DNA of 64,000 nt from assembly GCF_900104625.1 (NCBI RefSeq), contig NZ_FNVZ01000005.1, positions 558,001-622,000 on the forward strand, read 5' to 3'. This DNA is from Leptotrichia massiliensis (GTDB lineage: Bacteria > Fusobacteriota > Fusobacteriia > Fusobacteriales > Leptotrichiaceae). Positions 1-64,000 of this stretch are shown one piece after another; positions within the stretch are counted from its first letter, which is position 1; every line of letters begins with the position of its first letter. Under the pieces are notes generated by a model, which did no database searches, was not told the origin of the DNA, and was given only the letters and a program-made list of their open reading frames with translations. The translations under genes and the position numbers were made by a program.

Positions 1-2
1 AA

Positions 3-323
3 AAATTTTGGAATAATGAAGAATTAAAAGATTTAGGATATAATGATGAATATTTTAGAGAACATATAAAAAATAAAATAGAAGAAAATGAGAAAAAGAT
101 TGAAAAATTAAAAAAAAATGAAAAATCAACAAAAGGTAAAAGAAGAGTACAAAATAAAGAATTGTTTAATGAGTTTATTGAATTTTTTAGATTTGTAATT
201 AAATTTTGGATTCAAAATAATACTATTGAAGTAGAAGAATTTTATAAAAAATTAAAAATTTCATTTTATAGAGTTGCTCCATATCAGAAAATTGATTCAA
301 AATTATGGAAAGAAAAAGAATAG
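3..323 (+). CDS. C-terminal fragment of an unidentified protein (5' end outside window)
   Basis: An open frame runs in from the left edge and stops with TAG at 321-323, giving at least 106 residues. The visible part is very rich in Lys, Glu and Asn, with a helical charged stretch at about residues 20-45, then an aromatic segment (about 55-70, many Phe, one Trp). I do not recognise a family. Its stop codon overlaps the Shine-Dalgarno site of the following adenine methyltransferase, so the two are probably translated together. That makes a restriction or other DNA-modification partner possible, but nothing in the visible residues shows a nuclease motif. Confidence 0.6.
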   Translation, partial: KFWNNEELKDLGYNDEYFREHIKNKIEENEKKIEKLKKNEKSTKGKRRVQNKELFNEFIEFFRFVIKFWIQNNTIEVEEFYKKLKISFYRVAPYQKIDSKLWKEKE

Positions 324-334
324 GAGATATAAAA

Positions 335-1186
335 ATGAAAAGAAGTATTTCTCCATTAAGATATCCAGGAGGTAAAGCAAAAGTTTATGATTTAGTTGTT
401 AAATTGCTAAAAGAAAATAGTTTTAATGGTGCTACTTATATAGAACCCTTTGCAGGTGGATGTGGACTTGCTTTGTTATTATTAGAAAATAATATTGTGA
501 ATAAATTAATTTTAAATGATATTGACAAAGGAGTATATTGTTTTTGGCAATCAGTTTTAAAATATAATAAAGATTTTTGTGAGATGATTGAAAAATCTAG
601 TATTTCAATTAAAGAAAGAGATAAAAAAATCAGAATATATAAAAATAAGGATAATATTGATATTTCTCAAAAAAAAAATATTTTAGAATTGGGGTTGGCT
701 ACATTTTACTTGAATAGAGTAAATCGTTCAGGAATTTTAAAAGCAGGAGTAATAGGAGGAAAAAATCAAACTGGAAATTATAAAATGGATTGTAGATTTA
801 ATAAAAAATCATTAATTTTAAAAATTAAAAAGATAGAAAAATTAAAAGATAAAATAGAATTTTATAACTACGATGTTATTGAATTTATAGACAATTATTT
901 AAAATTTGAAAGTATAGATTCTTTTGTATTTTTAGATCCACCTTATTATAATAAAGGTTCTGAATTATACACTAATTTTTACAAACACGAAGATCATAAA
1001 CGTTTAGCTGATTACATAAAAAAAATAAATCAAAGGTGGATAGTTACTTATGATAATTGTGAAGAAATAAAAGAAATTTTTAATGAATACAATCAAAAGG
1101 AATTTGATATTTCATATACCTTAGAAGTAAAACGAAAAAGCAAAGAAATAATGATATTTGACAAAAAAATTGAAAAATTTTTCTGA
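335..1186 (+). CDS. Dam-family (D12 class) DNA adenine N6-methyltransferase
   Basis: Predicted to transfer a methyl group from S-adenosylmethionine to N6 of adenine in duplex DNA, as in Dam or M.DpnII. In the 283-residue product the N-terminal PGGK (residues 11-14) and the EPFAGGCG block (37-44) form the AdoMet pocket, and DPPY at 201-204 is the catalytic motif IV; their order is that of the alpha-class D12 enzymes. The frame is open from 305, but AGGAG at 322-326 sits seven to eight bases before ATG 335, and MKRSISPLRYPGGK matches the family N-terminus. The gene follows a truncated upstream gene almost without gap, and no endonuclease is recognisable in the window. It could be an orphan Dam or half of a restriction-modification system. 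Confidence 0.88.
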   Translation: MKRSISPLRYPGGKAKVYDLVVKLLKENSFNGATYIEPFAGGCGLALLLLENNIVNKLILNDIDKGVYCFWQSVLKYNKDFCEMIEKSSISIKERDKKIRIYKNKDNIDISQKKNILELGLATFYLNRVNRSGILKAGVIGGKNQTGNYKMDCRFNKKSLILKIKKIEKLKDKIEFYNYDVIEFIDNYLKFESIDSFVFLDPPYYNKGSELYTNFYKHEDHKRLADYIKKINQRWIVTYDNCEEIKEIFNEYNQKEFDISYTLEVKRKSKEIMIFDKKIEKFF

Positions 1187-1193
1187 AAAAGAC

Positions 1194-1222
1194 TTGCAAA
1201 ATTTTTAAAAATGTATTATTAT
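1194..1222 (+). promoter_or_regulatory. groESL promoter
   Basis: TTGCAA (1194-1199), a 17-base spacer and TATTAT (1217-1222) form a near-consensus vegetative promoter directly upstream of the CIRCE operator. Confidence 0.8.
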
Positions 1223-1226
1223 GTTG

Positions 1227-1253
1227 TTAGCACTTGAACATATAGAGTGCTAA
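1227..1253. promoter_or_regulatory. CIRCE operator (HrcA-binding site)
   Basis: TTAGCACTT, nine bases, then GAGTGCTAA. This matches the CIRCE inverted repeat (TTAGCACTC-N9-GAGTGCTAA) with one change at the end of the left arm. It lies just after the -10 box and before groES, where HrcA would block transcription until heat shock. No hrcA gene is in the window. Confidence 0.95.
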
Positions 1254-1288
1254 AAAATTAAATTAAAAATGTAAATTAGGAGGGAAAA

Positions 1289-1552
1289 ATGATAATTAAA
1301 CCATTGGGAGAAAGAGTTTTAATAAAACAGACAGAACAGGAAGAAGTTACAAAAAGCGGGATTGTATTGCCAGGGACAGCTTCAAAGGAAAAACCGATAA
1401 TTGGAGAAGTTTTAGCAGTTGGTTCAAAGGTTGAGGAAGTTAAAGCTGGAGATAAAGTAATTTTTGAAAAATATTCTGGAACTGAAGTTAAGGATGGGGA
1501 AGAAAGCTACTTAATTTTAGAAAAAGACAATGTTTTGGCAATTGTTGAATAA
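1289..1552 (+). CDS. groES: Co-chaperonin GroES (Cpn10)
   Basis: Forms the heptameric lid of the GroEL folding chamber in the cytoplasm. The 87-residue product begins with [10 protein letters not shown], the usual Cpn10 start. It has the mobile-loop region around residues 17-32 (TKSGIVLPG) and ends with the typical DNVLAIVE strand. An AGGAGGG Shine-Dalgarno site lies seven bases before ATG. It is the first gene after the CIRCE-controlled promoter. Slightly shorter than most GroES (94-97 residues), but all blocks are present. Confidence 0.97.
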
Positions 1553-1637
1553 TAAAAATTTTAAAAAATAAATTTGTATAAAAATTAAATGTATTAAAAA
1601 ATAAGACAGACATTGTAAAACAAGTGATTTTTATTCC

Positions 1638-1666
1638 TTGTCAAAATAAAAAAATTATATTATTAA
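1638..1666 (+). promoter_or_regulatory. possible internal groEL promoter in the groES-groEL gap
   Basis: TTGTCA (1638-1643), 17 bases, TATTAA (1661-1666). The 170-base gap between groES and groEL is long for this operon and has no CIRCE copy, so this site could give HrcA-independent groEL transcription. It may equally be a chance match in AT-rich DNA. Confidence 0.35.
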
Positions 1667-1707
1667 ATTACGAAGGAATTTTGCAATAAAAAATTTACAA
1701 ACTTTAG

Positions 1708-3345
<1,638 letters not shown>

Positions 3346-3368
3346 TCTAATAAAATGTAATAAAATAA

Positions 3369-3399
3369 GGGGTAGTCATTATAAACTACCTCTTTTTTT
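3369..3399 (+). terminator. Intrinsic terminator after groEL
   Basis: GGGGTAGT (3369-3376) pairs with ACTACCTC (3385-3392) through one G-U, followed by seven T. Read on the minus strand, the same hairpin is followed by TTATTTTATTA, so it may also end the convergent mvaA transcript. Confidence 0.85.
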
Positions 3400-3407
3400 C
3401 TGCTATA

Positions 3408-4700
3408 TTATTTTTTGATTTTTATTTCTTCCAAAATTGCCTTCACATTTTCCAAATTAACACTTTTTCCACTTTCCAAAAGTTTTTCTACGGCAATATC
3501 AATTTCCATGCCTTTTGCACCAGCAAAAAGTGCTAACGAACGAGCCTGTAGCTTCATGTGTCCGTGCTGTATTCCAGTTGTAACAAGTGCTTTTACTGCG
3601 GCAAAGTTTTGAGCGAGTCCTACTGATGTGATAATGCTTGCCAGTGTCCTTGCGTCAGGATTTCCTAAAATATTAAATGCGGCTTTTACGCTTGGGTTTA
3701 GTCCTATTGAGCCGCCTACACTTGCAATTGGCATTGGAAGGGTAAGTTCCCCTTTTAATTTATTTGTGCTTTCATCAAAAGTCCAAGTTGTAAGCCCTTC
3801 GTATTTGCCATTTTTCACAGCAAAGGTATTCCCCCCAGCTTCAATTGCACGCCAGTCGTTTCCAGTAGCGATTACTACAGCGTCAATTCCGTTGAAAATT
3901 CCTTTATTATGAGTTGCTGCACGATAAATATCAAGTTTTGCAAATTTACTCGCAAGTTCTATTTTTTTTGCAGTTTCAATAGACGTTTCCATTGAGCTGC
4001 TAAGAAGTTTTACATTTACTTCACATTCGGCTTTTACAAGAGATTCGGTTGCATAATTTGATAAAATTGCCATTAGGCTTTTTCCGTTTGTAATATTTTC
4101 AAGCGGCATTTTTATTGCCTCAAGCATTGTATTCAAAATATTTGCTCCCATAGCCTCCTTCACATCGGCAATCAGATAAACAATCAGAAATTCATCAATA
4201 TTCTTCACTTCAATATTAATCGCACCACCACCACGGGCTACAATCGAAGGATGAGCATCATTTGCAATTTTTAAAATTTCATTTTTATTTTCCAAAATTA
4301 TTGAAATAGCATTATCAAAGTCCAAAATATTATACAATGCAACTTGCCCAATCATTTTTCTGTCTAAAATTTTTGTCGTAAAACCGCCAGATTTTGCAAT
4401 AATTTTAGCTGCGTAACTGCACCCTGCTACAACAGATGGTTCTTCTATAACCATTGGCACAGCATAATCCTTTTCATCAATAACAAAGTTTGGAGCAACG
4501 CTGAATGGCAAGGCAAATGTTCCGATTCCATTTTCAGCCATTTGATTTGCAGTTTCTAGTGGCAAGTTCTCGTTTTTTTTCAGAAGTTGTTCAAATTCTT
4601 CAGTTAAAAAGCCATTATCTTTTAACATCTGTATTCTTTCAGTACGTTCTTTTTTTTGAAATCCAAGCCAGTTTAATTTTTTTTGATTTTCCTTTTTCAT
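3408..4700 (-). CDS. mvaA: Hydroxymethylglutaryl-CoA reductase, class II (degradative-type fold)
   Basis: Catalyses interconversion of HMG-CoA and mevalonate using NAD(P)H; in this setting it supplies mevalonate for isoprenoid synthesis. The 430-residue product has the class II blocks: ENGIG at 56-60 (catalytic Glu), EEPSVVAG at about 86-93, HNKGI (catalytic Lys), the GIDAVVIATGNDWRAIEAG segment with catalytic Asp, and GIQHGHMKLQAR with the late catalytic His. The open frame extends 15 codons upstream to a TTG at 4745, but GGAAGGAA followed by ATG 4700 is the better start. HMG-CoA synthase lies upstream on the same strand, with an acetyltransferase between them. No thiolase domain is fused, unlike MvaE of enterococci. 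Confidence 0.95.
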   Translation of the reverse strand: MKKENQKKLNWLGFQKKERTERIQMLKDNGFLTEEFEQLLKKNENLPLETANQMAENGIGTFALPFSVAPNFVIDEKDYAVPMVIEEPSVVAGCSYAAKIIAKSGGFTTKILDRKMIGQVALYNILDFDNAISIILENKNEILKIANDAHPSIVARGGGAINIEVKNIDEFLIVYLIADVKEAMGANILNTMLEAIKMPLENITNGKSLMAILSNYATESLVKAECEVNVKLLSSSMETSIETAKKIELASKFAKLDIYRAATHNKGIFNGIDAVVIATGNDWRAIEAGGNTFAVKNGKYEGLTTWTFDESTNKLKGELTLPMPIASVGGSIGLNPSVKAAFNILGNPDARTLASIITSVGLAQNFAAVKALVTTGIQHGHMKLQARSLALFAGAKGMEIDIAVEKLLESGKSVNLENVKAILEEIKIKK

Positions 4701-4739
4701 ATTTAAAATCAGTTCCTTCCGTTTTGAGTTTATAATAAA

Positions 4740-4780
4740 ACTCAAGCAATTAAAAAATTGTCAAATTCTAATGCTTGAGT
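4740..4780 (-). terminator. Intrinsic terminator after the acetyltransferase gene (minus strand)
   Basis: A nine-base perfect stem (4740-4748 with 4772-4780, ACTCAAGCA arms) is followed on the minus strand by TTTTATTATA. It separates mvaA from the two upstream genes. A TTGACA hexamer on the minus strand (4764-4759) sits in its loop. Confidence 0.7.
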
Positions 4781-4798
4781 GAAAATATAGTTTAAATT

Positions 4799-5389
4799 TT
4801 AAGGTTTATAGCCAGTTTTATCTTTTTCTGTTATTTTTCTGATAGCTTTGCAAGGCACTCCTGCGGCAATTACATTATCTGGAATATCTTTTGTAACTAC
4901 GCTTCCAGAGCCAATAATAGTGTTGTTTCCAATTGTAACTCCTTGATTAATGTGGACTCCCGCACCAATCCAGACATTATTCCCAATTTTTACAGGCTTG
5001 GCATAACATCCTCCGTTTATTCTTTCTTCTGCATCAATGCTGTGATTGGAAGTATAAATTCCTACTCTTGGACCAAAAAGAACATTATTTCCAATTTCAA
5101 TTCCGCCACCATCAAGCATTACACAGTCAAAATTTGCATAAAAGTTATTTCCTATTGAAATATTAAATCCAAATTCACATCGGAATGTCGGCTCAAAGTG
5201 TACGTTTTTACCAATTGATTTTAAAAGATTTTTTAGGATAGCTTCTCTTTCTGATGTCGGTTTTCCAAAACTTTCATTATATTTATTTGTTAAAAAAACA
5301 GTATTTTCTCTAGCCTTTACAAGCTCTGGAGTTAAATCATTGTAAACTTTTCCTGATAAAATAAACTGCCGCTGTTCTTCTAAATTCAT
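4799..5389 (-). CDS. Maltose/galactoside O-acetyltransferase-like hexapeptide acetyltransferase
   Basis: Predicted acetyl-CoA-dependent O-acetyltransferase of the LacA/Maa/NodL family. The 196 residues have the N-terminal Maa helical region (MNLEEQRQFILSGKVYND) and then a left-handed beta-helix built of repeats such as IGNNFYA, IGNNVLF, IGNNVWIG and IGNNTIIG. SNHSIDA contains the catalytic His of the family and AAGVPCKAIR is the standard C-terminal end. AAGGAG precedes ATG. It lies 23 bases downstream of mvaS and upstream of mvaA. The acceptor sugar or alcohol cannot be read from the sequence, and a link to the mevalonate pathway is only positional. Confidence 0.9.
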   Translation of the reverse strand: MNLEEQRQFILSGKVYNDLTPELVKARENTVFLTNKYNESFGKPTSEREAILKNLLKSIGKNVHFEPTFRCEFGFNISIGNNFYANFDCVMLDGGGIEIGNNVLFGPRVGIYTSNHSIDAEERINGGCYAKPVKIGNNVWIGAGVHINQGVTIGNNTIIGSGSVVTKDIPDNVIAAGVPCKAIRKITEKDKTGYKP

Positions 5390-5412
5390 ATTAATTAGCT
5401 CCTTTCAGAAAT

Positions 5413-6615
5413 TTATTTTATTTTTTTGTAAATCCTTTTATGATTTTCCACTTTTTCCAATACAAACGCATTATCACTTTCCTGAATAAGTTTTCTATTT
5501 GAAAAATCGCAATTTCCTTCATTATCTAAAATTATTTTTTCAAAAAATAAATTTTCATATTCATTTATTGATAATTGTTTTCTATTGTCAAAATCGTTTA
5601 ACCTATCATGCCTTAGATAATTTTTAAAGTCTTCTGCAAGGGTTAGATTAAAAAATTCACAAACAGCACCGCTTCCATAACTATACATTCCAATCTTGTC
5701 GCCAGCTTTCAAGTTATCACAGTTTTCCAGTAATGAAAGCAAACTTAGATAAAGAGAGCCTGTGTAGATATTTCCGACTCGTTTTCCATAAATTATTGAA
5801 GTATGAAATTTTTCCAAAAATTTATTTTTTACTTCTTTTTCAATATTTTTCTCTAAAAGTGAATTAATCGCTTTTAATCCAAGTTTTGGAAATGGTAAAT
5901 GAAAACAGAAAGTATCAAAATCGGATAAATCTTGATTATATCTTTTTTTGTATTCATCAAATGTCGTTGCAAGGCAGTCAAGATACTGCTTTGTCGAAAA
6001 ATGTCCGTCTACTATTGGGAAATCTGAATAGTTGGGACGCCAGAAATCCATAATATCACGGGTTTGGCATACATTTTCATCATTTATGACAGCAATTTTA
6101 GGGTCTTTTTTTATTATCATTGCGATACTTCCTGCCCCCTGTGTAGATTCTCCAGGAGTGTCAATTCCGTATTTTGCAATATCTGAAGCAATTACTAAAA
6201 CAGAGGCATTTTCATTTTTTTCAATATAATTTTTTGCAAAGGTCAATGCGGCGGTTGCCCCATAGCAGGCTTCCTTAATCTCGATACATCGTGCAAATGG
6301 CTGAATGTCCAGCAGATGATGGATAAAAACAGCAGAAGCCTTGCTTTGATCAATTCCAGATTCTGTTCCGACAATAACCATTTCAATATTTTTTTTATCT
6401 TCTTCGTCTAAAATCTGTTCAGCAGCACTTGCCCCAAGCGACACAATATCATCCGTTACAGGTGCAATGCTCATCTCGCTTTGCATAAGACCTTTAACAA
6501 ACTTATTTTCATTCTCATTTCTTCCAAGTGCTAGATCTCGTATATCTAAAAAGTATTTTGGCATTGCAAAACCAATTTTATCTATTCCAATTTTTATTTT
6601 TTCTTTTATTTTCAT
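5413..6615 (-). CDS. mvaS: Hydroxymethylglutaryl-CoA synthase
   Basis: Condenses acetyl-CoA with acetoacetyl-CoA to HMG-CoA, the first committed mevalonate step. The 400 residues match the bacterial family throughout: Glu85 in GTESGID, the acyl-accepting Cys117 in EACYGAT and His239 in FHLPFPKLG, spaced as Glu79/Cys111/His233 of the Staphylococcus aureus enzyme. GYGSGA-type C-terminal Gly loop residues (MYSYGSGAV) are present. It is the first gene of the minus-strand group and has its own promoter at 6704-6732. No thiolase, mevalonate kinase or decarboxylase gene is in the window. Confidence 0.96.
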   Translation of the reverse strand: MKIKEKIKIGIDKIGFAMPKYFLDIRDLALGRNENENKFVKGLMQSEMSIAPVTDDIVSLGASAAEQILDEEDKKNIEMVIVGTESGIDQSKASAVFIHHLLDIQPFARCIEIKEACYGATAALTFAKNYIEKNENASVLVIASDIAKYGIDTPGESTQGAGSIAMIIKKDPKIAVINDENVCQTRDIMDFWRPNYSDFPIVDGHFSTKQYLDCLATTFDEYKKRYNQDLSDFDTFCFHLPFPKLGLKAINSLLEKNIEKEVKNKFLEKFHTSIIYGKRVGNIYTGSLYLSLLSLLENCDNLKAGDKIGMYSYGSGAVCEFFNLTLAEDFKNYLRHDRLNDFDNRKQLSINEYENLFFEKIILDNEGNCDFSNRKLIQESDNAFVLEKVENHKRIYKKIK

Positions 6616-6703
6616 ACAAATTTCGCCTTTCTAATTAATTATTTTTTGAAAGAATCTTTAAAAATGTTATTTTTGTTGTATTAAATTTTCTTTAATCATA
6701 CAT

Positions 6704-6732
6704 ATTGTACTATAAAAAATTTTAAATATCAA
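6704..6732 (-). promoter_or_regulatory. mvaS promoter (minus strand)
   Basis: On the minus strand, TTGATA (6732-6727), 17 bases, TACAAT (6709-6704), about 90 bases upstream of mvaS. Confidence 0.65.
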
Positions 6733-6805
6733 ATAATTATACACTTATTTTTTAAAAATCTTTTTAACAAAAATATAATTATAAATTGAAATATTTATTT
6801 TTTTC

Positions 6806-6834
6806 TTGCAGTTTTTTACAGTTATTGGTATAAT
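6806..6834 (+). promoter_or_regulatory. Promoter of the small secreted protein gene
   Basis: TTGCAG (6806-6811), 17 bases, perfect TATAAT (6829-6834). It is divergent from the mvaS promoter and 61 bases before the start codon. Confidence 0.8.
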
Positions 6835-6894
6835 AAGTTGAAATTATTTAACAATTTAAAGTTAATATGTATAATTATAGAAAGGGTGATAAGC

Positions 6895-7248
6895 ATGAAA
6901 AAAATTATTTTAATTGCATTAACAGCTATTTCAGTAGTATCATTTGCTGATAATACAAAAAAGATTCTTGAGCAATACAGAAAGGAAGCTCTTATGGAGC
7001 AATCAAAAGTTGAAAAACAAGCGAAAGAAGTAAAACCTGAAAAAAAATCTAACAAAAAAATTACTTTTCAACCAGTTGATGAAGTTACAGAAGAAGTAGT
7101 AGTAGAGGAAGTTGTAGAAGATGTTGATGATGGTAGAACACATACTACTGAAGATGTAATTGAAAAAGTAAACTTTTATTTAAGAAATAATCCAGAAAAA
7201 AATGCAAAACTTCAAAGACGTTATAAAGCGGTTATTGGTAAAGACTAA
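6895..7248 (+). CDS. Small secreted protein of unknown function
   Basis: A 117-residue product with a clear signal peptide: MKK, a hydrophobic core and a likely cut after VVSFA (residue 18). The mature part is highly charged: a Lys/Glu-rich helical stretch (about 25-55), an acidic EEVVVEEVVEDVDDG patch (about 70-84), then a basic C-terminal region with RRYKAVIGKD. No known family is recognised. The frame is open from a TTG at 6838, but GAAAGGGTG before ATG 6895 and the signal peptide fix this start. It is monocistronic, between a strong promoter and a strong terminator, which suggests substantial expression. The fold may be coiled-coil; it is not recognisably FadA. Confidence 0.8.
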   Translation: MKKIILIALTAISVVSFADNTKKILEQYRKEALMEQSKVEKQAKEVKPEKKSNKKITFQPVDEVTEEVVVEEVVEDVDDGRTHTTEDVIEKVNFYLRNNPEKNAKLQRRYKAVIGKD

Positions 7249-7260
7249 TTAAATTAAAGA

Positions 7261-7289
7261 AAGACACAAATTAGAAAGTGTCTTTTTTT
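7261..7289 (+). terminator. Intrinsic terminator
   Basis: AAGACAC (7261-7267) pairs with GTGTCTT (7278-7284), followed by a T run to 7289. Confidence 0.85.
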
Positions 7290-7386
7290 CTTCTTTTTTT
7301 ACTTTTGCTTTTAGAAATTTAATATTAAAAGAAGTTTTGTAGGTTAAAATTTTATAATTGTATAAAAAAATTAATTATAAAAAAAC

Positions 7387-7415
7387 TTGATATAATATAG
7401 GTTATGTGCTATTAT
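7387..7415 (+). promoter_or_regulatory. Candidate mreC operon promoter
   Basis: TTGATA (7387-7392), 17 bases, TATTAT (7410-7415), with TG one base before the -10 hexamer (extended -10). Its -10 overlaps the start of the dispersed repeat at 7413. Confidence 0.5.
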
Positions 7416-7466
7416 AATAATGCTACTTTAAAGCCAAAGTTAAAAGTTATAACTACTTTAAATAAA
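7413..7466. repeat. Dispersed intergenic repeat, copy A
   Basis: This 54-base stretch aligns without gaps to 17554-17607, with 43 of 54 positions identical by eye. Shared words include CTTTAAA, CCAAA and TATAACTA. Both copies are intergenic. A weaker relative begins at 31125. Confidence 0.6.
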
Positions 7467-7554
7467 CTAGATACATGTCAGTTTTGTTTAATTCATTTTT
7501 TCTGGGGTTTTTAAGTATAATTTTTAAAATAATAAACGAGAGGATTATATAATA

Positions 7555-8469
7555 ATGAGTTTGGATAATTTTTCTGAGAAAAAAAGTACAGGTAGAACGC
7601 TTTTAATAATAGTAATTATAATAATAGTCTTATTTGCCTTTAAAAATAGAATTACAAGTTCGTTTACATTTCTTGATGGAATAACACAGGCAGTTAATTT
7701 TAGGCTAGTAAAAGTAAAAAGTATGCTTTATACTCAAGTTTTGAAATTGAAGTCCAGAGTTAATGACATCAGTTATATTGAAGATTATGTTGAAAATAAT
7801 AAAACTAGGGATTTTGAATTGCAAAAAAATAAGGTTCAGAATATGGAACTTGCATATCTAAAACAAGAAAATGAAAAATTACGTCAAATGCTGGAAATGA
7901 GACAAAAAAATCCTGCTGAATTTATAGCTGCAGATGTGGCACTTGTAGAAAATGGAAATTCATCAGAAAAAATGTATATAAATAAAGGTACTTCACAAGG
8001 CATAAAAGTCAATTTGCCAGTAATGTATGATGGTTATCTTATTGGTAAAATTTCAAAAGTCAGTGAAGAATACTCAGAAGTTACTTTGTTGACAAGTAAA
8101 TCTTCAAAATTAAGTGTAGTATTAAATGGTAATACTCAGCAAATTTTGCGTGGAAATGGAAATGGAACTTTTTCAGTACAAAACTTTAATGAAGGAAGTG
8201 TAACTAAAGATACAATTTTTAATATAGAAACTTCTGGTGTGAGTGATGTATTACCAAAAGGAATAAGAATTGGTACATTTAAAGTGACAGAGATAAATGC
8301 TTTTAATAAAATGAAAGAAATTAGATTTAAACCTAGCTTTAATATATTTGATATTCAAAGTGTGTTAGTTTACAAATGGAGCGTAAACGATGCTATTAAT
8401 ACACAAATACAAAATAAGGTAAAAGCAGAAGCAGAACAAGAAAATAAAGAAAATTCACAATCAAATTAA
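7555..8469 (+). CDS. mreC: Rod shape-determining protein MreC
   Basis: Inner-membrane scaffold that links MreB-directed wall synthesis to periplasmic enzymes and keeps cells rod-shaped. The 304 residues show a short cytoplasmic start, one membrane span (about 17-31), a periplasmic coiled coil (about 60-118) and the paired beta-barrel domain with the MreC signatures INKGTSQGIKVNLPVMYDG and GKISKV. The Asn/Gln-rich C-terminal tail is non-conserved. It heads a run of closely spaced plus-strand genes. Neither mreB nor mreD is adjacent. Confidence 0.93.
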   Translation: MSLDNFSEKKSTGRTLLIIVIIIIVLFAFKNRITSSFTFLDGITQAVNFRLVKVKSMLYTQVLKLKSRVNDISYIEDYVENNKTRDFELQKNKVQNMELAYLKQENEKLRQMLEMRQKNPAEFIAADVALVENGNSSEKMYINKGTSQGIKVNLPVMYDGYLIGKISKVSEEYSEVTLLTSKSSKLSVVLNGNTQQILRGNGNGTFSVQNFNEGSVTKDTIFNIETSGVSDVLPKGIRIGTFKVTEINAFNKMKEIRFKPSFNIFDIQSVLVYKWSVNDAINTQIQNKVKAEAEQENKENSQSN

Positions 8470-8545
8470 AGAAATTTGTATTAATATATAAAAAATAGCA
8501 ATATAAAAAGGAGCTATAAAAAATCAAAAAGAGGTGAGTTTAGTT

Positions 8546-9085
8546 ATGTTAAAACAATTAACATTGACAAAAAAAGTTATATTATTATTTTTATTGGTAT
8601 CAGTTTTTTCTTTTTCTAAGGATTTTTGGGAAAAGAGCAGTTTTACGGTAAATGTTACTGAAGATGCTAATATTAATGGAACAAGAAGAAGCAAAAGCTA
8701 TGTGATGGCATATAATTCAGGAACAATGAAGCTTACAATCACAGCACCAAGCATGAATAAAGGAGAAGTTTACACTTTTAGTGGAAGTAAAAAAACAATT
8801 TACTATCCAAAATTAAAACAGACTGTAACACAAAAAGTTGAAAAAAGTGAAGCAAATATACTGGGAGTATTTAATAAGCTACGTGGTATAACGTCTAAAA
8901 AAACACAAACTAAAAATGGAAACACTTTCACATTTTCAAGCAATTGGTTGACATCTATAAAAAGTAGTGGAACTACAGTGAACTTTAGTGATTATAAAAC
9001 TTCAAATGGATATAGCTATCCAACAAAAATTTCTGTCTCAGACGGAAGTTCTCAAATAATTTATAGATTATCAAATTTCAAATAA
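8546..9085 (+). CDS. Exported LolA-like protein (putative periplasmic lipoprotein carrier)
   Basis: A 179-residue protein with a signal peptide (about 1-21, ending VFSFS). The mature part is beta-rich, with KLTITAP, YTFSGSKKTIYYPKLKQTV and FTFSSNWLTS strands. That layout resembles LolA/LppX half-barrels that carry lipoproteins or lipids across the periplasm, but the match is by pattern only. A GTG at 8534 extends the frame; it lies within the GAGGTGA Shine-Dalgarno site, so ATG 8546 is preferred. It sits between mreC and recO, 4.8 kb upstream of a LolC/LolD-like ABC pair, which is consistent with a Lol role without proving it. Confidence 0.7.
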   Translation: MLKQLTLTKKVILLFLLVSVFSFSKDFWEKSSFTVNVTEDANINGTRRSKSYVMAYNSGTMKLTITAPSMNKGEVYTFSGSKKTIYYPKLKQTVTQKVEKSEANILGVFNKLRGITSKKTQTKNGNTFTFSSNWLTSIKSSGTTVNFSDYKTSNGYSYPTKISVSDGSSQIIYRLSNFK

Positions 9086-9126
9086 TTTAAAAAATTGAAT
9101 TTTGAAATAAAAATGTGAAGTAGAGT

Positions 9127-9822
9127 ATGAAAATAATAAAGACAAATTGTATTGTTTTAAAAAAAAAGGAAATGAAAGAAGCGGATTTATTAGTAACACT
9201 TTTTAGCAAAGAATACGGTAAAATAATGGCAACAGCCTATGGAATTCGTAAATCAAGAAAAAGAAATGTTGTTTCTTTAAATCCGCTAAATGAAGTTGAG
9301 ATAACGCTTTCACAAAAAAATAATTTTTATGTGGTACAAGATGTAGAAATTTTAAAAAACTTTAAAAATATTCTAAAGAACATTGAAAAGTTGGAAATTT
9401 CATTGTATGTACTTGATAGTATAGATAAAATTTATTATATTACAGATGAAAATGGGGATTTTTTTGATAAGTTACTAGAAATATTGAGCTTTATTGATAT
9501 TCTTCCATATATGAAAAGAGGATATAAATATTATGTTGTGTTATCATTTTTACGAAGAATAATGATAGAACAGGGTATTTATGATATTGAAGAGATTAGC
9601 TTAATAATGGAGAAGGAAAAAAAAGAAAATTTACAAAAATATAAAGAAATTTTGAAAATTGTAAGAAATAGTTCAGATATTCTTGATACTCAACAGAAAT
9701 TAGAAGATTATGCTGATTTTTTGAGAAGAATGGTTATTATTTTTGAAAATTTTATAAATAAAAATTTACAAGTTGAAATAAAAATAAGGAAATTTATTAT
9801 GGAGGAATTTTATGGAAGATAA
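9127..9822 (+). CDS. recO: DNA repair protein RecO
   Basis: Recombination mediator that, with RecR (encoded at 25339), helps load RecA on SSB-coated single strands. The 231 residues begin with the N-terminal OB fold (KTNCIVLKKKEMKEADLLVTLFSKEYGKI), followed by the helical domain. The zinc-binding cysteines found in many RecO proteins are absent; the only cysteine is near the N-terminus. The last codons overlap the next gene by 11 bases, so translation of the EIIA gene is likely coupled. Confidence 0.9.
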   Translation: MKIIKTNCIVLKKKEMKEADLLVTLFSKEYGKIMATAYGIRKSRKRNVVSLNPLNEVEITLSQKNNFYVVQDVEILKNFKNILKNIEKLEISLYVLDSIDKIYYITDENGDFFDKLLEILSFIDILPYMKRGYKYYVVLSFLRRIMIEQGIYDIEEISLIMEKEKKENLQKYKEILKIVRNSSDILDTQQKLEDYADFLRRMVIIFENFINKNLQVEIKIRKFIMEEFYGR

Positions 9823-10282
9823 AAATATTGCTGATTATATTAAGGTTGAAACAATAAATTTGAATTTAGAATCAAAAAATAAAAATGCAGTAATTAGAGA
9901 GTTGTACAACAATTTAAAACAAACAAATTTGATAAAAGATGAAGAACAAGGACTGAATGATATTTTTAAAAGAGAAGACATGGGATCAACTGGAATTGGT
10001 AAAAGAATAGCTTTACCGCATGCAAAGACAAAAGCTGTGGATGAGTTAATGATAACATTTGGAATTTCAAGAAATGGAATTTCATATAATTCAGTAGATG
10101 ATGAGAATGTAAATATATTTTTTATGTTTTTATGTCCAGAAAATAAAACACGAGAATATTTAAAAGTTTTGGCAAGAATTTCTAGATTAATAAGAGAAGA
10201 AAAATTTGTTAATGATTTGTTGAAAGCAACTTCTAATCAAGAGATTCTGGAACTTATCATAAAAGAAGAAATTAGCAGTTAA
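9812..10282 (+). CDS. PTS EIIA domain protein, fructose/nitrogen (PtsN) type
   Basis: Accepts phosphate from a PTS phosphocarrier on His70 in the ALPHAKT motif, preceded by GSTGIGKR. The 156 residues form a single EIIA type-2 domain with no fused EIIB or EIIC, so a regulatory PtsN-like role or a separate permease partner is likely. No permease gene is nearby; PTS Enzyme I is encoded at 26914. The start lies inside recO with GGAGG just upstream. Which sugar or regulator it serves cannot be read here. Confidence 0.9.
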   Translation: MEDKNIADYIKVETINLNLESKNKNAVIRELYNNLKQTNLIKDEEQGLNDIFKREDMGSTGIGKRIALPHAKTKAVDELMITFGISRNGISYNSVDDENVNIFFMFLCPENKTREYLKVLARISRLIREEKFVNDLLKATSNQEILELIIKEEISS

Positions 10283-10447
10283 TTAAACTAAAACAAGTAA
10301 GTAAATTCCAGCTTCATTTTTTAGTAAACAGTAAAATTTCTTTAGACTAAATGAAAGAATTAAACTTTAAATTTCTAAATGTTGTTTTTTAGAGCTTGAT
10401 AGATATTCTAAAAATATTTTAATATTTAGAAAAGATAGGGGGAATTT

Positions 10448-10909
10448 ATGAGATGTCCATTTTGTGGTTATGAAAATACAAAAGTTGTCGATAGTCGTGT
10501 TTATTTTGAAGGAAATTCAATAAAACGACGACGTGAGTGTGAAAAATGTGGAAAAAGATTTACAACTCATGAAAAAGTGGTTGAATTATCACTTTTTGTA
10601 ATAAAGAAAAATGGAGAAAAACAGGCATATTCACGTGAAAAAGTTTATAATGGAATTATTAGAGCATTTAAAAAAAGAGATATTGAGAATGAAAAAATTG
10701 AAGAAACATTGGATAAAATTGAACGTGAAATTTTAACAGATTATTCTGGTGAAATAAAATCTAGTGAGCTGGGTGACAAAATACTTTCATATTTAATTGA
10801 TTTGGATGAAATTGCCTATGTTAGATTTGCGTCTGTTTATAAAAAATTTGATAGTTTAGATAGTTTTGTAAAAGAAATTGAAAAAATAAGAAAGAACAAA
10901 AAAAAATAA
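10448..10909 (+). CDS. nrdR: Transcriptional repressor NrdR
   Basis: Represses ribonucleotide reductase genes in response to ATP/dATP. The 153 residues show the zinc ribbon with Cys3, Cys6, Cys31 and Cys34, then an ATP-cone domain (about 48-138, starting LFVIKKNGEKQAYSREKV). GGGGG-containing Shine-Dalgarno sequence lies just before ATG. No nrd gene and no obvious pair of NrdR boxes is in the window, so its targets lie elsewhere. A 165-base gap separates it from the EIIA gene. Confidence 0.96.
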   Translation: MRCPFCGYENTKVVDSRVYFEGNSIKRRRECEKCGKRFTTHEKVVELSLFVIKKNGEKQAYSREKVYNGIIRAFKKRDIENEKIEETLDKIEREILTDYSGEIKSSELGDKILSYLIDLDEIAYVRFASVYKKFDSLDSFVKEIEKIRKNKKK

Positions 10910-10935
10910 ATTAAAAATTTTGAAAAGGAGAAGGC

Positions 10936-11205
10936 ATGAAAAAACTTATTGTTGTTGGAAATATTATATTTATATGTTTAGTTGTATATTTCATTGGTCA
11001 AAGTGTAAAAGTATTTTTAGGAAAGCCTGGCATGCAAAAAAAGTTGGAAACAGCAAATAATGAAATAAAAGAGCTTACTGATAAGAAAAATAAATTATTG
11101 GAACAAGCAAAAAATTCTAATGATGATGACAATACCGATAAATTTGCAAGAAATAATTTGAATTTAAAGAAAAAAGGAGAAGAAACTTATAAAATTGTTG
11201 ACTAA
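10936..11205 (+). CDS. FtsB/DivIC-like septum formation initiator
   Basis: A small bitopic division protein: 89 residues with one N-terminal membrane span (about 4-23), a coiled coil (about 34-60, KLETANNEIKELTDKKNKLLEQA) and the typical tail in which an ARNNLNLKKKGEETYKIV segment follows the coiled coil. In the family this links FtsL and FtsQ at the septum. AAGGAGAAGG precedes ATG. It lies 26 bases after nrdR. An FtsL-like partner is encoded at 30589. Confidence 0.85.
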   Translation: MKKLIVVGNIIFICLVVYFIGQSVKVFLGKPGMQKKLETANNEIKELTDKKNKLLEQAKNSNDDDNTDKFARNNLNLKKKGEETYKIVD

Positions 11206-11241
11206 GATTCTAAATAGTTAATTTTATAAGTCTATAGAACA

Positions 11242-11736
11242 ATGAACAATTTTAATAATACCAAACAATTAAAAGAGAAATTAGAAAAATGTAAAATAGA
11301 AGATGACAGAAATAAATATATTTTTAGGGCAAACTTAAAATATGTGCTTTCATCATCTATTTTTTTTATAATAATTGCATTTATTGCAGGATATTCATTA
11401 TATAAAGGAATTACAGGTATAGAAAAACTTACGCCATTAAAAATAGCTTTTATAGTAATTTTATTTGGGTATGTTCTTATCGCTTCTTTTCTTTTGTTTA
11501 AATTTAAAATTACAATTGAAAACAATGAAATAGTTTTAAAAAATATGCAAATTAAAATGGAAGATATTGAAAGTGCAACTGTCAAAATTATTAAAGTCAG
11601 TGCAAGCAAAGTCGATAAATTTTTGGAAATAATAACAAAAGATAAAAAGAGAATACAAATTAGATTAAATATAAGTAATGAATTATTATTTTTTAAATTA
11701 TTACAAAATCAAATTGGAGAGAAACTGGATATTTAA
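11242..11736 (+). CDS. Two-span membrane protein with a PH-like C-terminal part
   Basis: Unrecognised 164-residue protein. It has a charged N-terminus, two membrane spans (about 35-54 and 69-90), then a beta-rich cytoplasmic segment (FKITIENNEIVLKNMQIKMEDIESATV...) that reads like the bacterial PH-like domains attached to membrane hairpins. There is no convincing Shine-Dalgarno site before ATG 11242, so initiation may be weak or coupled. It is 36 bases after the FtsB-like gene and shares its direction. Function unknown; the gene at 20806 has a comparable span-plus-beta layout. Confidence 0.75.
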   Translation: MNNFNNTKQLKEKLEKCKIEDDRNKYIFRANLKYVLSSSIFFIIIAFIAGYSLYKGITGIEKLTPLKIAFIVILFGYVLIASFLLFKFKITIENNEIVLKNMQIKMEDIESATVKIIKVSASKVDKFLEIITKDKKRIQIRLNISNELLFFKLLQNQIGEKLDI

Positions 11737-11836
11737 ATATAATTTATAAATTAGAATAATGTTAATTAAATTATAAGTATGTTTAATTTTAAGAAGTTAT
11801 AAGTATAATTTGAAATTTTAGAAAGGAATGATTAAA

Positions 11837-13282
11837 ATGAAAAAAATAATTTTAATAATTAATATATTTTTGTGCAGTTTTATTTTTGCAGATGATAGTT
11901 CATTAAAAAAAGCACTTGTAAAAGTTTATGCAGCTCATCAGATGTATAATTATGCCTCACCTTGGCAAAATGGGCAAGATTACAATTCAACAGCAACAGG
12001 TTTTATAATTGATGGAAATAGAATTATTACAAATGCTCATGCTGTACTAAATGAAAAATTTTTACAAGTTAGAAAAGAAGGTGATTCACGAAAATATAAA
12101 GCAAGTGTAAAATTTGTATCAGAAGAATATGATTTGGCGATGATTGATGTGGAGGATAAATCATTTTTTAATGGAACAACCTCGTTAAAATTAGGTAAAT
12201 TACCACAAATTCAGGAAAATTTAACAGTTTACGGATACCCGCTTGGAGGTGACAAGCTTAGTACAACTAGAGGAATAGTTTCAAGAATGGAGCATAATAC
12301 GTATACATTAACAAATCAGAAATTTTTGATTGGACAGACTGATGCAGCTATTAACAGTGGAAACAGTGGTGGACCAGTTTTGAGTAATAACAGAGTTGTA
12401 GGTGTTGCTTTTGCTGGACTTACACAAGCTGATAATATTGGGTATTTTATTCCTGTTAATATACTTGAAAACTTTCTTGATGATGTAAGAGATGGAAATT
12501 ATGATGGACCACCAAAACTAGGAGTACAATGGGGAAAACTAGAAAGTACGTCGCAACGTCAGATGTTAGGATTAAAAAATGATTCAAAGGGTATCATTAT
12601 AAAAAAAGTGTTTACAAATTCACCATTTTATGGAATTTTACAACGAAATGATGTATTATTAAAATTAGATGGGCAAGATATTGAATCAGATGGAACAATT
12701 GAGTTCCGTAGAAATGAAAAAACAGACTTTAATTTTATAAATCAGGAAAAAAAATATGGACAAAGTTTGAGTTATGAAATTATAAGGGATAAAAAGGTTC
12801 AAAAAGGGCAAGTTACATTAAAGAAAACAGATATAAAATATAGTGTCGTAAAAAGTATAAAATTGCAGGATGCACCATCGTATTATGTCTACGGAGGGTT
12901 AATATTTGAACCACTTACAACAAACTATATTACAGCACTTTCCCAATCTCGTCCGACAAACACACTTGCTGCAATTTATGATAGAGAAGAATTGTTTAAG
13001 GATTATAACGGATTGGTAATATTAGTGAGAGTTTTGCCATTTGATGTGAACCTTGGATATTCTGATTTGGAAAATAAAATAATTACGAAAGTTAATGGAA
13101 AAAAATATAAGGATTTTGATGATTTTGTACAAAAAGTTAAAAGTACAAATAGTGAATTTATTGTTTTTGAAGATGAGGATAGTAATGAAATAGTACTGGA
13201 TGTAGCAAAAGTTAATGCTCAGAAATCAGAATTGATGGAAAATTATAATATTTCACGTGAAATGTCAAGTGATATAAAATAA
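11837..13282 (+). CDS. DegP/HtrA-like trypsin-fold serine protease, exported
   Basis: A 481-residue exported protease. Signal peptide (about 1-18, ending FIFA), then a chymotrypsin fold with the complete triad His68 (TNAHAVL), Asp99 (DLAMID) and Ser177 (NSGNSGGPV). A PDZ domain follows at about 228-330 (LGVQWGKLES..., NDVLLKLDGQDIES), and a second PDZ-like region may occupy the end (NKIITKVNGKKYKDFDDF). The frame is open from an ATG at 11828, only one base after GAAAGGA, so ATG 11837 is a better start. The architecture suggests periplasmic quality control. It precedes the LolC/LolD-like pair. Confidence 0.88.
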   Translation: MKKIILIINIFLCSFIFADDSSLKKALVKVYAAHQMYNYASPWQNGQDYNSTATGFIIDGNRIITNAHAVLNEKFLQVRKEGDSRKYKASVKFVSEEYDLAMIDVEDKSFFNGTTSLKLGKLPQIQENLTVYGYPLGGDKLSTTRGIVSRMEHNTYTLTNQKFLIGQTDAAINSGNSGGPVLSNNRVVGVAFAGLTQADNIGYFIPVNILENFLDDVRDGNYDGPPKLGVQWGKLESTSQRQMLGLKNDSKGIIIKKVFTNSPFYGILQRNDVLLKLDGQDIESDGTIEFRRNEKTDFNFINQEKKYGQSLSYEIIRDKKVQKGQVTLKKTDIKYSVVKSIKLQDAPSYYVYGGLIFEPLTTNYITALSQSRPTNTLAAIYDREELFKDYNGLVILVRVLPFDVNLGYSDLENKIITKVNGKKYKDFDDFVQKVKSTNSEFIVFEDEDSNEIVLDVAKVNAQKSELMENYNISREMSSDIK

Positions 13283-13320
13283 AAAAATATTTATTCATAT
13301 GAAAGGAGAAAAAATAAAAT

Positions 13321-14484
13321 ATGGTTGAATTTTTTATTGCATTTAGGCATGTTGTTGAAAGGAAATTTCAAAGTATATTTTCTGTGCTTGGAGTTGCTAT
13401 TGCTGTAACAGTATTTATTGTTTCACTTACTGTTTCAAACGGACTTGAAAAAAATATGATTAATTCATTGCTTACAATGAGTCCCCATATTTTGATAAAA
13501 AATAAGAAAAAAACTTTTTTTCAAGATTATAATCAAATTGTAGATAATATAAAAAAAATACAAGGTGTAAAAGCTGTTATTCCACAAATTAATAGTCAAT
13601 CGATAATAAAATTTGAAGGCTTTGCAAAAGGAGTTCTTGCTGATGGAATTAGTCCTGAAAATGTAAAACATGGACTAAATTTGAAAATAGTTGAAGGAAA
13701 TGATAATATTGCAGAGCTTAATTCAGTTCTGATTGGAGAACAGTTAGCATATGAAATGAGATTAAAAGTTGGACAGGAAATAAGTCTTGTGTCTGCTGAA
13801 AATAAAGAAATAAAATTAATTGTAAGGGGAATTTTTAAAACTGGTTTTTTAGATTATGATTCAAATCTTATTGTTGTTCCATTGGAAACTATGCAAATTT
13901 TAGCAGAACAAGATAAAGCTGCAACGGAAATAGGAATTAAAGTTGAAAGTCCACAAAAAGTGGAAACAATATTAAACCAAGTGAGAAATATAGTTAATCA
14001 GGAAGAATACAGTACAATAAGTTGGAAAACAATTAATCAGAATCTTTTGAAGGCAGTACAGTTTGAAAAATTTGTATTAATTGCGATTTTAAGTCTACTT
14101 CTTGTTATAGCAAGTTTTGCTGTATCGGTAATTTTAAATATGATTGTCCGAGAAAAAATAAAAGATATAGGTATTTTAAAATCAATTGGATATACAAATA
14201 AAAATATTCGTAGAATTTTTACAATAGAAGGGCTAATAATCGGAGTTTTTGGAATGATTATGGCAAGCGGATTATCGCCACTTGTATTGATAGGACTAAA
14301 AATTTTATTTAAGGAATATATGAAAGGTGGAACCTATTACTTAGAAGAATTGCCATTGTATATTTCTCAAAAGGAACTTTTAATTATTTATGGAGTAACA
14401 TTTGTAGTTGTATTTCTATCAACAATTTTTCCGGCAGCCAGAGCAGCCAGATTAAAACCTGTGGAGGCGTTAAAATATGAATAA
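13321..14484 (+). CDS. LolC/LolE-like ABC transporter permease
   Basis: A 387-residue permease of the MacB/FtsX/LolCE group: one span near the N-terminus (about 19-40), a large extracytoplasmic domain (about 45-250) and three C-terminal spans (about 258-280, 306-330, 350-372). The cytoplasmic IREKIKDIGILKSIGYTNKNI and [12 protein letters not shown] segments are family hallmarks. The N-terminus FFIAFRHVVERKFQSIFSVLGVAIAV is LolC-like. It overlaps the next gene by eight bases. With that ATPase it probably extracts lipoproteins from the inner membrane, though a peptide or drug exporter is possible. Confidence 0.88.
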   Translation: MVEFFIAFRHVVERKFQSIFSVLGVAIAVTVFIVSLTVSNGLEKNMINSLLTMSPHILIKNKKKTFFQDYNQIVDNIKKIQGVKAVIPQINSQSIIKFEGFAKGVLADGISPENVKHGLNLKIVEGNDNIAELNSVLIGEQLAYEMRLKVGQEISLVSAENKEIKLIVRGIFKTGFLDYDSNLIVVPLETMQILAEQDKAATEIGIKVESPQKVETILNQVRNIVNQEEYSTISWKTINQNLLKAVQFEKFVLIAILSLLLVIASFAVSVILNMIVREKIKDIGILKSIGYTNKNIRRIFTIEGLIIGVFGMIMASGLSPLVLIGLKILFKEYMKGGTYYLEELPLYISQKELLIIYGVTFVVVFLSTIFPAARAARLKPVEALKYE

Positions 14485-15175
14485 AATAATAGAATTGAAA
14501 AATGTTAATAAAATTTATAAGACAAAAGTTGAAAACATTCATATATTAAAAAATATAAATTTAGCCTTTAACAAAGGGGATTTTATTTCGATTCAAGGCA
14601 AATCAGGAAATGGAAAAACAACACTTCTGAATATACTGGGACTTTTGGATGAACCAACTGATGGAGAAATCTATATTGGAGGAGAGAAAATCCATTATAA
14701 GAATGAAAAAGCCAAAACTGCAATAAGAAATCAAAAAATAGGTTTTGTATTCCAATTTCATTATCTTTTAAATGAGTTTACAGCACTTGAAAATGTTATG
14801 ATGCCTGCACTTGTTAATAAAAATATGAGCAGGAATGAAGCACAAAAGAAAGCCAAGGAACTACTTGCACTTGTTGGTCTTGCAAAACGTTTAAAACATA
14901 AACCTATGGAGCTTTCAGGTGGTGAAAAACAGCGTGTAGCGATAGCAAGAGCTATGATTAACGATCCTGATATAATACTGGCTGATGAGCCAACAGGAAA
15001 TCTGGATACAGAAACAAGTAATATGATAAATGAACTATTTATGAAAATAAATCAAGAAAGAAACCAGTCTATAATAATAGTTACTCACAGTTTGGAACTA
15101 GCAAATCTGGCTTCTTACAAATATAAAATTGAAAATGGCGAATTTAATATGATTTTACCAACAATACAATTTTAG
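14477..15175 (+). CDS. LolD-like ABC transporter ATP-binding protein
   Basis: ATPase partner of the preceding permease. The 232 residues carry Walker [10 protein letters not shown] (about 38-46), Q-loop FQFHYLL, signature [14 protein letters not shown], Walker [13 protein letters not shown] and the H-loop VTHS: complete and apparently active. The DEPTGNLD and [19 protein letters not shown] segments are typical of the LolD/MacB/FtsE group. Translation is coupled by the eight-base overlap. A second ATPase of this group, for the MacA system, is at 54546. Confidence 0.92.
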
Positions 15176-15187
15176 GAAAATTTACTA

Positions 15188-16279
15188 ATGAAAAAAGAAA
15201 AAATTTATCTGCATTACGATATGGATGCTTTCTTTGCGGCAATTGAGCAAAGGGATAATAGGGAACTTAGGGGAAAACCTATCGCAATAGGACATGGAGT
15301 TGTGACAACGGCAAGCTATGAAGCCAGAAAATATGGAGTAAAATCTGCGATGCCAACAGTTCAGGCTAAACGGCTATGTCCAAATCTTATTGTTGTAAGC
15401 CTTAGAAAAGGTGTTTATTTTGAAGAAGGCAGAAGAATACAGGGATTAATAAAAAAAGTCTTGAAAAAATGCGAATTTACTTCTGTTGATGAAGGTTATA
15501 TTGATATTACAGAGTTTATTTGGAATAAAAATACAAGACTTGATAAAAGAGATGAAATTTTAAAAATTGAAAGATTTATAAAAAAATTTAAAAAGTATAT
15601 TTATGATAATTCAAGACTTACTTGCTCAGTTGGGATAGGTTTTAGCAAGATAAGTGCTAAAATCGCAAGTGATATTAATAAGCCAAATGGTTATTTTATA
15701 TTTAGGAACTGTGAACATTTTTTAGATTATATTTATAATAAAGAGCTTGGAATAATTCCAGGAATTGGAAGAAAGACAAGGGAAGTATTAAAATTATTTA
15801 ATATAACAAATGTCTTTCAGCTTTATGAAATTGAGAAAAATGAATTAATCAGAAGATTTGGGGAAAGCAAAGGGGAGTATCTGTATAATTCTGTTCGTGG
15901 CTTACATTCTTCTGAGATAAATACAGACAGAAAAAGACAGTCTTATGGACACGAAGTAACTTTTCATCAGAATGAAAATGATATTTTGGCATTGCATGCT
16001 GAATTAAAAAAACAGTCTGAAAGATTGAGCAGCAAACTTATTGAAAACAATGAATTTGCCAAAACAGTTACAATAAAAATCCGATATTCCAATTTTGCAA
16101 CACACACTCGCTCAAAAACGTTGAAAAGTGCAACGAACGATGTAAACGGAATATATAAGGCAGCTCTTGAAAATCTGGAATTTTTTGAAAAAAAGAATGA
16201 AGTACGGCTTATTGGAATACAGTTAAGCTCGATTTTGAAAAGCAATGTAGTTCAGTTGTCGTTTGACGATTTAAAATAA
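15188..16279 (+). CDS. dinB: DNA polymerase IV (Y-family translesion polymerase)
   Basis: Error-prone polymerase that copies past lesions. In 363 residues the catalytic carboxylates are visible as Asp11 (YDMDAFFAAIE) and Asp101/Glu102 (SVDEGYID, where the family usually has SIDEAYLD). Also present are TTASYEARKYGV, CSVGIG and the helix-hairpin-helix IPGIGRKTREVL (about 190-203), then the little-finger domain. A terminal beta-clamp-binding peptide may be QLSFDDL. It starts 12 bases after the LolD-like gene, but that seems positional only. No LexA-type operator is obvious. Confidence 0.94.
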   Translation: MKKEKIYLHYDMDAFFAAIEQRDNRELRGKPIAIGHGVVTTASYEARKYGVKSAMPTVQAKRLCPNLIVVSLRKGVYFEEGRRIQGLIKKVLKKCEFTSVDEGYIDITEFIWNKNTRLDKRDEILKIERFIKKFKKYIYDNSRLTCSVGIGFSKISAKIASDINKPNGYFIFRNCEHFLDYIYNKELGIIPGIGRKTREVLKLFNITNVFQLYEIEKNELIRRFGESKGEYLYNSVRGLHSSEINTDRKRQSYGHEVTFHQNENDILALHAELKKQSERLSSKLIENNEFAKTVTIKIRYSNFATHTRSKTLKSATNDVNGIYKAALENLEFFEKKNEVRLIGIQLSSILKSNVVQLSFDDLK

Positions 16280-16330
16280 ATTATTAATATATTTTAATAA
16301 TAAAATTATTTAAGATGGGAAGTGGAACAA

Positions 16331-16738
16331 ATGATTTTAAGTGAAAAAGAAATATTAAGTTATATTGATGAAGTAAATCTTTTGATGGAAAAAGCATACG
16401 TGCCGTATTCTAAATTTCCTGTTGCTGCGTTATTAATTGATGATAATGGAAACAAGCATAAAGGAGTTAATGTTGAAAATGCTTCTTTTGGACTTACTCT
16501 TTGTGCTGAACGTAATGCAATAACAACAGCAATTACTGGGAACATGAAAAAAATAAAGTTACTTGTTATAACAGGAAATACACCTGAGCCAATTAGTCCG
16601 TGTGGAGCATGTAGACAGGTAATAAAAGAATTTTCAGATAAAGACACAGTTATTATTTTGACAAATAAAAATAGAAAATATAGAATTACTTCGTTAGATG
16701 AATTGTTGCCATATTCGTTTGGACCAGAAGATTTGTAA
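16331..16738 (+). CDS. cdd: Cytidine deaminase
   Basis: Deaminates cytidine and deoxycytidine to uridine forms in pyrimidine salvage. The 135 residues hold the complete zinc site: Cys58 and Glu60 in LCAERNA, and Cys91 and Cys94 in PCGACRQV. The N-terminal AYVPYSKFPVAA motif binds the nucleoside. Homotetrameric class by length. A GTG at 16322 extends the frame by three codons but sits one base after the GGGA site, so ATG 16331 is preferred. It lies 51 bases after dinB and may be its last co-transcribed gene. Confidence 0.95.
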   Translation: MILSEKEILSYIDEVNLLMEKAYVPYSKFPVAALLIDDNGNKHKGVNVENASFGLTLCAERNAITTAITGNMKKIKLLVITGNTPEPISPCGACRQVIKEFSDKDTVIILTNKNRKYRITSLDELLPYSFGPEDL

Positions 16739-16917
16739 AAGTTAAATAACAAACAAAATTTTTATTGAATTATTTTGAAGAATAATATTGAAATTTTCTT
16801 AAAATAAGGTATAATTATTATGAGAGGAGAAGGTAAAAATACCTATTTTTATAAATCTTCATTATATTATTTTTTGAAATTTATTTTAAAAATATTACAT
16901 TTTTTATTAGTTTTTAC

Positions 16918-16945
16918 TTGCAAACTTAAAAAAATAGGTTATAAT
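16918..16945 (+). promoter_or_regulatory. Promoter of the SH3-domain protein gene
   Basis: TTGCAA (16918-16923), 16 bases, TATAAT (16940-16945); AAGGAGTG and ATG follow. Confidence 0.75.
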
Positions 16946-16995
16946 ATAATTGGAAATAACGTGTGTTATATAAAATTATTAAGGAGTGATTTTTT

Positions 16996-17478
16996 ATGAA
17001 AAAGTTTATACTAAAAAAAATGTTTCTAGTTTCAATTTTATCTATGGGTTTTAGTGCTATCTCAATGGGAGCTGCATTTGTGACTTCGTCAAAAGATAAT
17101 GCAATTAACATAAGACAATCTGCAACTACAGATTCTAAAGTTGTTGAAACTATTACAAATGGACACATACTAGAAAGCAATGAAAAATCTGGTGAATGGC
17201 ATAAAGTAACGTATTATAACGATGAAATTAAAAAATCTTTTACTGGTTACATTCACAATAGTCAATTAAAAGAAATTGTAGGAAAGCTTACTATAACTTC
17301 AAGCGAAGGATACAGTAATATAAGAGAAAAACCAACAACAAAGTCTACAATTAAAACTAAACTAAAAACTGGACAGACAGTTTACGCGATAAGCAAAACA
17401 GATGATGACTGGTATTATATTAGATACAACGGAAATCAATATGGGTATATTTACAGTAACCAGGTAGCTAAAAAATAG
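16996..17478 (+). CDS. Secreted protein with two bacterial SH3 domains
   Basis: A 160-residue product: signal peptide (about 1-27, ending SMGAA), then two SH3b repeats. The first is at about 29-92 (NAINIRQSATTDSKVVETI... TGYIHNSQL) and the second at about 95-158 (GYSNIREKPTTKSTIKTKLKTGQ... YGYIYSNQV). The NIR-x8-K/V and YGYI signatures are clear. Such domains bind peptidoglycan; here no catalytic domain is attached, so it may be a wall-binding or regulatory factor. Own promoter and terminator, so monocistronic. Confidence 0.88.
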   Translation: MKKFILKKMFLVSILSMGFSAISMGAAFVTSSKDNAINIRQSATTDSKVVETITNGHILESNEKSGEWHKVTYYNDEIKKSFTGYIHNSQLKEIVGKLTITSSEGYSNIREKPTTKSTIKTKLKTGQTVYAISKTDDDWYYIRYNGNQYGYIYSNQVAKK

Positions 17479-17500
17479 ATTTTTAAACAACTAAATAAAA

Positions 17501-17540
17501 AATGGCAGGAAATATTAACAAATATAATCCTGCTATTTTT
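17501..17540 (+). terminator. Intrinsic terminator after the SH3-domain gene
   Basis: A ten-pair stem: AATGGCAGGA (17501-17510) with TCCTGCTATT (17528-17537), one G-U pair, ending in ATTTTT. Confidence 0.8.
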
Positions 17541-17553
17541 ATATCAAATAATT

Positions 17554-17607
17554 TATAGTAAAACTGCTTTAAAACCAAACTCAAAAGCTATAACTATTTT
17601 ACTTAAA
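17554..17607. repeat. Dispersed intergenic repeat, copy B
   Basis: Partner of 7413-7466 (43 of 54 identical). It lies between two convergent genes. Its first 20 bases also match 31125-31144 at 18 positions, and TATAGT-AAACTGCTTT recurs with changes at 45674-45691. Confidence 0.6.
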
Positions 17608-17685
17608 TCCTAAATTTATATAATTTTTAATAGTTTCATTTTAAATAGATTCGAGTATATTTGAAAAATAAAGTTACACAATAAC

Positions 17686-19305
17686 TTAACTATACATTTC
17701 ATTTAGTCTTGCTTCAACAGTTTCGTCATTTAGATAATCATCATATTCCATTTCTTTTTCTAAAATTCCTTTTGGAGTGATTTCAATGATTTTATTTGCA
17801 ATTGTCTGAATAAATTCGTGGTCGTGCGTTGTAAATAAAATTGTTCCATCAAATCTTTCTAGTGATTTATTAAGCGATGTAATTGCTTCAAGATCCAAGT
17901 GATCTGTTGGGTTGTCTAATAATAGGACATTTGCGTTGGATAGCATCATTTTTGAAAGCATACAACGAACTTTTTCCCCTCCAGAAAGAACTTTGGCTTT
18001 TTTTCTTGCCTCTTCTCCTGAGAATAGCATTCTTCCTAAGAATCCGCGTACATATTCTTCGTGCTGATCAGTCGAAAACTGTCTTAACCAGTCAATTAGC
18101 GATAAATCTACATTTTCAAAATATGCTGAGTTGTCTTTTGGGAAATAGCTTTGTGAAGTTGTAACTCCCCACTCAACAGTTCCTGAATCTGGTTCTAATT
18201 CTCCAGCTAGAATTTGGAAAAGAGTAGTCTTTGCAATGTCATTTTTTGATAAAATAACAACTTTGTCCCCAGTATTTATCGTAAAGGAAATGTTGTTAAG
18301 AACTTTTTCGCCATCAACAGTTTTGGTTAAGTTTTCAACTTTTAACATATTGTTTCCAGCTTCTCTTTCAGGCTTGAACTCAATGTATGGATATTTTCTG
18401 TTAGAAACCTGCATATCTTCAAATTGTAATTTTTCCAGCTGTTTCTTACGGCTTGTAGCCTGCTTTGATTTTGAGGCGTTGGCAGAGAAACGTGCAATAA
18501 AGTCTTGCAATTCCTTTTTCTTTTGTTCCATTTTCTTATTCTGATTTCTGATTAATTCTTGCATTAATTGATTTGATTCATACCAGAAATCGTAGTTTCC
18601 AACAAACATTTTAATTTTTCCGTAATCAATATCAGCAATATGAGTACAAACTTTGTTTAAAAAGTGTCTATCATGCGAAACTACAAGTACAGTTGTGTTT
18701 TCCAAGTCCATTAGAAAATCTTCTAACCATTTTACTGCGTGCAAGTCAAGTCCATTTGTAGGCTCATCTAATAATAAAATGTCAGGATTTCCAAAAATAG
18801 CTTGTGCAAGCAATACTTTTACTTTTTCTGGTTCTGTTAATTCTTTCATAAGTTTGTGATGCAGTTCAGCAGGAATTCCTAAACCAATAAGGAATTTTTC
18901 AGCATTTGTTTCGGCTTCCCAGCCATCTAGCTCTGCAAATTCTCCCTCAAGTTCAGCCGCCAAATTTCCGTCTTCTTCTGTAAATTCGGTTTTTGCATAT
19001 AAAGCATTTTTTTGCATCATAATATCGTATAATTTTGCGTGTCCCATCATTACTACATTTAACACTTCTTCATCTTCGTAAGCAAAGTGATCCTGTTTTA
19101 GAAATGATAGTCTTTTATTTTTTTCTACAATAACTTCTCCAGAAGTAGAATCAAGTTCTCCAGTTAACACTTTCAAAAAAGTTGATTTTCCAGCTCCATT
19201 CGGTCCAATAATACCGTAACAGTTTCCTTCTGTAAATTTAATATTTACTTCATCAAAAAGTTTTCGTCCACCAAACTGGACAGATAAATTACTTGTTGAA
19301 ATCAA
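17686..19305 (-). CDS. ABC-F family ATPase with degenerate nucleotide-binding motifs
   Basis: Soluble tandem ABC protein of the ABC-F group (YbiT-like), whose members act on the ribosome as translation factors or in antibiotic protection. In 539 residues, domain 1 has an intact Walker A (GPNGAGKST), but its signature reads LTEPEKVKVL instead of LSGGE-type. Domain 2 has LSKNDIAKTT where Walker A is expected, an intact LSGGEKVRC signature, and DNPTDHLD where the usual Walker B is DEPTNHLD, so the catalytic Glu is Asn. The linker is Lys/Gln-rich (about 245-290). I checked these codons on the minus strand. Some may be normal for this subfamily. AAGGAGG precedes ATG. Confidence 0.9.
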   Translation of the reverse strand: MISTSNLSVQFGGRKLFDEVNIKFTEGNCYGIIGPNGAGKSTFLKVLTGELDSTSGEVIVEKNKRLSFLKQDHFAYEDEEVLNVVMMGHAKLYDIMMQKNALYAKTEFTEEDGNLAAELEGEFAELDGWEAETNAEKFLIGLGIPAELHHKLMKELTEPEKVKVLLAQAIFGNPDILLLDEPTNGLDLHAVKWLEDFLMDLENTTVLVVSHDRHFLNKVCTHIADIDYGKIKMFVGNYDFWYESNQLMQELIRNQNKKMEQKKKELQDFIARFSANASKSKQATSRKKQLEKLQFEDMQVSNRKYPYIEFKPEREAGNNMLKVENLTKTVDGEKVLNNISFTINTGDKVVILSKNDIAKTTLFQILAGELEPDSGTVEWGVTTSQSYFPKDNSAYFENVDLSLIDWLRQFSTDQHEEYVRGFLGRMLFSGEEARKKAKVLSGGEKVRCMLSKMMLSNANVLLLDNPTDHLDLEAITSLNKSLERFDGTILFTTHDHEFIQTIANKIIEITPKGILEKEMEYDDYLNDETVEARLNEMYS

Positions 19306-19340
19306 AAAATTTCCTCCTTAAATATTTATAATTTATCTAT

Positions 19341-19369
19341 ATTATATCAAAAATTTTCACTAAAAACAA
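19341..19369 (-). promoter_or_regulatory. ABC-F gene promoter (minus strand)
   Basis: Minus strand TTGTTT (19369-19364), 17 bases, TATAAT (19346-19341), with an extended -10 TG one base upstream. Confidence 0.65.
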
Positions 19370-19459
19370 AATAAATTTATTTAAAACCTTTATTTTTTTC
19401 AAAATAATTGGTAAAATATACAAAAGAAAAAAATTGAAAATGATAGAATGGGGAAACTT

Positions 19460-20236
19460 ATGAACAAGACAAATTTTCATACTCACAATTACCGATGTGA
19501 ACATGCCGTTGGAAATGTGGAAGATTATGTAAAAGTTGCAATTAGGGAAGGTTATACTGAACTTGGAATCTCAGATCACGCTCCAATGTCTGAATATTAT
19601 GAAAATAATAGAATGAAAGAAGAAGATTTTGACGGATATTTGAAGGAAATAGAAGAAGCTCAGGAAAAATACGGAGATAAGATTAAGATTTATAAATCAT
19701 TAGAAATCGAATATTTTCCAGAATTTATTGAAAAATATGATAAATATAGAGAAAAATTGGATTATCTTGTTTTAGGGTTGCATGCCTTTAGAAAAGACGG
19801 AGATAGTACAAATTATAATGCTTGGAAGATACAGACAGGAGAAGATGTTCTGGCGTATGCTAAATTTATGGTGGAAGCTATAGAAAGTGGAAAATTTGGC
19901 TACATTGCACATCCAGATTTGTATGTAATAAATTATCGAACTTGGGATGAAAGTTGTAAAAAAGCAGCACATATGATTGCAAAAGCGGCAGAAAAAATGG
20001 ATGTACCACTTGAAGTGAATGCAAACGGAATAAGAAAAACATTTGAAAGACATCCAGACTGGGATAGATACATGTATCCGTACAAGGAATTTTGGGAAAT
20101 TGTGAAGCAGTATAATGTTAGAACGATAATCGGTTCAGATGCACACGATTTTAACAGGATGGAAGACAGGGAGATGGAAATTGCGAGAGAGTTTGCGAAG
20201 GAAATTGGGCTAAATGTAATTGAGAGTATTTTTTAA
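19460..20236 (+). CDS. PHP-domain phosphatase, HisK-type histidinol-phosphatase-like
   Basis: Metal-dependent phosphoesterase of the PHP family. The 258 residues show the metal-binding series FHTHNYRCEHA (start), GISDHAP (about 40-46), LEIEYFPEF, LVLGLHAFR, IAHPDLY and the late GSDAHDF. That order is typical of histidinol-phosphatases of the HisK class, but no other histidine genes are near, so the substrate is uncertain. An in-frame ATG at 19448 exists; TGGGGA before ATG 19460 makes the latter more likely. It is followed after 31 bases by the Nudix gene. Confidence 0.83.
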   Translation: MNKTNFHTHNYRCEHAVGNVEDYVKVAIREGYTELGISDHAPMSEYYENNRMKEEDFDGYLKEIEEAQEKYGDKIKIYKSLEIEYFPEFIEKYDKYREKLDYLVLGLHAFRKDGDSTNYNAWKIQTGEDVLAYAKFMVEAIESGKFGYIAHPDLYVINYRTWDESCKKAAHMIAKAAEKMDVPLEVNANGIRKTFERHPDWDRYMYPYKEFWEIVKQYNVRTIIGSDAHDFNRMEDREMEIAREFAKEIGLNVIESIF

Positions 20237-20267
20237 ATAAAAGGAAAATAAACTTTAGGAGGTAAAA

Positions 20268-20768
20268 ATGGATAATACTTTTAGATTTTTAAAAGGTGCA
20301 AAAATGATACATCCTACCACAGGGATAACTTTGGAGTATTTAGATAAATCTGATGCAGTTTGTTTTGTGTTATTTAACGAAACAAAAGAAAAAGTAATTT
20401 TAGTGAAACAGTTCAGACCAGGGCCAAAAAATTATGAAATTGAAGTTTGTGCTGGGCTAATTGATGGTAATGAGGAGCCTAGAGTGGCTGCATTTAGAGA
20501 GTTGAAAGAGGAAACTGGGTATTTAGAAAAAGATGTGACAGACATTGAAGAAATGCCACAAGGACTGTATGTATCGCCAGGATACACTACTGAAAGATTG
20601 TATTTTTTCAGTGCGAGACTAAAATCTGATGATATTAAACCAATAGAGCAGTCACTTGATCATGGGGAAGAAGTGGAAGTAGTATGGGTTAATGTGAAGG
20701 ATATTACAAAAATGTCAACTGATATGAAAACAATATTGGCGGTAACGTATTTTCAAGATAAAAAATAA
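20268..20768 (+). CDS. Nudix hydrolase, ADP-ribose pyrophosphatase type
   Basis: Hydrolyses nucleoside diphosphates linked to another group, most likely ADP-ribose. The Nudix box is perfect: Gly63, five residues, Glu69, seven residues, then RELKEETGY (77-85). The upstream LVKQFRPGPKNYEIE segment is typical of ADPRase/NudF enzymes. 166 residues, single domain. AGGAGG lies six bases before ATG. It may be co-transcribed with the preceding phosphatase. Confidence 0.92.
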   Translation: MDNTFRFLKGAKMIHPTTGITLEYLDKSDAVCFVLFNETKEKVILVKQFRPGPKNYEIEVCAGLIDGNEEPRVAAFRELKEETGYLEKDVTDIEEMPQGLYVSPGYTTERLYFFSARLKSDDIKPIEQSLDHGEEVEVVWVNVKDITKMSTDMKTILAVTYFQDKK

Positions 20769-20805
20769 TTTTTAGGTAAGTAAAAATTTACGAAGGGAGG
20801 ATAGT

Positions 20806-21234
20806 ATGAACAAATTTTATCTGCCACTACCTGTCATAATATTGATTTTTTATATAGTTTATACAGTTTTTGCAATAACTATGAGAAAAATCAAATTTAA
20901 CGTGGAAAATTTAGAAGAACTAGACGGAGAATTTATATTTACTTTTATAAAAAGAATAAAAAAGAAAGAAATTTATTTTAATATTGATGAAGTAAAAATA
21001 TGTCTTTTAACAAGAATACTTATTCAGAAAGGAACTTTTAGAACGATAAACTTCAATATATATCTGAATGACGGATATAGTCTAAGATTGAGAAAAAAAA
21101 GAGAATGTCTGCTATTCCTACAAGTATGCAGGGAGAAAAGAGAAGATTTGTATCAAAAAATTTTGAGTATGATACCTGCAGAAACAACAGTCGTTTCAAT
21201 TATTGAAAAGGAACTGGATAATTTTAAGCGATAA
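20806..21234 (+). CDS. Single-span membrane protein of unknown function
   Basis: A 142-residue protein with an N-terminal membrane span (about 6-25) and a basic, beta-rich cytoplasmic part (KKKEIYFNIDEVKICLL..., TINFNIYLNDGYSLRLRKK) that loosely resembles a PH-like domain. No family is recognised. GGGAGG precedes ATG. It is 25 bases upstream of the DUF4272-like gene and shares its direction, so the two are probably one transcript. Confidence 0.75.
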   Translation: MNKFYLPLPVIILIFYIVYTVFAITMRKIKFNVENLEELDGEFIFTFIKRIKKKEIYFNIDEVKICLLTRILIQKGTFRTINFNIYLNDGYSLRLRKKRECLLFLQVCREKREDLYQKILSMIPAETTVVSIIEKELDNFKR

Positions 21235-21259
21235 AAATAAATTAGGAAAGGGAGAAAAG

Positions 21260-22489
21260 ATGAATCTGTGGAATTTTTTTAAAAGAAAGAAAAAAACAAA
21301 ATCAGGAATATGTTTTTCAAAAGAAAAGTCAAAAGAAGAACTTGTAAAAAACTTTTTGGAAATTAATGCTGATAAAATTGAAACAATTACGACAGAGACT
21401 GGAGAAGAATTAACTGGAAATACCAGTAAATTTTTTCTTTATTTAAAGGATGGGAGAAAAGTTACAGTATTAATAAATCCAAAGCGTGATTTTCTTCTTA
21501 AACAGCAAATAGGACTTGAAATATTTTTGGAAAAATTAAAGTCAGAAACTTTTAAAAATATAGATGAGAAAGAGCTTTTTGAGTATAACAGTCTGTTTGT
21601 AATTTTTGAAGCAGTAAGTAAAGAAGAAGAGAAAGAAAATGGGAAATTATTAGATCAACTGGCAGTTTTTTTAGGGGAATTCTATAAATTTATTATACAA
21701 AAAAATTTGAAACATTATCACTATAATAGAAAAAGAATGGTTCAGAATAATGAAAAATGGGAGATTTCAGACTTTATTCCACCCCTTTCAGATAAAATGT
21801 TCTTTGAATATGAAATAGAAATGACTGACAATGATGCCGAAAGAATGAAAAAAAATATTGAAATTTTGAGAGAAAACGGTCTTCCTTATGATGAAAAAAT
21901 GGAAGTGAGCATCTCTGAAAAAGATGTAAAGATATATAAAAAATGGGATATTATAAGAAGAATTGTAGCAATAGTAGTAACACGCCTTGCTGCAGAAACA
22001 TATCTTGAGAAAAAAGAAAATGGTAAAAAAGAGTTGGCTGCAATGGTAGATGTTTTTGAAGAAAAGTACCAGTTTAAGCAAGTTTTATCAGAGCGTGAAA
22101 AAGATTTTATTGAAAATTTAAGTGAGGATAAGGATTTGAATGCAGAGTTTTATTTTAGACTTGAGTCAGCAAAAATGCTACTATGGGTTTTATCAATTAT
22201 AGATATTGAATTTCAGGATTTTAATACATTTTGTGATATTTCAATTTTAATAAATGGAATAAAAAATGAAAATTTAAAATCATTTGCAAGAAAATGTGAG
22301 ATTCGTTCCAAAAATAAAATTATGGATATGCTTGACTATATATATAGGTTAAACTGGGCAAATGTTGAAATAAAAATGAATGGGTATGAAAGAATTGTAA
22401 ATGAAAGTATTTTATATTTTAGTAGGTTGGCAGTGGAATGGGTAGTTCAGGATGGAAAAAGTATGGATGATATTGTAATTCATACATAA
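21260..22489 (+). CDS. DUF4272-like protein of unknown function
   Basis: A 409-residue, mostly soluble protein. The C-terminal half has the features I associate with DUF4272: RRIVAIVVTRLAAETYL, FRLESAKMLLWVLSIIDIE and a late IYRLNWANVE-type segment followed by GYERIVNESILYFSRLAVEWVVQ. The basic N-terminus (NLWNFFKRKKKTK) could touch the membrane. The frame is open from 21203 inside the preceding gene, but AAAGGGAG before ATG 21260 fixes the start. No catalytic motif is visible. Function unknown; the pairing with the membrane protein upstream may be functional. Confidence 0.75.
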   Translation: MNLWNFFKRKKKTKSGICFSKEKSKEELVKNFLEINADKIETITTETGEELTGNTSKFFLYLKDGRKVTVLINPKRDFLLKQQIGLEIFLEKLKSETFKNIDEKELFEYNSLFVIFEAVSKEEEKENGKLLDQLAVFLGEFYKFIIQKNLKHYHYNRKRMVQNNEKWEISDFIPPLSDKMFFEYEIEMTDNDAERMKKNIEILRENGLPYDEKMEVSISEKDVKIYKKWDIIRRIVAIVVTRLAAETYLEKKENGKKELAAMVDVFEEKYQFKQVLSEREKDFIENLSEDKDLNAEFYFRLESAKMLLWVLSIIDIEFQDFNTFCDISILINGIKNENLKSFARKCEIRSKNKIMDMLDYIYRLNWANVEIKMNGYERIVNESILYFSRLAVEWVVQDGKSMDDIVIHT

Positions 22490-22560
22490 AAAAACTTATT
22501 GCTAGATTATTTTGAAACCATTAAAAAAACAGGCTTAAATAAAATAATTTTAAAAATTAT

Positions 22561-22589
22561 TTGACAATGGAAATTAAAAATGCTAATAT
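22561..22589 (+). promoter_or_regulatory. pfkA promoter
   Basis: Perfect TTGACA (22561-22566), 17 bases, TAATAT (22584-22589), with TG one base before the -10. This is one of the strongest promoter matches in the window, as expected for a glycolytic gene. Confidence 0.85.
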
Positions 22590-22664
22590 AAAAATGTAAG
22601 ATTTATAAAGATTTTTTTAAGTTAATAAATTTGTAATTATATGTATAGAAGGAGAAAAAATACA

Positions 22665-23627
22665 ATGAAAAAAATCGCAATTTTAACAAGTGGAGGAGAT
22701 TCACAAGGTATGAATACAGCGATAAGAGCTGTCACTAAAGCTGCAATAAACAAAGGAATGGAAGTTTATGGTATAAGAAGAGGATACAAAGGTATGCTTG
22801 AAGATCAAATTTTTCCATTGACATTGTTAGATGTAAGTGGAATTGCTGATAAAGGTGGGACAATTTTATTATCAGCCAGATTGCCAGAGTTTAAAGATCC
22901 TGAAGTTAGAGCAAAAGCGGCGGCTAATTTGAAAAAACATGGAATAGACGGACTAGTTGTAATTGGAGGAGATGGTTCATTCCATGGAGCACATTATTTG
23001 TATGAAGAACATGGAATTAAAACAATTGGAATACCAGGGACTATTGATAATGACGTAGCTGGAACAGACTATACAGTTGGTTATGATACAGCATTAAATA
23101 TTATATTAGACGCTATCTCAAAATTGAAAGATACTGCTACTTCTCACGAAAGAACATATTTAGTAGAAGTAATGGGAAGAAACTGTGGAGATTTGGCTCT
23201 TTATGCTGCAATAGCAGGAGGAGCAAGTGGAGTTATGATTCCAGAAACTCAAACATCTATTGATAAAATATCAGAAGTAATTAAAAAAAGACGTGAAGAA
23301 GGTAAATTATATGATATAATCGTTGTTGCTGAAGGTGTAGGAGATGTTATGAAAATTAAAGATGAGTTAGCCAAAAAAGTTGATACAAGCATAAGAGTTA
23401 CTATTTTAGGACATATACAAAGAGGTGGAGCACCTACTGCATTTGATAGAATTTTAGCAACAAGATTAGGAGTAAGAGCTGTTGAGCTTATTGAAGAAGG
23501 ACAAGGTGGATTAATGGTTGGAATTCAAAGTGAAGAAGTAACAACTCATAAATTATCTTACGCTTGGGAAAATTATTCAAAAGCATCTGTTGCCGATTAT
23601 GCAATAGCAAACATATTATCATTATAA
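22665..23627 (+). CDS. pfkA: ATP-dependent 6-phosphofructokinase
   Basis: Phosphorylates fructose 6-phosphate in glycolysis. The 320-residue product has the bacterial PFK layout: SGGDSQGMNTAIR (9-21; most relatives have GGDAPGMN), LSARLPEF (about 69-76), IGGDGS with Asp103, the catalytic PGTIDND (124-130), VEVMGRNCGDLAL and ILGHIQRGG. Gly104 in GGDGS is typical of ATP rather than pyrophosphate use. The frame is open from 22641, but AAGGAG and ATG 22665 give the family N-terminus. pyk follows 108 bases later, so the two may be co-transcribed. Confidence 0.96.
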   Translation: MKKIAILTSGGDSQGMNTAIRAVTKAAINKGMEVYGIRRGYKGMLEDQIFPLTLLDVSGIADKGGTILLSARLPEFKDPEVRAKAAANLKKHGIDGLVVIGGDGSFHGAHYLYEEHGIKTIGIPGTIDNDVAGTDYTVGYDTALNIILDAISKLKDTATSHERTYLVEVMGRNCGDLALYAAIAGGASGVMIPETQTSIDKISEVIKKRREEGKLYDIIVVAEGVGDVMKIKDELAKKVDTSIRVTILGHIQRGGAPTAFDRILATRLGVRAVELIEEGQGGLMVGIQSEEVTTHKLSYAWENYSKASVADYAIANILSL

Positions 23628-23735
23628 TTGTTAATGAAAGACTGATTTTTTTAAAATAAATGAAATTTCTTACACAAAGTGAGAATTCATTGATAATAAG
23701 GCAATGAAATTTTAAATCAAATTTTAGGAGGAAAA

Positions 23736-25163
23736 ATGAAAATTAAAATGACTAAAGTTGTTTGTACCATTGGTCCAAAAACTGAAAGTGCTGAAATGTT
23801 AACAAAGTTAGTGGAAAGTGGAATGAACGTAATGAGATTAAACTTTTCACATGGTGATTTTGAAGAACATGGAGCAAGAATTAAAAATATTAGAGAAGTA
23901 ATGAAAAAAACAGGTAGAGAAGTAGGAATTTTATTAGATACTAAAGGGCCTGAAATCAGAACTGGTAAATTAGAAGATGGAAAAGATGTATTATTAGAAA
24001 CTGGTAAAAAAGTAACAATTACTACAGACTATACTTTTGTTGGAAATGCTGAAAAATTTGCAGTTTCTTATCCTGGAATTGTTGATGACTTATATGAAGG
24101 AACAACAGTTTTATTGGATGATGGTTTAGTTGGATTAAAAGTTGAAAGTGTTGATAAAGCAGCTGGAGAAGTTCACTGTGTTGTTACAAACACTGGAGAA
24201 TTAGGAGAAACTAAAGGTGTAAACTTGCCAGATGTTTCAGTTGGATTGCCAGCGTTGGCTGAGAAAGATATTGCTGACTTGAAATTTGGTTGTGAACAAG
24301 GTGTTGACTTTGTAGCAGCTTCATTTATAAGAAAAGCATCTGACGTTGCTGAAGTAAGAAAAGTGTTAGATGATAATGGTGGAAAAAATATCCATATTAT
24401 CTCAAAAATCGAAAGCCAAGAAGGTGTCGATAACTTTGATGAAATCTTGGAATTAAGTGATGCAATCATGGTTGCTAGAGGAGATCTAGGAGTAGAAGTA
24501 CCTGCTGAAGAAGTTCCGTTTATGCAAAAAATGATGATTAGAAAATGTAACAAAGCTGGGAAACCAGTTATTACAGCAACACAAATGTTAGATTCAATGA
24601 TAAGAAACCCACGTCCTACAAGAGCAGAAGCTGGAGACGTTGCTAACGCTATCTTAGATGGTACAGATGCAGTTATGTTATCAGGAGAATCTGCAAAAGG
24701 TAAATATCCAGTGGAAGCTGTTAAAATGATGGCAACTATCTCAAAAAGAACAGACGAATTTAAAAAATTCAAAACTATCGAAACTCCAGATGGATCAGAA
24801 ATTACTGTTACAGAAGCAATTTCAAGTGGTGCAGTAAGTACTTCTCATGCATTGGATGCTAAATTAATCGTATGTTGGACAAAAACTGGTAGAGCACCAA
24901 GAATGATTAGAAAATATGGACCAACTGTACCAATTATCGCGTTGACTGACAACGAACAAACTGCTAGACAATTGGCACTAGTAAGAGGAGTTAGAGCTTA
25001 CGTAGCAAAAGGATTAGATAAAACAGATGATTTCTTCGCAAAAGCAAGAGAAATTGCAGCTAACCATGAAGAAGCTAAAAAAGGTGATTTAGTGGTAATG
25101 GTAACTGGAATTTCTAAAGAAGGAACAACTAATACATTTAGAGTAGAAAGAGTTGGAGAATAA
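23736..25163 (+). CDS. pyk: Pyruvate kinase
   Basis: Makes ATP and pyruvate from phosphoenolpyruvate. The 475 residues give the short form without the extra C-terminal PEP-utiliser domain. Blocks: KVVCTIGPKTES, MNVMRLNFSHG, LLDTKGPEIRTG, HIISKIESQEGVDNFDEIL with the catalytic Lys, MVARGDLGVEVP and TATQMLDSMIRNPRPTRAEAGDVANAI. AGGAGG precedes ATG. The codons are clearly optimised, as for a highly expressed gene. Confidence 0.97.
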   Translation: MKIKMTKVVCTIGPKTESAEMLTKLVESGMNVMRLNFSHGDFEEHGARIKNIREVMKKTGREVGILLDTKGPEIRTGKLEDGKDVLLETGKKVTITTDYTFVGNAEKFAVSYPGIVDDLYEGTTVLLDDGLVGLKVESVDKAAGEVHCVVTNTGELGETKGVNLPDVSVGLPALAEKDIADLKFGCEQGVDFVAASFIRKASDVAEVRKVLDDNGGKNIHIISKIESQEGVDNFDEILELSDAIMVARGDLGVEVPAEEVPFMQKMMIRKCNKAGKPVITATQMLDSMIRNPRPTRAEAGDVANAILDGTDAVMLSGESAKGKYPVEAVKMMATISKRTDEFKKFKTIETPDGSEITVTEAISSGAVSTSHALDAKLIVCWTKTGRAPRMIRKYGPTVPIIALTDNEQTARQLALVRGVRAYVAKGLDKTDDFFAKAREIAANHEEAKKGDLVVMVTGISKEGTTNTFRVERVGE

Positions 25164-25220
25164 TTAAAAATCTGATTATTTAACCATACTACACACAACA
25201 AGCAATTATAAATATTTTAT

Positions 25221-25253
25221 GAGGGAAACGGTCTTATGCCTTTCCCTCTGTTT
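25221..25253 (+). terminator. Probable terminator after pyk
   Basis: GAGGGAAA (25221-25228) pairs perfectly with TTTCCCTC (25241-25248). The following T tract is poor (TGTTTATA), so termination may be partial. Confidence 0.6.
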
Positions 25254-25338
25254 ATATACTTAGAACTTTTATAGACTTAAACTTAATGAAATATACTTAA
25301 AACGATTGGATTGCAGAATTTAGGAAAGGAATAAAAAA

Positions 25339-25935
25339 GTGAAAAAACTTGATGATTTGATAGATGTTTTTGCAAAATTACCAGGAATTGGGAGAAAAAG
25401 TGCAGCAAGAATTGCGTTTGATATGCTTGAAAAAAGCGAAGCTGATATTGACAGAATGCTTGAAATAATAAAAGATTCACATACGAATATTAAACATTGT
25501 GAAATTTGTGGAAATTTATCGGAAAATGATATTTGTGAGATTTGTGCTAATGAGAAAAGAGATACGGAAGTAATCTGTGTTGTTGAAGGAGTAAGAGATG
25601 TAATTGCCTTTGAAAAATCAGAAACATACAATGGGCTCTATCATGTGCTTGGCGGAAAAATTGATCCACTAAATGGAATTACTATCGAAGATTTGAATTT
25701 GAGAAAATTGATAAGAAGGCTGGATGGGAGTATAAAAGAAGTTATACTTGCCTTAAATCCTGATTTAGAAGGGGAAACAACAAGTCTTTATTTAACAAAA
25801 TTCTTAAAAGATAAAAATATAAAAATTTCAAAAATCGCCAGTGGAATTCCAATGGGAGGAAATATTGAATATACAGATATGGCAACACTGGGAAGATCAC
25901 TGGAAGGAAGAATTAATGTAGATGATATAGATTAA
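25339..25935 (+). CDS. recR: Recombination protein RecR
   Basis: Works with RecO at gapped DNA. The 198 residues contain the helix-hairpin-helix LPGIGRKSAARIAF (14-27), the zinc finger Cys54, Cys57, Cys66, Cys69, and the Toprim domain (VICVVEGVRDVIAFE, LNPDLEGETTSLYL). The C-terminal ASGIPMGGNIEYTDMATLGRSLEGR is diagnostic. The start is GTG with AGGAAAGGA upstream. An imperfect hairpin lies at 25945-25981 after the gene but lacks a T run. Confidence 0.96.
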   Translation: MKKLDDLIDVFAKLPGIGRKSAARIAFDMLEKSEADIDRMLEIIKDSHTNIKHCEICGNLSENDICEICANEKRDTEVICVVEGVRDVIAFEKSETYNGLYHVLGGKIDPLNGITIEDLNLRKLIRRLDGSIKEVILALNPDLEGETTSLYLTKFLKDKNIKISKIASGIPMGGNIEYTDMATLGRSLEGRINVDDID

Positions 25936-26049
25936 TATTTATAGTTTAGGAATTTATGAAAAAATTTAGAAATTGCCTAAAATGAGCATAACTTCTAATT
26001 TTAATTTTATATAAATATTGTTATAAATTGGAAAAAACTGAAAAAATAT

Positions 26050-26077
26050 TTGCACTTTTAAAATGATATGGTATAAT
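26050..26077 (+). promoter_or_regulatory. Promoter of the ankyrin-ptsI unit
   Basis: TTGCAC (26050-26055), 16 bases, perfect TATAAT (26072-26077), 24 bases before the GTG start. Confidence 0.75.
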
Positions 26078-26101
26078 ATTAAATATAGTGAGGTATAAAA
26101 A

Positions 26102-26863
26102 GTGAACAAGTTTTTTTTATTTAAAAATTTTAAAATAATTGTTATTATGTTTTTTGTATTTTTTTATCAAATACTATTTCCTGTAACTTTTAAATATAAT
26201 ACTGGAGAAAATCTAGTACAAAAGATAAGAGGTGAAGAAAAACAGGAAAAACTAATAAAATCAGTATTGGATGCTATACGTGGACATAATAATAAATTTG
26301 TTAGATTTTATCTTGCAACTAAAGATAATATTAATAATAGAGAAAAAATAAAAGACCAGTTTGCAAATCGAAAAGAAGGAGTGTACGGTGTAAATTTAGA
26401 TGAAGCATTATTGTTTCAAGGAAATGGTGAATTGGTTGATGTAAATGCAAAAACCAAGGATGGATATACACCAATTATTGTAGCCATTGAAGCTAAAAAT
26501 AATGAAATTTTGAAGCTTCTTATTGAAAATGGTGCAGATTTATATGAAAAACATCCAATTTTTAATAGAACTACACTTGGAACAGCAGCATATTATGAAA
26601 ATGCCGAAGCAGTGGAAATATTGTTAAAAAAAGATGCAAGACTTGCAAATGTTGGAAGTGATGCGGATGGATGGACTCCACTCCAAGATGCAACATTAAA
26701 AGCTAATTCCAGAATTGTCAAAATGTTGTTGGAACATGGAGCAAATCCCACAATTACAGATAAGCATGGTGGAACCCCAATGGATATGGCAACAAAATTT
26801 GGAAAAGGTGAAATTGTAAAAATGCTGAGGGATTACATAAAGGCTAATAGAGGTAGATTATAG
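26102..26863 (+). CDS. Ankyrin-repeat protein, probably exported or membrane-anchored
   Basis: A 253-residue protein with a hydrophobic N-terminal segment (about 8-30) that may be an uncleaved anchor or signal, then at least four ankyrin repeats from about residue 115: DGYTPIIVAIEAKNNEILKLLIENGAD, TLGTAAYYENAEAVEILLKKDA, DGWTPLQDATLKANSRIVKMLLEHGAN and HGGTPMDMATKFGKGEIVKMLRDY (partial quotes of each unit). The start is GTG with GAGGT upstream. It precedes ptsI by 50 bases with no terminator between, so the two should share a transcript. The binding partner is unknown. Confidence 0.85.
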   Translation: MNKFFLFKNFKIIVIMFFVFFYQILFPVTFKYNTGENLVQKIRGEEKQEKLIKSVLDAIRGHNNKFVRFYLATKDNINNREKIKDQFANRKEGVYGVNLDEALLFQGNGELVDVNAKTKDGYTPIIVAIEAKNNEILKLLIENGADLYEKHPIFNRTTLGTAAYYENAEAVEILLKKDARLANVGSDADGWTPLQDATLKANSRIVKMLLEHGANPTITDKHGGTPMDMATKFGKGEIVKMLRDYIKANRGRL

Positions 26864-26913
26864 TTTTTTGAATTTGTTTGTAATAAAAAAATTTATATAT
26901 AGAGGAGAAAACA

Positions 26914-28617
26914 ATGAAAAGAATGACAGGAATTGGTGCTTCAGAGGGAGTATCTATAGGTAAAGTATTACTTTTTATCGCAGAGGAGATTGTTATTCCG
27001 CAAACAAAAGAGGCAGATTCAACAATTGAGTCTGAATTGGCAAAATTGCAAGCTGGATTGAAACAGTCTAAAACTCAATTAATTGCAATCAGAGAAAAAG
27101 TAAAAGAGAAAATGGGGGAAGATAAAGCAGCAATTTTTGATGGTCATATTATGCTTCTTGAAGATGAAGATTTGATTATGGAAGTTGAAGATAAAATTAA
27201 AGGAGAAGGACTTCCAGCTGCAAAAGCGTTACACGATGGAATTAATGAATATTGTGATATGATTTCACAATTAGATGATCCATACCTAAGAGAAAGAGCC
27301 GCTGATTTACAAGATATAGGTAAAAGATGGCTTAAGAACTTGTTAGGAATGAAAATTCATGACTTGAGTAACTTAGAGCCAGGAACAATTGTTGTAACTG
27401 AAGACTTGACTCCATCTGATACAGCTCAATTGGATTTGGAAAACTGTATAGGATTTATTACAGAAATTGGAGGAAAAACAGCTCACTCTGCAATCATGGC
27501 AAGATCACTTGAATTACCTGCAGTAGTTGGGGTAAAAGGAATACTTGATGAAGTAAAAGATGGTGAAGTTGTTGTTATGGATGGAGAAACTGGAGAATTA
27601 TACCTGGAACCATCTGAAGATTTGGTAAATGAGTATATTAAAAAACAAGAAGCGATAAGAAAAGAAAAAGAAGAATTGAAAAAATTAATTCATGAAGATG
27701 CAGTTACTCTTGATGGTAGAAAAGTTGATATTTGGGGAAATATTGGAAGCCCTAATGATGTTGATGCTGTAATTGAGTCAGGAGCAACAGGAATTGGATT
27801 ATATAGAACAGAATTTTTATTTATGAACTCTGATCACTTCCCAACAGAAGAGGAACAATATCAAGCATACAGAGTGGTTGCTGAAAAAATGCAAGGAAAA
27901 CCTGTAACAATAAGAACAATGGATATTGGTGGAGATAAAGAATTACCATATTTAGATTTACCAAAAGAATTAAATCCATTCTTAGGATATAGAGCAATCA
28001 GAATTTCGCTAGAAAATAAAGATATGTTCAAAACTCAGTTAAAAGCGATTTTAAGAGCATCTCAATATGGACAAATCAAAATTATGTATCCAATGATTAG
28101 TTCAATTAATGAAATAAGAAAAGCAAATGCTATTTTGGAAGAATGTAAGAGAGAACTTGATGAAATTGGAAAAATCTATGATAGAAATATAAAAGTGGGA
28201 ATAATGGTTGAAACTCCTTCAACAGCTATTATTGCTTACAAATTTGCAAAAGAAGTTGATTTCTTCTCAATAGGAACTAATGACTTGACACAATATTTCT
28301 TAGCAGTAGATAGAGGAAATGAAATGGTTGCAAACTTATACAACTCATTTAACCCTGCGGTATTAGAAGCTATTCAAAAAGTAATTGATGCTGCACATGG
28401 AGCAAATATAAATGTTAGTATGTGTGGAGAATTTGCTGGAGATAAAAGAGCAACTAAATTATTGTTAGGAATGGGGCTTGATTCATTTAGTATGAGTGCA
28501 TCATCAGGATTAACTGTTAAGAAAATAATTAGAAACAGTAATTATGCAGATGCGAAAAAATTCAGAGATTTAATTTTACAACAAGATACACCTGAAGAAG
28601 TTGTAGCAAAAGTATAA
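26914..28617 (+). CDS. ptsI: PTS Enzyme I (phosphoenolpyruvate-protein phosphotransferase)
   Basis: Transfers phosphate from PEP to HPr, starting the sugar PTS. The 567 residues have the usual length: N-terminal swivelling domain with the phosphorylated His191 in GGKTAHSAIMARSLELPAVVG, and the PEP-binding barrel with GIGLYRTEFLFM, TIRTMDIGGDKELPYL, MVETPSTA, FSIGTNDLTQY and the catalytic Cys in SMCGEFAGD. No ptsH is adjacent, which is unusual since HPr and Enzyme I often form an operon; here an ankyrin protein takes that place. GAGGAG precedes ATG. Confidence 0.97.
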   Translation: MKRMTGIGASEGVSIGKVLLFIAEEIVIPQTKEADSTIESELAKLQAGLKQSKTQLIAIREKVKEKMGEDKAAIFDGHIMLLEDEDLIMEVEDKIKGEGLPAAKALHDGINEYCDMISQLDDPYLRERAADLQDIGKRWLKNLLGMKIHDLSNLEPGTIVVTEDLTPSDTAQLDLENCIGFITEIGGKTAHSAIMARSLELPAVVGVKGILDEVKDGEVVVMDGETGELYLEPSEDLVNEYIKKQEAIRKEKEELKKLIHEDAVTLDGRKVDIWGNIGSPNDVDAVIESGATGIGLYRTEFLFMNSDHFPTEEEQYQAYRVVAEKMQGKPVTIRTMDIGGDKELPYLDLPKELNPFLGYRAIRISLENKDMFKTQLKAILRASQYGQIKIMYPMISSINEIRKANAILEECKRELDEIGKIYDRNIKVGIMVETPSTAIIAYKFAKEVDFFSIGTNDLTQYFLAVDRGNEMVANLYNSFNPAVLEAIQKVIDAAHGANINVSMCGEFAGDKRATKLLLGMGLDSFSMSASSGLTVKKIIRNSNYADAKKFRDLILQQDTPEEVVAKV

Positions 28618-28628
28618 TAAATTATAAC

Positions 28629-28660
28629 AAAAAAGGCTAGTTAGTTTCTTAGCCTTTTTT
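28629..28660 (+). terminator. Intrinsic terminator after ptsI
   Basis: AAAAAAGGCTA (28629-28639) pairs perfectly with TAGCCTTTTTT (28650-28660). The A/T flanks make it potentially bidirectional. Confidence 0.92.
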
Positions 28661-28796
28661 GCCTTAAAATCGGGATTATTATTTTAGAATAAAATTATTT
28701 TGAAGACAAACGAAAAAATTGTTTAAACCATAATTTTATTCGATATTAGATTTTATTTCTAAAAAATAATAAGTATAATAACTGAGGAGTAAAAAT

Positions 28797-29360
28797 ATGG
28801 AAAATAAAAAAGTAGCAGTGTTTTTGGCAAATGGATTTGAAGAAATTGAAGCAGTAACTCCAATTGATTTGCTTCAAAGGGCAGGGATTAATGTAGATAC
28901 AGTTTCAATCACAAAGGATAACCTTGTGGAGAGTGCGAGAAGAATGAAAATACTGGCAGATAAGATAATTGATGATATTGATTTTTCTGAATATGATATG
29001 CTGATATTGCCTGGTGGTCCTGGAGTCGGAAATTATTTTAATTCACAGACACTGTTAGATAATGTGTTAAAATTTTCAAAAGACAATGAAAATAAAAAAA
29101 TTGCGGCAATATGTGCGGCACCTACGGTATTATCTAGTCTTGGAATTTTGGAAGGAAAAAATGCGGTGTGTTTTCCAGCGTGTGAAAATGAACTGGTAAA
29201 AGGTAAGGCAGTGTTAGGAAAAGACAGAGCTGTTACAGATTGCAATATTATAACGAGCAGAAGTGCAGGAACTGCATTGGATTTTGCCTTTGAAATTATT
29301 AGTGAACTTTTGGGTAAAAAAGAAGCAGAAAAAATTGCTGATGAGATTGTTTATAAATAA
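28797..29360 (+). CDS. DJ-1/PfpI family protein (YajL/DJ-1-like)
   Basis: A 187-residue protein with the flavodoxin-like DJ-1 fold: VAVFLANGFEEIEAVTPIDLLQRAG at the start with Glu16, the LPGGPG loop (71-76) and the nucleophile elbow IAAICAAPTVL with Cys106, the same numbers as in human DJ-1. Relatives act in oxidative-stress protection or as protein/glyoxal deglycases; the activity is debated. GAGGAG precedes ATG. It stands alone, with no terminator recognised before the next gene 295 bases away. Confidence 0.92.
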   Translation: MENKKVAVFLANGFEEIEAVTPIDLLQRAGINVDTVSITKDNLVESARRMKILADKIIDDIDFSEYDMLILPGGPGVGNYFNSQTLLDNVLKFSKDNENKKIAAICAAPTVLSSLGILEGKNAVCFPACENELVKGKAVLGKDRAVTDCNIITSRSAGTALDFAFEIISELLGKKEAEKIADEIVYK

Positions 29361-29563
29361 ATTTGTAAATAAAAGTATAAATTTTAAAAAGTTATATGGA
29401 AAAAATAAGAAAAGTATGCTAAAATGTTTCAGTAATTATGAAAGAAATAAAATGATTTGATAATTAACAAGATTACAAACTATTGATTTAAGTACAATAT
29501 ACAGCTATTTTGAAATAATTTTAAAAATAAAACCAAAAATAAATTAGAAATTTAGGAGTTTGC

Positions 29564-29641
29564 ATGAAATTAGTTTACATTCTAAAATTGGTTTTAAAAA
29601 GTTTTATAAATGTTAGATTTGTATATTTTAAAAATGTCTAA
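29564..29641 (+). CDS. Possible 25-codon membrane microprotein or leader peptide upstream of rsmH
   Basis: ATG at 29564 has TTTAGGAG four bases upstream and opens a 25-codon frame ending TAA at 29639-29641, 14 bases before the rsmH start. The peptide is basic and hydrophobic (MKLVYILKLVLKSFINVRFV then YFKNV), able to form one short amphipathic or membrane helix. The position suggests a leader or coupled upstream frame for rsmH, but in DNA this AT-rich such a frame may arise by chance. Confidence 0.3.
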   Translation: MKLVYILKLVLKSFINVRFVYFKNV

Positions 29642-29655
29642 GAAAGGAAGAAAAT

Positions 29656-30582
29656 ATGGAATACCATAAGCCCGTGCTGTTTGACGAAGTGATTGATAAT
29701 ATAATAACGAAAAAAGACGCTGTTTATGTTGACTGTACACTTGGCGGCGGTGGGCATACAGAGGGTATTTTAGAAAATTCTTCTGAAAATTCAAAAGTTG
29801 TTGCAATTGATCAGGATATGGAAGCCATTGAGTTTGCAAAAAAAAGGCTTGAAAAATACGGACATAAACTGCAGATATTTCAAGACAATTTTAGAAATAT
29901 TGATACAGTTGTTTATCTTGCAGGCTTTGAAAAAGTGGATCGAATACTTATGGACATAGGAGTTTCCTCAAATCAACTGGATAATGCCGAAAGAGGTTTT
30001 TCATATAGATTTGATGCACGATTAGATATGCGTATGGATAGTAGCCTAAAAATAAGTGCTTACGAAGTTATTAATGATTTTTCTGAAAAGGAAATCGCAG
30101 ATATTATTTATAAGTACGGTGAAGAGCCAAAATCTCGTAAAATTGCAAAAAAAATTGTAGAATACAGGAAAAATAAGCCAATCGAAACAACCTTGGAACT
30201 TGCGGATATTGTTATAAAATCAATAGGAAAAAGTATGAAACGGCATCCTGCCAAAAGAACATTTCAAGCTATAAGAATTTTTGTAAATAAGGAGCTTGAA
30301 GTACTGAGCGAAACATTGGATAAAGCAGTAGAACTACTTAATAAAAATGGTAGGTTATTAGTAATTACTTTTCATTCATTGGAAGATAGAATTGTAAAGG
30401 AAAAATTTCGTGAATATGAAGATCCGTGTACTTGTCCAAAAGATATACCAATTTGTGTATGTAATAAAAAAAGTTTGGGAAAGATAATTACAAAAAAACC
30501 AATTATTGCTAAAAAATTAGAATTAGAAGAAAACAATCGGGCACATTCAGCAAAATTGAGAATTTTTGAAAGGAGTGAATAA
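29656..30582 (+). CDS. rsmH: 16S rRNA (cytosine1402-N4)-methyltransferase
   Basis: Methylates N4 of C1402 in the ribosomal P site using AdoMet. The 308 residues begin MEYHKPVLFDEVIDNI, with the AdoMet loop DCTLGGGGHTEGIL (about 26-39), DIGVSSNQLDNAERGFSYRFDARLDMRMD split over the active site, and the C-terminal FHSLEDRIVKEKF and NNRAHSAKLRIFE. GAAAGGAAG precedes ATG. As in many bacteria it is followed by an ftsL-like gene, although the rest of the division and cell wall cluster is absent here. Confidence 0.97.
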   Translation: MEYHKPVLFDEVIDNIITKKDAVYVDCTLGGGGHTEGILENSSENSKVVAIDQDMEAIEFAKKRLEKYGHKLQIFQDNFRNIDTVVYLAGFEKVDRILMDIGVSSNQLDNAERGFSYRFDARLDMRMDSSLKISAYEVINDFSEKEIADIIYKYGEEPKSRKIAKKIVEYRKNKPIETTLELADIVIKSIGKSMKRHPAKRTFQAIRIFVNKELEVLSETLDKAVELLNKNGRLLVITFHSLEDRIVKEKFREYEDPCTCPKDIPICVCNKKSLGKIITKKPIIAKKLELEENNRAHSAKLRIFERSE

Positions 30583-30588
30583 ACAGTT

Positions 30589-31008
30589 ATGAATGGTGTT
30601 TCAAAAAACAAAAAAATGCAGATGGAAATCCTTGATGTTCCAAAAATTACGAATACAGCAAGATCAAAAGAAGATGCAAGAAGAGAAAGAATAGTAGCTC
30701 CTACAGAAGTTAGAAAAAAACTTTCCAGAACAGCGGGGTTAAATATGAGAGTAATAGTTATAGTTAGTATTTATGTCGCTATTGTAACAATAGTAGCTTT
30801 ACTTCGTGTTTTTGTTTCATTTAATATTTCTGAGTTACAAAGAGAAATTAATACCAAAGAAAAACAAGTAGTAATGTTACAAAAAGAAATTGCATTACTA
30901 GATACTCAAATGGTCAACAAGGAAGATTTAAAAACTAAGGAAATAAAAGCCAAAGAAAGAGGTTTCGAATTTCCAAATTCTCCAATATATATAGATTTGA
31001 ATAATTAA
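30589..31008 (+). CDS. FtsL-like cell division protein
   Basis: A 139-residue bitopic protein: basic cytoplasmic N-terminus (about 1-53), one membrane span (about 55-76) and a periplasmic coiled coil (about 80-115, with the ISELQREINTKEKQVVMLQKE heptads quoted in part), ending with a short ERGFEFPNSPIYIDL tail. Primary identity to FtsL is low, as is usual; the call rests on topology and its place six bases after rsmH. The nearest GGAG is 13 bases from ATG, so initiation may depend on rsmH translation. A possible FtsB/DivIC partner is at 10936. Confidence 0.75.
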   Translation: MNGVSKNKKMQMEILDVPKITNTARSKEDARRERIVAPTEVRKKLSRTAGLNMRVIVIVSIYVAIVTIVALLRVFVSFNISELQREINTKEKQVVMLQKEIALLDTQMVNKEDLKTKEIKAKERGFEFPNSPIYIDLNN

Positions 31009-31017
31009 ACTAAATAA

Positions 31018-31053
31018 AATATAACATTAAAAGTACAGGTGTTATATTTTTTT
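31018..31053 (+). terminator. Intrinsic terminator after the FtsL-like gene
   Basis: AATATAACA (31018-31026) pairs with TGTTATATT (31040-31048) and is followed by T residues. The stem is AT-rich. Confidence 0.75.
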
Positions 31054-31347
31054 ATTGACAATAACTGAAAAAATTGGTAACATATTAATATAATGACTAA
31101 GCAGTCAACTTATTTTGTTATAATTATAGTAAAACTATTTTAAGAAAATTTTGAGATTCTGTTCATTTTGTTCAATCCTAAATTTAGTTTTTAGAAATAT
31201 AACATTAAAAAAATCGAGTATAATTACTAAATAAAAAAAGGTAAATTATAGGTTTGAGAGCAGTAATCATAGTTGTGAAGTTTTGTTTTAAAGTAATATT
31301 ATTATAGTTATAAAAAAGTAAAAATAAATTTTGAAGGAGGTTATATC
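31054..31347 (+). other. Regulatory gap upstream of the V-ATPase operon
   Basis: No gene here. It contains a promoter (31055-31083), a degenerate relative of the dispersed repeat (from 31125: TATAGTAAAACTATTTTAAG, and later ATCCTAAATTTA and ATCGAGTATAAT as in copy B's surroundings), and the AAGGAGG Shine-Dalgarno site of the first ATPase gene. If the promoter is used, the operon has an untranslated leader of about 250 bases. I recognise no known riboswitch. Confidence 0.5.
31055..31083 (+). promoter_or_regulatory. V-ATPase operon promoter
   Basis: Perfect TTGACA (31055-31060), 17 bases, TAACAT (31078-31083). Confidence 0.6.
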
Positions 31348-31659
31348 TTGGCAAAAGAAGTTTTACAAAAAATAAAAGATGCTGAAAGTGAATCAGATAA
31401 GATTATTGCTGATGCAAATGAAAAGGCAAAAGATGTTTTGAAAAATATTGAGCAGAAAATAAAAGATGACGGCGATAAACTAATTTCTGAGACAAATCTT
31501 GAAGTAGAAAATTTGAAAAAAGAGTCAATGGATGATGCTGAAAAAAGAGTAAAATCTCTTTTGAGCAGTGAAGAAGAAAATGTAAACAAAATTCTTGAAA
31601 TTGACGAAAAGAAAATAGATGAAGTTGTTAATTTATTAGCAGAGAGGATTGTGAAATAA
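31348..31659 (+). CDS. V-type ATPase peripheral stalk subunit (H/G-like, NtpF position)
   Basis: Forms with subunit E the coiled-coil stator that holds the catalytic head. The 103 residues are almost wholly helical with heptads (LQKIKDAESESDKIIADA, then NEKAKDVLKNIEQKIKDDGD), and have no membrane span, as in archaeal/bacterial A-type subunit H. The start is TTG, with an AAGGAGG site eight bases upstream and no better start. It overlaps the subunit I gene by one base (TAATG). It is first in an operon whose order I-K-E-C-F-A-B-D matches the ntp cluster of Enterococcus. Confidence 0.88.
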   Translation: MAKEVLQKIKDAESESDKIIADANEKAKDVLKNIEQKIKDDGDKLISETNLEVENLKKESMDDAEKRVKSLLSSEEENVNKILEIDEKKIDEVVNLLAERIVK

Positions 31660-33632
31660 TGGCAATAGTTAAAATGAGCAAGTTTGATTTGGTTGTTTTC
31701 GCAGAACAAAGGGCTAAAGTATTAAAGAAACTTCAAAAATTTAAAGAAGTAAATTTTGTAGATATTGAGTTGCATGATGAAAATGGGGAACTTAGTAAAG
31801 ATGCTGTTGAAGGTGTTACTAAATATGTAAATAATGAAGAGCTGACACACATTGATGAACGTCTTTATCAGTTAAGCAATGCGATTTCTCTTATTAAAAA
31901 ATATGATGAAAGAAAAACACGTTTAAGAGATGTTATTCATGGAAATGAAAATTATACATTTGATGAATTGGCAAGAAAAGCATTGACTTATGACTGGAAG
32001 AAAGTTTCTTCTGAACTGAATAAAATTGGAACACAATATTCACAAATAAAATCCGAAATTTCTAAAAAATACATGCGTTATGATGAAATTGATTTGTGGG
32101 AACGACTAGATGTAAATCCTAAAGAATTAAAGAACTTGAAAAAAGTAAATACATTTTTAGGTACAGTACCGATAAAGTTAAAAGGAAGCTTTATCGATGG
32201 TATTTCTGAGCTTGATAAAACTTATTATGAAGAGCTGAAAATAGTAAAAGATGAAGTGTATTATCTTGTAATTGCAAGTATTGATGAAAGTGAAAAGGAA
32301 AAGTTGGCTGAAGTTTTTAGAAATAGCAGTTTTACAGTGGAAAATCTTGACATTGATGCAGTTCCACAAGATTATAAAAATGAACTGCAAAAGGAAATTT
32401 CAGAGCTGAAGAAGGAAAAACGAAGACTAAAAGCTCAAATTAAAACTTATAGTGAAGATTTGACTGATTTACAGGCAGTTTACGAATATATGCAAAATAA
32501 AAAGTTAAGAATTGTTGAATCAGAAAAATTAGCACAGACTGAAAATACTATTTTGATAAAAGGATGGATTCCAACTGAAAAAGTAAGTGAATTTGAGAAA
32601 GTGATAAAAGATGAGGCTGGGGATAATTATTACTTGACATTTACAGATGCGGATAGGGATGATGCGACAGTGCCTATTAAGCTGAAAAATGGAAAAGTTG
32701 CAAGTACATTTGAAAATTTGACTGGAATGTATGCATATCCAAGATATAATGAAATTGACCCAACGCCACTGTTTACGCCGTTTTATATCTTATTTTTTGG
32801 AATGATGGGAGCAGATGTAGGTTATGGGCTTGTGTTACTGCTTGCAACAATGTTTGTTTTAAAAGTAGTGAATTTAAGTTCTCAAATGAGAAAATCTATT
32901 AAGTTTTTCTTTTATTTAAGTTTTTCTGTTATTTTCTGGGGACTTTTATATGGTTCATATTTTGGAGCGACAATTCCAGGAATGTGGAGATTGGTAGATC
33001 CAGCGTCACAATATAACGATTTATTGATAGGTTCAATTGTATTTGGTGTAGTTCATATATTTGTTGGACTGGCAATAAAAGCATATATGTTAATTAGAGA
33101 TGGTAAATCATTGGAAGCAGTTTATGATGTATTGTTTTGGTATATGGCTCTTATTGGAGGAATGTTATTCCTAATATTTAAGTTAATGAATTTGTCAGCA
33201 GTTGTGGCAAACGTGTCAATGTGGGTAATGATTGCCGGAATGGCTGGAATCGTACTTACTGGTGGACGTGAAGCTAAAGGAGTCGGTGCAAAATTAGGTG
33301 GCGGACTTTACAGCCTTTATGGAATTTCAAGTTATGTAGGAGATTTCGTATCCTATTCAAGACTTATGGCTTTGGGGCTTTCTGGTGGATTTATTGCGTC
33401 AGCTATAAATATGATAGCAGGAATGATCGGTGGAAATTGGTTTGGTATGATTTTTATTCCAGTAATACTGATAGTAGGACATTTGTTTAATATGTTCTTA
33501 TCTTTTCTAGGTGCTTATGTTCATACTTCGAGACTTATGTATGTAGAGTATTTTGGAAAATTTTACGAAGGTGGAGGAAAACCATTTAAAGATTTTAGAA
33601 CAGAAAATAAATATATAAATCTTGATGATTAA
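31659..33632 (+). CDS. ntpI: V-type ATPase subunit I (a-subunit)
   Basis: Membrane stator that forms the ion half-channels against the K ring. The 657 residues divide into a soluble N-terminal arm with coiled coils (about 1-350) and a membrane domain with about seven or eight spans (from about 365, beginning TPLFTPFYILFFGMMGADVGYG). The essential Arg lies in the late VSYSRLMALGLSGGFIASAIN helix, and the HTSRLMYVEYFGKFYEGGGKPFKDF end is typical. It begins on the stop codon of the preceding gene. Confidence 0.95.
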   Translation: MAIVKMSKFDLVVFAEQRAKVLKKLQKFKEVNFVDIELHDENGELSKDAVEGVTKYVNNEELTHIDERLYQLSNAISLIKKYDERKTRLRDVIHGNENYTFDELARKALTYDWKKVSSELNKIGTQYSQIKSEISKKYMRYDEIDLWERLDVNPKELKNLKKVNTFLGTVPIKLKGSFIDGISELDKTYYEELKIVKDEVYYLVIASIDESEKEKLAEVFRNSSFTVENLDIDAVPQDYKNELQKEISELKKEKRRLKAQIKTYSEDLTDLQAVYEYMQNKKLRIVESEKLAQTENTILIKGWIPTEKVSEFEKVIKDEAGDNYYLTFTDADRDDATVPIKLKNGKVASTFENLTGMYAYPRYNEIDPTPLFTPFYILFFGMMGADVGYGLVLLLATMFVLKVVNLSSQMRKSIKFFFYLSFSVIFWGLLYGSYFGATIPGMWRLVDPASQYNDLLIGSIVFGVVHIFVGLAIKAYMLIRDGKSLEAVYDVLFWYMALIGGMLFLIFKLMNLSAVVANVSMWVMIAGMAGIVLTGGREAKGVGAKLGGGLYSLYGISSYVGDFVSYSRLMALGLSGGFIASAINMIAGMIGGNWFGMIFIPVILIVGHLFNMFLSFLGAYVHTSRLMYVEYFGKFYEGGGKPFKDFRTENKYINLDD

Positions 33633-33677
33633 TTTTATAATTTAAGTTTAGTAAAAATATTTAACAAAAAAAAATAG

Positions 33678-34172
<495 letters not shown>

Positions 34173-34178
34173 TTTTAA

Positions 34179-34198
34179 AAGGGGTAGCTATACCCCTT
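34179..34198 (+). other. Perfect intra-operon hairpin between ntpK and ntpE
   Basis: AAGGGGTA (34179-34186), four-base loop GCTA, TACCCCTT (34191-34198). The stem is GC-rich against the local background but is not followed by a T run, so it looks more like an mRNA stabiliser, processing site or attenuator than a full terminator. It lies 7 bases after the ntpK stop. Confidence 0.8.
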
Positions 34199-34218
34199 AA
34201 ATATGGTAAGGAGTGAAT

Positions 34219-34770
34219 ATGTCTAATTTAAATAATTTAACATCAAAAATATTAAATGATGCTAAAGAGGAAGCCGATAAAATTGTAAAAAGTGCTGAGG
34301 AAAAAGCAAAGCAAAAATACGATTTGGAAATAAAAAAAGCTATTGCAAAAAAACAAACATTGCTTGAAAATGCAAGAAGAGAGCGTGAACTGCTTTCAGA
34401 CAGAATTAAGTCGAGCGCAAATTTAAAGGCTAGAAATGAAAAATTAAAGGCAAAACAGACAGTAATTAACAAAGTTATAGATAAATTAAAGGAAAAACTT
34501 GTTAATATGAATGAGAGTGATTATATTAATTATTTGAATCAGAATATTGATAAAAGTTCTATAGCTGGAAAAGAGTTAATTGTAAAAAAAGAATTTGCAG
34601 ATAAAGTGAAACAAGAGTTTTCAACTGCAAAAGTTAAGGAAGATGAGTTTGTAACTTCGGGATTTATTATTGAAGAAAATGGCATTCAGGAAAATTACAC
34701 TTTTGAAGTGAAACTGGATTTTATGAGAGATGAACTGGAAGTTGAAATTTCCAAGCTTCTTTTTTCATAA
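34219..34770 (+). CDS. ntpE: V-type ATPase subunit E (peripheral stalk)
   Basis: Partner of the H/G-like subunit in the stator. The 183 residues have a long N-terminal helix (about 10-90, ILNDAKEEADKIVKSAEEKA...) and a C-terminal globular part ending FMRDELEVEISKLLF. The frame is open from a GTG at 34213, but that overlaps the TAAGGAG site, so ATG 34219 is the likely start. Separated from subunit K by the hairpin and from subunit C by a 93-base gap. Confidence 0.92.
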   Translation: MSNLNNLTSKILNDAKEEADKIVKSAEEKAKQKYDLEIKKAIAKKQTLLENARRERELLSDRIKSSANLKARNEKLKAKQTVINKVIDKLKEKLVNMNESDYINYLNQNIDKSSIAGKELIVKKEFADKVKQEFSTAKVKEDEFVTSGFIIEENGIQENYTFEVKLDFMRDELEVEISKLLFS

Positions 34771-34863
34771 TGTAAATAAAATTTATAGAAATTTAAGTTT
34801 TATATTTTCTTTTACAAAATAAATTTTATAATTAACTGGAATTTGTAAACAAGGGAGAAAAAA

Positions 34864-35862
34864 ATGGATAGAATGGATTACGGACAAAGTGTCGTAACTA
34901 TTAGAGTACTTGAAAAGAGGCTTTTGACTAGAAATAGGCTAGAACGTATGATAGAAGCCGAAACTCCCGAAGAAGTGCTAAAATTATTGGGAGAAACGGA
35001 ATATTCTCAAGATATGGCTGATATTCAAGGCAGTCAAGATTATGAAACAATACTGAAAAGAGAAACAGAACGTGTTTTTTCCATTGTAAGAAGTATGGTT
35101 AAAAATACTGCAATTGTTGATATTTTATCTCTTAAATATGATTATCATAATCTAAAGGTATTATTAAAAAGTAAAATAACAGGAAAAGATTTTTCAAGTC
35201 TGCTTATGCAGGCTGGGACGATTGATGCTGGGAAATTTAAGACAAAATTTGAATTGCAAAGCAATGATTTGCCACAGGAAATTTTGGATGCGATTAACGA
35301 AGTACAGAAGGACTTTGAAGAAAATCATGATCCCCAAAGAATTGATATACTCGTAGATAAACATTATTTTAAAAATTTATCAAGACTATCAAGAGAAATT
35401 GATGTGAAAGTTATTACTGATTATGTTGAAGGACTGATTGATTTTCAAAATATGATAACTTTATTTAGAGTGAAAAAACAAAATCGTGATGCAAGATTTC
35501 TGGAAACTGTTATTTTTGAAGGTGGGACAATTTCAAAAAATAAAATTGTTGAGTCAATAAATGACAATACAGATACTATTTTGAATAAGTTCAAGAAGGA
35601 AAAATTGGGAATATATCTAACAAAAGGACTAGAAGTATTTAGTGAAACAAAAAGATTATCAGAACTTGAAAAAATTTCTGATAATTACTTGATGGAATTA
35701 AATAAAGAATCAAAATATGTTGTATTTGGACCAGAGCCATTATTTACATATCTAGTTGCAAAAGAGCGTGAAATTAATGCAATAAGAATGATAATGGTAA
35801 GCAAGATAAACAATATAAGTTCGGATAAAATAAGAGAAAGGTTGCGTGAAACTTATGCATAA
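34864..35862 (+). CDS. ntpC: V-type ATPase subunit C (central stalk socket, d-subunit)
   Basis: Joins the central shaft (D and F) to the K ring. The 332 residues include the YGQSVVTIRVLEKRLLTRNRLERMIEAE start, a YDYHNLKVLLKSKI repeat region (about 98-111) and the PLFTYLVAKEREINAIRMIMVSKINNI end, all characteristic. The 93 bases upstream contain no gene and no convincing terminator. The end overlaps the subunit F gene. Confidence 0.94.
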   Translation: MDRMDYGQSVVTIRVLEKRLLTRNRLERMIEAETPEEVLKLLGETEYSQDMADIQGSQDYETILKRETERVFSIVRSMVKNTAIVDILSLKYDYHNLKVLLKSKITGKDFSSLLMQAGTIDAGKFKTKFELQSNDLPQEILDAINEVQKDFEENHDPQRIDILVDKHYFKNLSRLSREIDVKVITDYVEGLIDFQNMITLFRVKKQNRDARFLETVIFEGGTISKNKIVESINDNTDTILNKFKKEKLGIYLTKGLEVFSETKRLSELEKISDNYLMELNKESKYVVFGPEPLFTYLVAKEREINAIRMIMVSKINNISSDKIRERLRETYA

Positions 35863-36163
35863 AATAGGTGTAGTTGGAGATAAAGATTCTATTTTATCAT
35901 TTAAAGCATTGGGAATTGACGTGTATCCAGTTATTACAAAAGAAGAAGCAAGAAGTACAATAGATGAAATGGCAAGTAATAACTATGGTATTATCTTTGT
36001 AACAGAGCAAGTTGCAGTTATGGTAGAAAGTACTATTGAAAGATACAATCGTGAAGTATTTCCAGCTGTTATTTTGATTCCGAATAATCAAGGAAGTTTG
36101 GGGATAGGGCTTAAAAAGATAGATGAGTACGTTGAAAAAGCGATAGGATCTAATATATTTTAG
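35855..36163 (+). CDS. ntpG: V-type ATPase subunit F
   Basis: Small Rossmann-like subunit bound to the rotor shaft. The 102 residues begin [20 protein letters not shown], the normal family start, and include [10 protein letters not shown] and an [12 protein letters not shown] loop. An in-frame GTG at 35846 has better Shine-Dalgarno spacing (GAAAGG four bases before) and would add three residues; I prefer ATG 35855 because it matches the family N-terminus. The gene overlaps the end of ntpC. Called NtpG in the Enterococcus scheme. Confidence 0.9.
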
Positions 36164-36180
36164 ATGAAAGGAGAAATTCA

Positions 36181-37956
36181 TTGAAAACAGGAAGAATAAT
36201 AAAAGTATCTGGACCTCTTGTTGTTGCAGAAGGTATGGAAAATGCCAATGTATATGATGTGGTAAGAGTTTCAGAGAAAAAATTGATAGGTGAAATTATT
36301 GAAATGAGAGGCGATCAGGCTTCTATTCAAGTATATGAAGAAACATCTGGAATTGGTCCAGGAGAAGAGGTTTTTACAACTGGAGAGCCTTTGAGTGTTG
36401 AATTGGGACCTGGACTTATTGAAGCGATGTTTGATGGAATTCAGCGTCCACTAAAGGAATATCAGGAAATAGCAGGAGATTTTTTGGATAAAGGGGTAGA
36501 AGTAAATCCTTTAAATAGAGATAAAAAATGGGAATTTGAGCCTGTTTTATCTACTGGAGCAGAAGTTGAAACTGGAGATATCCTTGGAACTGTTCAGGAA
36601 ACTTCTGTTGTAAGCCATAAAATTATGGTTCCAGCAGGAATTAAAGGAACTTTGAAAACTATTAAAAGTGGAAGCTACACAGTAGTTGATACAATTGCAG
36701 TTATTGAAACAGAAAAAGGTGAATTGGTAGAAGTTCAAATGATGCAAAAATGGCCAGTAAGACGTGGAAGAAAATACAAGCAGAAATTAAATCCAGAAGC
36801 ACCACTAATTACAGGACAAAGAGTAATTGATACATTCTTTCCTGTAACAAAAGGTGGAACGGCATGTGTACCAGGACCTTTTGGATCTGGAAAAACCGTT
36901 GTGCAGCACCAAATGGCTAAATGGGCAGATGCTGAAATTATAGTTTATGTAGGATGCGGAGAGCGTGGAAATGAGATGACAGACGTTCTTATGGAATTTC
37001 CAGAAATAATAGATCCAAAAACAGGACAATCACTAATGAAAAGAACTGTACTTATAGCAAATACTTCAAATATGCCAGTTGCAGCCAGAGAAGCTAGTAT
37101 TTATACTGGAATTACAATTGCAGAATATTTTAGAGATATGGGATACTCTGTTGCAATAATGGCGGATTCCACTTCAAGATGGGCAGAAGCTCTTAGGGAA
37201 ATGTCTGGACGGCTTGAAGAAATGCCAGGAGATGAAGGATACCCAGCGTATCTAGGTTCAAGAGCTGCTGAGTTTTATGAAAGAGCGGGGAAAGTAATTT
37301 GTCTTGGACAAGATGGACGAGAAGGAGCACTTACAGTTATCGGAGCGGTTTCTCCTCCAGGTGGAGATATTTCAGAGCCAGTATCACAAGCAACACTTCG
37401 TATTGTTAAGGTATTCTGGGGATTAGATGCAAATCTAGCGTATAGACGTCACTTCCCAGCAATTAACTGGTTAAATTCATACTCATTGTATCAAGGAAAA
37501 GTTGATAACTGGATGGATCAGAATGTAGGGTCTAAATTTTCTAAAAATAGAGCACGTGCAATTTCATTATTACAAGAAGAAAACAGTCTACAGGAAATAG
37601 TTAGACTGGTTGGTAAGGATACTTTGTCAGAAAAAGATCAGCTTAAACTGGAAATTGCAAAATCGATAAGGGAAGATTACTTGCAGCAAAATGCATTTAT
37701 GGAGTCAGATACTTATACTTCGCTTGAAAAACAGGATAAAATGCTTGATATAGTATTGAAATTCTATGATGAGGGATTAAGAGGACTTGAAAATGGAGCT
37801 TATTTAAATGAAATCGTTGCAATGCCTGTAAGAGAAAGAATCGCAAGAGCAAAATATTTACCTGAGGCAGAGTTAGATAAAATTGAAGAAATAGCAAAAG
37901 AATTGGAAAAAGAAATTGATGAACTTGTAAATAAAGGAGGTGTAGCAAATGCTTAA
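36181..37956 (+). CDS. ntpA: V-type ATPase catalytic subunit A
   Basis: Hydrolyses ATP in the A3B3 head. The 591 residues have the N-terminal barrel ([19 protein letters not shown]), the A-subunit-specific insert (about 115-185), Walker [12 protein letters not shown] (about 235-245), the catalytic Glu in [11 protein letters not shown], and [18 protein letters not shown]. The start is TTG with AAAGGAG seven bases upstream; no ATG is nearby, and the residues from this codon match the family start. It overlaps ntpB by eight bases. Confidence 0.97.
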
Positions 37957-39328
37957 GGAATATAAAACTATCAAGGAAATAGTAGGGCCGTTGATGGTTG
38001 TTGAAGGTGTTGAAGGAATAAAATACGAGGAACTTGTTGAAATTGAAACACAAAACGGTGAGCTTCGTCGTGGACGTGTGCTTGAAGTAAATGGCGATAA
38101 GGCCGTAGTACAGTTATTTGAAAATTCGGCTGGAATTAATTTAAAGGATTCAAAAGTAAGATTTTTGGGTAGACCTTTGTCGCTTGGAGTATCAGAAGAT
38201 ATGATAGGGCGTGTATTTGATGGATTGGGTCGACCAAAAGATAATGGACCAAAAATAATTCCTGAAAAAACATTGGATATAAATGGAACGGCTATAAATC
38301 CAGTTGCACGTGATTATCCGTCAGAATTTATTCAAACGGGAGTTTCTGCGATTGATGGACTAAACACCCTTGTTAGAGGGCAAAAATTACCAATTTTCTC
38401 TGGTTCAGGGCTTCCACATGCAGAATTAGCACTTCAAATCGCAAGACAGGCAAAAGTTTTGGGAACAGATTCAAAATTTGCGGTGGTATTTGGAGCGATT
38501 GGAATCACGTTTGAAGAAGCTCAGACATTTACGGAAGATTTTGTAAAAACAGGAGCAATTGACAGGGCGGTATTATTTATGAACTTGGCTAACGATCCTG
38601 CAATTGAACGTTTGTCTACACCAAAAATGGCACTTACTTGTGCAGAATACTTGGCATTTGAAAAAGGAATGCACGTACTTGTAATCTTGACTGACTTGAC
38701 TAACTATTGTGAAGCATTAAGGGAAGTTTCGGCGGCAAGAAAAGAAGTTCCTGGAAGAAGAGGATACCCTGGATACTTGTATACTGACTTATCCACAATT
38801 TATGAAAGAGCAGGAAGAATTAAAGGGCGTGAAGGATCAATTACGCAAATACCTATTTTAACAATGCCAGAAGATGATAAGACACATCCAATTCCAGATT
38901 TGACTGGATATATTACAGAGGGGCAAATAATCTTGTCAAGAGATTTATACAAACAGAACTTAATGCCTCCAATAAATGTTTTACCATCACTTTCAAGATT
39001 GAAGGATAAAGGAATTGGAAAAGGAAAAACTAGAGAAGATCATGCAGATACAATGAACCAATTATTTGCGGCTTATGCAACTGGTAAGGAAGCTAAGGAG
39101 CTGGCTGTAATCCTAGGGGAATCAGCATTGTCTGAAACTGATAAGGCGTTTGTTAAATTTACAACTGCATTTGAAGAGCAATATGTAGCTCAAGGGTTTG
39201 ACAATAACAGAACTATTGAAGACACTTTAAATTTAGGATGGGATTTACTAAAAATATTACCAAGAACAGAGTTGAAAAGAATTAGAGACGAATATTTGGA
39301 AAAATATTTGCCTGCAGGAGATGAATAG
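37949..39328 (+). CDS. ntpB: V-type ATPase regulatory subunit B
   Basis: Non-catalytic partner of subunit A. The 459 residues show [21 protein letters not shown], the degenerate nucleotide loop [19 protein letters not shown] where Walker A would be, [10 protein letters not shown]-like [14 protein letters not shown], and [19 protein letters not shown] with the arginine finger in PSLSRL. GGAGG lies inside the end of ntpA, so the two are translationally coupled and made in equal amounts. Confidence 0.97.
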
Positions 39329-39331
39329 ACT

Positions 39332-39970
39332 ATGGCAAGATTAAATGTAAATCCTACAAGAATGGAGCTGAGCCGTTTAAAAATACGTCTAAAAACTGCT
39401 AAAAGTGGACATAAACTGTTAAAGGACAAGCAAGATGAACTTATGCGTCAATTTATTATTTTAATAAAACAAAATAGAAAATTGCGTGAAGAAGTGGAAG
39501 GAAAATTACAAAATTCATTTAAGGATTTTTTACTTGCAAGAGGAGTAATGTCTGATGAAATGCTTGAAAATGCTATTGCATATTCGGAAGATAAACTTTT
39601 GGCAAATATAAAAACTAAAAATGTAATGAGTGTAATTGTACCAACAATGACTTTTAATAGAGATATGGAAAATGCAGAAGTATCTTATCCTTATGGATAT
39701 GCTCAAACATCTGCTGATTTAGATGATGCTGTTGATGGCTTGAATCGGGTAATGAAAGACTTGCTGGAACTGGCAGAAATCGAAAAGGCATGTCAGCTTA
39801 TGGCAGATGAAGTGGAAAAAACAAGACGGCGTGTAAACGCGCTGGAATATATGACGATTCCACAGCTTGAAGAAACAATCCGTTATATTCAGATGAAACT
39901 TGATGAAAATGAAAGATCAAGCATCACAAGGCTTATGAAAGTTAAGGATATGATGGCTGAAAAAGCATAA
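39332..39970 (+). CDS. ntpD: V-type ATPase subunit D (rotor shaft)
   Basis: Central coiled-coil shaft that couples ATP hydrolysis to ring rotation. The 212 residues start with [35 protein letters not shown], split long helices at both ends (about 8-60 and 130-205) and a [22 protein letters not shown] segment typical of the family. It begins three bases after ntpB. The operon ends here at a strong terminator. Confidence 0.96.
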
Positions 39971-40000
39971 AATTATAAATTTATTTTCAAATAAAAAAAT

Positions 40001-40028
40001 AGAGTCGCTTAATTGCGGCTCTTTTTAT
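40001..40028. terminator. Bidirectional terminator shared by ntpD and the convergent permease gene
   Basis: AGAGTCGC (40001-40008) pairs with GCGGCTCT (40015-40022) through one T-G pair. A T run follows on the plus strand and an A run precedes it, giving T on the minus strand. Its right arm lies inside the last codons and stop of the permease gene. Confidence 0.88.
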
Positions 40029-41157
40029 TTTCTTTATGTATTTTGTTTTGAATATTGTCAGAGGAATCACTAAAAATATCCCTAAAAAATCCAACTTCCA
40101 ATTCTCTTGAAAATACATTTTTTAAAATAATCATTACAACAGGTCCTATTAGAAATCCAATTACTCCAAAAATTTTAAAACCTGAATACATTGAAATCAG
40201 TGTGATTAATGGATGAACTCCCAAGTTTTGACTTACCAATTTTGGCTCTAGCATTTGTCTCACTGATAAAACAAATAGATAGATTATTATTAACATAATT
40301 CCTAATTTAATATCACCTAAAGCAAAAGAAATTATAGCCCATGGGATTAAAATTGTCCCTGCTCCTAAAATTGGTAAAGCATCGATTAGACAAATTATAA
40401 TTGACATTAGTAAAGGATAAGGAACGTTTAATTTTAGGAATGATAACAAGTTTAACCATATTAAAAGTTCAAAAAAACAAATTGTCATTAAGATAATCTG
40501 AGCTTTTATATAAGAGCCAAGAACCGTAAACATGTCTGTTTTAATATTAAAAACCTTATCCAGCCAAGATTTTGGCAACTGTTGTTCTAAAAAAGCTACA
40601 ATTTTATCTCTGTCAAGACTTATGAAAAAAGTTGCTAAAATTGTTATACAAATATATAAAATCAACGTTGGAATAGAAGTAATGAAATTTATCAATCCTT
40701 TTATAAATATTCCAAGCCGTGCAGAACCTGATGAAATAAAGCTGTTTATAGTATCATTTACCTGTCTTGTAAAACCTGAGGGGAAATTTCCTAAGTAAGT
40801 ATCGATTTTTGTCATATTGTCAGACCATAGTTTTTGTGCCATCTCGCTGTAATTGTTAAGATTTTGTGATAATTTGTAGATTTCACTTATTAACTTTAAT
40901 GACCCCCATCCAATTGCTCCAAAAAATATAATTAAAAATGTTACAATGGAAATTATTGTTGAAAGTTTTTTTGATAATTTCAATTTTTTTTCTAAAAATC
41001 TTGTAAATGGACGTGTTAAGATTGACAAAAATAATGCTATTGTGAATGGAAATAAAAATATTCCTAGCTTAAAAGCTATAAACACCACTAGCAAAATTAA
41101 AGCAATATATACAAGAAAATATAATTTTTTGAAGTCAAAATTTTTGTAACTTGCCAT
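40009..41157 (-). CDS. AI-2E (PerM/YdbO-type) family permease
   Basis: Polytopic membrane protein of 382 residues with about eight spans. It has a short N-terminal hairpin pair (about 12-48), a span at about 62-84, a soluble loop (about 90-145), then spans grouped in the C-terminal half. The GAGTILIPWAIISFALGDIKLGIMLIIIYLFV region and the QMLEPKLVSQNLGVHPLITLISMYSGFKIFG block (quoted in part) are hallmarks. Members include autoinducer-2 exporters and Na+/H+ antiporters, so the substrate is open. The last codons form an arm of the shared terminator. Confidence 0.88.
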   Translation of the reverse strand: MASYKNFDFKKLYFLVYIALILLVVFIAFKLGIFLFPFTIALFLSILTRPFTRFLEKKLKLSKKLSTIISIVTFLIIFFGAIGWGSLKLISEIYKLSQNLNNYSEMAQKLWSDNMTKIDTYLGNFPSGFTRQVNDTINSFISSGSARLGIFIKGLINFITSIPTLILYICITILATFFISLDRDKIVAFLEQQLPKSWLDKVFNIKTDMFTVLGSYIKAQIILMTICFFELLIWLNLLSFLKLNVPYPLLMSIIICLIDALPILGAGTILIPWAIISFALGDIKLGIMLIIIYLFVLSVRQMLEPKLVSQNLGVHPLITLISMYSGFKIFGVIGFLIGPVVMIILKNVFSRELEVGFFRDIFSDSSDNIQNKIHKENKKSRN

Positions 41158-41202
41158 AATAAAATACTCCTTTTCTTAACCTGATAATTTATTTTATAGA
41201 TT

Positions 41203-41231
41203 ATTATATAATAAATGTGTGAAATTGTAAA
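41203..41231 (-). promoter_or_regulatory. Promoter of the AI-2E-family permease (minus strand)
   Basis: Minus strand TTTACA (41231-41226), 17 bases, TATAAT (41208-41203). Confidence 0.65.
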
Positions 41232-41475
41232 TCTATATTTTCAATAGAATGTATGTTGAATTTTAAAGTATAAATTTAACAACTTGCGAGATAAGATTAA
41301 ATAATTAAAAATGCTAAATATAAAATCAAAGATTATTTCACTAATAAAATAGTAATTTTTTAAAATATTTGTAATTATAAAAAATATTTTAGAAAAAAAA
41401 GCCGTATTTTCAGTATTTATAAGAGGATTTAAAGAATGAAATTAAAAATTTTAAAAAAAGATTTACGTATAGGTA

Positions 41476-41503
41476 TTGACAATAGAAAAAATTAAGGTAT
41501 ACT
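41476..41503 (+). promoter_or_regulatory. malK promoter
   Basis: Perfect TTGACA (41476-41481), 16 bases, TATACT (41498-41503), 51 bases before ATG. Confidence 0.75.
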
Positions 41504-41554
41504 TAGAACATAAAGGATAAAAAAAGTATTATTTAAGTTTTAGGAGGAGTATTA

Positions 41555-42655
41555 ATGTCAAGAGTGGTATTAAAAAAAGTTGAAAAGCAATATCCAAACG
41601 GCTTTAAAGCTGTTCACGGCATAGACTTAGACATAGAAGATGGCGAGTTTATGGTATTTGTAGGGCCGTCAGGATGTGCAAAATCAACTACACTAAGAAT
41701 GGTAGCAGGGCTTGAAGAAATAACTGGTGGAGAAATATATATAGGTGACAGGCTAGTAAATGACGTTCCACCAAAGGATAGAGGAATAGCCATGGTATTT
41801 CAAAATTATGCTTTGTATCCTCATATGACAGTTTATGAAAATATGGCATTTGGACTAAAATTGAAAAAAACACCAAAAGATGAAATTGACAGAAGAGTAC
41901 GAGAAGCGGCAGAAAAACTTGAGATAACAGATCTTTTGGACAGAAAGCCTAAAGAAATGTCAGGAGGACAAAGACAAAGGGTTGCACTTGGAAGAGCGCT
42001 TGTGAGAGAACCAGAAGTATTTTTGTTTGATGAACCGTTATCAAACCTGGATGCTAAATTAAGAGTTTCAATGCGTGTAAGAATAGCACAGCTTCATAAG
42101 GAACTTAAAACAACGATGATATATGTTACTCACGATCAGGTTGAAGCAATGACTATGGGTGACAGAATTACAGTATTAAAATCTGGACGAATAATGCAGG
42201 TTGATACACCTTTAAATCTATATCATTATCCTGCTAATAAGTTTGTAGCTGGATTTATTGGATCCCCTACTATGAATCTTATAGATGGTGAATTAGTGGA
42301 AAGAGAAGGAAAAGTCTACATCGATTTAAATGGAACACAAATTGAAATTGCAAGTGAGAAAGCTGAAAAATTGAAAAACCATATTGGAAAGAAAGTTGTA
42401 TTTGGAATACGGCCTGAAAATATAACAGTTTCTGAAGTAGAGGACAGTTTTTCAAAAGAGGGAGAAATAAATGTTGTAGAACAAATGGGAAATGAAGAAT
42501 ATATTTATTTTTCACTTAATGATCAGCAATTTACTTGTAGACTAAATTCAAATTTTACGCAAATTAAAAGTAGCAAAACGAAAAAAATATTTAGATTTGA
42601 TACTTCAAAAGCACACATATTTGATGCACAAACAGAAGAAAACATAAGTTTATAA
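41555..42655 (+). CDS. malK: Sugar ABC transporter ATPase, MalK/MsmK/UgpC type
   Basis: Energises a sugar importer, most likely the MalFG permease encoded downstream. The 366 residues have the ATPase domain (Q-loop FQNYALYPHMTV, signature MSGGQRQRVALGRA, Walker B FLFDEPLSNLDAKLR, H-loop YVTHDQ) and the C-terminal TOBE regulatory domain (from about 235). Walker A reads GPSGCAKST; the usual Gly before Lys is Ala, confirmed as codon GCA. The same type of ATPase can serve several importers, which fits its own promoter and its separation from malF. AGGAGG precedes ATG. Confidence 0.94.
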   Translation: MSRVVLKKVEKQYPNGFKAVHGIDLDIEDGEFMVFVGPSGCAKSTTLRMVAGLEEITGGEIYIGDRLVNDVPPKDRGIAMVFQNYALYPHMTVYENMAFGLKLKKTPKDEIDRRVREAAEKLEITDLLDRKPKEMSGGQRQRVALGRALVREPEVFLFDEPLSNLDAKLRVSMRVRIAQLHKELKTTMIYVTHDQVEAMTMGDRITVLKSGRIMQVDTPLNLYHYPANKFVAGFIGSPTMNLIDGELVEREGKVYIDLNGTQIEIASEKAEKLKNHIGKKVVFGIRPENITVSEVEDSFSKEGEINVVEQMGNEEYIYFSLNDQQFTCRLNSNFTQIKSSKTKKIFRFDTSKAHIFDAQTEENISL

Positions 42656-42959
42656 AATACTGGTTAACACAATTTATTTATAAATTAAAATATTGTAACT
42701 GCTTTATTTAATTTTAAAATAATTAGATTTTTGCAGAAGTTAACGTATATAATAAACTAAAATAAATAGCTAACAAAAAGTTAATTTACTAAAAGGAATA
42801 GGATTTTAACATTTTAAGAAAAACAAACGTGTTGAACTTCAATAAATAATTTTAACAAATAAAAAATATAAATTAACAATTCACAACAATCTAAATTTAT
42901 TTTGTAAATTAACTTTAAATTTAATAAATATAAAATAAAAATTTTTGGAGGATTTTATC
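42656..42959. other. Gap between malK and the maltoporin gene
   Basis: About 300 very AT-rich bases. I see no gene, no clear terminator after malK and only poor promoter matches (for example TTGTAA near 42902). A short AACTGCTTTA word near 42703 recalls the dispersed repeat but is too short to count. Confidence 0.45.
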
Positions 42960-44330
42960 ATGAAAAAGAAATTACTTTTAGCACTAACAGCATTTTTATT
43001 GGCATGCTCATTTGTAAATGCCGAATCATTGGAAGAAAGAGTTGAAAGACTTGAAAGAGAATTAAGAGAAACTAAACAGGAATTAACAAAACAAATAGCT
43101 GAAAAACAAGTACCAGCACCAGCTCCTGCACCAGCATTCAGTATGGCAAGTTTAACTGATGGATTTGAATTTCATGGTTATGGGAGAGCAGGACTTCTTA
43201 TAGATCAACAAGGTGAAAAAGGATCTGCTTTCAAAGTGCAAGATGAAGGATTTGCAAAAAAATATAGACTTGGTAATGAAGATGATACATATGCAGAAAT
43301 GGAATTAGTGAAAAAATTTGATGTAAACGGAGCACAAGGATCAGTACATTTTATGTTTTCAACAAAAGCAGGTTCAGGAAACGACTATAAAACATGGTCT
43401 TCAGCAAATCCAAATGATCCAGGTTCTGAAAATGATTCATTTAAAACTAGACAATTTTATGTTGATATAACACCAAATGGTGGAGCAACATATTGGGCTG
43501 GGAAAAGATATTATGCTAGAGAAGACATTCATATAAATGATTATTATATTAAAGACTTCTCAGGAACAGGAGCAGGGGTTCAAAACATAAAACTTGGTTC
43601 AGGGACAGCTGATGTTGCAGTAATAGCAACAGATCCTGGAAAACATCCTGAATATACACTTCACACTAAATATTCAGTAGGTTCTTGGGCATTTGAATTA
43701 GCAGGACATACAATGAGATCAGATTCTACTGACAGAGATATAGCTGAATGGGGGACACAAGCTGCAATTACTTATAGCTTACCAGGATTCTATGGATTTA
43801 AAGATAATGGATTTTCTAAAATTGTATTGCAAGGTGGGGTAGGACTTGGTTCTGCAAGTGGACTTGGAAGTGCTACTTCGTGGGGAGACAGTAGAAAAGA
43901 TGCTGTGTCTGTAAACTTAATCACATATGGACAAGCAAATCTTTCAGACAGATGGCAAATTATGCCTGAATTAGGGTACAGATATGACAAAAACTTCTGG
44001 GGAACAAAAGACCAAAGACAACAATGGGTAACAGCAGGAGTAAGAGTTGCTAATCCAATAACAAGTCATTTTGCTATGCAATATGAAACAGGAATTGACT
44101 ATGTAAAAGTTCGTAAAGGACAAACAAACTATGATAGCGGACTATTCAAATTAACAGTAGCACCTACTTTGAAACTTGATACAGGAAACTTCTGGGGACG
44201 TCCTGAAATTAGAGCATTTGTAACTTATGGACATGGTTTTGGAGATAAGAAAATCATAAGAACAGACTTAGATGGTAAAGGACATAATAAAGGAGTATTG
44301 TTTGGAGTTCAAACAGAAGTTTGGTTCTAA
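42960..44330 (+). CDS. Maltoporin-like outer membrane porin (LamB family)
   Basis: Predicted 456-residue precursor of a sugar-specific outer membrane barrel. Signal peptide about 1-21 (cut after FVNA), then a short coiled coil (ESLEERVERLERELRETK), an Ala/Pro linker (PAPAPAPA), and a LamB-like domain from about 50 (FEFHGYGRAGLL, ATYWAGKRYYAREDIHINDYYI, YAREDIH being typical). It ends in VWF, the C-terminal aromatic signal for barrel assembly. The frame extends to a TTG at 42945 inside the GGAGG site, so ATG 42960 is used. The maltodextrin binding protein follows 41 bases later. Confidence 0.92.
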   Translation: MKKKLLLALTAFLLACSFVNAESLEERVERLERELRETKQELTKQIAEKQVPAPAPAPAFSMASLTDGFEFHGYGRAGLLIDQQGEKGSAFKVQDEGFAKKYRLGNEDDTYAEMELVKKFDVNGAQGSVHFMFSTKAGSGNDYKTWSSANPNDPGSENDSFKTRQFYVDITPNGGATYWAGKRYYAREDIHINDYYIKDFSGTGAGVQNIKLGSGTADVAVIATDPGKHPEYTLHTKYSVGSWAFELAGHTMRSDSTDRDIAEWGTQAAITYSLPGFYGFKDNGFSKIVLQGGVGLGSASGLGSATSWGDSRKDAVSVNLITYGQANLSDRWQIMPELGYRYDKNFWGTKDQRQQWVTAGVRVANPITSHFAMQYETGIDYVKVRKGQTNYDSGLFKLTVAPTLKLDTGNFWGRPEIRAFVTYGHGFGDKKIIRTDLDGKGHNKGVLFGVQTEVWF

Positions 44331-44371
44331 TAAAAAATTATTGATTTAAAAACAAATTGGAGGATATAAAA

Positions 44372-45628
44372 ATGAAAAAGATATTTTTAATTATTTCAGC
44401 TATGATGATTTTACTTTCTTGTGGAAAAAAAGAAGCTGAAAAAACAGATGGAGGCGGACAAGCTGCACCAGCGACAGAAATAAAACCAGAAAATGGAGCT
44501 ACTTTAAAAGTTTGGGAATCTAAAGGAAAAGAAGCAGATTGGATAAAATATGTAGCTGAAGAATTTGAAAAAAAATATAATGTAAAAGTAACTTATGAAA
44601 ATGTAGAAGCACCAGATGTAGTAAAAAAATTACAAACTGAAGGAAAAACAGATTCTGGAGCTGCTGACTTGGTAGTTTTCCCGCATGATAATATAGGAAC
44701 AGCTGCAAGTGCAGGGTTGTTATTCACATTGGATGATGTACCTGAATTGGTAAATAAAGTGGAACAAGATTTTTATCCAGGAGCTGTAAGTGGATCTAAA
44801 GCAATGGACAACAAACACTATGGTGTACCTTTAGCAATGGAAACTTATGCATTGTTCTATAATAAAGACTTATTACCAACAGCACCTGATTCATTTGAAA
44901 AATTAATTGAAGCTACAAAATCATTGACTAATAAAGGTGCACAAAAATTTGGAATTTTATTTGAACCAGCGAATTTCTATTTTTCTTACGCATTCCTTTC
45001 AGCTGACGGAGGTTATGTGTTTAAAAATGGAACAGATGTTAACGATATGGGACTTAATAATGATGGTGCTGTAAAAGGACTTGAAGCAATGTTAAAATTA
45101 AAAGAAATTTCTGCTGATAAAGCTGAAGATGTAAATGGAAATGTTATAAAAGCATTATTTAATGAAGGAAAAGTTGCAGCAGTGATAAATGGACCTTGGT
45201 TCTTGAGTGATTTAAAAGATTCTAAAGTAAAATACGGTGTAGTACCATTACCTACAATTAATGGTAAAAAACCTAAATCATTCTCAGGTGTAAGAATATT
45301 AGGAATTAATTCTACTACTAAATATCCACAAGCAGCAGTGTTATTCTTACAATTTGCTTCTTCAAAAGAAATGCTTCAAAAAAGATTTGAAATGACAGGG
45401 CAAATTCCTCCATTAAAAACTTTTGAACCAACTGATGATATTTCAAAAGCATTCTTAGCACAAATTTCAGTTGCTGAACCAATGCCATCAGTACCTGAAA
45501 TGGGAGCAGTATGGACACCAATGGGAGCTGCTTTAGGAGATGCTTGGGCAGGAAAAGCACAACCAAAAGTTGCACTTGATAACGCTGTAAAAGCAATTAA
45601 AGACCAAGTTGCAGCAACAAAAAAATAA
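44372..45628 (+). CDS. Maltodextrin ABC transporter substrate-binding lipoprotein (MalE type)
   Basis: Captures maltodextrins for MalFG. The 418 residues begin with a lipoprotein signal (MILLSC, lipid-modified Cys17), a flexible linker rich in Ala, Gly and Glu (about 18-42), then a family 1 sugar-binding fold (LKVWESKGKEADWIKYVAEEFEKKY split here, DLVVFPHDNIGTAASAGLL, YGVPLAMETYALFYNKDL, AVINGPWFLSDLK). A membrane-anchored binding protein is usual in Gram-positive bacteria, less so in diderms. TTG 44357 is part of the Shine-Dalgarno region and is rejected. A strong hairpin follows the gene. Confidence 0.93.
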   Translation: MKKIFLIISAMMILLSCGKKEAEKTDGGGQAAPATEIKPENGATLKVWESKGKEADWIKYVAEEFEKKYNVKVTYENVEAPDVVKKLQTEGKTDSGAADLVVFPHDNIGTAASAGLLFTLDDVPELVNKVEQDFYPGAVSGSKAMDNKHYGVPLAMETYALFYNKDLLPTAPDSFEKLIEATKSLTNKGAQKFGILFEPANFYFSYAFLSADGGYVFKNGTDVNDMGLNNDGAVKGLEAMLKLKEISADKAEDVNGNVIKALFNEGKVAAVINGPWFLSDLKDSKVKYGVVPLPTINGKKPKSFSGVRILGINSTTKYPQAAVLFLQFASSKEMLQKRFEMTGQIPPLKTFEPTDDISKAFLAQISVAEPMPSVPEMGAVWTPMGAALGDAWAGKAQPKVALDNAVKAIKDQVAATKK

Positions 45629-45677
45629 AATAATAAATTAAAAAACTTTTTAGTTAGAGATTTAATAAACAATATAT

Positions 45678-45721
45678 AGTCAAACTGCTTTTTGAACTTT
45701 AAGATAAGAAGTAGTTTGGCT
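45678..45721 (+). other. Hairpin between the binding-protein gene and malF
   Basis: A 13-pair stem, AGTCAAACTGCTT (45678-45690) with AAGTAGTTTGGCT (45709-45721), two G-U/T-G type pairs. It is followed by AAAATAATTTTATT rather than a pure T run. The place, after the binding protein and before the permeases, fits a partial terminator or mRNA stabiliser that keeps binding protein levels above permease levels. The left arm resembles the dispersed repeat (CAAACTGCTTT). Confidence 0.7.
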
Positions 45722-45802
45722 AAAATAATTTTATTATTTAAAATTTTTGTATGATTTTAAGATATTTAGACACAAAATAAATATAGAAAGTGTGGAAGTA
45801 AA

Positions 45803-47086
45803 ATGAATAAAGAAAAGAAATTTTTAATAGCTTCGGCACTTTTACCGGGAGCTGGGCAATTTCTAGCTGGACATATAGTTAAGGGAGTTCTTTTTGTTAT
45901 AATGCATTTATTAATGGGAGGAATACTTTTAGCAGGTTTATTTAGCAATGTACTTTACAAATTTGTAAGTTTGGGAGATAAACCTGAAGTACGAACTATA
46001 TTTAAAACTACAGCTGGAGACAATTCGCTTGATTATTTGGTAAATGGTGCTTTATTTTTTATAATATTAATTTTGTTTACAATTTTTTATGTATATAATT
46101 TAAAAGATGCAAAAAAACTTGGAAAATTCATTGATGCAGGAAATAGTTTACCAAAAGGTGAAAAATATAGAGATTATGTAATGGATGAATTTTTTATGCC
46201 AACATTTTTAACACCAGGAGCCTTAGGAACAATTTTTATTGTATTCTTTCCTATGCTTTTGACAGTTTTGATAGCATTTACAAACTATTCAGGACCAGAT
46301 CATCTTCCACCTAAAAATCTGTTTGATTGGGTAGGATTTGATAATTTCGTAAGACTTATAAAATATAAAGAATTATCTAAAACTTTTTTTGTAGTTGCAG
46401 GATGGACTCTAGTTTGGGCTATTTTAACTACTATATTTAATTTTGCGGCAGGATTACTTTTGGCAATTATAACTAACAGTAGAAGAATAAAATTTAAAGG
46501 GCTTTGGAGAGCAATATTCATACTTCCTTATGCAGTTCCTTCTTTTGTATCGTTATTAGTATTTAGACTTATGTTTAATGGATTAGGACCGATAAATGCT
46601 TTGTTGCATACAAATATTCCATTTTTGACTGATCCAACAGGTGCAAAAATAATCGCAATATTGGTAAATACTTGGCTAGGAGCACCATATTTTATGGTAT
46701 TAATATCAGGAGCATTGACTAATATTTCGAGTTCGTTATATGAGGCAGCAGATATAGATGGAGCGACTGAATGGCAAAAATTTAAAAATATAACATTTCC
46801 AATGTTGTGGATTCAACTAGGATCTACAATGATATTGACTTTTGCTTTTAACTTTAATAATTTTGGAGCAATTTATCTGTTGACAAATGGACTTCCAGCA
46901 GATTCTAGCCTAAGATATGCAGGACATACCGACATATTAGTATCTTGGATATATAAACTTACAATGGATAATAACTTATTTAGTTTAGCAGCAACAGTAA
47001 CTATATTTATATTCTTATTTGTAGCAAGTATATCTTTATTAACATTGGCAAGATCTAAAACATTTAATCAGGAGGCGGTGTTGTAA
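45803..47086 (+). CDS. malF: Maltodextrin ABC transporter permease MalF
   Basis: Membrane subunit of the importer, 427 residues with about eight spans. The N-terminal region (LLPGAGQFLAGHIVKGVLF, quoted in part) is a two-span extension found in many MalF proteins, followed by the core from about 135. The EAA coupling loop reads YEAADIDGATEWQKFKNITFP (about 312-332, quoted in part) and contacts MalK. GGAAG precedes ATG. malG follows after one base. Confidence 0.94.
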   Translation: MNKEKKFLIASALLPGAGQFLAGHIVKGVLFVIMHLLMGGILLAGLFSNVLYKFVSLGDKPEVRTIFKTTAGDNSLDYLVNGALFFIILILFTIFYVYNLKDAKKLGKFIDAGNSLPKGEKYRDYVMDEFFMPTFLTPGALGTIFIVFFPMLLTVLIAFTNYSGPDHLPPKNLFDWVGFDNFVRLIKYKELSKTFFVVAGWTLVWAILTTIFNFAAGLLLAIITNSRRIKFKGLWRAIFILPYAVPSFVSLLVFRLMFNGLGPINALLHTNIPFLTDPTGAKIIAILVNTWLGAPYFMVLISGALTNISSSLYEAADIDGATEWQKFKNITFPMLWIQLGSTMILTFAFNFNNFGAIYLLTNGLPADSSLRYAGHTDILVSWIYKLTMDNNLFSLAATVTIFIFLFVASISLLTLARSKTFNQEAVL

Positions 47087-47087
47087 A

Positions 47088-47924
47088 ATGGCAGAAAAAA
47101 AAGTAAAATTTGATATATTAACTGTTTTTATATACATATTGCTTGTTGTAATATCACTTATTGTAATATTTCCTGTAATATGGATTGTAGGAGCATCGCT
47201 TAGACCTGGTACTTCAATATTTGGAACTGACATTTTTCCAAAACAGATAACTTTTGCTCATTATGCAGAACTATTTAAAACAGATTATCCGAGATGGTAT
47301 TTAAATACCCTTTTCATAGCGGTAGTAAATATGATAATTTCATTATTTATAACAACGTTAACAGCGTATATTTTTTCAAGATACAAATTTAAAGGGAAAA
47401 AGCAGACAATGGTAACAGTTCTTATATTACAAATGTTTCCATCGTTTTTAGCAATGACTGCAATATATGCGTTTTTAAAAAGACTTAATTTGGTTGATAC
47501 ATATTTAGGACTTCTTGTAATATATATAGCAGGGCAAATTCCATACAATTCATGGCTTGCAAAAGGATATTTTGATGGAATACCTGCGAGCTTGGATGAA
47601 GCGGCAAGAGTTGATGGAGCAGGACCTTTAAGAACATTTTTTCAAATAATTATGCCAGTGGCAAAACCGATATTAGTATTTATTGCATTAATTAATTTTA
47701 CTGCACCTTGGTTTGATTTTATATTTCCAAAAATGATTCTTTTGAGTCCAGAGAAAAAGACATTAGCTGTAGGGCTTTTTGAATGGATTTCAGGGCTAAA
47801 TAATAGTAATTATACATTATTCGCGGCAGGAGCAATACTTGTTGCGATACCGATAACTTTATTGTTTGTACTGTTACAGAAAAATATTGTAGCTGGACTG
47901 TCAGCTGGAGCTTCAAAAGGATAA
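47088..47924 (+). CDS. malG: Maltodextrin ABC transporter permease MalG
   Basis: Second membrane subunit, 278 residues with six spans and a short N-terminal tail. The EAA loop is DEAARVDGAGPLRTFFQIIMP (about 166-186), the site that docks on MalK. The C-terminal LQKNIVAGLSAGASKG is a MalG hallmark. GGAGG lies in the end of malF. The lipoprotein amylase gene follows 34 bases later in the same direction. Confidence 0.95.
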   Translation: MAEKKVKFDILTVFIYILLVVISLIVIFPVIWIVGASLRPGTSIFGTDIFPKQITFAHYAELFKTDYPRWYLNTLFIAVVNMIISLFITTLTAYIFSRYKFKGKKQTMVTVLILQMFPSFLAMTAIYAFLKRLNLVDTYLGLLVIYIAGQIPYNSWLAKGYFDGIPASLDEAARVDGAGPLRTFFQIIMPVAKPILVFIALINFTAPWFDFIFPKMILLSPEKKTLAVGLFEWISGLNNSNYTLFAAGAILVAIPITLLFVLLQKNIVAGLSAGASKG

Positions 47925-47958
47925 TCTTGATTTTCCAAAACGAAAGGAAGTTAAATCT

Positions 47959-49467
47959 GTGAAAAAAATAAATAGGTGGATTTTATTAATAGCAGCATTA
48001 ATTTTAAGTATTTTTTCATGTCACAATAAAAATATAAAAGACTTTAATAATACTGAAAAAAGTAAAATTGAAAAATCAGGAGTTTATTACGAAATATTTG
48101 TAAGATCTTATGCAGATAGTAATAATGATAAAATAGGAGATATTAAAGGAATAACTGATAAACTTGATGAATTAAAGGAATTAGGGATACAGGGAATATG
48201 GCTAACTCCTATCTTTAAATCACCTAGTTATCATAAATACGATGTAACTGATTATTATACCATTGATCCAGAATACGGGACAAAAGAAGATTTGAAAAAT
48301 CTAGTTTCAAAAGCACATAGTAAAGGGATAAAAATTATTCTTGATTTACCCGTAAATCACACAAGCAAGGAACATCCATGGTTTAAAGATGCGGTTCAGA
48401 ATAAAGACAGTAAATATAAGTCTTATTATAGAGTAGCCCAAAACAATGATAAGTCTTTAAATCTAAATTCTTATGCAATGGATCATAAAAGTTGGAATAA
48501 ATTAAATAATGAAGAGCAGTATTATGCTATATTTTGGGAAGGCATGCCTGATTTAAATTACAGTAATAAACAAGTCAGAGAAGAAGTAAAAAAGATTGCA
48601 AAATATTGGATTAGTGAAGCTAAAATAGATGGTTATAGAATAGATGGAGCGTATCATATATATGGTGAAGGGGAATATCCTGAAAAGGTTGATTTGGAAA
48701 AGGAAAATATAAACTGGTGGAAGGAATTTAGAAACAGTCTTGAAAAGGAATATCCGAATATTTATATTGTAGGTGAAGTTTGGAATGATACAAATAAGAT
48801 TGCTCCTTATTATACAGCCTTTGATTCAAATTTTGATTTTGGAATATCAGAAAACGGTATAGCCGAAGCTATAAATTCCCAAGATGCTACGATTTTTTCT
48901 GATAAATTATCAAAAATATATGAAACTTATGGAAAAGTCGCATCTAATTATATTGATGCACCATTTTTAACAAATCATGATCAAAATAGAATTGCGAATA
49001 GCTTACTTGATTTAAGGCATCAAAAATTAGTAGCTTCAATACTATTAACCTTATCTGGAAATCCGTTTATATATTATGGAGAAGAATTGGGAATGAAAGG
49101 AAGCAAACCTGATGAAGAAATAAGAGAACCTTATTTATGGGGAAGTGAAGTAGGACAGACAAACTGGGAAGAAATAAAAAATAATACAAATACACCTTCT
49201 TTGGAAGTTCAAAAGAAAAATCCTGATTCACTATACAATTATTACAAAAAATGGATAGCTCTAAGGAATGAAAATGAAGCTTTGAAATATGGTGATTTAA
49301 AAATAGTAAATGTTAATGATAACCAGATATTAGCATATAAAAGGACTTATAAAAATAAATCAGTAATTGTTTTACATAATTTATCTGATACAGAAAAAAA
49401 TGTAAACGTAGACGGGAAAAATGTAAAAATTTCTGGACTAACAAGCATTTTAGTAAATGCAATTTAA
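47959..49467 (+). CDS. Lipoprotein alpha-amylase (GH13)
   Basis: Cleaves alpha-1,4-glucans outside the cytoplasm so that the fragments can enter through MalFG. 502 residues. The N-terminus has a basic start, hydrophobic core and lipobox ILSIFSC with Cys21. The GH13 barrel carries the full triad: nucleophile Asp229 (GYRIDGA), acid/base Glu273 (VGEVW) and Asp341 (TNHDQNR). VNHTS at 132-136 is region I. The start is GTG with AAAGGAAG upstream. Lipid anchoring could be in the inner or outer membrane; the residues after Cys (HNKN) give no firm clue. Confidence 0.93.
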   Translation: MKKINRWILLIAALILSIFSCHNKNIKDFNNTEKSKIEKSGVYYEIFVRSYADSNNDKIGDIKGITDKLDELKELGIQGIWLTPIFKSPSYHKYDVTDYYTIDPEYGTKEDLKNLVSKAHSKGIKIILDLPVNHTSKEHPWFKDAVQNKDSKYKSYYRVAQNNDKSLNLNSYAMDHKSWNKLNNEEQYYAIFWEGMPDLNYSNKQVREEVKKIAKYWISEAKIDGYRIDGAYHIYGEGEYPEKVDLEKENINWWKEFRNSLEKEYPNIYIVGEVWNDTNKIAPYYTAFDSNFDFGISENGIAEAINSQDATIFSDKLSKIYETYGKVASNYIDAPFLTNHDQNRIANSLLDLRHQKLVASILLTLSGNPFIYYGEELGMKGSKPDEEIREPYLWGSEVGQTNWEEIKNNTNTPSLEVQKKNPDSLYNYYKKWIALRNENEALKYGDLKIVNVNDNQILAYKRTYKNKSVIVLHNLSDTEKNVNVDGKNVKISGLTSILVNAI

Positions 49468-49557
49468 AATTAACTTTATAAGTTTTAATAGTTTTAGGAA
49501 AATCTAGTTCAAGAATTAAATTATAAAATTTAACTAAACAAAACAAATTATAATAAT

Positions 49558-49598
49558 AAAGATGGAGTAAGAAATTTTTTATTCTATCTTTATTTTTT
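49558..49598 (+). terminator. Intrinsic terminator after the amylase gene
   Basis: AAAGATGGAGT (49558-49568) pairs with ATTCTATCTTT (49581-49591) over 11 positions, two as G-U, followed by ATTTTTTTC. Confidence 0.8.
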
Positions 49599-49616
49599 TC
49601 TTTTGAATTTTTTGAA

Positions 49617-49648
49617 ATAAAAAATCCTCTCGTACAAGAGGAATTTTC
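49617..49648. terminator. Probable terminator for the convergent GH13 gene
   Basis: TCCTCT (49625-49630) and AGAGGA (49637-49642) form a short stem with A-rich sequence on the left and ATTTT on the right. On the minus strand it is 44 bases beyond the GH13 stop. Confidence 0.6.
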
Positions 49649-49691
49649 TAAAATTTGATTTAAAATTGGTAATCTAAAACTTAAGTTTGTT

Positions 49692-51455
49692 TTAATATAA
49701 GTGCACTGCAAAGGTATCAGGTTCAAGAAGAATAGTGCTATCTTCTGAAATAAGTTTAGAATTACTTAAAAGAATTTTTTTTGTATTTTCCAATTTAATA
49801 ATATTGCTTGTGTTATTATAGCTTATAGTAAGCTTAAAATTATTATAATTAATTGTAACTTGCAAAATATTATTTTCAAGGATTTCAATGTTTCGTTTTC
49901 CATAAATAATCCAGTTTATGTACTCTTTTCTTAAAGCAATCAATTTCTTAATAAAATTTTTCATTTCTGTATCTTGCTTATTTTCATCCCAAGGCATAAC
50001 TCGACGGCAATCAGGATCTGAACCACCTTTCATACCGACTTCAGTACCATAATAAATACATGGAGATCCTAAATGCAGGAACGTAAAGACTAGTGCAGAT
50101 TTAACGGCATTATGATTTTCTTTGGCTGTAGTGAGGATACGCTCGGTATCGTGGGAGTCAAGCATATTTAACATAACTTCATTAGTTTGTTGACGATAAT
50201 ACATAAGTTGGCTGTTAATCTGATTCTTAAATTCTTCTGCTGAAAGTGTCTTTGTTAGAAAATAATTTTTTATACTAGCAGCAAGAGGATAATTTGTTAC
50301 AGCGTGAAATTCATCACCATTTAGCCACGTATGTGAATTGTGCCAGATTTCTCCGAGTATGTAAATATCTGGTTTAATAGCTGTTACTGTGTTATGAAAA
50401 TCTTTCCAAAATTGATGTTCAACCTCATTTGCCACATCTAGTCGCCATGCATCAATATTAAATTCTTTTATCCAATAAGTTGCAATATCGAGCAGGTATT
50501 GTCTAACTTCAGGATTTGAAGTATTTAGTTTAGGAAGTTTTGGACTAAATTTAAAGGTGTCGTAATTTAAGTAATGGTGAATATCTGGAATTTTTTCTGT
50601 GTTTGTATAAACTGGGAAACTGTGAATGTAAAACCAGTCACGGTAAATGGAATTTTCTCCATTTTTTATAACATCGTGCCATTGTGCTGAATGATTTCCA
50701 ATATGGTTAAAAACAGCATCCAGCATAATTTTCATATTTCGTTTATGAGCTTCTTCAATTAATTTTCTGAAAATTTCTTTATCTCCGAAATGCTTATCAA
50801 TTTCAAAATAATTGACAGTGTCGTATTTATGATTACTTGGAGCTTCAAATACAGGGCAGAAATAAAGACCTGTAATACCCAAATCTTGTAAATAGTCAAG
50901 TTTTTGGAGTATCCCATACAAATCACCACCAAAAAAATCATCGTGCTTAGGCGAAATATCTGTATCCCAAGCCAAACTATTTATGGGGGAAATTTCAGGA
51001 TTTCCATTAGCAAAACGCTCTGGAAAAATTTGATACCATACAGTTTCTCGAACCCATTTAGGCACTTTTACCCTATCAGAATCATGTAAATATGGTATTT
51101 TAAAACTATTTGCCCCAGCTTGGTACTGATATGGCTGATTTTCAACAACTCCCATATCACCAAAAAATACTTTTTCCCCATCTGTGCCTATTATTTCAAA
51201 TAAATATGAAATCCGACGATAATCAACTTTTACACTGACTTGCCAGTAATCGTGACAAAGATCGCTTGTAATTATTGACATTGAAATATGATACTGATAA
51301 TCTTGCGTAAAGTCAAATAGAGCTGTATCTCCATAGAGAAGTATTACTTGAGCAACATCGTTCTTTTTAGTTCTTAGTCTAATGTGAATTTCATCTTCTG
51401 TATAAAGGTAGGCGTATTCAGATTCAGTTCTATGATAAAATGCTGATTTTTCCAT
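49692..51455 (-). CDS. Cytoplasmic neopullulanase/cyclomaltodextrinase-type GH13 enzyme
   Basis: Hydrolyses imported maltodextrins, cyclodextrins or pullulan. 587 residues without signal peptide: an N-terminal CBM34-like domain (about 1-125), then a GH13 barrel with region I DAVFNH (246-251), nucleophile Asp340 (AWRLDVANE), acid/base Glu369 (LGEIW) and Asp436 (DSHDTER). VANE and the N-terminal domain are typical of the GH13_20 group. The frame extends to TTG 51470, which is part of the GGAGG region; ATG 51455 is preferred. It is convergent with the maltose operon, with its own promoter. Confidence 0.93.
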   Translation of the reverse strand: MEKSAFYHRTESEYAYLYTEDEIHIRLRTKKNDVAQVILLYGDTALFDFTQDYQYHISMSIITSDLCHDYWQVSVKVDYRRISYLFEIIGTDGEKVFFGDMGVVENQPYQYQAGANSFKIPYLHDSDRVKVPKWVRETVWYQIFPERFANGNPEISPINSLAWDTDISPKHDDFFGGDLYGILQKLDYLQDLGITGLYFCPVFEAPSNHKYDTVNYFEIDKHFGDKEIFRKLIEEAHKRNMKIMLDAVFNHIGNHSAQWHDVIKNGENSIYRDWFYIHSFPVYTNTEKIPDIHHYLNYDTFKFSPKLPKLNTSNPEVRQYLLDIATYWIKEFNIDAWRLDVANEVEHQFWKDFHNTVTAIKPDIYILGEIWHNSHTWLNGDEFHAVTNYPLAASIKNYFLTKTLSAEEFKNQINSQLMYYRQQTNEVMLNMLDSHDTERILTTAKENHNAVKSALVFTFLHLGSPCIYYGTEVGMKGGSDPDCRRVMPWDENKQDTEMKNFIKKLIALRKEYINWIIYGKRNIEILENNILQVTINYNNFKLTISYNNTSNIIKLENTKKILLSNSKLISEDSTILLEPDTFAVHLY

Positions 51456-51539
51456 TAAATCATCCTCCAATTTATATCATTTAATTTATGTTGCTGTTTT
51501 TTATTAAAAACTAATTATAAATCTTGCTTATTTTATAAA

Positions 51540-51568
51540 AGTATATCATTTTATTTATTATATTTCAA
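51540..51568 (-). promoter_or_regulatory. Promoter of the GH13 gene (minus strand)
   Basis: Minus strand TTGAAA (51568-51563), 17 bases, TATACT (51545-51540), with TG one base before the -10. Confidence 0.7.
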
Positions 51569-51736
51569 TATTTTAAAAATTAAGTTTGTTTAATAATTTT
51601 ATCTTAAAATCACTAATTTAAATACTCAAAGACTATACAATTTGATAAATTACATTGTTAAACAAATTTAGTACTTAAAAATATAAAAAAATAATCGATT
51701 CATTTTAAGGTTAATTAAATAAAAAATTTAAAAAAA

Positions 51737-51752
51737 TGACATAAATTTGTCA
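51737..51752. promoter_or_regulatory. Operator-like palindrome upstream of the TolC-MacAB operon
   Basis: TGACA, six AT bases, TGTCA. It lies about 30 bases before the TATAAT at 51783 and about 85 before the first ATG, a usual place for a repressor or activator site. TetR- and MarR-type regulators often use such arms. No regulator gene is adjacent. Confidence 0.45.
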
Positions 51753-51835
51753 AAAAAAAATGATATTCTATGAAATAGGTGTTATAATAAATCTTGATAA
51801 AAATAAGCTGTTCATTCTAGAGGGAAGGAGATTAC

Positions 51836-53113
51836 ATGGTTAAGATATTTTTGAATTTTAAAAATAGAAAAATACAGGTTTTATCAGCATTATTCACGTT
51901 TAGTGTAGTAGGGTTTGCAGTTAATGTGGATGACTTGATTTCTGAGTATGAAAAAAATTCGTATACGACAAAAATTAATGAAAAAAATATGAGAAAGTTT
52001 GATATAAAGGACAGAGCTTTAAAAAATGGGGAGTGGAATGAAGTTAGTGTAACTTCAGACAATAATTATACATTACACGGAGTAGCAAATGGTCTAACTA
52101 TGCAAAATAATGTAAAGTATGGGATGTTTTATTATAGAAATGCATATAATTTTAGAAGCAGTGAACTTACAGAAAATAAAATTGGTATTTCTAAAACTTT
52201 AAATGATTATTTTGGGTATAGTGATGTTAATTATAATAAAAAAACTAATCAAATTTCACGAAATATACAGAAAATTAGCAATGAAACTACAAAAAATTCA
52301 GAAATACGTGATTTGATAGATTTATACAAAAATTATAAAAATAAGCAGAAAGAAATTGAGCAGGAAGCACTTACGTTAGAAGATACTAAAAAAGATTATA
52401 CTATTCAGACTAAAAAATTGGAACTGGGAACGGCGACGCAGTATGACTATGAGCTGGCAAAAACAGAATATGAAAATTCTCAGCTCAAATATGAAAATCT
52501 TGGACGGGAACTGCAGATTCTAGGGGAACGGTTTACAGTTTACAATGTTGCTTTGCCTGAAAAAGAGAAACTTGATGACTTGAAAAAAGTTGAGCTGAAA
52601 AAGGATGATTTCTATGCTCTTAGATTATCAGAAGCTGAAACAATAGAATTGAATTCACAGCTGAACAATGAACAGTTAAGAAAGGAAAATATTGACTATA
52701 AGTATCCTAAATTATCAGGAGATATTGGATATTCGTTAAAGGATCATTCTGTTGTTGTTGGGTTATCTGTGTCAAAAACTTTCAAAATACACAATGATAC
52801 TCTTGAGGATTTGAAGAATGAAGCAGATAAATTAAAACTGCAGTATGAACAGAAAAAAAATGAGCTAGTGTCAAATGCTGGACAGCAGATGATAACTTAC
52901 ACGACTTACCAGACAAATGAGCTGACAGCTCAAAATACAATGAATATTAAGAAAAAAGAATATGAAATTTATGCTAAGAAATACGAACTGGGAGTTGACA
53001 CATATTCCAACTACGTGGAAAAGCGGAATAACTATAAAAAAGCTGTGATAGACTATGAAACCGCCAAAAATGAACTTGCGGCATTTACTAAAAAAATAAA
53101 ATATTATAAATAG
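51836..53113 (+). CDS. TolC-like outer membrane efflux protein
   Basis: Predicted outer membrane/periplasmic channel of a tripartite pump. The 425 residues have an N-terminal signal (about 12-27), then repeated long helices with TolC-type motifs: LELGTATQYDYELAKTEYENSQLKYENLGREL (quoted in part, about 195-225) and its second copy KYELGVDTYSNYVEKRNNYKKAVIDY (about 385-410). LELGTAT and YELGVDT followed by a helix are the usual structural repeat. Identity to E. coli TolC is low. It starts with GGAAGGAG before ATG and leads the operon to MacA, ATPase and permease. Confidence 0.82.
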   Translation: MVKIFLNFKNRKIQVLSALFTFSVVGFAVNVDDLISEYEKNSYTTKINEKNMRKFDIKDRALKNGEWNEVSVTSDNNYTLHGVANGLTMQNNVKYGMFYYRNAYNFRSSELTENKIGISKTLNDYFGYSDVNYNKKTNQISRNIQKISNETTKNSEIRDLIDLYKNYKNKQKEIEQEALTLEDTKKDYTIQTKKLELGTATQYDYELAKTEYENSQLKYENLGRELQILGERFTVYNVALPEKEKLDDLKKVELKKDDFYALRLSEAETIELNSQLNNEQLRKENIDYKYPKLSGDIGYSLKDHSVVVGLSVSKTFKIHNDTLEDLKNEADKLKLQYEQKKNELVSNAGQQMITYTTYQTNELTAQNTMNIKKKEYEIYAKKYELGVDTYSNYVEKRNNYKKAVIDYETAKNELAAFTKKIKYYK

Positions 53114-53163
53114 AGATTATTAATGTAAAAAATAAAAATAAAAATTAGGAAAGCGGTGATTTT

Positions 53164-54519
53164 GTGGAAATAAATACAGAATTTTCTGAAATAGTTAAAA
53201 CTATTGAATCAAAGAGGAAAAAGTCAAAAAATAAAAATTATTTTTATAAATTTATGACAATATTTGCTGTAATATTGTTTGCCGCAGTTGCGTGCGGAAA
53301 AAAAGAAGCTGAGCCTGAATATGAAGTGACAACTGTTGATAGGGGAGATATTTCGCTATCAGTTTCAAAAAATGGACAAGTTGTATCAGATAATGCGGTT
53401 TCAGTATTTACAACTTCAAGCCAAAGAGTAAACAAAGTGTTCTTTAAAAAAGGGGATAATGTAAAAAAAGGCGATGTAGTTTTGACATTTTATCCAGTTG
53501 ACAAAAATGAGACTTTGAGAAAAATACAAATGAAAAATTTAGAAATTAAAAAATATGAAAGAAATTTGGTTGATGCCCAAGGGTCACTTAGAAGAAAGAA
53601 AGAGTCTAAAAGTTTGGAAATTCAGCAAAAATCAAGAGATTTATATAATGCTGAAGAATTGTATAAAGTTGGTGGAGAAACAAGGGTTAATGTAGACAAT
53701 GCAAGAAAGGATCTAAGAAATTCAAGGCTGGATTTGGATACGGTTGACAGTGAGCAGAAGGCCAGTATTGAAGATGCGAGAACATCATTAAAGACAGCAA
53801 AATTAGAACTGGCTACATTGCAGGAAGATCTGTCGCTTATAAAAGATGAAATAACAAGTCCAGTTGATGGTGTTATTACAGAAATGACTGCAGATGAAAA
53901 TTACCGTGTAAATACTGAAACGACTTTGTTTAAAGTATCGGATTCAACAAACATGAGGGTAGAGGTAAGCCTTTCAGACAATGAGGTAAAAAATATTCAA
54001 GTTGGACAAAGAGTTGAGATTACTTCAGATTCATTGCCGGACGGAGAGAAAATAGAAGGATCTGTTTTGCAAATTTCTGGAGTGGCTGAAAAAAGCTCAA
54101 CACTTGATGAAAGTAATACTACTGTAAAAATCCAAATAAATGAAACTAAAGGTTTAAAACCAGGTGCTACAATAACGGCAACAATTTTTTACAAAGAAAG
54201 TAAAAATGTAACAAAACTGCCATATAGCTCTGTTATTAATGAAAATGGTAAATATTACGCTTTTGTTGTAGGAAAAGACAACAAAGTTTCAAAAAGGGAA
54301 GTTAAAATTGGAATAAATGATGATTCTTTTTATGCTGTAGAATCAGGAGTATCAGTAGGAGAAAGAGTAATTACTGTTGCGGATGAGAGATTGAAAGACG
54401 GACAAAAAATAAAAATTGCAGATCCGTCAAAACAGAAAGTAGCTCCTAATGGTGTAATATTTAAGGAGGAAAAACAAACAGGAAAAGGTGGAGGACCTGG
54501 AGGACCACCACCAAGATAG
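53164..54519 (+). CDS. MacA-like periplasmic adaptor (membrane fusion protein)
   Basis: Connects the MacB-like permease to the TolC-like channel. The 451 residues show a biotinyl-lipoyl-like domain split by a long coiled-coil hairpin (about 115-230), a beta-barrel (about 245-330) and a membrane-proximal domain, ending in a Gly/Pro-rich tail (GKGGGPGGPPPR). The membrane segment (about 29-43) ends in AAVAC with Cys44, a plausible lipobox. However, 30 charged residues precede it, so either the GTG at 53164 is right and the N-terminus stays cytoplasmic, or translation starts at Met31. The Shine-Dalgarno site supports GTG. Confidence 0.88.
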   Translation: MEINTEFSEIVKTIESKRKKSKNKNYFYKFMTIFAVILFAAVACGKKEAEPEYEVTTVDRGDISLSVSKNGQVVSDNAVSVFTTSSQRVNKVFFKKGDNVKKGDVVLTFYPVDKNETLRKIQMKNLEIKKYERNLVDAQGSLRRKKESKSLEIQQKSRDLYNAEELYKVGGETRVNVDNARKDLRNSRLDLDTVDSEQKASIEDARTSLKTAKLELATLQEDLSLIKDEITSPVDGVITEMTADENYRVNTETTLFKVSDSTNMRVEVSLSDNEVKNIQVGQRVEITSDSLPDGEKIEGSVLQISGVAEKSSTLDESNTTVKIQINETKGLKPGATITATIFYKESKNVTKLPYSSVINENGKYYAFVVGKDNKVSKREVKIGINDDSFYAVESGVSVGERVITVADERLKDGQKIKIADPSKQKVAPNGVIFKEEKQTGKGGGPGGPPPR

Positions 54520-54545
54520 GAAAATAAACTTTAGAGGTAATTTTT

Positions 54546-55238
54546 ATGATAAAAGTAAGCGATATAGTAAAAATATATAAAAATGGAAGCATGGAATTAA
54601 AGGTTTTGAAGGGGCTTAATCTTTCTGTAAGTGAAGGTGAATATGTAGCTTTTATGGGACCATCTGGAAGTGGAAAATCTACTCTTATGAATATTTTGGG
54701 CTGTCTTGACAGCCTTACATCTGGAACTTATATTTTAGATAATCAAGATGTTTCGACTATAAAAGGAAATGCTCTTGCTGAAATAAGAAACAAAAAAATA
54801 GGATTTGTCTTTCAAACTTTTAATTTATTGCCTAAAATGACTGCCTTGGAAAATGTGGCTTTGCCAGCTCTCTATGCTGGAGTAAAAAAAGCTGAGAGAC
54901 TAAAGAGGGCAACAGAAGCCTTGGAAAGTGTGGGACTTGGTGAAAGAATTCATCATAAACCTAATGAAATGTCAGGAGGGCAAAGACAAAGGGTAGCAAT
55001 TGCAAGGGCAATAATAAATAATCCAAAAATCCTTTTAGCAGATGAGCCAACTGGAAATCTGGATTCAAAATCTGGAGAAGAAGTTCTAGAAATTTTTAAA
55101 AAATTGAATGATAATGGAACAACGATAGTTATGGTTACACATGAAGAAGATGTGGCAGAGCATTGTAAAAGAATTATTAGATTAAAAGACGGTGTAATAG
55201 AAAAGGATGAAATTGTTCAGCATCGGAGAGGAGTGTAG
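54546..55238 (+). CDS. MacB-like ABC transporter ATP-binding protein
   Basis: ATPase half of a split MacB. The 230 residues have all motifs: Walker A GPSGSGKST (about 39-47), Q-loop FQTFNLLPKMTALENV, signature [14 protein letters not shown], Walker [14 protein letters not shown] and the H-loop VTHEE. GAGG lies eight bases before ATG. The permease is five bases downstream. In E. coli MacB the same domain is fused to the permease. Confidence 0.94.
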   Translation: MIKVSDIVKIYKNGSMELKVLKGLNLSVSEGEYVAFMGPSGSGKSTLMNILGCLDSLTSGTYILDNQDVSTIKGNALAEIRNKKIGFVFQTFNLLPKMTALENVALPALYAGVKKAERLKRATEALESVGLGERIHHKPNEMSGGQRQRVAIARAIINNPKILLADEPTGNLDSKSGEEVLEIFKKLNDNGTTIVMVTHEEDVAEHCKRIIRLKDGVIEKDEIVQHRRGV

Positions 55239-55243
55239 TGTAA

Positions 55244-56455
55244 ATGGATTTTATGGAATTACTAAAATTATCAGTATCAAATTTATTTAGCTATAAGGTA
55301 CGTTCCTTCTTGACAATGCTTGGAATAATAATCGGTATATCTTCAGTTATAATGATGTCTTCATTAGGAGCGGGAGTTAAAGAGAATATTACCGGAGATT
55401 TGAATAAACTTGGAGTATCAAACTTTGAAGTGTCAATTGATACTTCTCCAGGGCAGACTTATAAGTCGCAGGATTTATTGACACCTAAGGATATTAAAGA
55501 ATTAAAGAATATAGAAGGTGTTGAAGCTGTTACTCCAACTTCTAGCACTTTTGCAAGATTATCTACAAATGATGGTTCAGATAAGATGTTTACTGGAACG
55601 GGAGTCACAGAAGATTATTTTAAAATTTCAGATTACACAATAATAAAAGGAAGAAAATTTTTACCAAATGAATATAGAAAAGATGGAAAATATGTAATAA
55701 TAGATAATATAACAGCTGATCAACTATTTGCTGGTGAAAATCCGATAGGAAAGAAATTGACTTTAAATTTTAGAAAAAATAGTCAAACTGTGACAATTGT
55801 TGGAGTGTTTAAAAATCCTTATGCAAGTCTGGGAGGTGGAGCTCAAATGCCTGCTATGGGACTTCTTCCTAATAATTATTTAAACCATTTGGAAGGAAAT
55901 GAGCAGAATAAATACACTGCTCTTCAGATAAAGACTACGGATGCTAATGAAATGAGCAGAATAATGGAAGTTGTAAAAGAAAAGCTAAAAACAAGAGGGA
56001 GTGAGCCTAATGTTTACAATGTAAATTCAACAAGTCAAGGGCTGGATGAATTTAACAATATTCTTAATATGCTTTCACTTTTTATAAGCGGAGTTGCTGC
56101 TATTTCATTATTTGTAGGTGGGATAGGAGTTATGAATATAATGCTTGTAAGTGTTACCGAGAGAATAAGAGAAGTTGGACTTAGAAAGGCGATTGGAGCG
56201 AAAACAGGGCATATTCTTATTCAGTTTCTTATAGAAGCAGTTATTTTGACATTTTTTGGAGGTATAATTGGAGTTGTAATTGGGTATTCGTTAGCACTTT
56301 TGGTTGGAATGTTTATACAAACTTCGCCAATTTTAAGTCCAGTTATAGTATTTGTGTGCATACTGGTGTCTACAATGATAGGATTAATTTTTGGAGTTTA
56401 TCCAGCGAAAAAAGCCGCGGCATTGGAGCCAATGGAAGCACTGAGAACAGATTAG
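55244..56455 (+). CDS. MacB-like ABC transporter permease
   Basis: Membrane half of the pump, 403 residues: an N-terminal span (about 20-40, SFLTMLGIIIGISSVIMMSSLGAG), a large periplasmic MacB domain (about 45-270) and three C-terminal spans (about 280-305, 325-350, 362-390). The SVTERIREVGLRKAIGAKTGHIL and PAKKAAALEPMEALRTD segments are typical. Substrates in this family include macrolides, heme, peptides and lipoproteins; the sequence does not decide. A terminator follows. Confidence 0.93.
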   Translation: MDFMELLKLSVSNLFSYKVRSFLTMLGIIIGISSVIMMSSLGAGVKENITGDLNKLGVSNFEVSIDTSPGQTYKSQDLLTPKDIKELKNIEGVEAVTPTSSTFARLSTNDGSDKMFTGTGVTEDYFKISDYTIIKGRKFLPNEYRKDGKYVIIDNITADQLFAGENPIGKKLTLNFRKNSQTVTIVGVFKNPYASLGGGAQMPAMGLLPNNYLNHLEGNEQNKYTALQIKTTDANEMSRIMEVVKEKLKTRGSEPNVYNVNSTSQGLDEFNNILNMLSLFISGVAAISLFVGGIGVMNIMLVSVTERIREVGLRKAIGAKTGHILIQFLIEAVILTFFGGIIGVVIGYSLALLVGMFIQTSPILSPVIVFVCILVSTMIGLIFGVYPAKKAAALEPMEALRTD

Positions 56456-56482
56456 AATTATGTTTAAATAAAAATAAAAATT

Positions 56483-56522
56483 GATTATCTTAAAAAATTA
56501 AATTTAGGATAATCTTTTTTTA
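56483..56522 (+). terminator. Intrinsic terminator after the MacB-like permease
   Basis: GATTATC (56483-56489) pairs with GATAATC (56509-56515), followed by TTTTTTTAT. Confidence 0.8.
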
Positions 56523-56540
56523 TAGATTTTGAGAAAAGTG

Positions 56541-56549
56541 TGATATAAT
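56541..56549 (+). promoter_or_regulatory. Extended -10 promoter of nspC
   Basis: TGATATAAT: TG, one base, then perfect TATAAT (56544-56549). No good -35 at standard spacing, as is common for extended -10 promoters. Confidence 0.6.
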
Positions 56550-56625
56550 AAGGAATAAATTTTAAATACATTTGAATTATAATATTGATAAGAGAAGTGT
56601 AAAGTATAAAAGGAGATGATAAAAA

Positions 56626-57813
56626 GTGTCAAAAAACAAATATCTTGATATGGATATAACAAACTTGCCAACACCAGCGTTTATAGTTGATGAAAGGCTG
56701 CTAAAAAGAAATCTTGAAACATTAAAAAGTGTAATTGATAGAACAGGATGTAAAATATTGCTTGCACAAAAAGGATTTTCGATGTTTTATTTCTATCCGT
56801 TAATTAGTGAATACTTAAATGGAACTACTGCAAGCTCCCTATTTGAGGCAAGACTTGGGTACGAGGAAATGGAGTTAAAAAATCCTAACAAAAAATTGGA
56901 AACTCATATTTTTAATCCGTCTTACAGGGAAGATGAGTTTGATGAAATAATGGAGATAACAAATCATATTGTTTTTAACTCTTTTAATCAATGGAAAAAA
57001 TTTAAGAGTAGAGTAAGGGAATTTGAAGAAAAAAATGATAAAAAAATTAGCTGTGGACTTCGATTAAATCCAGAATTTTCAGAAGTTGAAACTGAGATTT
57101 ATAATCCAGCGGGAAGATTTTCGAGATTCGGAGTAACACTTGAAAATTTTAAGGAAGATGAGCTTGAAGGATTGGATGGATTTCATTTTCACGCACTTTG
57201 TGAACAAAATTCGGATGCCCTTGAAAATGTATTAAAAATTTTTGAAGAAAAATTTGGAAAATATTTACATAATATGAAATGGATTAATTTCGGTGGAGGA
57301 CATCACATTACAAGAGAAGATTATGATATTGAAAAACTTGTAAAATGTATAAATTATATAAAAGAAAAATATGATGTGGAAGTGTATTTGGAGCCAGGAG
57401 AAGCAGTTGCCTTGAATACAGGATTTTTAGTTTCAGAAGTTTTAGAGATTACAAAAAATGAGATGGATATATTGTTAATGGATACTTCAGCTTCATGCCA
57501 TATGCCTGATGTAATCGAAATGCCATACCGTCCATTTATTTTCGGCTCAGGAATGCCAAATGAGAAGAAATATACTTATAGATTGGGAGGGCCTACTTGC
57601 CTTGCTGGAGATGTAATTGGAGATTATTCCTTTGATAATCCTGTAAAAGTGGGAGATAAGCTTATTTTTACTGATATGGCACATTACAGCATGGTGAAGA
57701 CGAATACTTTCAATGGGATAAATTTGCCTGTGATTGCAGTTTATACAGAAAAAGGTGGAGTTGAGGTCATTAGAAAATTTGAATATGAAGACTTTAGGAA
57801 TAGGTTATCTTAA
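56626..57813 (+). CDS. nspC: Carboxynorspermidine decarboxylase
   Basis: PLP enzyme that makes norspermidine or spermidine from the carboxylated precursor in the alternative polyamine route. The 395 residues are of the alanine-racemase-fold decarboxylases: Lys49 in LLAQKGFSMF binds PLP, FHFHALCEQNSD and INFGGGHHI line the cofactor site, and MDTSASCHMPDVIEMPYRP supplies the active-site Cys of the second subunit. Start GTG with AGGAGATG upstream. The usual partner, carboxynorspermidine dehydrogenase, is not adjacent, so it must lie elsewhere or be absent. Confidence 0.95.
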   Translation: MSKNKYLDMDITNLPTPAFIVDERLLKRNLETLKSVIDRTGCKILLAQKGFSMFYFYPLISEYLNGTTASSLFEARLGYEEMELKNPNKKLETHIFNPSYREDEFDEIMEITNHIVFNSFNQWKKFKSRVREFEEKNDKKISCGLRLNPEFSEVETEIYNPAGRFSRFGVTLENFKEDELEGLDGFHFHALCEQNSDALENVLKIFEEKFGKYLHNMKWINFGGGHHITREDYDIEKLVKCINYIKEKYDVEVYLEPGEAVALNTGFLVSEVLEITKNEMDILLMDTSASCHMPDVIEMPYRPFIFGSGMPNEKKYTYRLGGPTCLAGDVIGDYSFDNPVKVGDKLIFTDMAHYSMVKTNTFNGINLPVIAVYTEKGGVEVIRKFEYEDFRNRLS

Positions 57814-57897
57814 TCATTTTGTTTAAAAGAGTTAAATAATCAATATTTTGTGTAAATTTTTCAAAAAGTAATTTTTAATTTTTTCATCTTTACTCCG

Positions 57898-57926
57898 TTG
57901 TATTTTTATCTTATCTGTGATAAAAT
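57898..57926 (+). promoter_or_regulatory. Promoter of the TPR-protein gene
   Basis: TTGTAT (57898-57903), 17 bases, TAAAAT (57921-57926) with TG one base upstream of the -10. A small inverted repeat (TTTTATC 57904-57910, GATAAAA 57919-57925) spans the spacer and -10 and could be an operator. Confidence 0.5.
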
Positions 57927-58080
57927 TAGTATAGTTGAAAATGGATAAGTTTTAATTTAAACCATATTTAAGTAAAGGATACAAGATAGAACTATTTTTA
58001 TAAAAATTTATGTAAATATATTTTTAAAAATAGATTGAAAAAGAAATTGTGGCAAAAAGTTATTTTAGATAGGAGGATAT

Positions 58081-60069
58081 ATGGGGATTTTTGATTTTTT
58101 TAAATCTTCTGATAAGAGGAGAAATAAAAATAATGAAATAAATGAAAATAATATAAATACTAATGTTAATCAACCCAACCGTCAAATTAGAAGAGAAATT
58201 TACGATATTGTAAATAATGAATCAGAAGTTATGGAAAATAATAATTATTCAGATGATTTTAAGGAAATTTCTTATTACGATGAATTTGGAAAAGAATTTA
58301 AAATGCCTAAAAAGGACTGGCTTAATAAGAAATTATATCCAGCTGTAAGAAAAAACTGGAGTAATATGGACGGATTATATCCTATAATACAGGATGCTTT
58401 TTCAAAAGAAGTTTATCCTGAAATAAAAGAAGCTGTGTTAAGATTTTATGCGGCTGATGAAGATTTTGAAAGAAAACTAATTTTGCTTGGAACTTATCAT
58501 GTGAGAACGGGAGCTTATCAAAATGCTGTTGAGCTTTATGAAAAAAATCTAAATATTAATAATATGACGGAAGGACTTTGTATAGCTTATGCTGAAGCAT
58601 TGGAACTTTGTGGACGTGCTGCAGATTCTGAAAAAAAATATTATGAAGCATTAGAAATAAATCCAAATTCTGCAACAGCATTTAAAAAATATTTTGATAT
58701 TGTGAAAAAAAGAAGCAGTAGCGAATATGAAAATAAAATGGAAAAATTGTCTGCAATAAGAGGAAACTGGCGAGCAAAAATGATGCAAGCGGTTGTTTAT
58801 TTCAAAAAAGGCGATAAGGAAACTGGAAATTATTTTTTGATAACGGCTTTGAAAGAGTCTGGATATAATTCAGAAGTAATGTATATTACATCAAGTATTT
58901 ATATTTTGAACGAGCTTTATGATGAATTTAAGCAATATGTATTGGCATATTATAATCCTGAAAATCATAATGCCCACACTGCTTTAAATGTACTAAAATA
59001 TTATAAAGTAAAAGATATGTATAAAGAAGGACTAGAACTTTGTAAATTTACTTCAAAATTCCCTTGGATAGAGCATTACAAAAAATTTATGTACTACGAG
59101 GATTATTTTTGGAAGTTAAAAGTGAAGGCAGAAAATAAAGATAAACAAGAGAAAACAGCAAATCGATTTTTTTCAACAAATAAACCTCTTTGGTATTATG
59201 AATTTAACCATCCTGAATTTATGTTGAACCAAAATAGACGTGTAAAACCAAATATTCTTATTTTGACATTTACATCAATTGGAGAAAAATCAGAATTGGC
59301 TGAAAATCTTGCAATTTCTCTGCCTTTATATTTAAATGAAAATTTACATTATAAGACAAACTTAAATTATCAGTTGGCAATTGCCTATAATAATGAAAAT
59401 CTTTTTGTATCTAAAAAACGTTACAGTACAGATTATATGAAACTAATAAGACAACAGAACAATAATTTAAATTTTGTATTGGCTGGGAATATTTTAAAAA
59501 TGCCGAATGTTGAAAAATATGAAATTGAAATTTATTTATACGATACTTTTAATGAACAAAAGTCAAGTTTGATTAATAAAATTTATGATGAAAATACGAT
59601 TTATAATGTTCAAAATGATTTATTAAAATCAGTAAGCAGTTTTTTTGAAAGAGATTTTGCGATAAAATATGAAAAAAATATGAATAACCTAGTTTTATTT
59701 TCACCAAAAATGAAATTTTTGATTCAAAGCAAAGTTCATAAGGAGCATCAATCGTGGCGATACAAAAAATTACTTTCTGATCAGATTGATGTGGTGCTTG
59801 AAGATAGAAATAATGACTTGAAGAAAATCAACTTGTTAGAACTTTTGTATGAAATAAAACAAACAAACAGTCAATTATTAAAATTTCAAAAACCAATTAT
59901 TTATAGTATGAATATTCACGGAATATTTGAAACACAGACATTAAAAATACTTGCACCAATCATATTTAAAATATATGATGATGATGTTAATTTTCAAGCA
60001 AATATAGAAGCATTGAATATTACAGACTCAAATTATTTGAGCTGGATAAATAAATTTTCGGGAGAATAA
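58081..60069 (+). CDS. Large unrecognised protein with TPR-like repeats
   Basis: A 662-residue soluble protein that I do not recognise. The N-terminus (GIFDFFKSSDKRRNKNNE) is amphipathic and basic, followed by an Asn-rich linker (about 18-50). From about 130 to 330 helical repeats read like TPRs (GTYHVRTGAYQNAVELYEKNL, CGRAADSEKKYYEALEINPNSATAFKKY, AVVYFKKGDKETGNYFLITAL). The C-terminal half (about 370-662) has mixed alpha/beta composition and no motif I can name. GGAGG precedes ATG. A membrane protein gene begins two bases after its stop, so the two very likely work together. Confidence 0.8.
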   Translation: MGIFDFFKSSDKRRNKNNEINENNINTNVNQPNRQIRREIYDIVNNESEVMENNNYSDDFKEISYYDEFGKEFKMPKKDWLNKKLYPAVRKNWSNMDGLYPIIQDAFSKEVYPEIKEAVLRFYAADEDFERKLILLGTYHVRTGAYQNAVELYEKNLNINNMTEGLCIAYAEALELCGRAADSEKKYYEALEINPNSATAFKKYFDIVKKRSSSEYENKMEKLSAIRGNWRAKMMQAVVYFKKGDKETGNYFLITALKESGYNSEVMYITSSIYILNELYDEFKQYVLAYYNPENHNAHTALNVLKYYKVKDMYKEGLELCKFTSKFPWIEHYKKFMYYEDYFWKLKVKAENKDKQEKTANRFFSTNKPLWYYEFNHPEFMLNQNRRVKPNILILTFTSIGEKSELAENLAISLPLYLNENLHYKTNLNYQLAIAYNNENLFVSKKRYSTDYMKLIRQQNNNLNFVLAGNILKMPNVEKYEIEIYLYDTFNEQKSSLINKIYDENTIYNVQNDLLKSVSSFFERDFAIKYEKNMNNLVLFSPKMKFLIQSKVHKEHQSWRYKKLLSDQIDVVLEDRNNDLKKINLLELLYEIKQTNSQLLKFQKPIIYSMNIHGIFETQTLKILAPIIFKIYDDDVNFQANIEALNITDSNYLSWINKFSGE

Positions 60070-60071
60070 CT

Positions 60072-60728
60072 ATGTTTTTTTATTATAAAAAAATATTGGC
60101 AATAATAGTATCATTCTTTTACATTTTTGTAAATTACAATTTCTATAATTCTATTTATCATGAATATACAAATGCCAAAATTTTTAATATAACATTATGG
60201 CTTGGAATTGTAGAAGTATTTTTCTGGATTATGTTGCTTTATTCGGTTTTTTATCTAGAAAACAAGAGTATTAGTAATGATTCAAATGGCAAAACTCCAG
60301 AAACTATTAAATTAGAAGAAAAAAAAGATATACGGGATTTATTAATCTGTTTTGCATTATTTTTAATAAGTTTAGTTTGTGTAAATATTTCACGTGTTAT
60401 CTTACAAAGTTCTCCATATATGAATGATGTTGTTTCAACAGTGAATTCGTATGTTTTATTTTTTGGTGGAACAAGAGTTTTATTTATTTTTTCAGCAATA
60501 GTATTTGGTTTTATTGCATGGAGCAGAAGAAATATATTTTTACTTATCATATCATTATTAAATGGAGCAGTTTCAGTAATGATCTGGTTAGACTTTGATG
60601 GAAATATTACAGCTATTATAAGAATTATTATTGCTATTTTGGCAATCGGTTATTATATTCTTTTAAAGAACATTATAAAATACAGTTTTAAACAAACTGA
60701 TAATCCACAACTTGAAAATGTTAAATAA
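60072..60728 (+). CDS. Multi-pass membrane protein of unknown function
   Basis: A 218-residue protein with about six membrane spans (about 5-25, 35-60, 90-112, 128-150, 155-172, 178-198) and a charged cytoplasmic loop (about 68-86, SNDSNGKTPETIKLEEKKD). No family recognised. Its Shine-Dalgarno site (GGGAG) lies in the last codons of the TPR-like gene, which implies coupled translation. The amidase gene follows 35 bases later. Confidence 0.78.
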   Translation: MFFYYKKILAIIVSFFYIFVNYNFYNSIYHEYTNAKIFNITLWLGIVEVFFWIMLLYSVFYLENKSISNDSNGKTPETIKLEEKKDIRDLLICFALFLISLVCVNISRVILQSSPYMNDVVSTVNSYVLFFGGTRVLFIFSAIVFGFIAWSRRNIFLLIISLLNGAVSVMIWLDFDGNITAIIRIIIAILAIGYYILLKNIIKYSFKQTDNPQLENVK

Positions 60729-60763
60729 TTTAATGAAATAGAATATAAGGAGGACTAAGTATA

Positions 60764-61729
60764 ATGAAAAAAAATATAACAAAATTATTATTACTAACGT
60801 CAATTTTGTCAATTGGAAGTATTATGAATGCTCATAATAAAGATGTTTCGAATGATGTAAAAAAACCGCCAATAAATATACGTATTGATGAAAATGGACA
60901 AGTAATGAAAGATCAGACAGGTAATAATAACAGTAGTAGAAATAATAACAATCAGTCTGGAAGAGGTGGCACACAAACAATTAAAAATTCAGCAGGTTCA
61001 ATAACAGTTGATTCTTCTTACACTTCAACAGGACAAAATTATAGACAAAGATTTATAATTTTACATTATACAGCGATGAACAGAGAAGGGTCACTTAAAG
61101 CATTGACAACCAACGAAGTGAGTGCTCATTATTTAATATCAGATCAAAAAAATGATCCAGTATACTATTTAGTGGATGAAAATAAAAGAGCATGGCATGC
61201 TGGAGCAAGTGAGTGGAAAACCAGTAAAAATCTAAATGATAGTTCAATTGGAATTGAAATTGTTAATAATGGAAATGTAAGTGGAAATTTCGAGCCATTT
61301 AGAGATTTTCAAATTAAGGAAGTTGCTGTTCTTGTAAAATATTTAGCGGATAAATATGAAATTCCTGCAACGAATATTTTGGGACATTCAGATATTGCTC
61401 CTCAAAGAAAGCCTGATCCAGGTCCATTATTTCCATGGGAAGAATTGTATAGAAAACATAACATAGGAATGTGGTATGATAATGATAAAAAATCATTTTA
61501 CGAAACTGAATATTCAAGTACTTGGAATACATTACCAGCTGCCACTGTACAAGCAGAATTTAATAAATTTGGATATACAATTAGTACAACAGGAAAATGG
61601 GACGAGCAAACTAAAAATGTAATAAAAGTATTCCAATATCATTTTAGACCGTCTAAGTATGATGGAAAACTTGATTTGGAAACTTATGCGATCTTAAAAG
61701 CATTAAATGATAAATATAATAGTAAATAA
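60764..61729 (+). CDS. Secreted N-acetylmuramoyl-L-alanine amidase (AmiD/Amidase_2 type)
   Basis: Cleaves the amide bond between muramic acid and the peptide in peptidoglycan or its fragments. The 321 residues have a signal peptide (about 1-23), an Asn/Ser/Gly-rich linker (about 50-70), and an Amidase_2 domain (about 90-235) with the zinc ligands His101 (LHYTA), His208 (LGHSD) and Asp218 (KPDPG) and catalytic Glu165 (IGIEIVN). A C-terminal peptidoglycan-binding domain follows (about 255-318, VQAEFNKFGYTISTTGKWDEQT, quoted in part). AAGGAGG precedes ATG. Probably co-transcribed with the two genes before it. Confidence 0.93.
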   Translation: MKKNITKLLLLTSILSIGSIMNAHNKDVSNDVKKPPINIRIDENGQVMKDQTGNNNSSRNNNNQSGRGGTQTIKNSAGSITVDSSYTSTGQNYRQRFIILHYTAMNREGSLKALTTNEVSAHYLISDQKNDPVYYLVDENKRAWHAGASEWKTSKNLNDSSIGIEIVNNGNVSGNFEPFRDFQIKEVAVLVKYLADKYEIPATNILGHSDIAPQRKPDPGPLFPWEELYRKHNIGMWYDNDKKSFYETEYSSTWNTLPAATVQAEFNKFGYTISTTGKWDEQTKNVIKVFQYHFRPSKYDGKLDLETYAILKALNDKYNSK

Positions 61730-61735
61730 TTAATC

Positions 61736-61757
61736 AAGGGGTAATTTAGCCCTTTTT
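61736..61757 (+). terminator. Intrinsic terminator after the amidase gene
   Basis: AAGGG (61736-61740) pairs with CCCTT (61750-61754), loop of nine, then TTT. Short but GC-rich for this genome. Confidence 0.65.
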
Positions 61758-61801
61758 AAAAATTAAATTTTAGAAAATTACATGAGGAAGGAAATTACAA
61801 T

Positions 61802-63007
61802 ATGAAAAAATTTTCAAAAAGAGTTTTAGACATGCACTATTCACCAATTAGAAAATTAGTGCCATATATTGATGAAGCAAATAGATCTGGTGTGAAAGTA
61901 TATCAATTACATATAGGGCAGCCTGATGTAGAAACGCCAGATACATTCTTTGAAGGATTAAATAACTATAAGGAAAAAATCGTTAAATATACAAATTCGG
62001 CAGGGATCATTGAATTGAGGGAATCATTTTCAAAATCTTATGCAAAAGTTGGAATTGATATTTTGCCTGAAGATATATTGATTACTCAAGGTGGAAGCGA
62101 GGCTATTCAAATTACATTGCAAACTATTTGTAATCCAGGAGATGAAGTTTTAGTCCCAGAACCATATTATACAAATTATGACAGTTTTTTGAGAATTGCC
62201 GACGCAAAGTTAGTTCCAATTGAAACATCTATTGAAAATCATTATCACTTGCCAGAAAGAGAAGAAATTGAAAAATTAATTACTCCAAAAACAAAGGCAA
62301 TAATGTTTTCAAATCCAAGCAATCCTACTGGAATTGTTTTCAAAACAGAAGAAATGGAGTTAATTAGGGATATTGCAATAAAACATGATTTATATATTAT
62401 TACTGATGAAGTTTATAGACAGTTTATTTATGATGAAGAAATTGAGAAAAGTTATCAGTCGTTTATGTCAATAAAAGAAATTGAAGATAGAGTGATTTTA
62501 GTTGACAGTATTTCAAAACACTATAGTGCATGTGGGGCAAGAATAGGAGTTATTGCTTCTAAAAATAAAGACTTTTTAGCACAAGCGCTAAAATTCTGTC
62601 AAGCGAGACTATCAGTATCGACAATTGAGCAATATGCAAGTACAAACTTAATTAATACGTTGGATACTTACATTGACAATACAAAATTAGAATACAAAGT
62701 AAGACGTGATATGATTTATAATAATATCATAAAAATACCAGGAGTTGTAACATATAAGCCAAGCAGTGCATTATACTTAATTGCAGAACTTCCAGTAGAT
62801 GATATTGAAAAATTTGCAATCTGGCTATTGACTGAATTTAGATATGAAAACCAAACATTATCGTTTGCACCAGGGCCTGGATTTTATACAACGCCAGGAA
62901 AAGGTACAAAGGAAGCTAGATTTTCGTTTTGTACACATAACTTGATTGAAATTGAAAATGGAATGAAAGTGTTGAAAAAGGCACTGGAAGAGTATAATAA
63001 AAAATAG
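61802..63007 (+). CDS. Pyridoxal-phosphate aminotransferase, class I/II (aspartate aminotransferase-like)
   Basis: Transfers amino groups between amino and keto acids. In 401 residues the fold-type I motifs are clear: HIGQPDVETPD (substrate side), TQGGSEAIQITLQTICNPGDEVLVPEPYYTNY (quoted in part), SNPSNPTG with the PLP-contacting Asn, ITDEVYRQFIYD, and the Schiff-base Lys in DSISKHYSACGARIG (about 238-252). The Arg in ARFSFC near the end binds the substrate carboxylate. The substrate cannot be told by eye. GAGGAAGG precedes ATG. It is flanked by terminators, so monocistronic. Confidence 0.93.
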   Translation: MKKFSKRVLDMHYSPIRKLVPYIDEANRSGVKVYQLHIGQPDVETPDTFFEGLNNYKEKIVKYTNSAGIIELRESFSKSYAKVGIDILPEDILITQGGSEAIQITLQTICNPGDEVLVPEPYYTNYDSFLRIADAKLVPIETSIENHYHLPEREEIEKLITPKTKAIMFSNPSNPTGIVFKTEEMELIRDIAIKHDLYIITDEVYRQFIYDEEIEKSYQSFMSIKEIEDRVILVDSISKHYSACGARIGVIASKNKDFLAQALKFCQARLSVSTIEQYASTNLINTLDTYIDNTKLEYKVRRDMIYNNIIKIPGVVTYKPSSALYLIAELPVDDIEKFAIWLLTEFRYENQTLSFAPGPGFYTTPGKGTKEARFSFCTHNLIEIENGMKVLKKALEEYNKK

Positions 63008-63022
63008 TTTTTAAAATTTTAG

Positions 63023-63075
63023 TAGACTTGTTTAATAATTCAAAACGCTTGATTATGTAGACAAGTCTAATTTTA
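63023..63075 (+). terminator. Long hairpin terminator after the aminotransferase gene
   Basis: TAGACTTGT (63023-63031) pairs perfectly with ACAAGTCTA (63061-63069). Inside it, AATTCAA and TTGATT form a second near-perfect stem around AACGC. ATTTTAT follows. Confidence 0.7.
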
Positions 63076-63119
63076 TAATATTGTAGAGAAAGTAAAATTA
63101 TGATTATTTAATACTATTT

Positions 63120-63224
63120 CCCATTTAAATAGTAAAAATCATGAAATCCATAGAATTAAAGCATTTTTTGACAAGACTATTAAATTAATTATTATAGAAT
63201 TTTATTACTATTTTTTAAATGGGG
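63120..63224. repeat. Imperfect inverted repeat around the queH promoter
   Basis: Left arm CCCATTTAAATAGTAAAAAT (63120-63139); right arm at 63199-63224 is its reverse complement with three extra A/T in the middle and one further insertion. TACTATTT (63112-63119) and AAATAGTA (63127-63134) also form a perfect local palindrome. The TTGACA of the presumed queH promoter (63168-63173) lies between the arms. Confidence 0.55.
63168..63197 (+). promoter_or_regulatory. Candidate queH promoter
   Basis: Perfect TTGACA (63168-63173), 18 bases, TTATAG (63192-63197). The -10 is weak. Confidence 0.4.
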
Positions 63225-63268
63225 TTTAGTATAAATATATAAAAAAATTTGGGAGAGAAAATAATTTA

Positions 63269-64000
63269 ATGAAAAATATTGGAAATATTGAACAATTGGA
63301 AAGTACAAAAAATACGGAAAGTTATATTGAAAGGGATATAAAAAATGCAAAGGAAATTCTGGAAAGAATGAATCCTAATCAGAAAATTAATTATCATACG
63401 ATTTTGACAAAACTGATTTCAGATTGGAAAAACAAGGATATTCGTCCTAAAATATTGATTCATAGTTGCTGTGCGCCTTGCAGTACTTATACGCTGGAAT
63501 TTTTAACGCAATATGCAGACGTGACCGTTCTGTTTGCAAATAATAACATTCATCCAAAGGCAGAATATATGAAAAGAGCCTTGGTACAGGAGGAATTTAT
63601 TAAGAAGTTCAACGAGCGTACTGGAAATAATGTTGGATTTATTGAAGATGAATATAAGCCGATGGTCTTTTATAAAGCTGTGAAAGGGCTGGAAAAGGAG
63701 AAGGAAGGTGGAGCAAGATGTACTGCCTGTTTTCAGATGAGGCTTGACATTGTGGCAAAAAAGGCTCAGGAATTGGGGTTTGACTATTTTGGAAGCGCCT
63801 TGACGTTAAGTCCGCATAAGAACAGCCAGCTGATAAACACGTTGGGACTCGAAATTCAGGAAATTTTTGATGTAAAATATCTGCCATCTGACTTTAAGAA
63901 AAATAACGGATACAAACGTTCAGTTGATATGTGTGCAGAATATGATGTGTATAGGCAATGTTACTGTGGATGCGTATTTGCCGCGATGGATCAGGGGATT
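63269..64000 (+). CDS. queH: Epoxyqueuosine reductase QueH (3' end outside window)
   Basis: Performs the last step of queuosine synthesis on tRNA, reducing epoxyqueuosine. ATG at 63269 opens a frame that is still open at the right edge (244 residues visible). Diagnostic cysteines: HSCCAPC (about 68-74), GGARCTACFQMRL (about 147-159) and YRQCYCGC (about 229-236), which bind an iron-sulfur cluster and a further metal. The FGSALTLSPHKNS segment is typical. This is the non-homologous alternative to QueG. GGGAG lies 13 bases before ATG, rather far. The extra 45 N-terminal residues before the conserved core are charged and variable. Confidence 0.93.
   Translation, partial: MKNIGNIEQLESTKNTESYIERDIKNAKEILERMNPNQKINYHTILTKLISDWKNKDIRPKILIHSCCAPCSTYTLEFLTQYADVTVLFANNNIHPKAEYMKRALVQEEFIKKFNERTGNNVGFIEDEYKPMVFYKAVKGLEKEKEGGARCTACFQMRLDIVAKKAQELGFDYFGSALTLSPHKNSQLINTLGLEIQEIFDVKYLPSDFKKNNGYKRSVDMCAEYDVYRQCYCGCVFAAMDQGI

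What the first reader, a model, noticed from the sequence alone, without database searches (positions are those of the whole stretch)
34179..34198. Perfect hairpin directly after the rotor ring gene
An eight-pair GC-containing stem with a four-base loop follows the ntpK stop, inside the ATPase operon and without a T run. The K subunit is needed in about ten copies per complex against one to three for the rest. A 3' stabiliser or partial terminator here would raise ntpK mRNA over the downstream genes.
Basis: partly seen in the sequence, partly recalled or inferred. Interest (0 to 1): 0.5.

Follow-up and report, generated by a model that had tools for sequence, protein, structure and literature searches.

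The report
Small hairpin after ntpK, probably ordinary
A short RNA hairpin really does sit between two genes of an ion-pump operon in some mouth bacteria (Leptotrichia), but it looks like an ordinary gap structure of one sub-group, and nothing found here shows that it sets how much rotor protein is made.

Summary
The hairpin is real: AAGGGGTA-GCTA-TACCCCTT at 34179-34198, six bases after the ntpK stop and nine bases before the ntpE Shine-Dalgarno, in a Leptotrichia V-type ATPase operon (ntpG-I-K-E-C-F-A-B-D). No U-tract follows, so it is not an intrinsic terminator. As sequence alone it is not improbable: 25 of 60 random copies of the window hold such a stem. It occurs in 5 of 13 Leptotrichia genomes, at this place only; the stem is invariant (one genome has an extra G) while two of four loop bases vary, which suggests but does not prove constraint. 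Hairpins after ntpK recur in some streptococci, but gaps after ntpE and ntpF are at least as structured, so they are not specific to the ring gene. Best reading: a non-terminating intercistronic hairpin, perhaps a mild decay barrier, or nothing. The boldest reading, a switch on the ntpE ribosome site, is predicted by folding in 5 of 5 hairpin genomes and 0 of 8 others, but only with a wide ribosome footprint, and 12% of shuffles pair as well. Low interest.

The parts
33684..33698 (+). ribosome-binding region of ntpK (TTAGGAGGAAATAAA)
   Evidence: SD pairing -10.2 kcal/mol; 80-base fold around the start -4.6 against -5.4 to -14.3 for the other eight genes; but mean unpaired probability 0.56 is not the highest (D 0.66, C and E 0.58)
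33699..34172 (+). ntpK, rotor-ring (proteolipid) subunit of the V-type ATPase
   Evidence: ORF; Pfam ATP-synt_C, 2 stretches, E 3.1e-35
34176..34178 (+). second in-frame stop (TAA TTT TAA), which speaks against readthrough of the ntpK stop into the hairpin
   Evidence: sequence
34179..34186 (+). left arm of the hairpin, AAGGGGTA
   Evidence: invariant in the 5 hairpin genomes apart from one extra G in G006
34187..34190 (+). loop, GCTA; in the four relatives with the hairpin TTTA (three) or GTTA (one)
34191..34198 (+). right arm of the hairpin, TACCCCTT; its 3' part can instead pair with the ntpE Shine-Dalgarno
34208..34213 (+). Shine-Dalgarno of ntpE, AAGGAG
   Evidence: sequence; duplex energy -7.7 kcal/mol with the anti-SD
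34219..34770 (+). ntpE, peripheral-stalk subunit E (ATG start; a GTG at 34213 in the same frame is the mechanical start)
   Evidence: Pfam vATP-synt_E, E 2.8e-10

Best explanation
A non-terminating RNA hairpin in the untranslated gap between ntpK and ntpE of one Leptotrichia sub-clade. If it has a role, the likeliest is a mild mRNA element of a known kind: after an endonuclease cut further downstream, the stem slows 3'-to-5' exonucleases, so that ntpG-I-K fragments last a little longer than the downstream part (as described for malE-malF and pufBA-pufLM). Shown: the hairpin, its place, the absence of a U-tract, and an invariant stem with a variable loop in five genomes. Inferred: that it forms in the cell, that it is a barrier, and that the effect is small. 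The excess of the ring subunit is more simply explained by ntpK's own good ribosome-binding site in a position uncoupled from its neighbours (inference).
For: Perfect stem, -12.5 kcal/mol. No terminator. Meets the 'stabiliser' sequence rules of PMC8219983 (section 11). Variable columns among the 5 hairpin genomes: stem 0 of 16 (one inserted G in G006 not counted), loop 2 of 4, 3' flank with the Shine-Dalgarno 0 of 20, ntpK third codon positions 40 of 158, ntpE third positions 54 of 184; stem against these third positions p 0.012 and 0.005, loop against stem p 0.03. One locus only, not a repeated element. In E. coli, 26 of 34 gene pairs with a stabilised upstream gene have a stable hairpin without U-tract at the 3' end of the stabilised part, though 17 of those 26 lie inside the downstream gene (PMC5927463, section 7). 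ntpK has gaps of 66 and 46 bases on its two sides while G-I, C-F and A-B overlap; over other bacteria the K junction is the longest of the I, K, C, F, A and B junctions in 54 of 105 loci.
Against: Present in only 5 of 13 Leptotrichia genomes. Stem conservation is not clearly better than that of the I-K gap (8 of 66 variable; p 0.16), and the 3' flank is just as invariant, so the whole region may be kept for the ribosome site. Folding of the gap is near chance (p 0.054 for the window, 0.11 for G001). Eight pairs with four G-C seems short for an exonuclease barrier (recalled judgement). A barrier here does not fit subunit needs, since it would raise I with K and leave A and B lower. No RNA data.
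Confidence: 0.36

Rival explanations
1. Incidental structure without a role: the lineage acquired a GC palindrome in a gap whose only important part is the ntpE ribosome site; conservation reflects short divergence.
For: 25 of 60 random copies of the window hold such a stem; absent in 8 of 13 genus genomes and 15 outgroup loci; the four relatives are 93-97% identical to the window over 261 bases here; the stem is not significantly less variable than the I-K gap (p 0.16); G006 carries an extra G.
Against: Stem invariant while half of the loop columns vary (p 0.03); the E-C gap of the same genomes varies at 40 of 93 columns, partly because two of the five have other sequence there.
Confidence: 0.32
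2. Translational switch: the right arm (CCCCTTA) pairs either with the left arm or with the ntpE Shine-Dalgarno region (TAAGGAG). A ribosome waiting at the ntpK stop covers the left arm, frees the right arm and closes ntpE; without it the hairpin forms and ntpE is open. This would hold ntpE down while ntpK is heavily translated.
For: Partition-function folding with bases blocked up to +15 of the stop: Shine-Dalgarno unpaired 0.18-0.24 in 5 of 5 hairpin genomes and 0.69-0.93 in 8 of 8 others; unblocked 0.42-0.63 and 0.63-0.77. The 3' flank with the Shine-Dalgarno is invariant in the five.
Against: The effect depends on the assumed footprint: blocked to +9 it does not fall clearly (0.48-0.76, higher than unblocked in 3 of 5 and about equal in 2), to +12 it is 0.37-0.68. 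In the 8 genomes without the hairpin the ntpE start codon itself is predicted less open when the ntpK stop is occupied (to +15: 0.01-0.44 unpaired), so a closing of ntpE is not peculiar to the hairpin. A C-rich arm pairs with many Shine-Dalgarno sites: 11.7% of dinucleotide shuffles of the upstream 29 bases reach the native duplex energy. Invariant pairs give no covariation evidence. Confidence lowered from 0.14 to 0.12 on rereading.
Confidence: 0.12
3. Partial transcription terminator that lowers genes downstream of ntpK.
Against: No U-tract, no terminator call; would lower ntpA and ntpB; in M. maripaludis no internal terminator was found in the ATP synthase operon, and inserting terminators at atpK-atpE and atpF-atpA cut growth from 0.15 to 0.07 and 0.08 per hour (PMC10450193, passage; an archaeon, so only indirect).
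Confidence: 0.06
4. Binding site for a C-rich small RNA or for a protein (operator-like dyad), like the FoxJ sites (G-stretches in intra-operonic terminator hairpins) of Fusobacterium nucleatum.
For: G4 stretch in an intra-operonic hairpin; FoxJ of F. nucleatum is thought to use its cytosine hexamer on such sites (PMC11005410, section 10).
Against: No run of five C or G within 1.5 kb of the SRP RNA gene of this genome, near which foxJ lies in Fusobacterium (passage); by eye the neighbouring ORFs are not der or ylmH. The rest of the genome was not searched for such an RNA. The dyad occurs at this one place only, which is unlike an operator.
Confidence: 0.04

Closest known systems
Intercistronic 3' stabilising hairpins (malE-malF, pufBA-pufLM; E. 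coli differential-decay operons, PMC5927463)
   Same: Stem-loop without U-tract between two genes of one operon, directly behind a gene whose product is needed in excess
   Different: Short stem of 8 pairs; two low-copy subunit genes (G, I) lie in the same upstream part; no decay or 3'-end data; present in a sub-clade only
[quoted passage not shown] the SLOFE paper also names ATP synthases)
   Same: Meets the published sequence rules for a stabiliser stem-loop
   Different: No processing site or read-depth step known; another phylum; the method's stability factor was not computed
Hairpins in the ntpK-ntpE gap of streptococci and other Lactobacillales (this work)
   Same: Stems of 7-9 pairs with at least four G-C in the same gap in three separate loci (L221, L222, L246), and a seven-pair stem kept with changing loops in six related loci
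   Different: Unrelated sequence; 14 of the 30 Streptococcus loci read show no stem of five or more pairs in this gap
Translational control of ATP synthase operons (individual translation efficiencies follow subunit ratios)
   Same: ntpK has its own good ribosome site and does not overlap its neighbours
   Different: Known from F-type operons of Salmonella and Listeria (PMC10710512, passages), where atpE itself was left out of the correlation

Membership tests
Intrinsic (Rho-independent) terminator | G-C stem-loop | tested here: met
Intrinsic (Rho-independent) terminator | U-tract directly after the stem | tested here: not met
   next ten bases AAATATGGTA; scans find none here
SRPS stabiliser stem-loop (SLOFE rules, PMC8219983) | Intergenic, intra-operonic stem-loop, stem at least 6, dG below -5 kcal/mol | tested here: met
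   8 pairs, -12.5 kcal/mol; rules from passages
SRPS stabiliser stem-loop (SLOFE rules, PMC8219983) | U content at most 5 in the next ten bases, poly-U tail at most 3 | tested here: met
   three T, no run; rule
SRPS stabiliser stem-loop (SLOFE rules, PMC8219983) | Passes the method's stability factor threshold | not tested
   needs all stem-loops of the genome; not computed
SRPS stabiliser stem-loop (SLOFE rules, PMC8219983) | Processed transcript and unequal read depth on the two sides | not testable with these tools
   no RNA data at hand
Described structural RNA (Rfam) | Match to a described family | tested here: not met
   no match at 34179-34198 with E up to 1 in a search of 31000-40100
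Conserved structural RNA | Compensating base changes in the stem | tested here: inconclusive
   all eight pairs invariant in five genomes
Dispersed palindromic repeat (REP-like) or operator | Further copies in the genome | tested here: not met
   one exact copy in the genome; with up to 2 mismatches not more frequent than the reversed control in 12 of 13 genomes; stop-plus-hairpin pattern matches once in each of 4 of 13 genomes, each time behind ntpK

The most novel reading that the evidence does not exclude
A translation-dependent switch in a rotary ATPase operon: ribosomes that finish the ring gene cover the left arm, the freed right arm closes the ntpE Shine-Dalgarno, and so heavy ring synthesis holds back stalk synthesis, in one Leptotrichia clade.
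Probability: 0.1. Interest if true: 0.5.

Novelty: new member of a known kind. Interest (0 to 1): 0.17.

Why it matters
How operons make ten copies of one subunit and one of another is a general question. This site offers a natural comparison (five genomes with the hairpin, eight without, in one genus), but nothing here shows that the hairpin takes part in setting the ratio, and the subunit needs on either side argue that it does not.

Tried and rejected
Repeated element or operator: rejected. Terminator: rejected. Readthrough: a second in-frame stop follows after one codon. Rfam family: none. Internal promoter: one weak match on the minus strand, not more than in shuffles. FoxJ-like small RNA near the SRP RNA gene: nothing found there. 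Ring-specific hairpins in 132 loci with ntpK (80; a few organisms occur twice): 65 K gaps of 30 bases or more, 7 with a hairpin of at least 6 pairs and 3 G-C against 3.0 expected, 4 strong ones against 0.45 (two of the four, L114 and L246, are the same organism). By folding z-score of distinct gaps of 35-260 bases (after ntpD 35-200), p at most 0.05 in 13 of 50 K, 8 of 10 E, 6 of 16 F, 0 of 18 I, 0 of 3 C, 0 of 2 B gaps and 16 of 23 stretches after ntpD: some K gaps are structured, but this is not special to the ring gene. One K gap of the set (L092) is inflated by the split ntpK. Ribosome-site strength: ntpK has the weakest fold around its start, but ntpB and ntpG pair more strongly with the anti-Shine-Dalgarno and three genes have a higher mean unpaired probability, so this is only indicative.

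Dropped rows: G044/L030 (29% identity) was left out; L120-L122 (weak matches) were left out; L117 and L119-L122 were left out; three of 33 Streptococcus matches had no locus and were not read; identical gaps were counted once; insertions relative to the window were not counted. In one search the ntpK start was placed at an inner TTG in 4 of 17 genomes (G005, G007, G012, G026), the ntpI start wrongly in G005 and G008 and the ntpE start in G004; those values are not used. Searches ended with script errors (18 after 25 of 54 loci; the other 29 are); one search read minus-strand loci in the wrong orientation and is replaced. Paper searches that ran were made; I make no claim about what is or is not in print.

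Full report
What is there. The window lies in a Leptotrichia genome (named relatives; the relative G001 is one contig of 2,465,610 bases, the length given for L. buccalis C-1013-b in the abstract of PMC3035221, so I take G001 for that species). The operon is ntpG-I-K-E-C-F-A-B-D, supported by Pfam (G only below the curated cut-off). Between ntpK (stop 34170-34172) and ntpE (ATG 34219) are 46 bases, in which 34179-34198 form a perfect 8-pair stem with loop GCTA, about -12.5 kcal/mol. No U-tract follows and no terminator is called; a terminator-like site lies behind ntpD at 40001-40022.

Is it more than chance. As a sequence feature only modestly: 25 of 60 Markov copies of the window hold at least one such stem, and its gap folds with z -1.66, p 0.054. 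Among 39 same-strand gaps of 15-400 bases in a rough gene call of the window, six hold a hairpin of at least 6 pairs and 3 G-C, this one included.

Conservation. In the 13 Leptotrichia genomes searched, 5 (G000, G001, G006, G009, G010) have the hairpin, 8 do not, and it is in none of 15 further loci from the family and order. Four of the five match the exact stop-plus-hairpin pattern, and that pattern occurs nowhere else in the 13 genomes; G006 has one extra G. Among the five, variable columns are: stem 0 of 16, loop 2 of 4, 3' flank 0 of 20, 5' flank 1 of 6, I-K gap 8 of 66, E-C gap 40 of 93 (two of the five have other sequence there), third codon positions of ntpK 40 of 158 and of ntpE 54 of 184 (insertions not counted). 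Stem against ntpK third positions p 0.012, against ntpE 0.005, against the I-K gap 0.16; both variable columns in the loop p 0.03. This leans towards constraint on the stem, but the flank with the Shine-Dalgarno is equally fixed, and no pair varies, so there is no covariation evidence.

Wider comparison. Of 54 further loci (mostly Clostridia and relatives; gaps of 20 bases or less not scanned), a hairpin with at least four G-C was seen in Streptococcus phocae (L114) and in a 314-base stretch behind a distant homologue, L119. In Streptococcus, 33 of 118 genomes searched match and 30 loci were read: six related loci (L141, L149-L153) share a seven-pair stem TTCGCCT/AGG(C or T)GAA with changing loops, L139 (S. 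phocae again) and L157 have other stems with four G-C, and 14 of 30 show no stem of five or more pairs. In 132 loci with ntpK, the K junction is the longest of the I, K, C, F, A and B junctions in 54 of the 105 loci with all six; 65 K gaps are 30 bases or longer, and strong hairpins are found in 4 against 0.45 expected, two of the four from the same organism. Folding p at most 0.05: K 13 of 50, E 8 of 10, F 6 of 16, I 0 of 18, C 0 of 3, B 0 of 2, after ntpD 16 of 23. Thus hairpins in long gaps of this operon are found in several lineages, with unrelated sequences, but they are not tied to the ring gene.

Mechanism. In this operon ntpK has a good Shine-Dalgarno (-10.2) and the weakest fold around its start of the nine genes (-4.6 against -5.4 to -14.3); against this, ntpB and ntpG pair more strongly with the anti-Shine-Dalgarno (-13.0, -12.8) and the mean unpaired probability of ntpK (0.56) is below that of C, E and D. 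I hold translation to be the likelier source of the ring excess (inference) and the hairpin, if it does anything, to be a mild decay barrier of the kind found at 26 of 34 stabilised operon boundaries in E. coli, 17 of the 26 inside the downstream gene (PMC5927463, section 7); it meets the stabiliser sequence rules of PMC8219983.

A bolder reading. The right arm can also pair with the ntpE Shine-Dalgarno. If a ribosome at the ntpK stop blocks bases up to +15, the Shine-Dalgarno is predicted 18-24% unpaired in 5 of 5 hairpin genomes and 69-93% in 8 of 8 others. With blocking to +12 the five are at 37-68%, and to +9 at 48-76%, so the effect needs a wide footprint; and in the eight others the start codon itself is predicted less open when the stop is occupied (1-44% unpaired at +15) (all). 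Further, 11.7% of dinucleotide shuffles of the upstream part pair as well with the Shine-Dalgarno, so this may be a by-product of a C-rich arm. I give the mechanism 0.12 and its full form, with an effect on subunit ratios, 0.10.

Verdict. Observation correct; interpretation partly supported in kind (non-terminating intercistronic hairpin) and not supported in purpose. An ordinary feature of a sub-clade, worth one look in RNA-seq data.

Noticed in passing
L031/L092 (L. hongkongensis JMUB5056, G008:C1:823603-824074): ntpK is split by a frameshift (query 1-113 and 100-157 matched apart); sequencing error or a real break, not decided.
   Followed up: no
ntpE-ntpC gap, window 34771-34863 and L123-L134: The E-C gap is 93-94 bases in G000, G001, G006, G008, G011 but 223-301 AT-rich bases of other sequence in G002, G003, G004, G009, G010. 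This cuts across the grouping by the K-E hairpin, as recombination might.
   Followed up: partly
L082, L105, L106 (also L084, L085, L102), ntpE-ntpC gap: Clostridium-type loci: in L082, L105 and L106 AT-rich hairpins of 14-15 pairs, loop 3, in a 66-base gap behind ntpE; gaps of 62-67 bases in the other three also fold better than shuffles.
   Followed up: no
L141, L149-L153 (Streptococcus), ntpK-ntpE gap: A seven-pair hairpin whose stem is kept (one G-C to G-U) while the loop is TTCG, CGCG, CACG or TACG (flanks); a better case than the window for a conserved hairpin behind the ring gene.
   Followed up: partly
61736-61755: Hairpin AAGGGGTAATTTAGCCCTTT six bases after the stop of the ORF 60764-61729; similar left arm, but it runs into CCCTTTTT and looks like a usual terminator.
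   Followed up: partly
L232, L234, L238 (order-level sample around Streptococcus phocae), ntpK-ntpE gap: Gaps of 107-112 bases folding to about -28 kcal/mol.
   Followed up: no

Follow-up and report, generated by a model that had tools for sequence, protein, structure and literature searches.

TolB combines its N-terminal domain (PF04052, TolB_N) with a propeller and carries a periplasmic signal peptide. The effector domain of CadC, a protein which also possesses a winged-helix DNA-binding domain and a transmembrane (TM) helix, belongs with PelC, FlgT, GNA1162 and HpaA to the same structural surroundings. MamA and LapB are membrane-attached cytoplasmic TPR scaffolds, the latter with a TM helix and a rubredoxin part. 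The secreted enzymes AmpDh2, AmpDh3 and AmiD combine an Amidase_2 with a peptidoglycan (PG)-binding domain, and AmiD is an outer-membrane lipoprotein. These are the known systems closest to a unit of three genes in the Leptotrichia massiliensis DNA analysed here (the whole stretch of 64,000 nucleotides, in the following called the window), which encode a TPR protein, a small membrane protein and an amidase.

The three open reading frames, their spacing and their ribosome binding sites were located exactly as an earlier note on this DNA had given them (Table 1). Only two bases separate the stop codon of the TPR gene from the ATG of the membrane-protein gene, whose Shine-Dalgarno site lies within the first gene, and the amidase gene starts 35 bases after the membrane-protein stop codon behind a site of its own. 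The terminator which the note had placed at the end of the group is present as a hairpin with a following T run, but it is weak (z -1.3) and was not listed by the consensus terminator scan, so that an intrinsic terminator at this site is plausible rather than strong. The nearest named matches were L. sp. oral taxon 879 and L. hongkongensis (87-88%). Purifying selection acts on all three genes, and the reading frames are not chance ones: compared with three Leptotrichia relatives, the TPR gene had a dN/dS of 0.02-0.08, the membrane-protein gene one of 0.21-0.35 (0.21-0.41 over all comparisons) and the amidase gene one of 0.08-0.20. Nowhere in the operon is the constraint stronger than on residues 388-662 of the TPR protein, for which the value was 0.01-0.035.

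Table 1. Features of the three-gene unit (positions are those of the window).
Feature	Position	Strand	Basis
Shine-Dalgarno site AGGAGG of the TPR gene	58071..58076	+	sequence
TPR gene, 662 aa	58081..60069	+	ORF call
TPR region, residues 127-260	58459..58860	+	Pfam TPR; AF2; VIA-align
Predicted TolB_N/CadC/PelC-like alpha/beta domain, residues 390-524, low-confidence model	59248..59652	+	AF2, Foldseek, VIA-align, weak TolB_N HMM
Predicted helical tail, residues 542-661	59704..60063	+	AF2
Shine-Dalgarno site GGGAGA of the membrane-protein gene, within the TPR gene	60060..60065	+	sequence
Membrane-protein gene, 218 aa	60072..60728	+	ORF call
Polytopic membrane protein, 6 predicted TM segments, conserved motifs SSPYxND and WLDFD	60072..60728	+	comparison, profiles
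Shine-Dalgarno site AAGGAGG of the amidase gene	60747..60753	+	sequence
Amidase gene, 321 aa	60764..61729	+	ORF call, domains
Terminator-like hairpin, then T run	61736..61755	+	-7.9 kcal/mol, z -1.3

A TPR superhelix at about residues 127-260 of the first protein is firmly established. Pfam TPR models match most members of the family, with an E-value of 1e-3 in the window protein and down to 1e-9 in homologues, the AF2 model reaches a pLDDT of 70-91 over residues about 130-245, and VIA-align yielded Z-scores of 12-13 against TPR proteins. The repeats noticed earlier are therefore real, but they are placed in the N-terminal half and not in the middle of the protein. The superhelix and a probable membrane association are shared with MamA and LapB, whose models match the protein weakly, driven by the TPRs and far below the family cut-offs; unlike LapB it lacks a TM helix and a rubredoxin part, and it differs from both in its additional TolB_N-like domain. 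No signal peptide, TM segment or lipobox was detected in any of the 29 homologues of the TPR protein. Their N-terminus is short, aromatic and amphipathic-looking (MGIFDFF or MFWxxF) with lysines next to it, which would suit a contact with the membrane surface. The assembly of L. hongkongensis JMUB5056 shows an interrupted TPR reading frame close to the start of the gene (locus L075, about 7900-8040), which might reflect either misassembly or a shortening of the gene.

For the C-terminal half, in which the earlier note had recognised no motif, structure prediction gives a domain at residues 390-524 that resembles the TolB_N/CadC type. The full-length and the C-terminal AF2 models agree on the succession beta-alpha-beta-alpha-beta-beta-beta-alpha, which matches the element order of TolB_N, the CadC effector domain, PelC, FlgT, GNA1162 and HpaA. 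The last part of the helical tail behind this domain is absent from the homologues of reduced genomes. As the AF2 input consisted of three sequences (a contig scan with a narrower alignment, giving two loci), both models are of low confidence, with a mean pLDDT of 38 and 44 and values of about 50-62 within residues 390-524. Foldseek placed CadC, TolB and PelC on top for the C-terminal model, the CadC periplasmic domain being first; its hits for the full-length model included TolB, CadC and GNA1162. In VIA-align, where a Z-score below 8 is not decisive alone, the top 13 rows for residues 390-524 were mostly TolB (Z 5.0-5.6 over 94-102 residues), followed at lower rank by FlgT, PelC, HpaA and CadC.

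At sequence level, Pfam gave TolB_N as the sole match when the domain of the window protein was taken by itself, in the same register (12.5 bits, E 0.17) and short of the Pfam cut-off of 22.4 bits; the best match among the homologues was E 0.0044, in one of them. In three Leptotrichia genomes the C-terminal domain of the TPR protein was the sole TolB_N match reported genome-wide. Profile-profile comparison with TolB, CadC and CsgG-like proteins ranked the CsgG-like ones first, yet within the control range, and we therefore claim no homology to TolB, CadC or CsgG from sequence. A search of PDB sequences with the profile of the C-terminal domain gave nothing credible, the best match (E 0.03) being off the expected fold register. 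The domain thus has the backing of both AF2 models, of Foldseek and VIA-align and of the sole Pfam match, which suggests that residues 390-524 are TolB_N-like by fold but not a proven member of the TolB_N family. Unlike in TolB, it is fused behind TPRs, no Pfam propeller repeat was found and the model shows a helical tail instead; a hydrophobic N-terminus is likewise missing in the 29 homologues. Since no signal peptide was seen, a fold that is normally periplasmic is probably cytosolic here. Within the phylum, the TolB_N model matched best to lipoproteins of the CsgG-like type, about 305 aa long, which some Fusobacteriaceae encode (loci L128-L135).

Homologues of the TPR protein were found in 29 of the 33 Leptotrichiaceae genomes searched and in all 28 with a completeness of at least 90%, including reduced genomes of 1.2-1.8 Mb. 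Of the four genomes that lack it, two (86% and 88% complete) have a contig end at the expected site. The family profile found no member in 63 other Fusobacteriales genomes; matches outside the Leptotrichiaceae were confined to the TPRs and were dismissed as generic. A role in defence or as part of a mobile element was dropped as well, because no relatives of the TPR protein were found in the phage and plasmid records and viral contigs searched and PADLOC gave no match.

A homologue of the membrane protein was encoded downstream of the TPR gene in each of the 29 genomes, directly adjacent in 26 and with one gene in between in the other three. The distance between the two genes, where measured, ranged from -56 to +30 bases, overlaps being frequent. 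The membrane-protein homologues of the reduced genomes, most of them with a Y-x-(S/N)-D motif, are beyond the reach of BLAST, but hhalign connected them with a probability of 93-95% (E 1e-7 to 1e-8), compared to at most 2.3% for unrelated membrane families used as controls. Judged by hhalign values of 93-99% over the whole set, the 218-aa membrane proteins form one family across the Leptotrichiaceae. Because the two genes are adjacent in 26 of 29 genomes although the TPR proteins share as little as 20-25% identity, it is very probable that their products are partners, as had been proposed. The pair is a stable unit found throughout the Leptotrichiaceae and nowhere else in the order searched. 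It had no match to described families in the libraries searched, and no description of it was found in the open-access literature searched. In three genomes of the Sebaldella type a divergent gene separates the TPR and the membrane-protein gene (L065:8915-9376, L067:12157-12618); it encodes 153 aa that by eye look like the pyridoxamine-phosphate-oxidase type.

The explanation we favour, with a probability of about 0.5, is a cytoplasmic TPR adaptor docked on a coupled membrane partner with an envelope-related role, accompanied by a dispensable passenger amidase. The adaptor would consist of the amphipathic-looking N-terminus, the TPR superhelix, the TolB_N-like domain and the helical tail. It would dock on the polytopic inner-membrane partner, presumably produced by translational coupling from the gene that follows, and its TPR and TolB_N-like domains may recruit client proteins to this membrane site. 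The pair might thereby act as a scaffold or regulator of envelope maintenance specific to the Leptotrichiaceae. Gene coupling and conservation, restriction to the family, strong purifying selection and the types of domains are the observations behind this explanation, from which we infer the physical complex, the membrane docking, the cytosolic location and the envelope role. Several points count against it, namely the weak AF2 models, the profile-profile scores within the controls and the intervening gene of the Sebaldella-type genomes. In addition, the membrane protein evolves fast, which one would not usually expect of the close partner of a protein under such strong constraint. The earlier note had thought of envelope remodelling or export; we retain an envelope role but find no support for export, as nothing in the unit resembles a translocase and a Sec-type signal sequence is part of the amidase itself, so that its export probably does not need the pair.

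That the third gene encodes a secreted muramoyl amidase, as noted before, is certain for the domain: besides Amidase_2 (PF01510, 1.5e-31) it contains PG_binding_1 (PF01471, 9e-10), and the PDB matches were AmpDh2 (5e-52), AmiD (1e-46) and also AmpDh3. The residues H101, E165, H208, K216 and D218 are retained, of which, from established knowledge on AmpD and AmiD, we take H101, H208 and D218 to be the zinc ligands and E165 and K216 to be catalytic. With its domain composition, active-site residues and predicted secretion in common with AmpDh2, AmpDh3 and AmiD, it is an ordinary N-acetylmuramoyl-L-alanine amidase of the AmpDh2/AmiD type. In contrast to AmiD its signal sequence contains no cysteine and no lipobox, and unlike all three it sits behind the TPR-membrane pair.

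All three products might form one envelope-remodelling machine in Leptotrichia, in which the pair controls the amidase from inside. The order of the pair is kept in all 29 genomes, but the amidase gene is contiguous in only 16, lies elsewhere in four and is absent from nine. When the TPR family is arranged in a maximum-likelihood tree, contiguity is confined to one clade with two later separations, and the amidase-less genomes are all on one side of a branch; the linkage dates to the ancestor of the Leptotrichia/Sebaldella-type clade. Such an ancestral linkage, its persistence across deep divergence and the overlap between the genes for membrane protein and amidase, seen in genomes of the Sebaldella type and in others, speak for a single machine. 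Nevertheless, the absence of the amidase from nine genomes keeping the pair and its relocation in four indicate that the pair does not require it as a third component, and the Fusobacteriaceae homologue, a stand-alone lipoprotein gene with a lipobox, works alone. We consider a single machine unlikely and prefer the passenger role, in which the co-transcribed Sec-secreted zinc amidase would trim periplasmic peptidoglycan independently of the pair. In one of the separations (G022, L061:1999-9144) the membrane-protein gene is immediately followed, in the same orientation, by a gene for a 2381-aa autotransporter (PF03797, 6e-26); the amidase gene of this genome is 22 kb off, also on the same strand.

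Conversely, the TPR protein might act alone, its neighbours being housekeeping genes that are merely transcribed together with it and functionally unconnected. In the reduced genomes the pair lies between mnmA and alr/rsmB within a mixed housekeeping operon (mnmA, alr, rsmB, rimM, trmD), and for this reason operon membership alone says little. On the other hand, all 29 genomes retain the order of the TPR gene and the membrane-protein gene, although every other neighbour changes, and we do not think it likely that the TPR protein acts alone.

The wider neighbourhood contains a further family. In most relatives the TPR gene is closely preceded by one or several copies, up to five or six in tandem, of a gene for an uncharacterised family of polytopic membrane proteins of about 300 aa (L054:10175-14701, L055:13135-18814, L122:6124-8023). 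No Pfam match was found for this family, and a tested representative gave none in NCBIfam. In the genome of the window three copies are located on the other strand at a distance of 365 kb (G000:C5:981860-984527), where they still adjoin genes that flank the cluster in relatives. This displacement points to a rearrangement break between 57813 and 58081, and the three-gene unit of the window is accordingly in part a product of rearrangement. It is conceivable, though quite doubtful, that the cytosolic TPR protein with a relocated TolB-type domain, its membrane partner and the expanded upstream family make up an inner-membrane machine of the Leptotrichiaceae which would organise the assembly of the cell wall and of surface proteins, with the amidase and autotransporters as clients.

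A sensor or regulator similar to the CadC effector, reading a small molecule and signalling via the membrane protein, would fit the first rank of the CadC periplasmic domain in Foldseek, the likewise combined alpha/beta and helical parts and the extreme constraint on the C-terminal domain. We judge it very unlikely, because the TPR protein has no DNA-binding or output domain (no Pfam winged-helix match) and no TM segment, VIA-align favours TolB over CadC, and the sequence similarity to CadC is not significant. A periplasmic TPR protein, using an unrecognised translocation route, would agree with the periplasmic or outer-membrane location of nearly all structure-matched bacterial proteins of the TolB_N fold, but the absence of any export or membrane signal from the 29 homologues makes this highly improbable.

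The pair of the proposed adaptor and its membrane partner, which survives genome reduction, is a direct candidate for what sets the envelope or the lifestyle of the Leptotrichiaceae apart. A TolB-type domain in the cytosol would, if confirmed, broaden the known uses of this fold.
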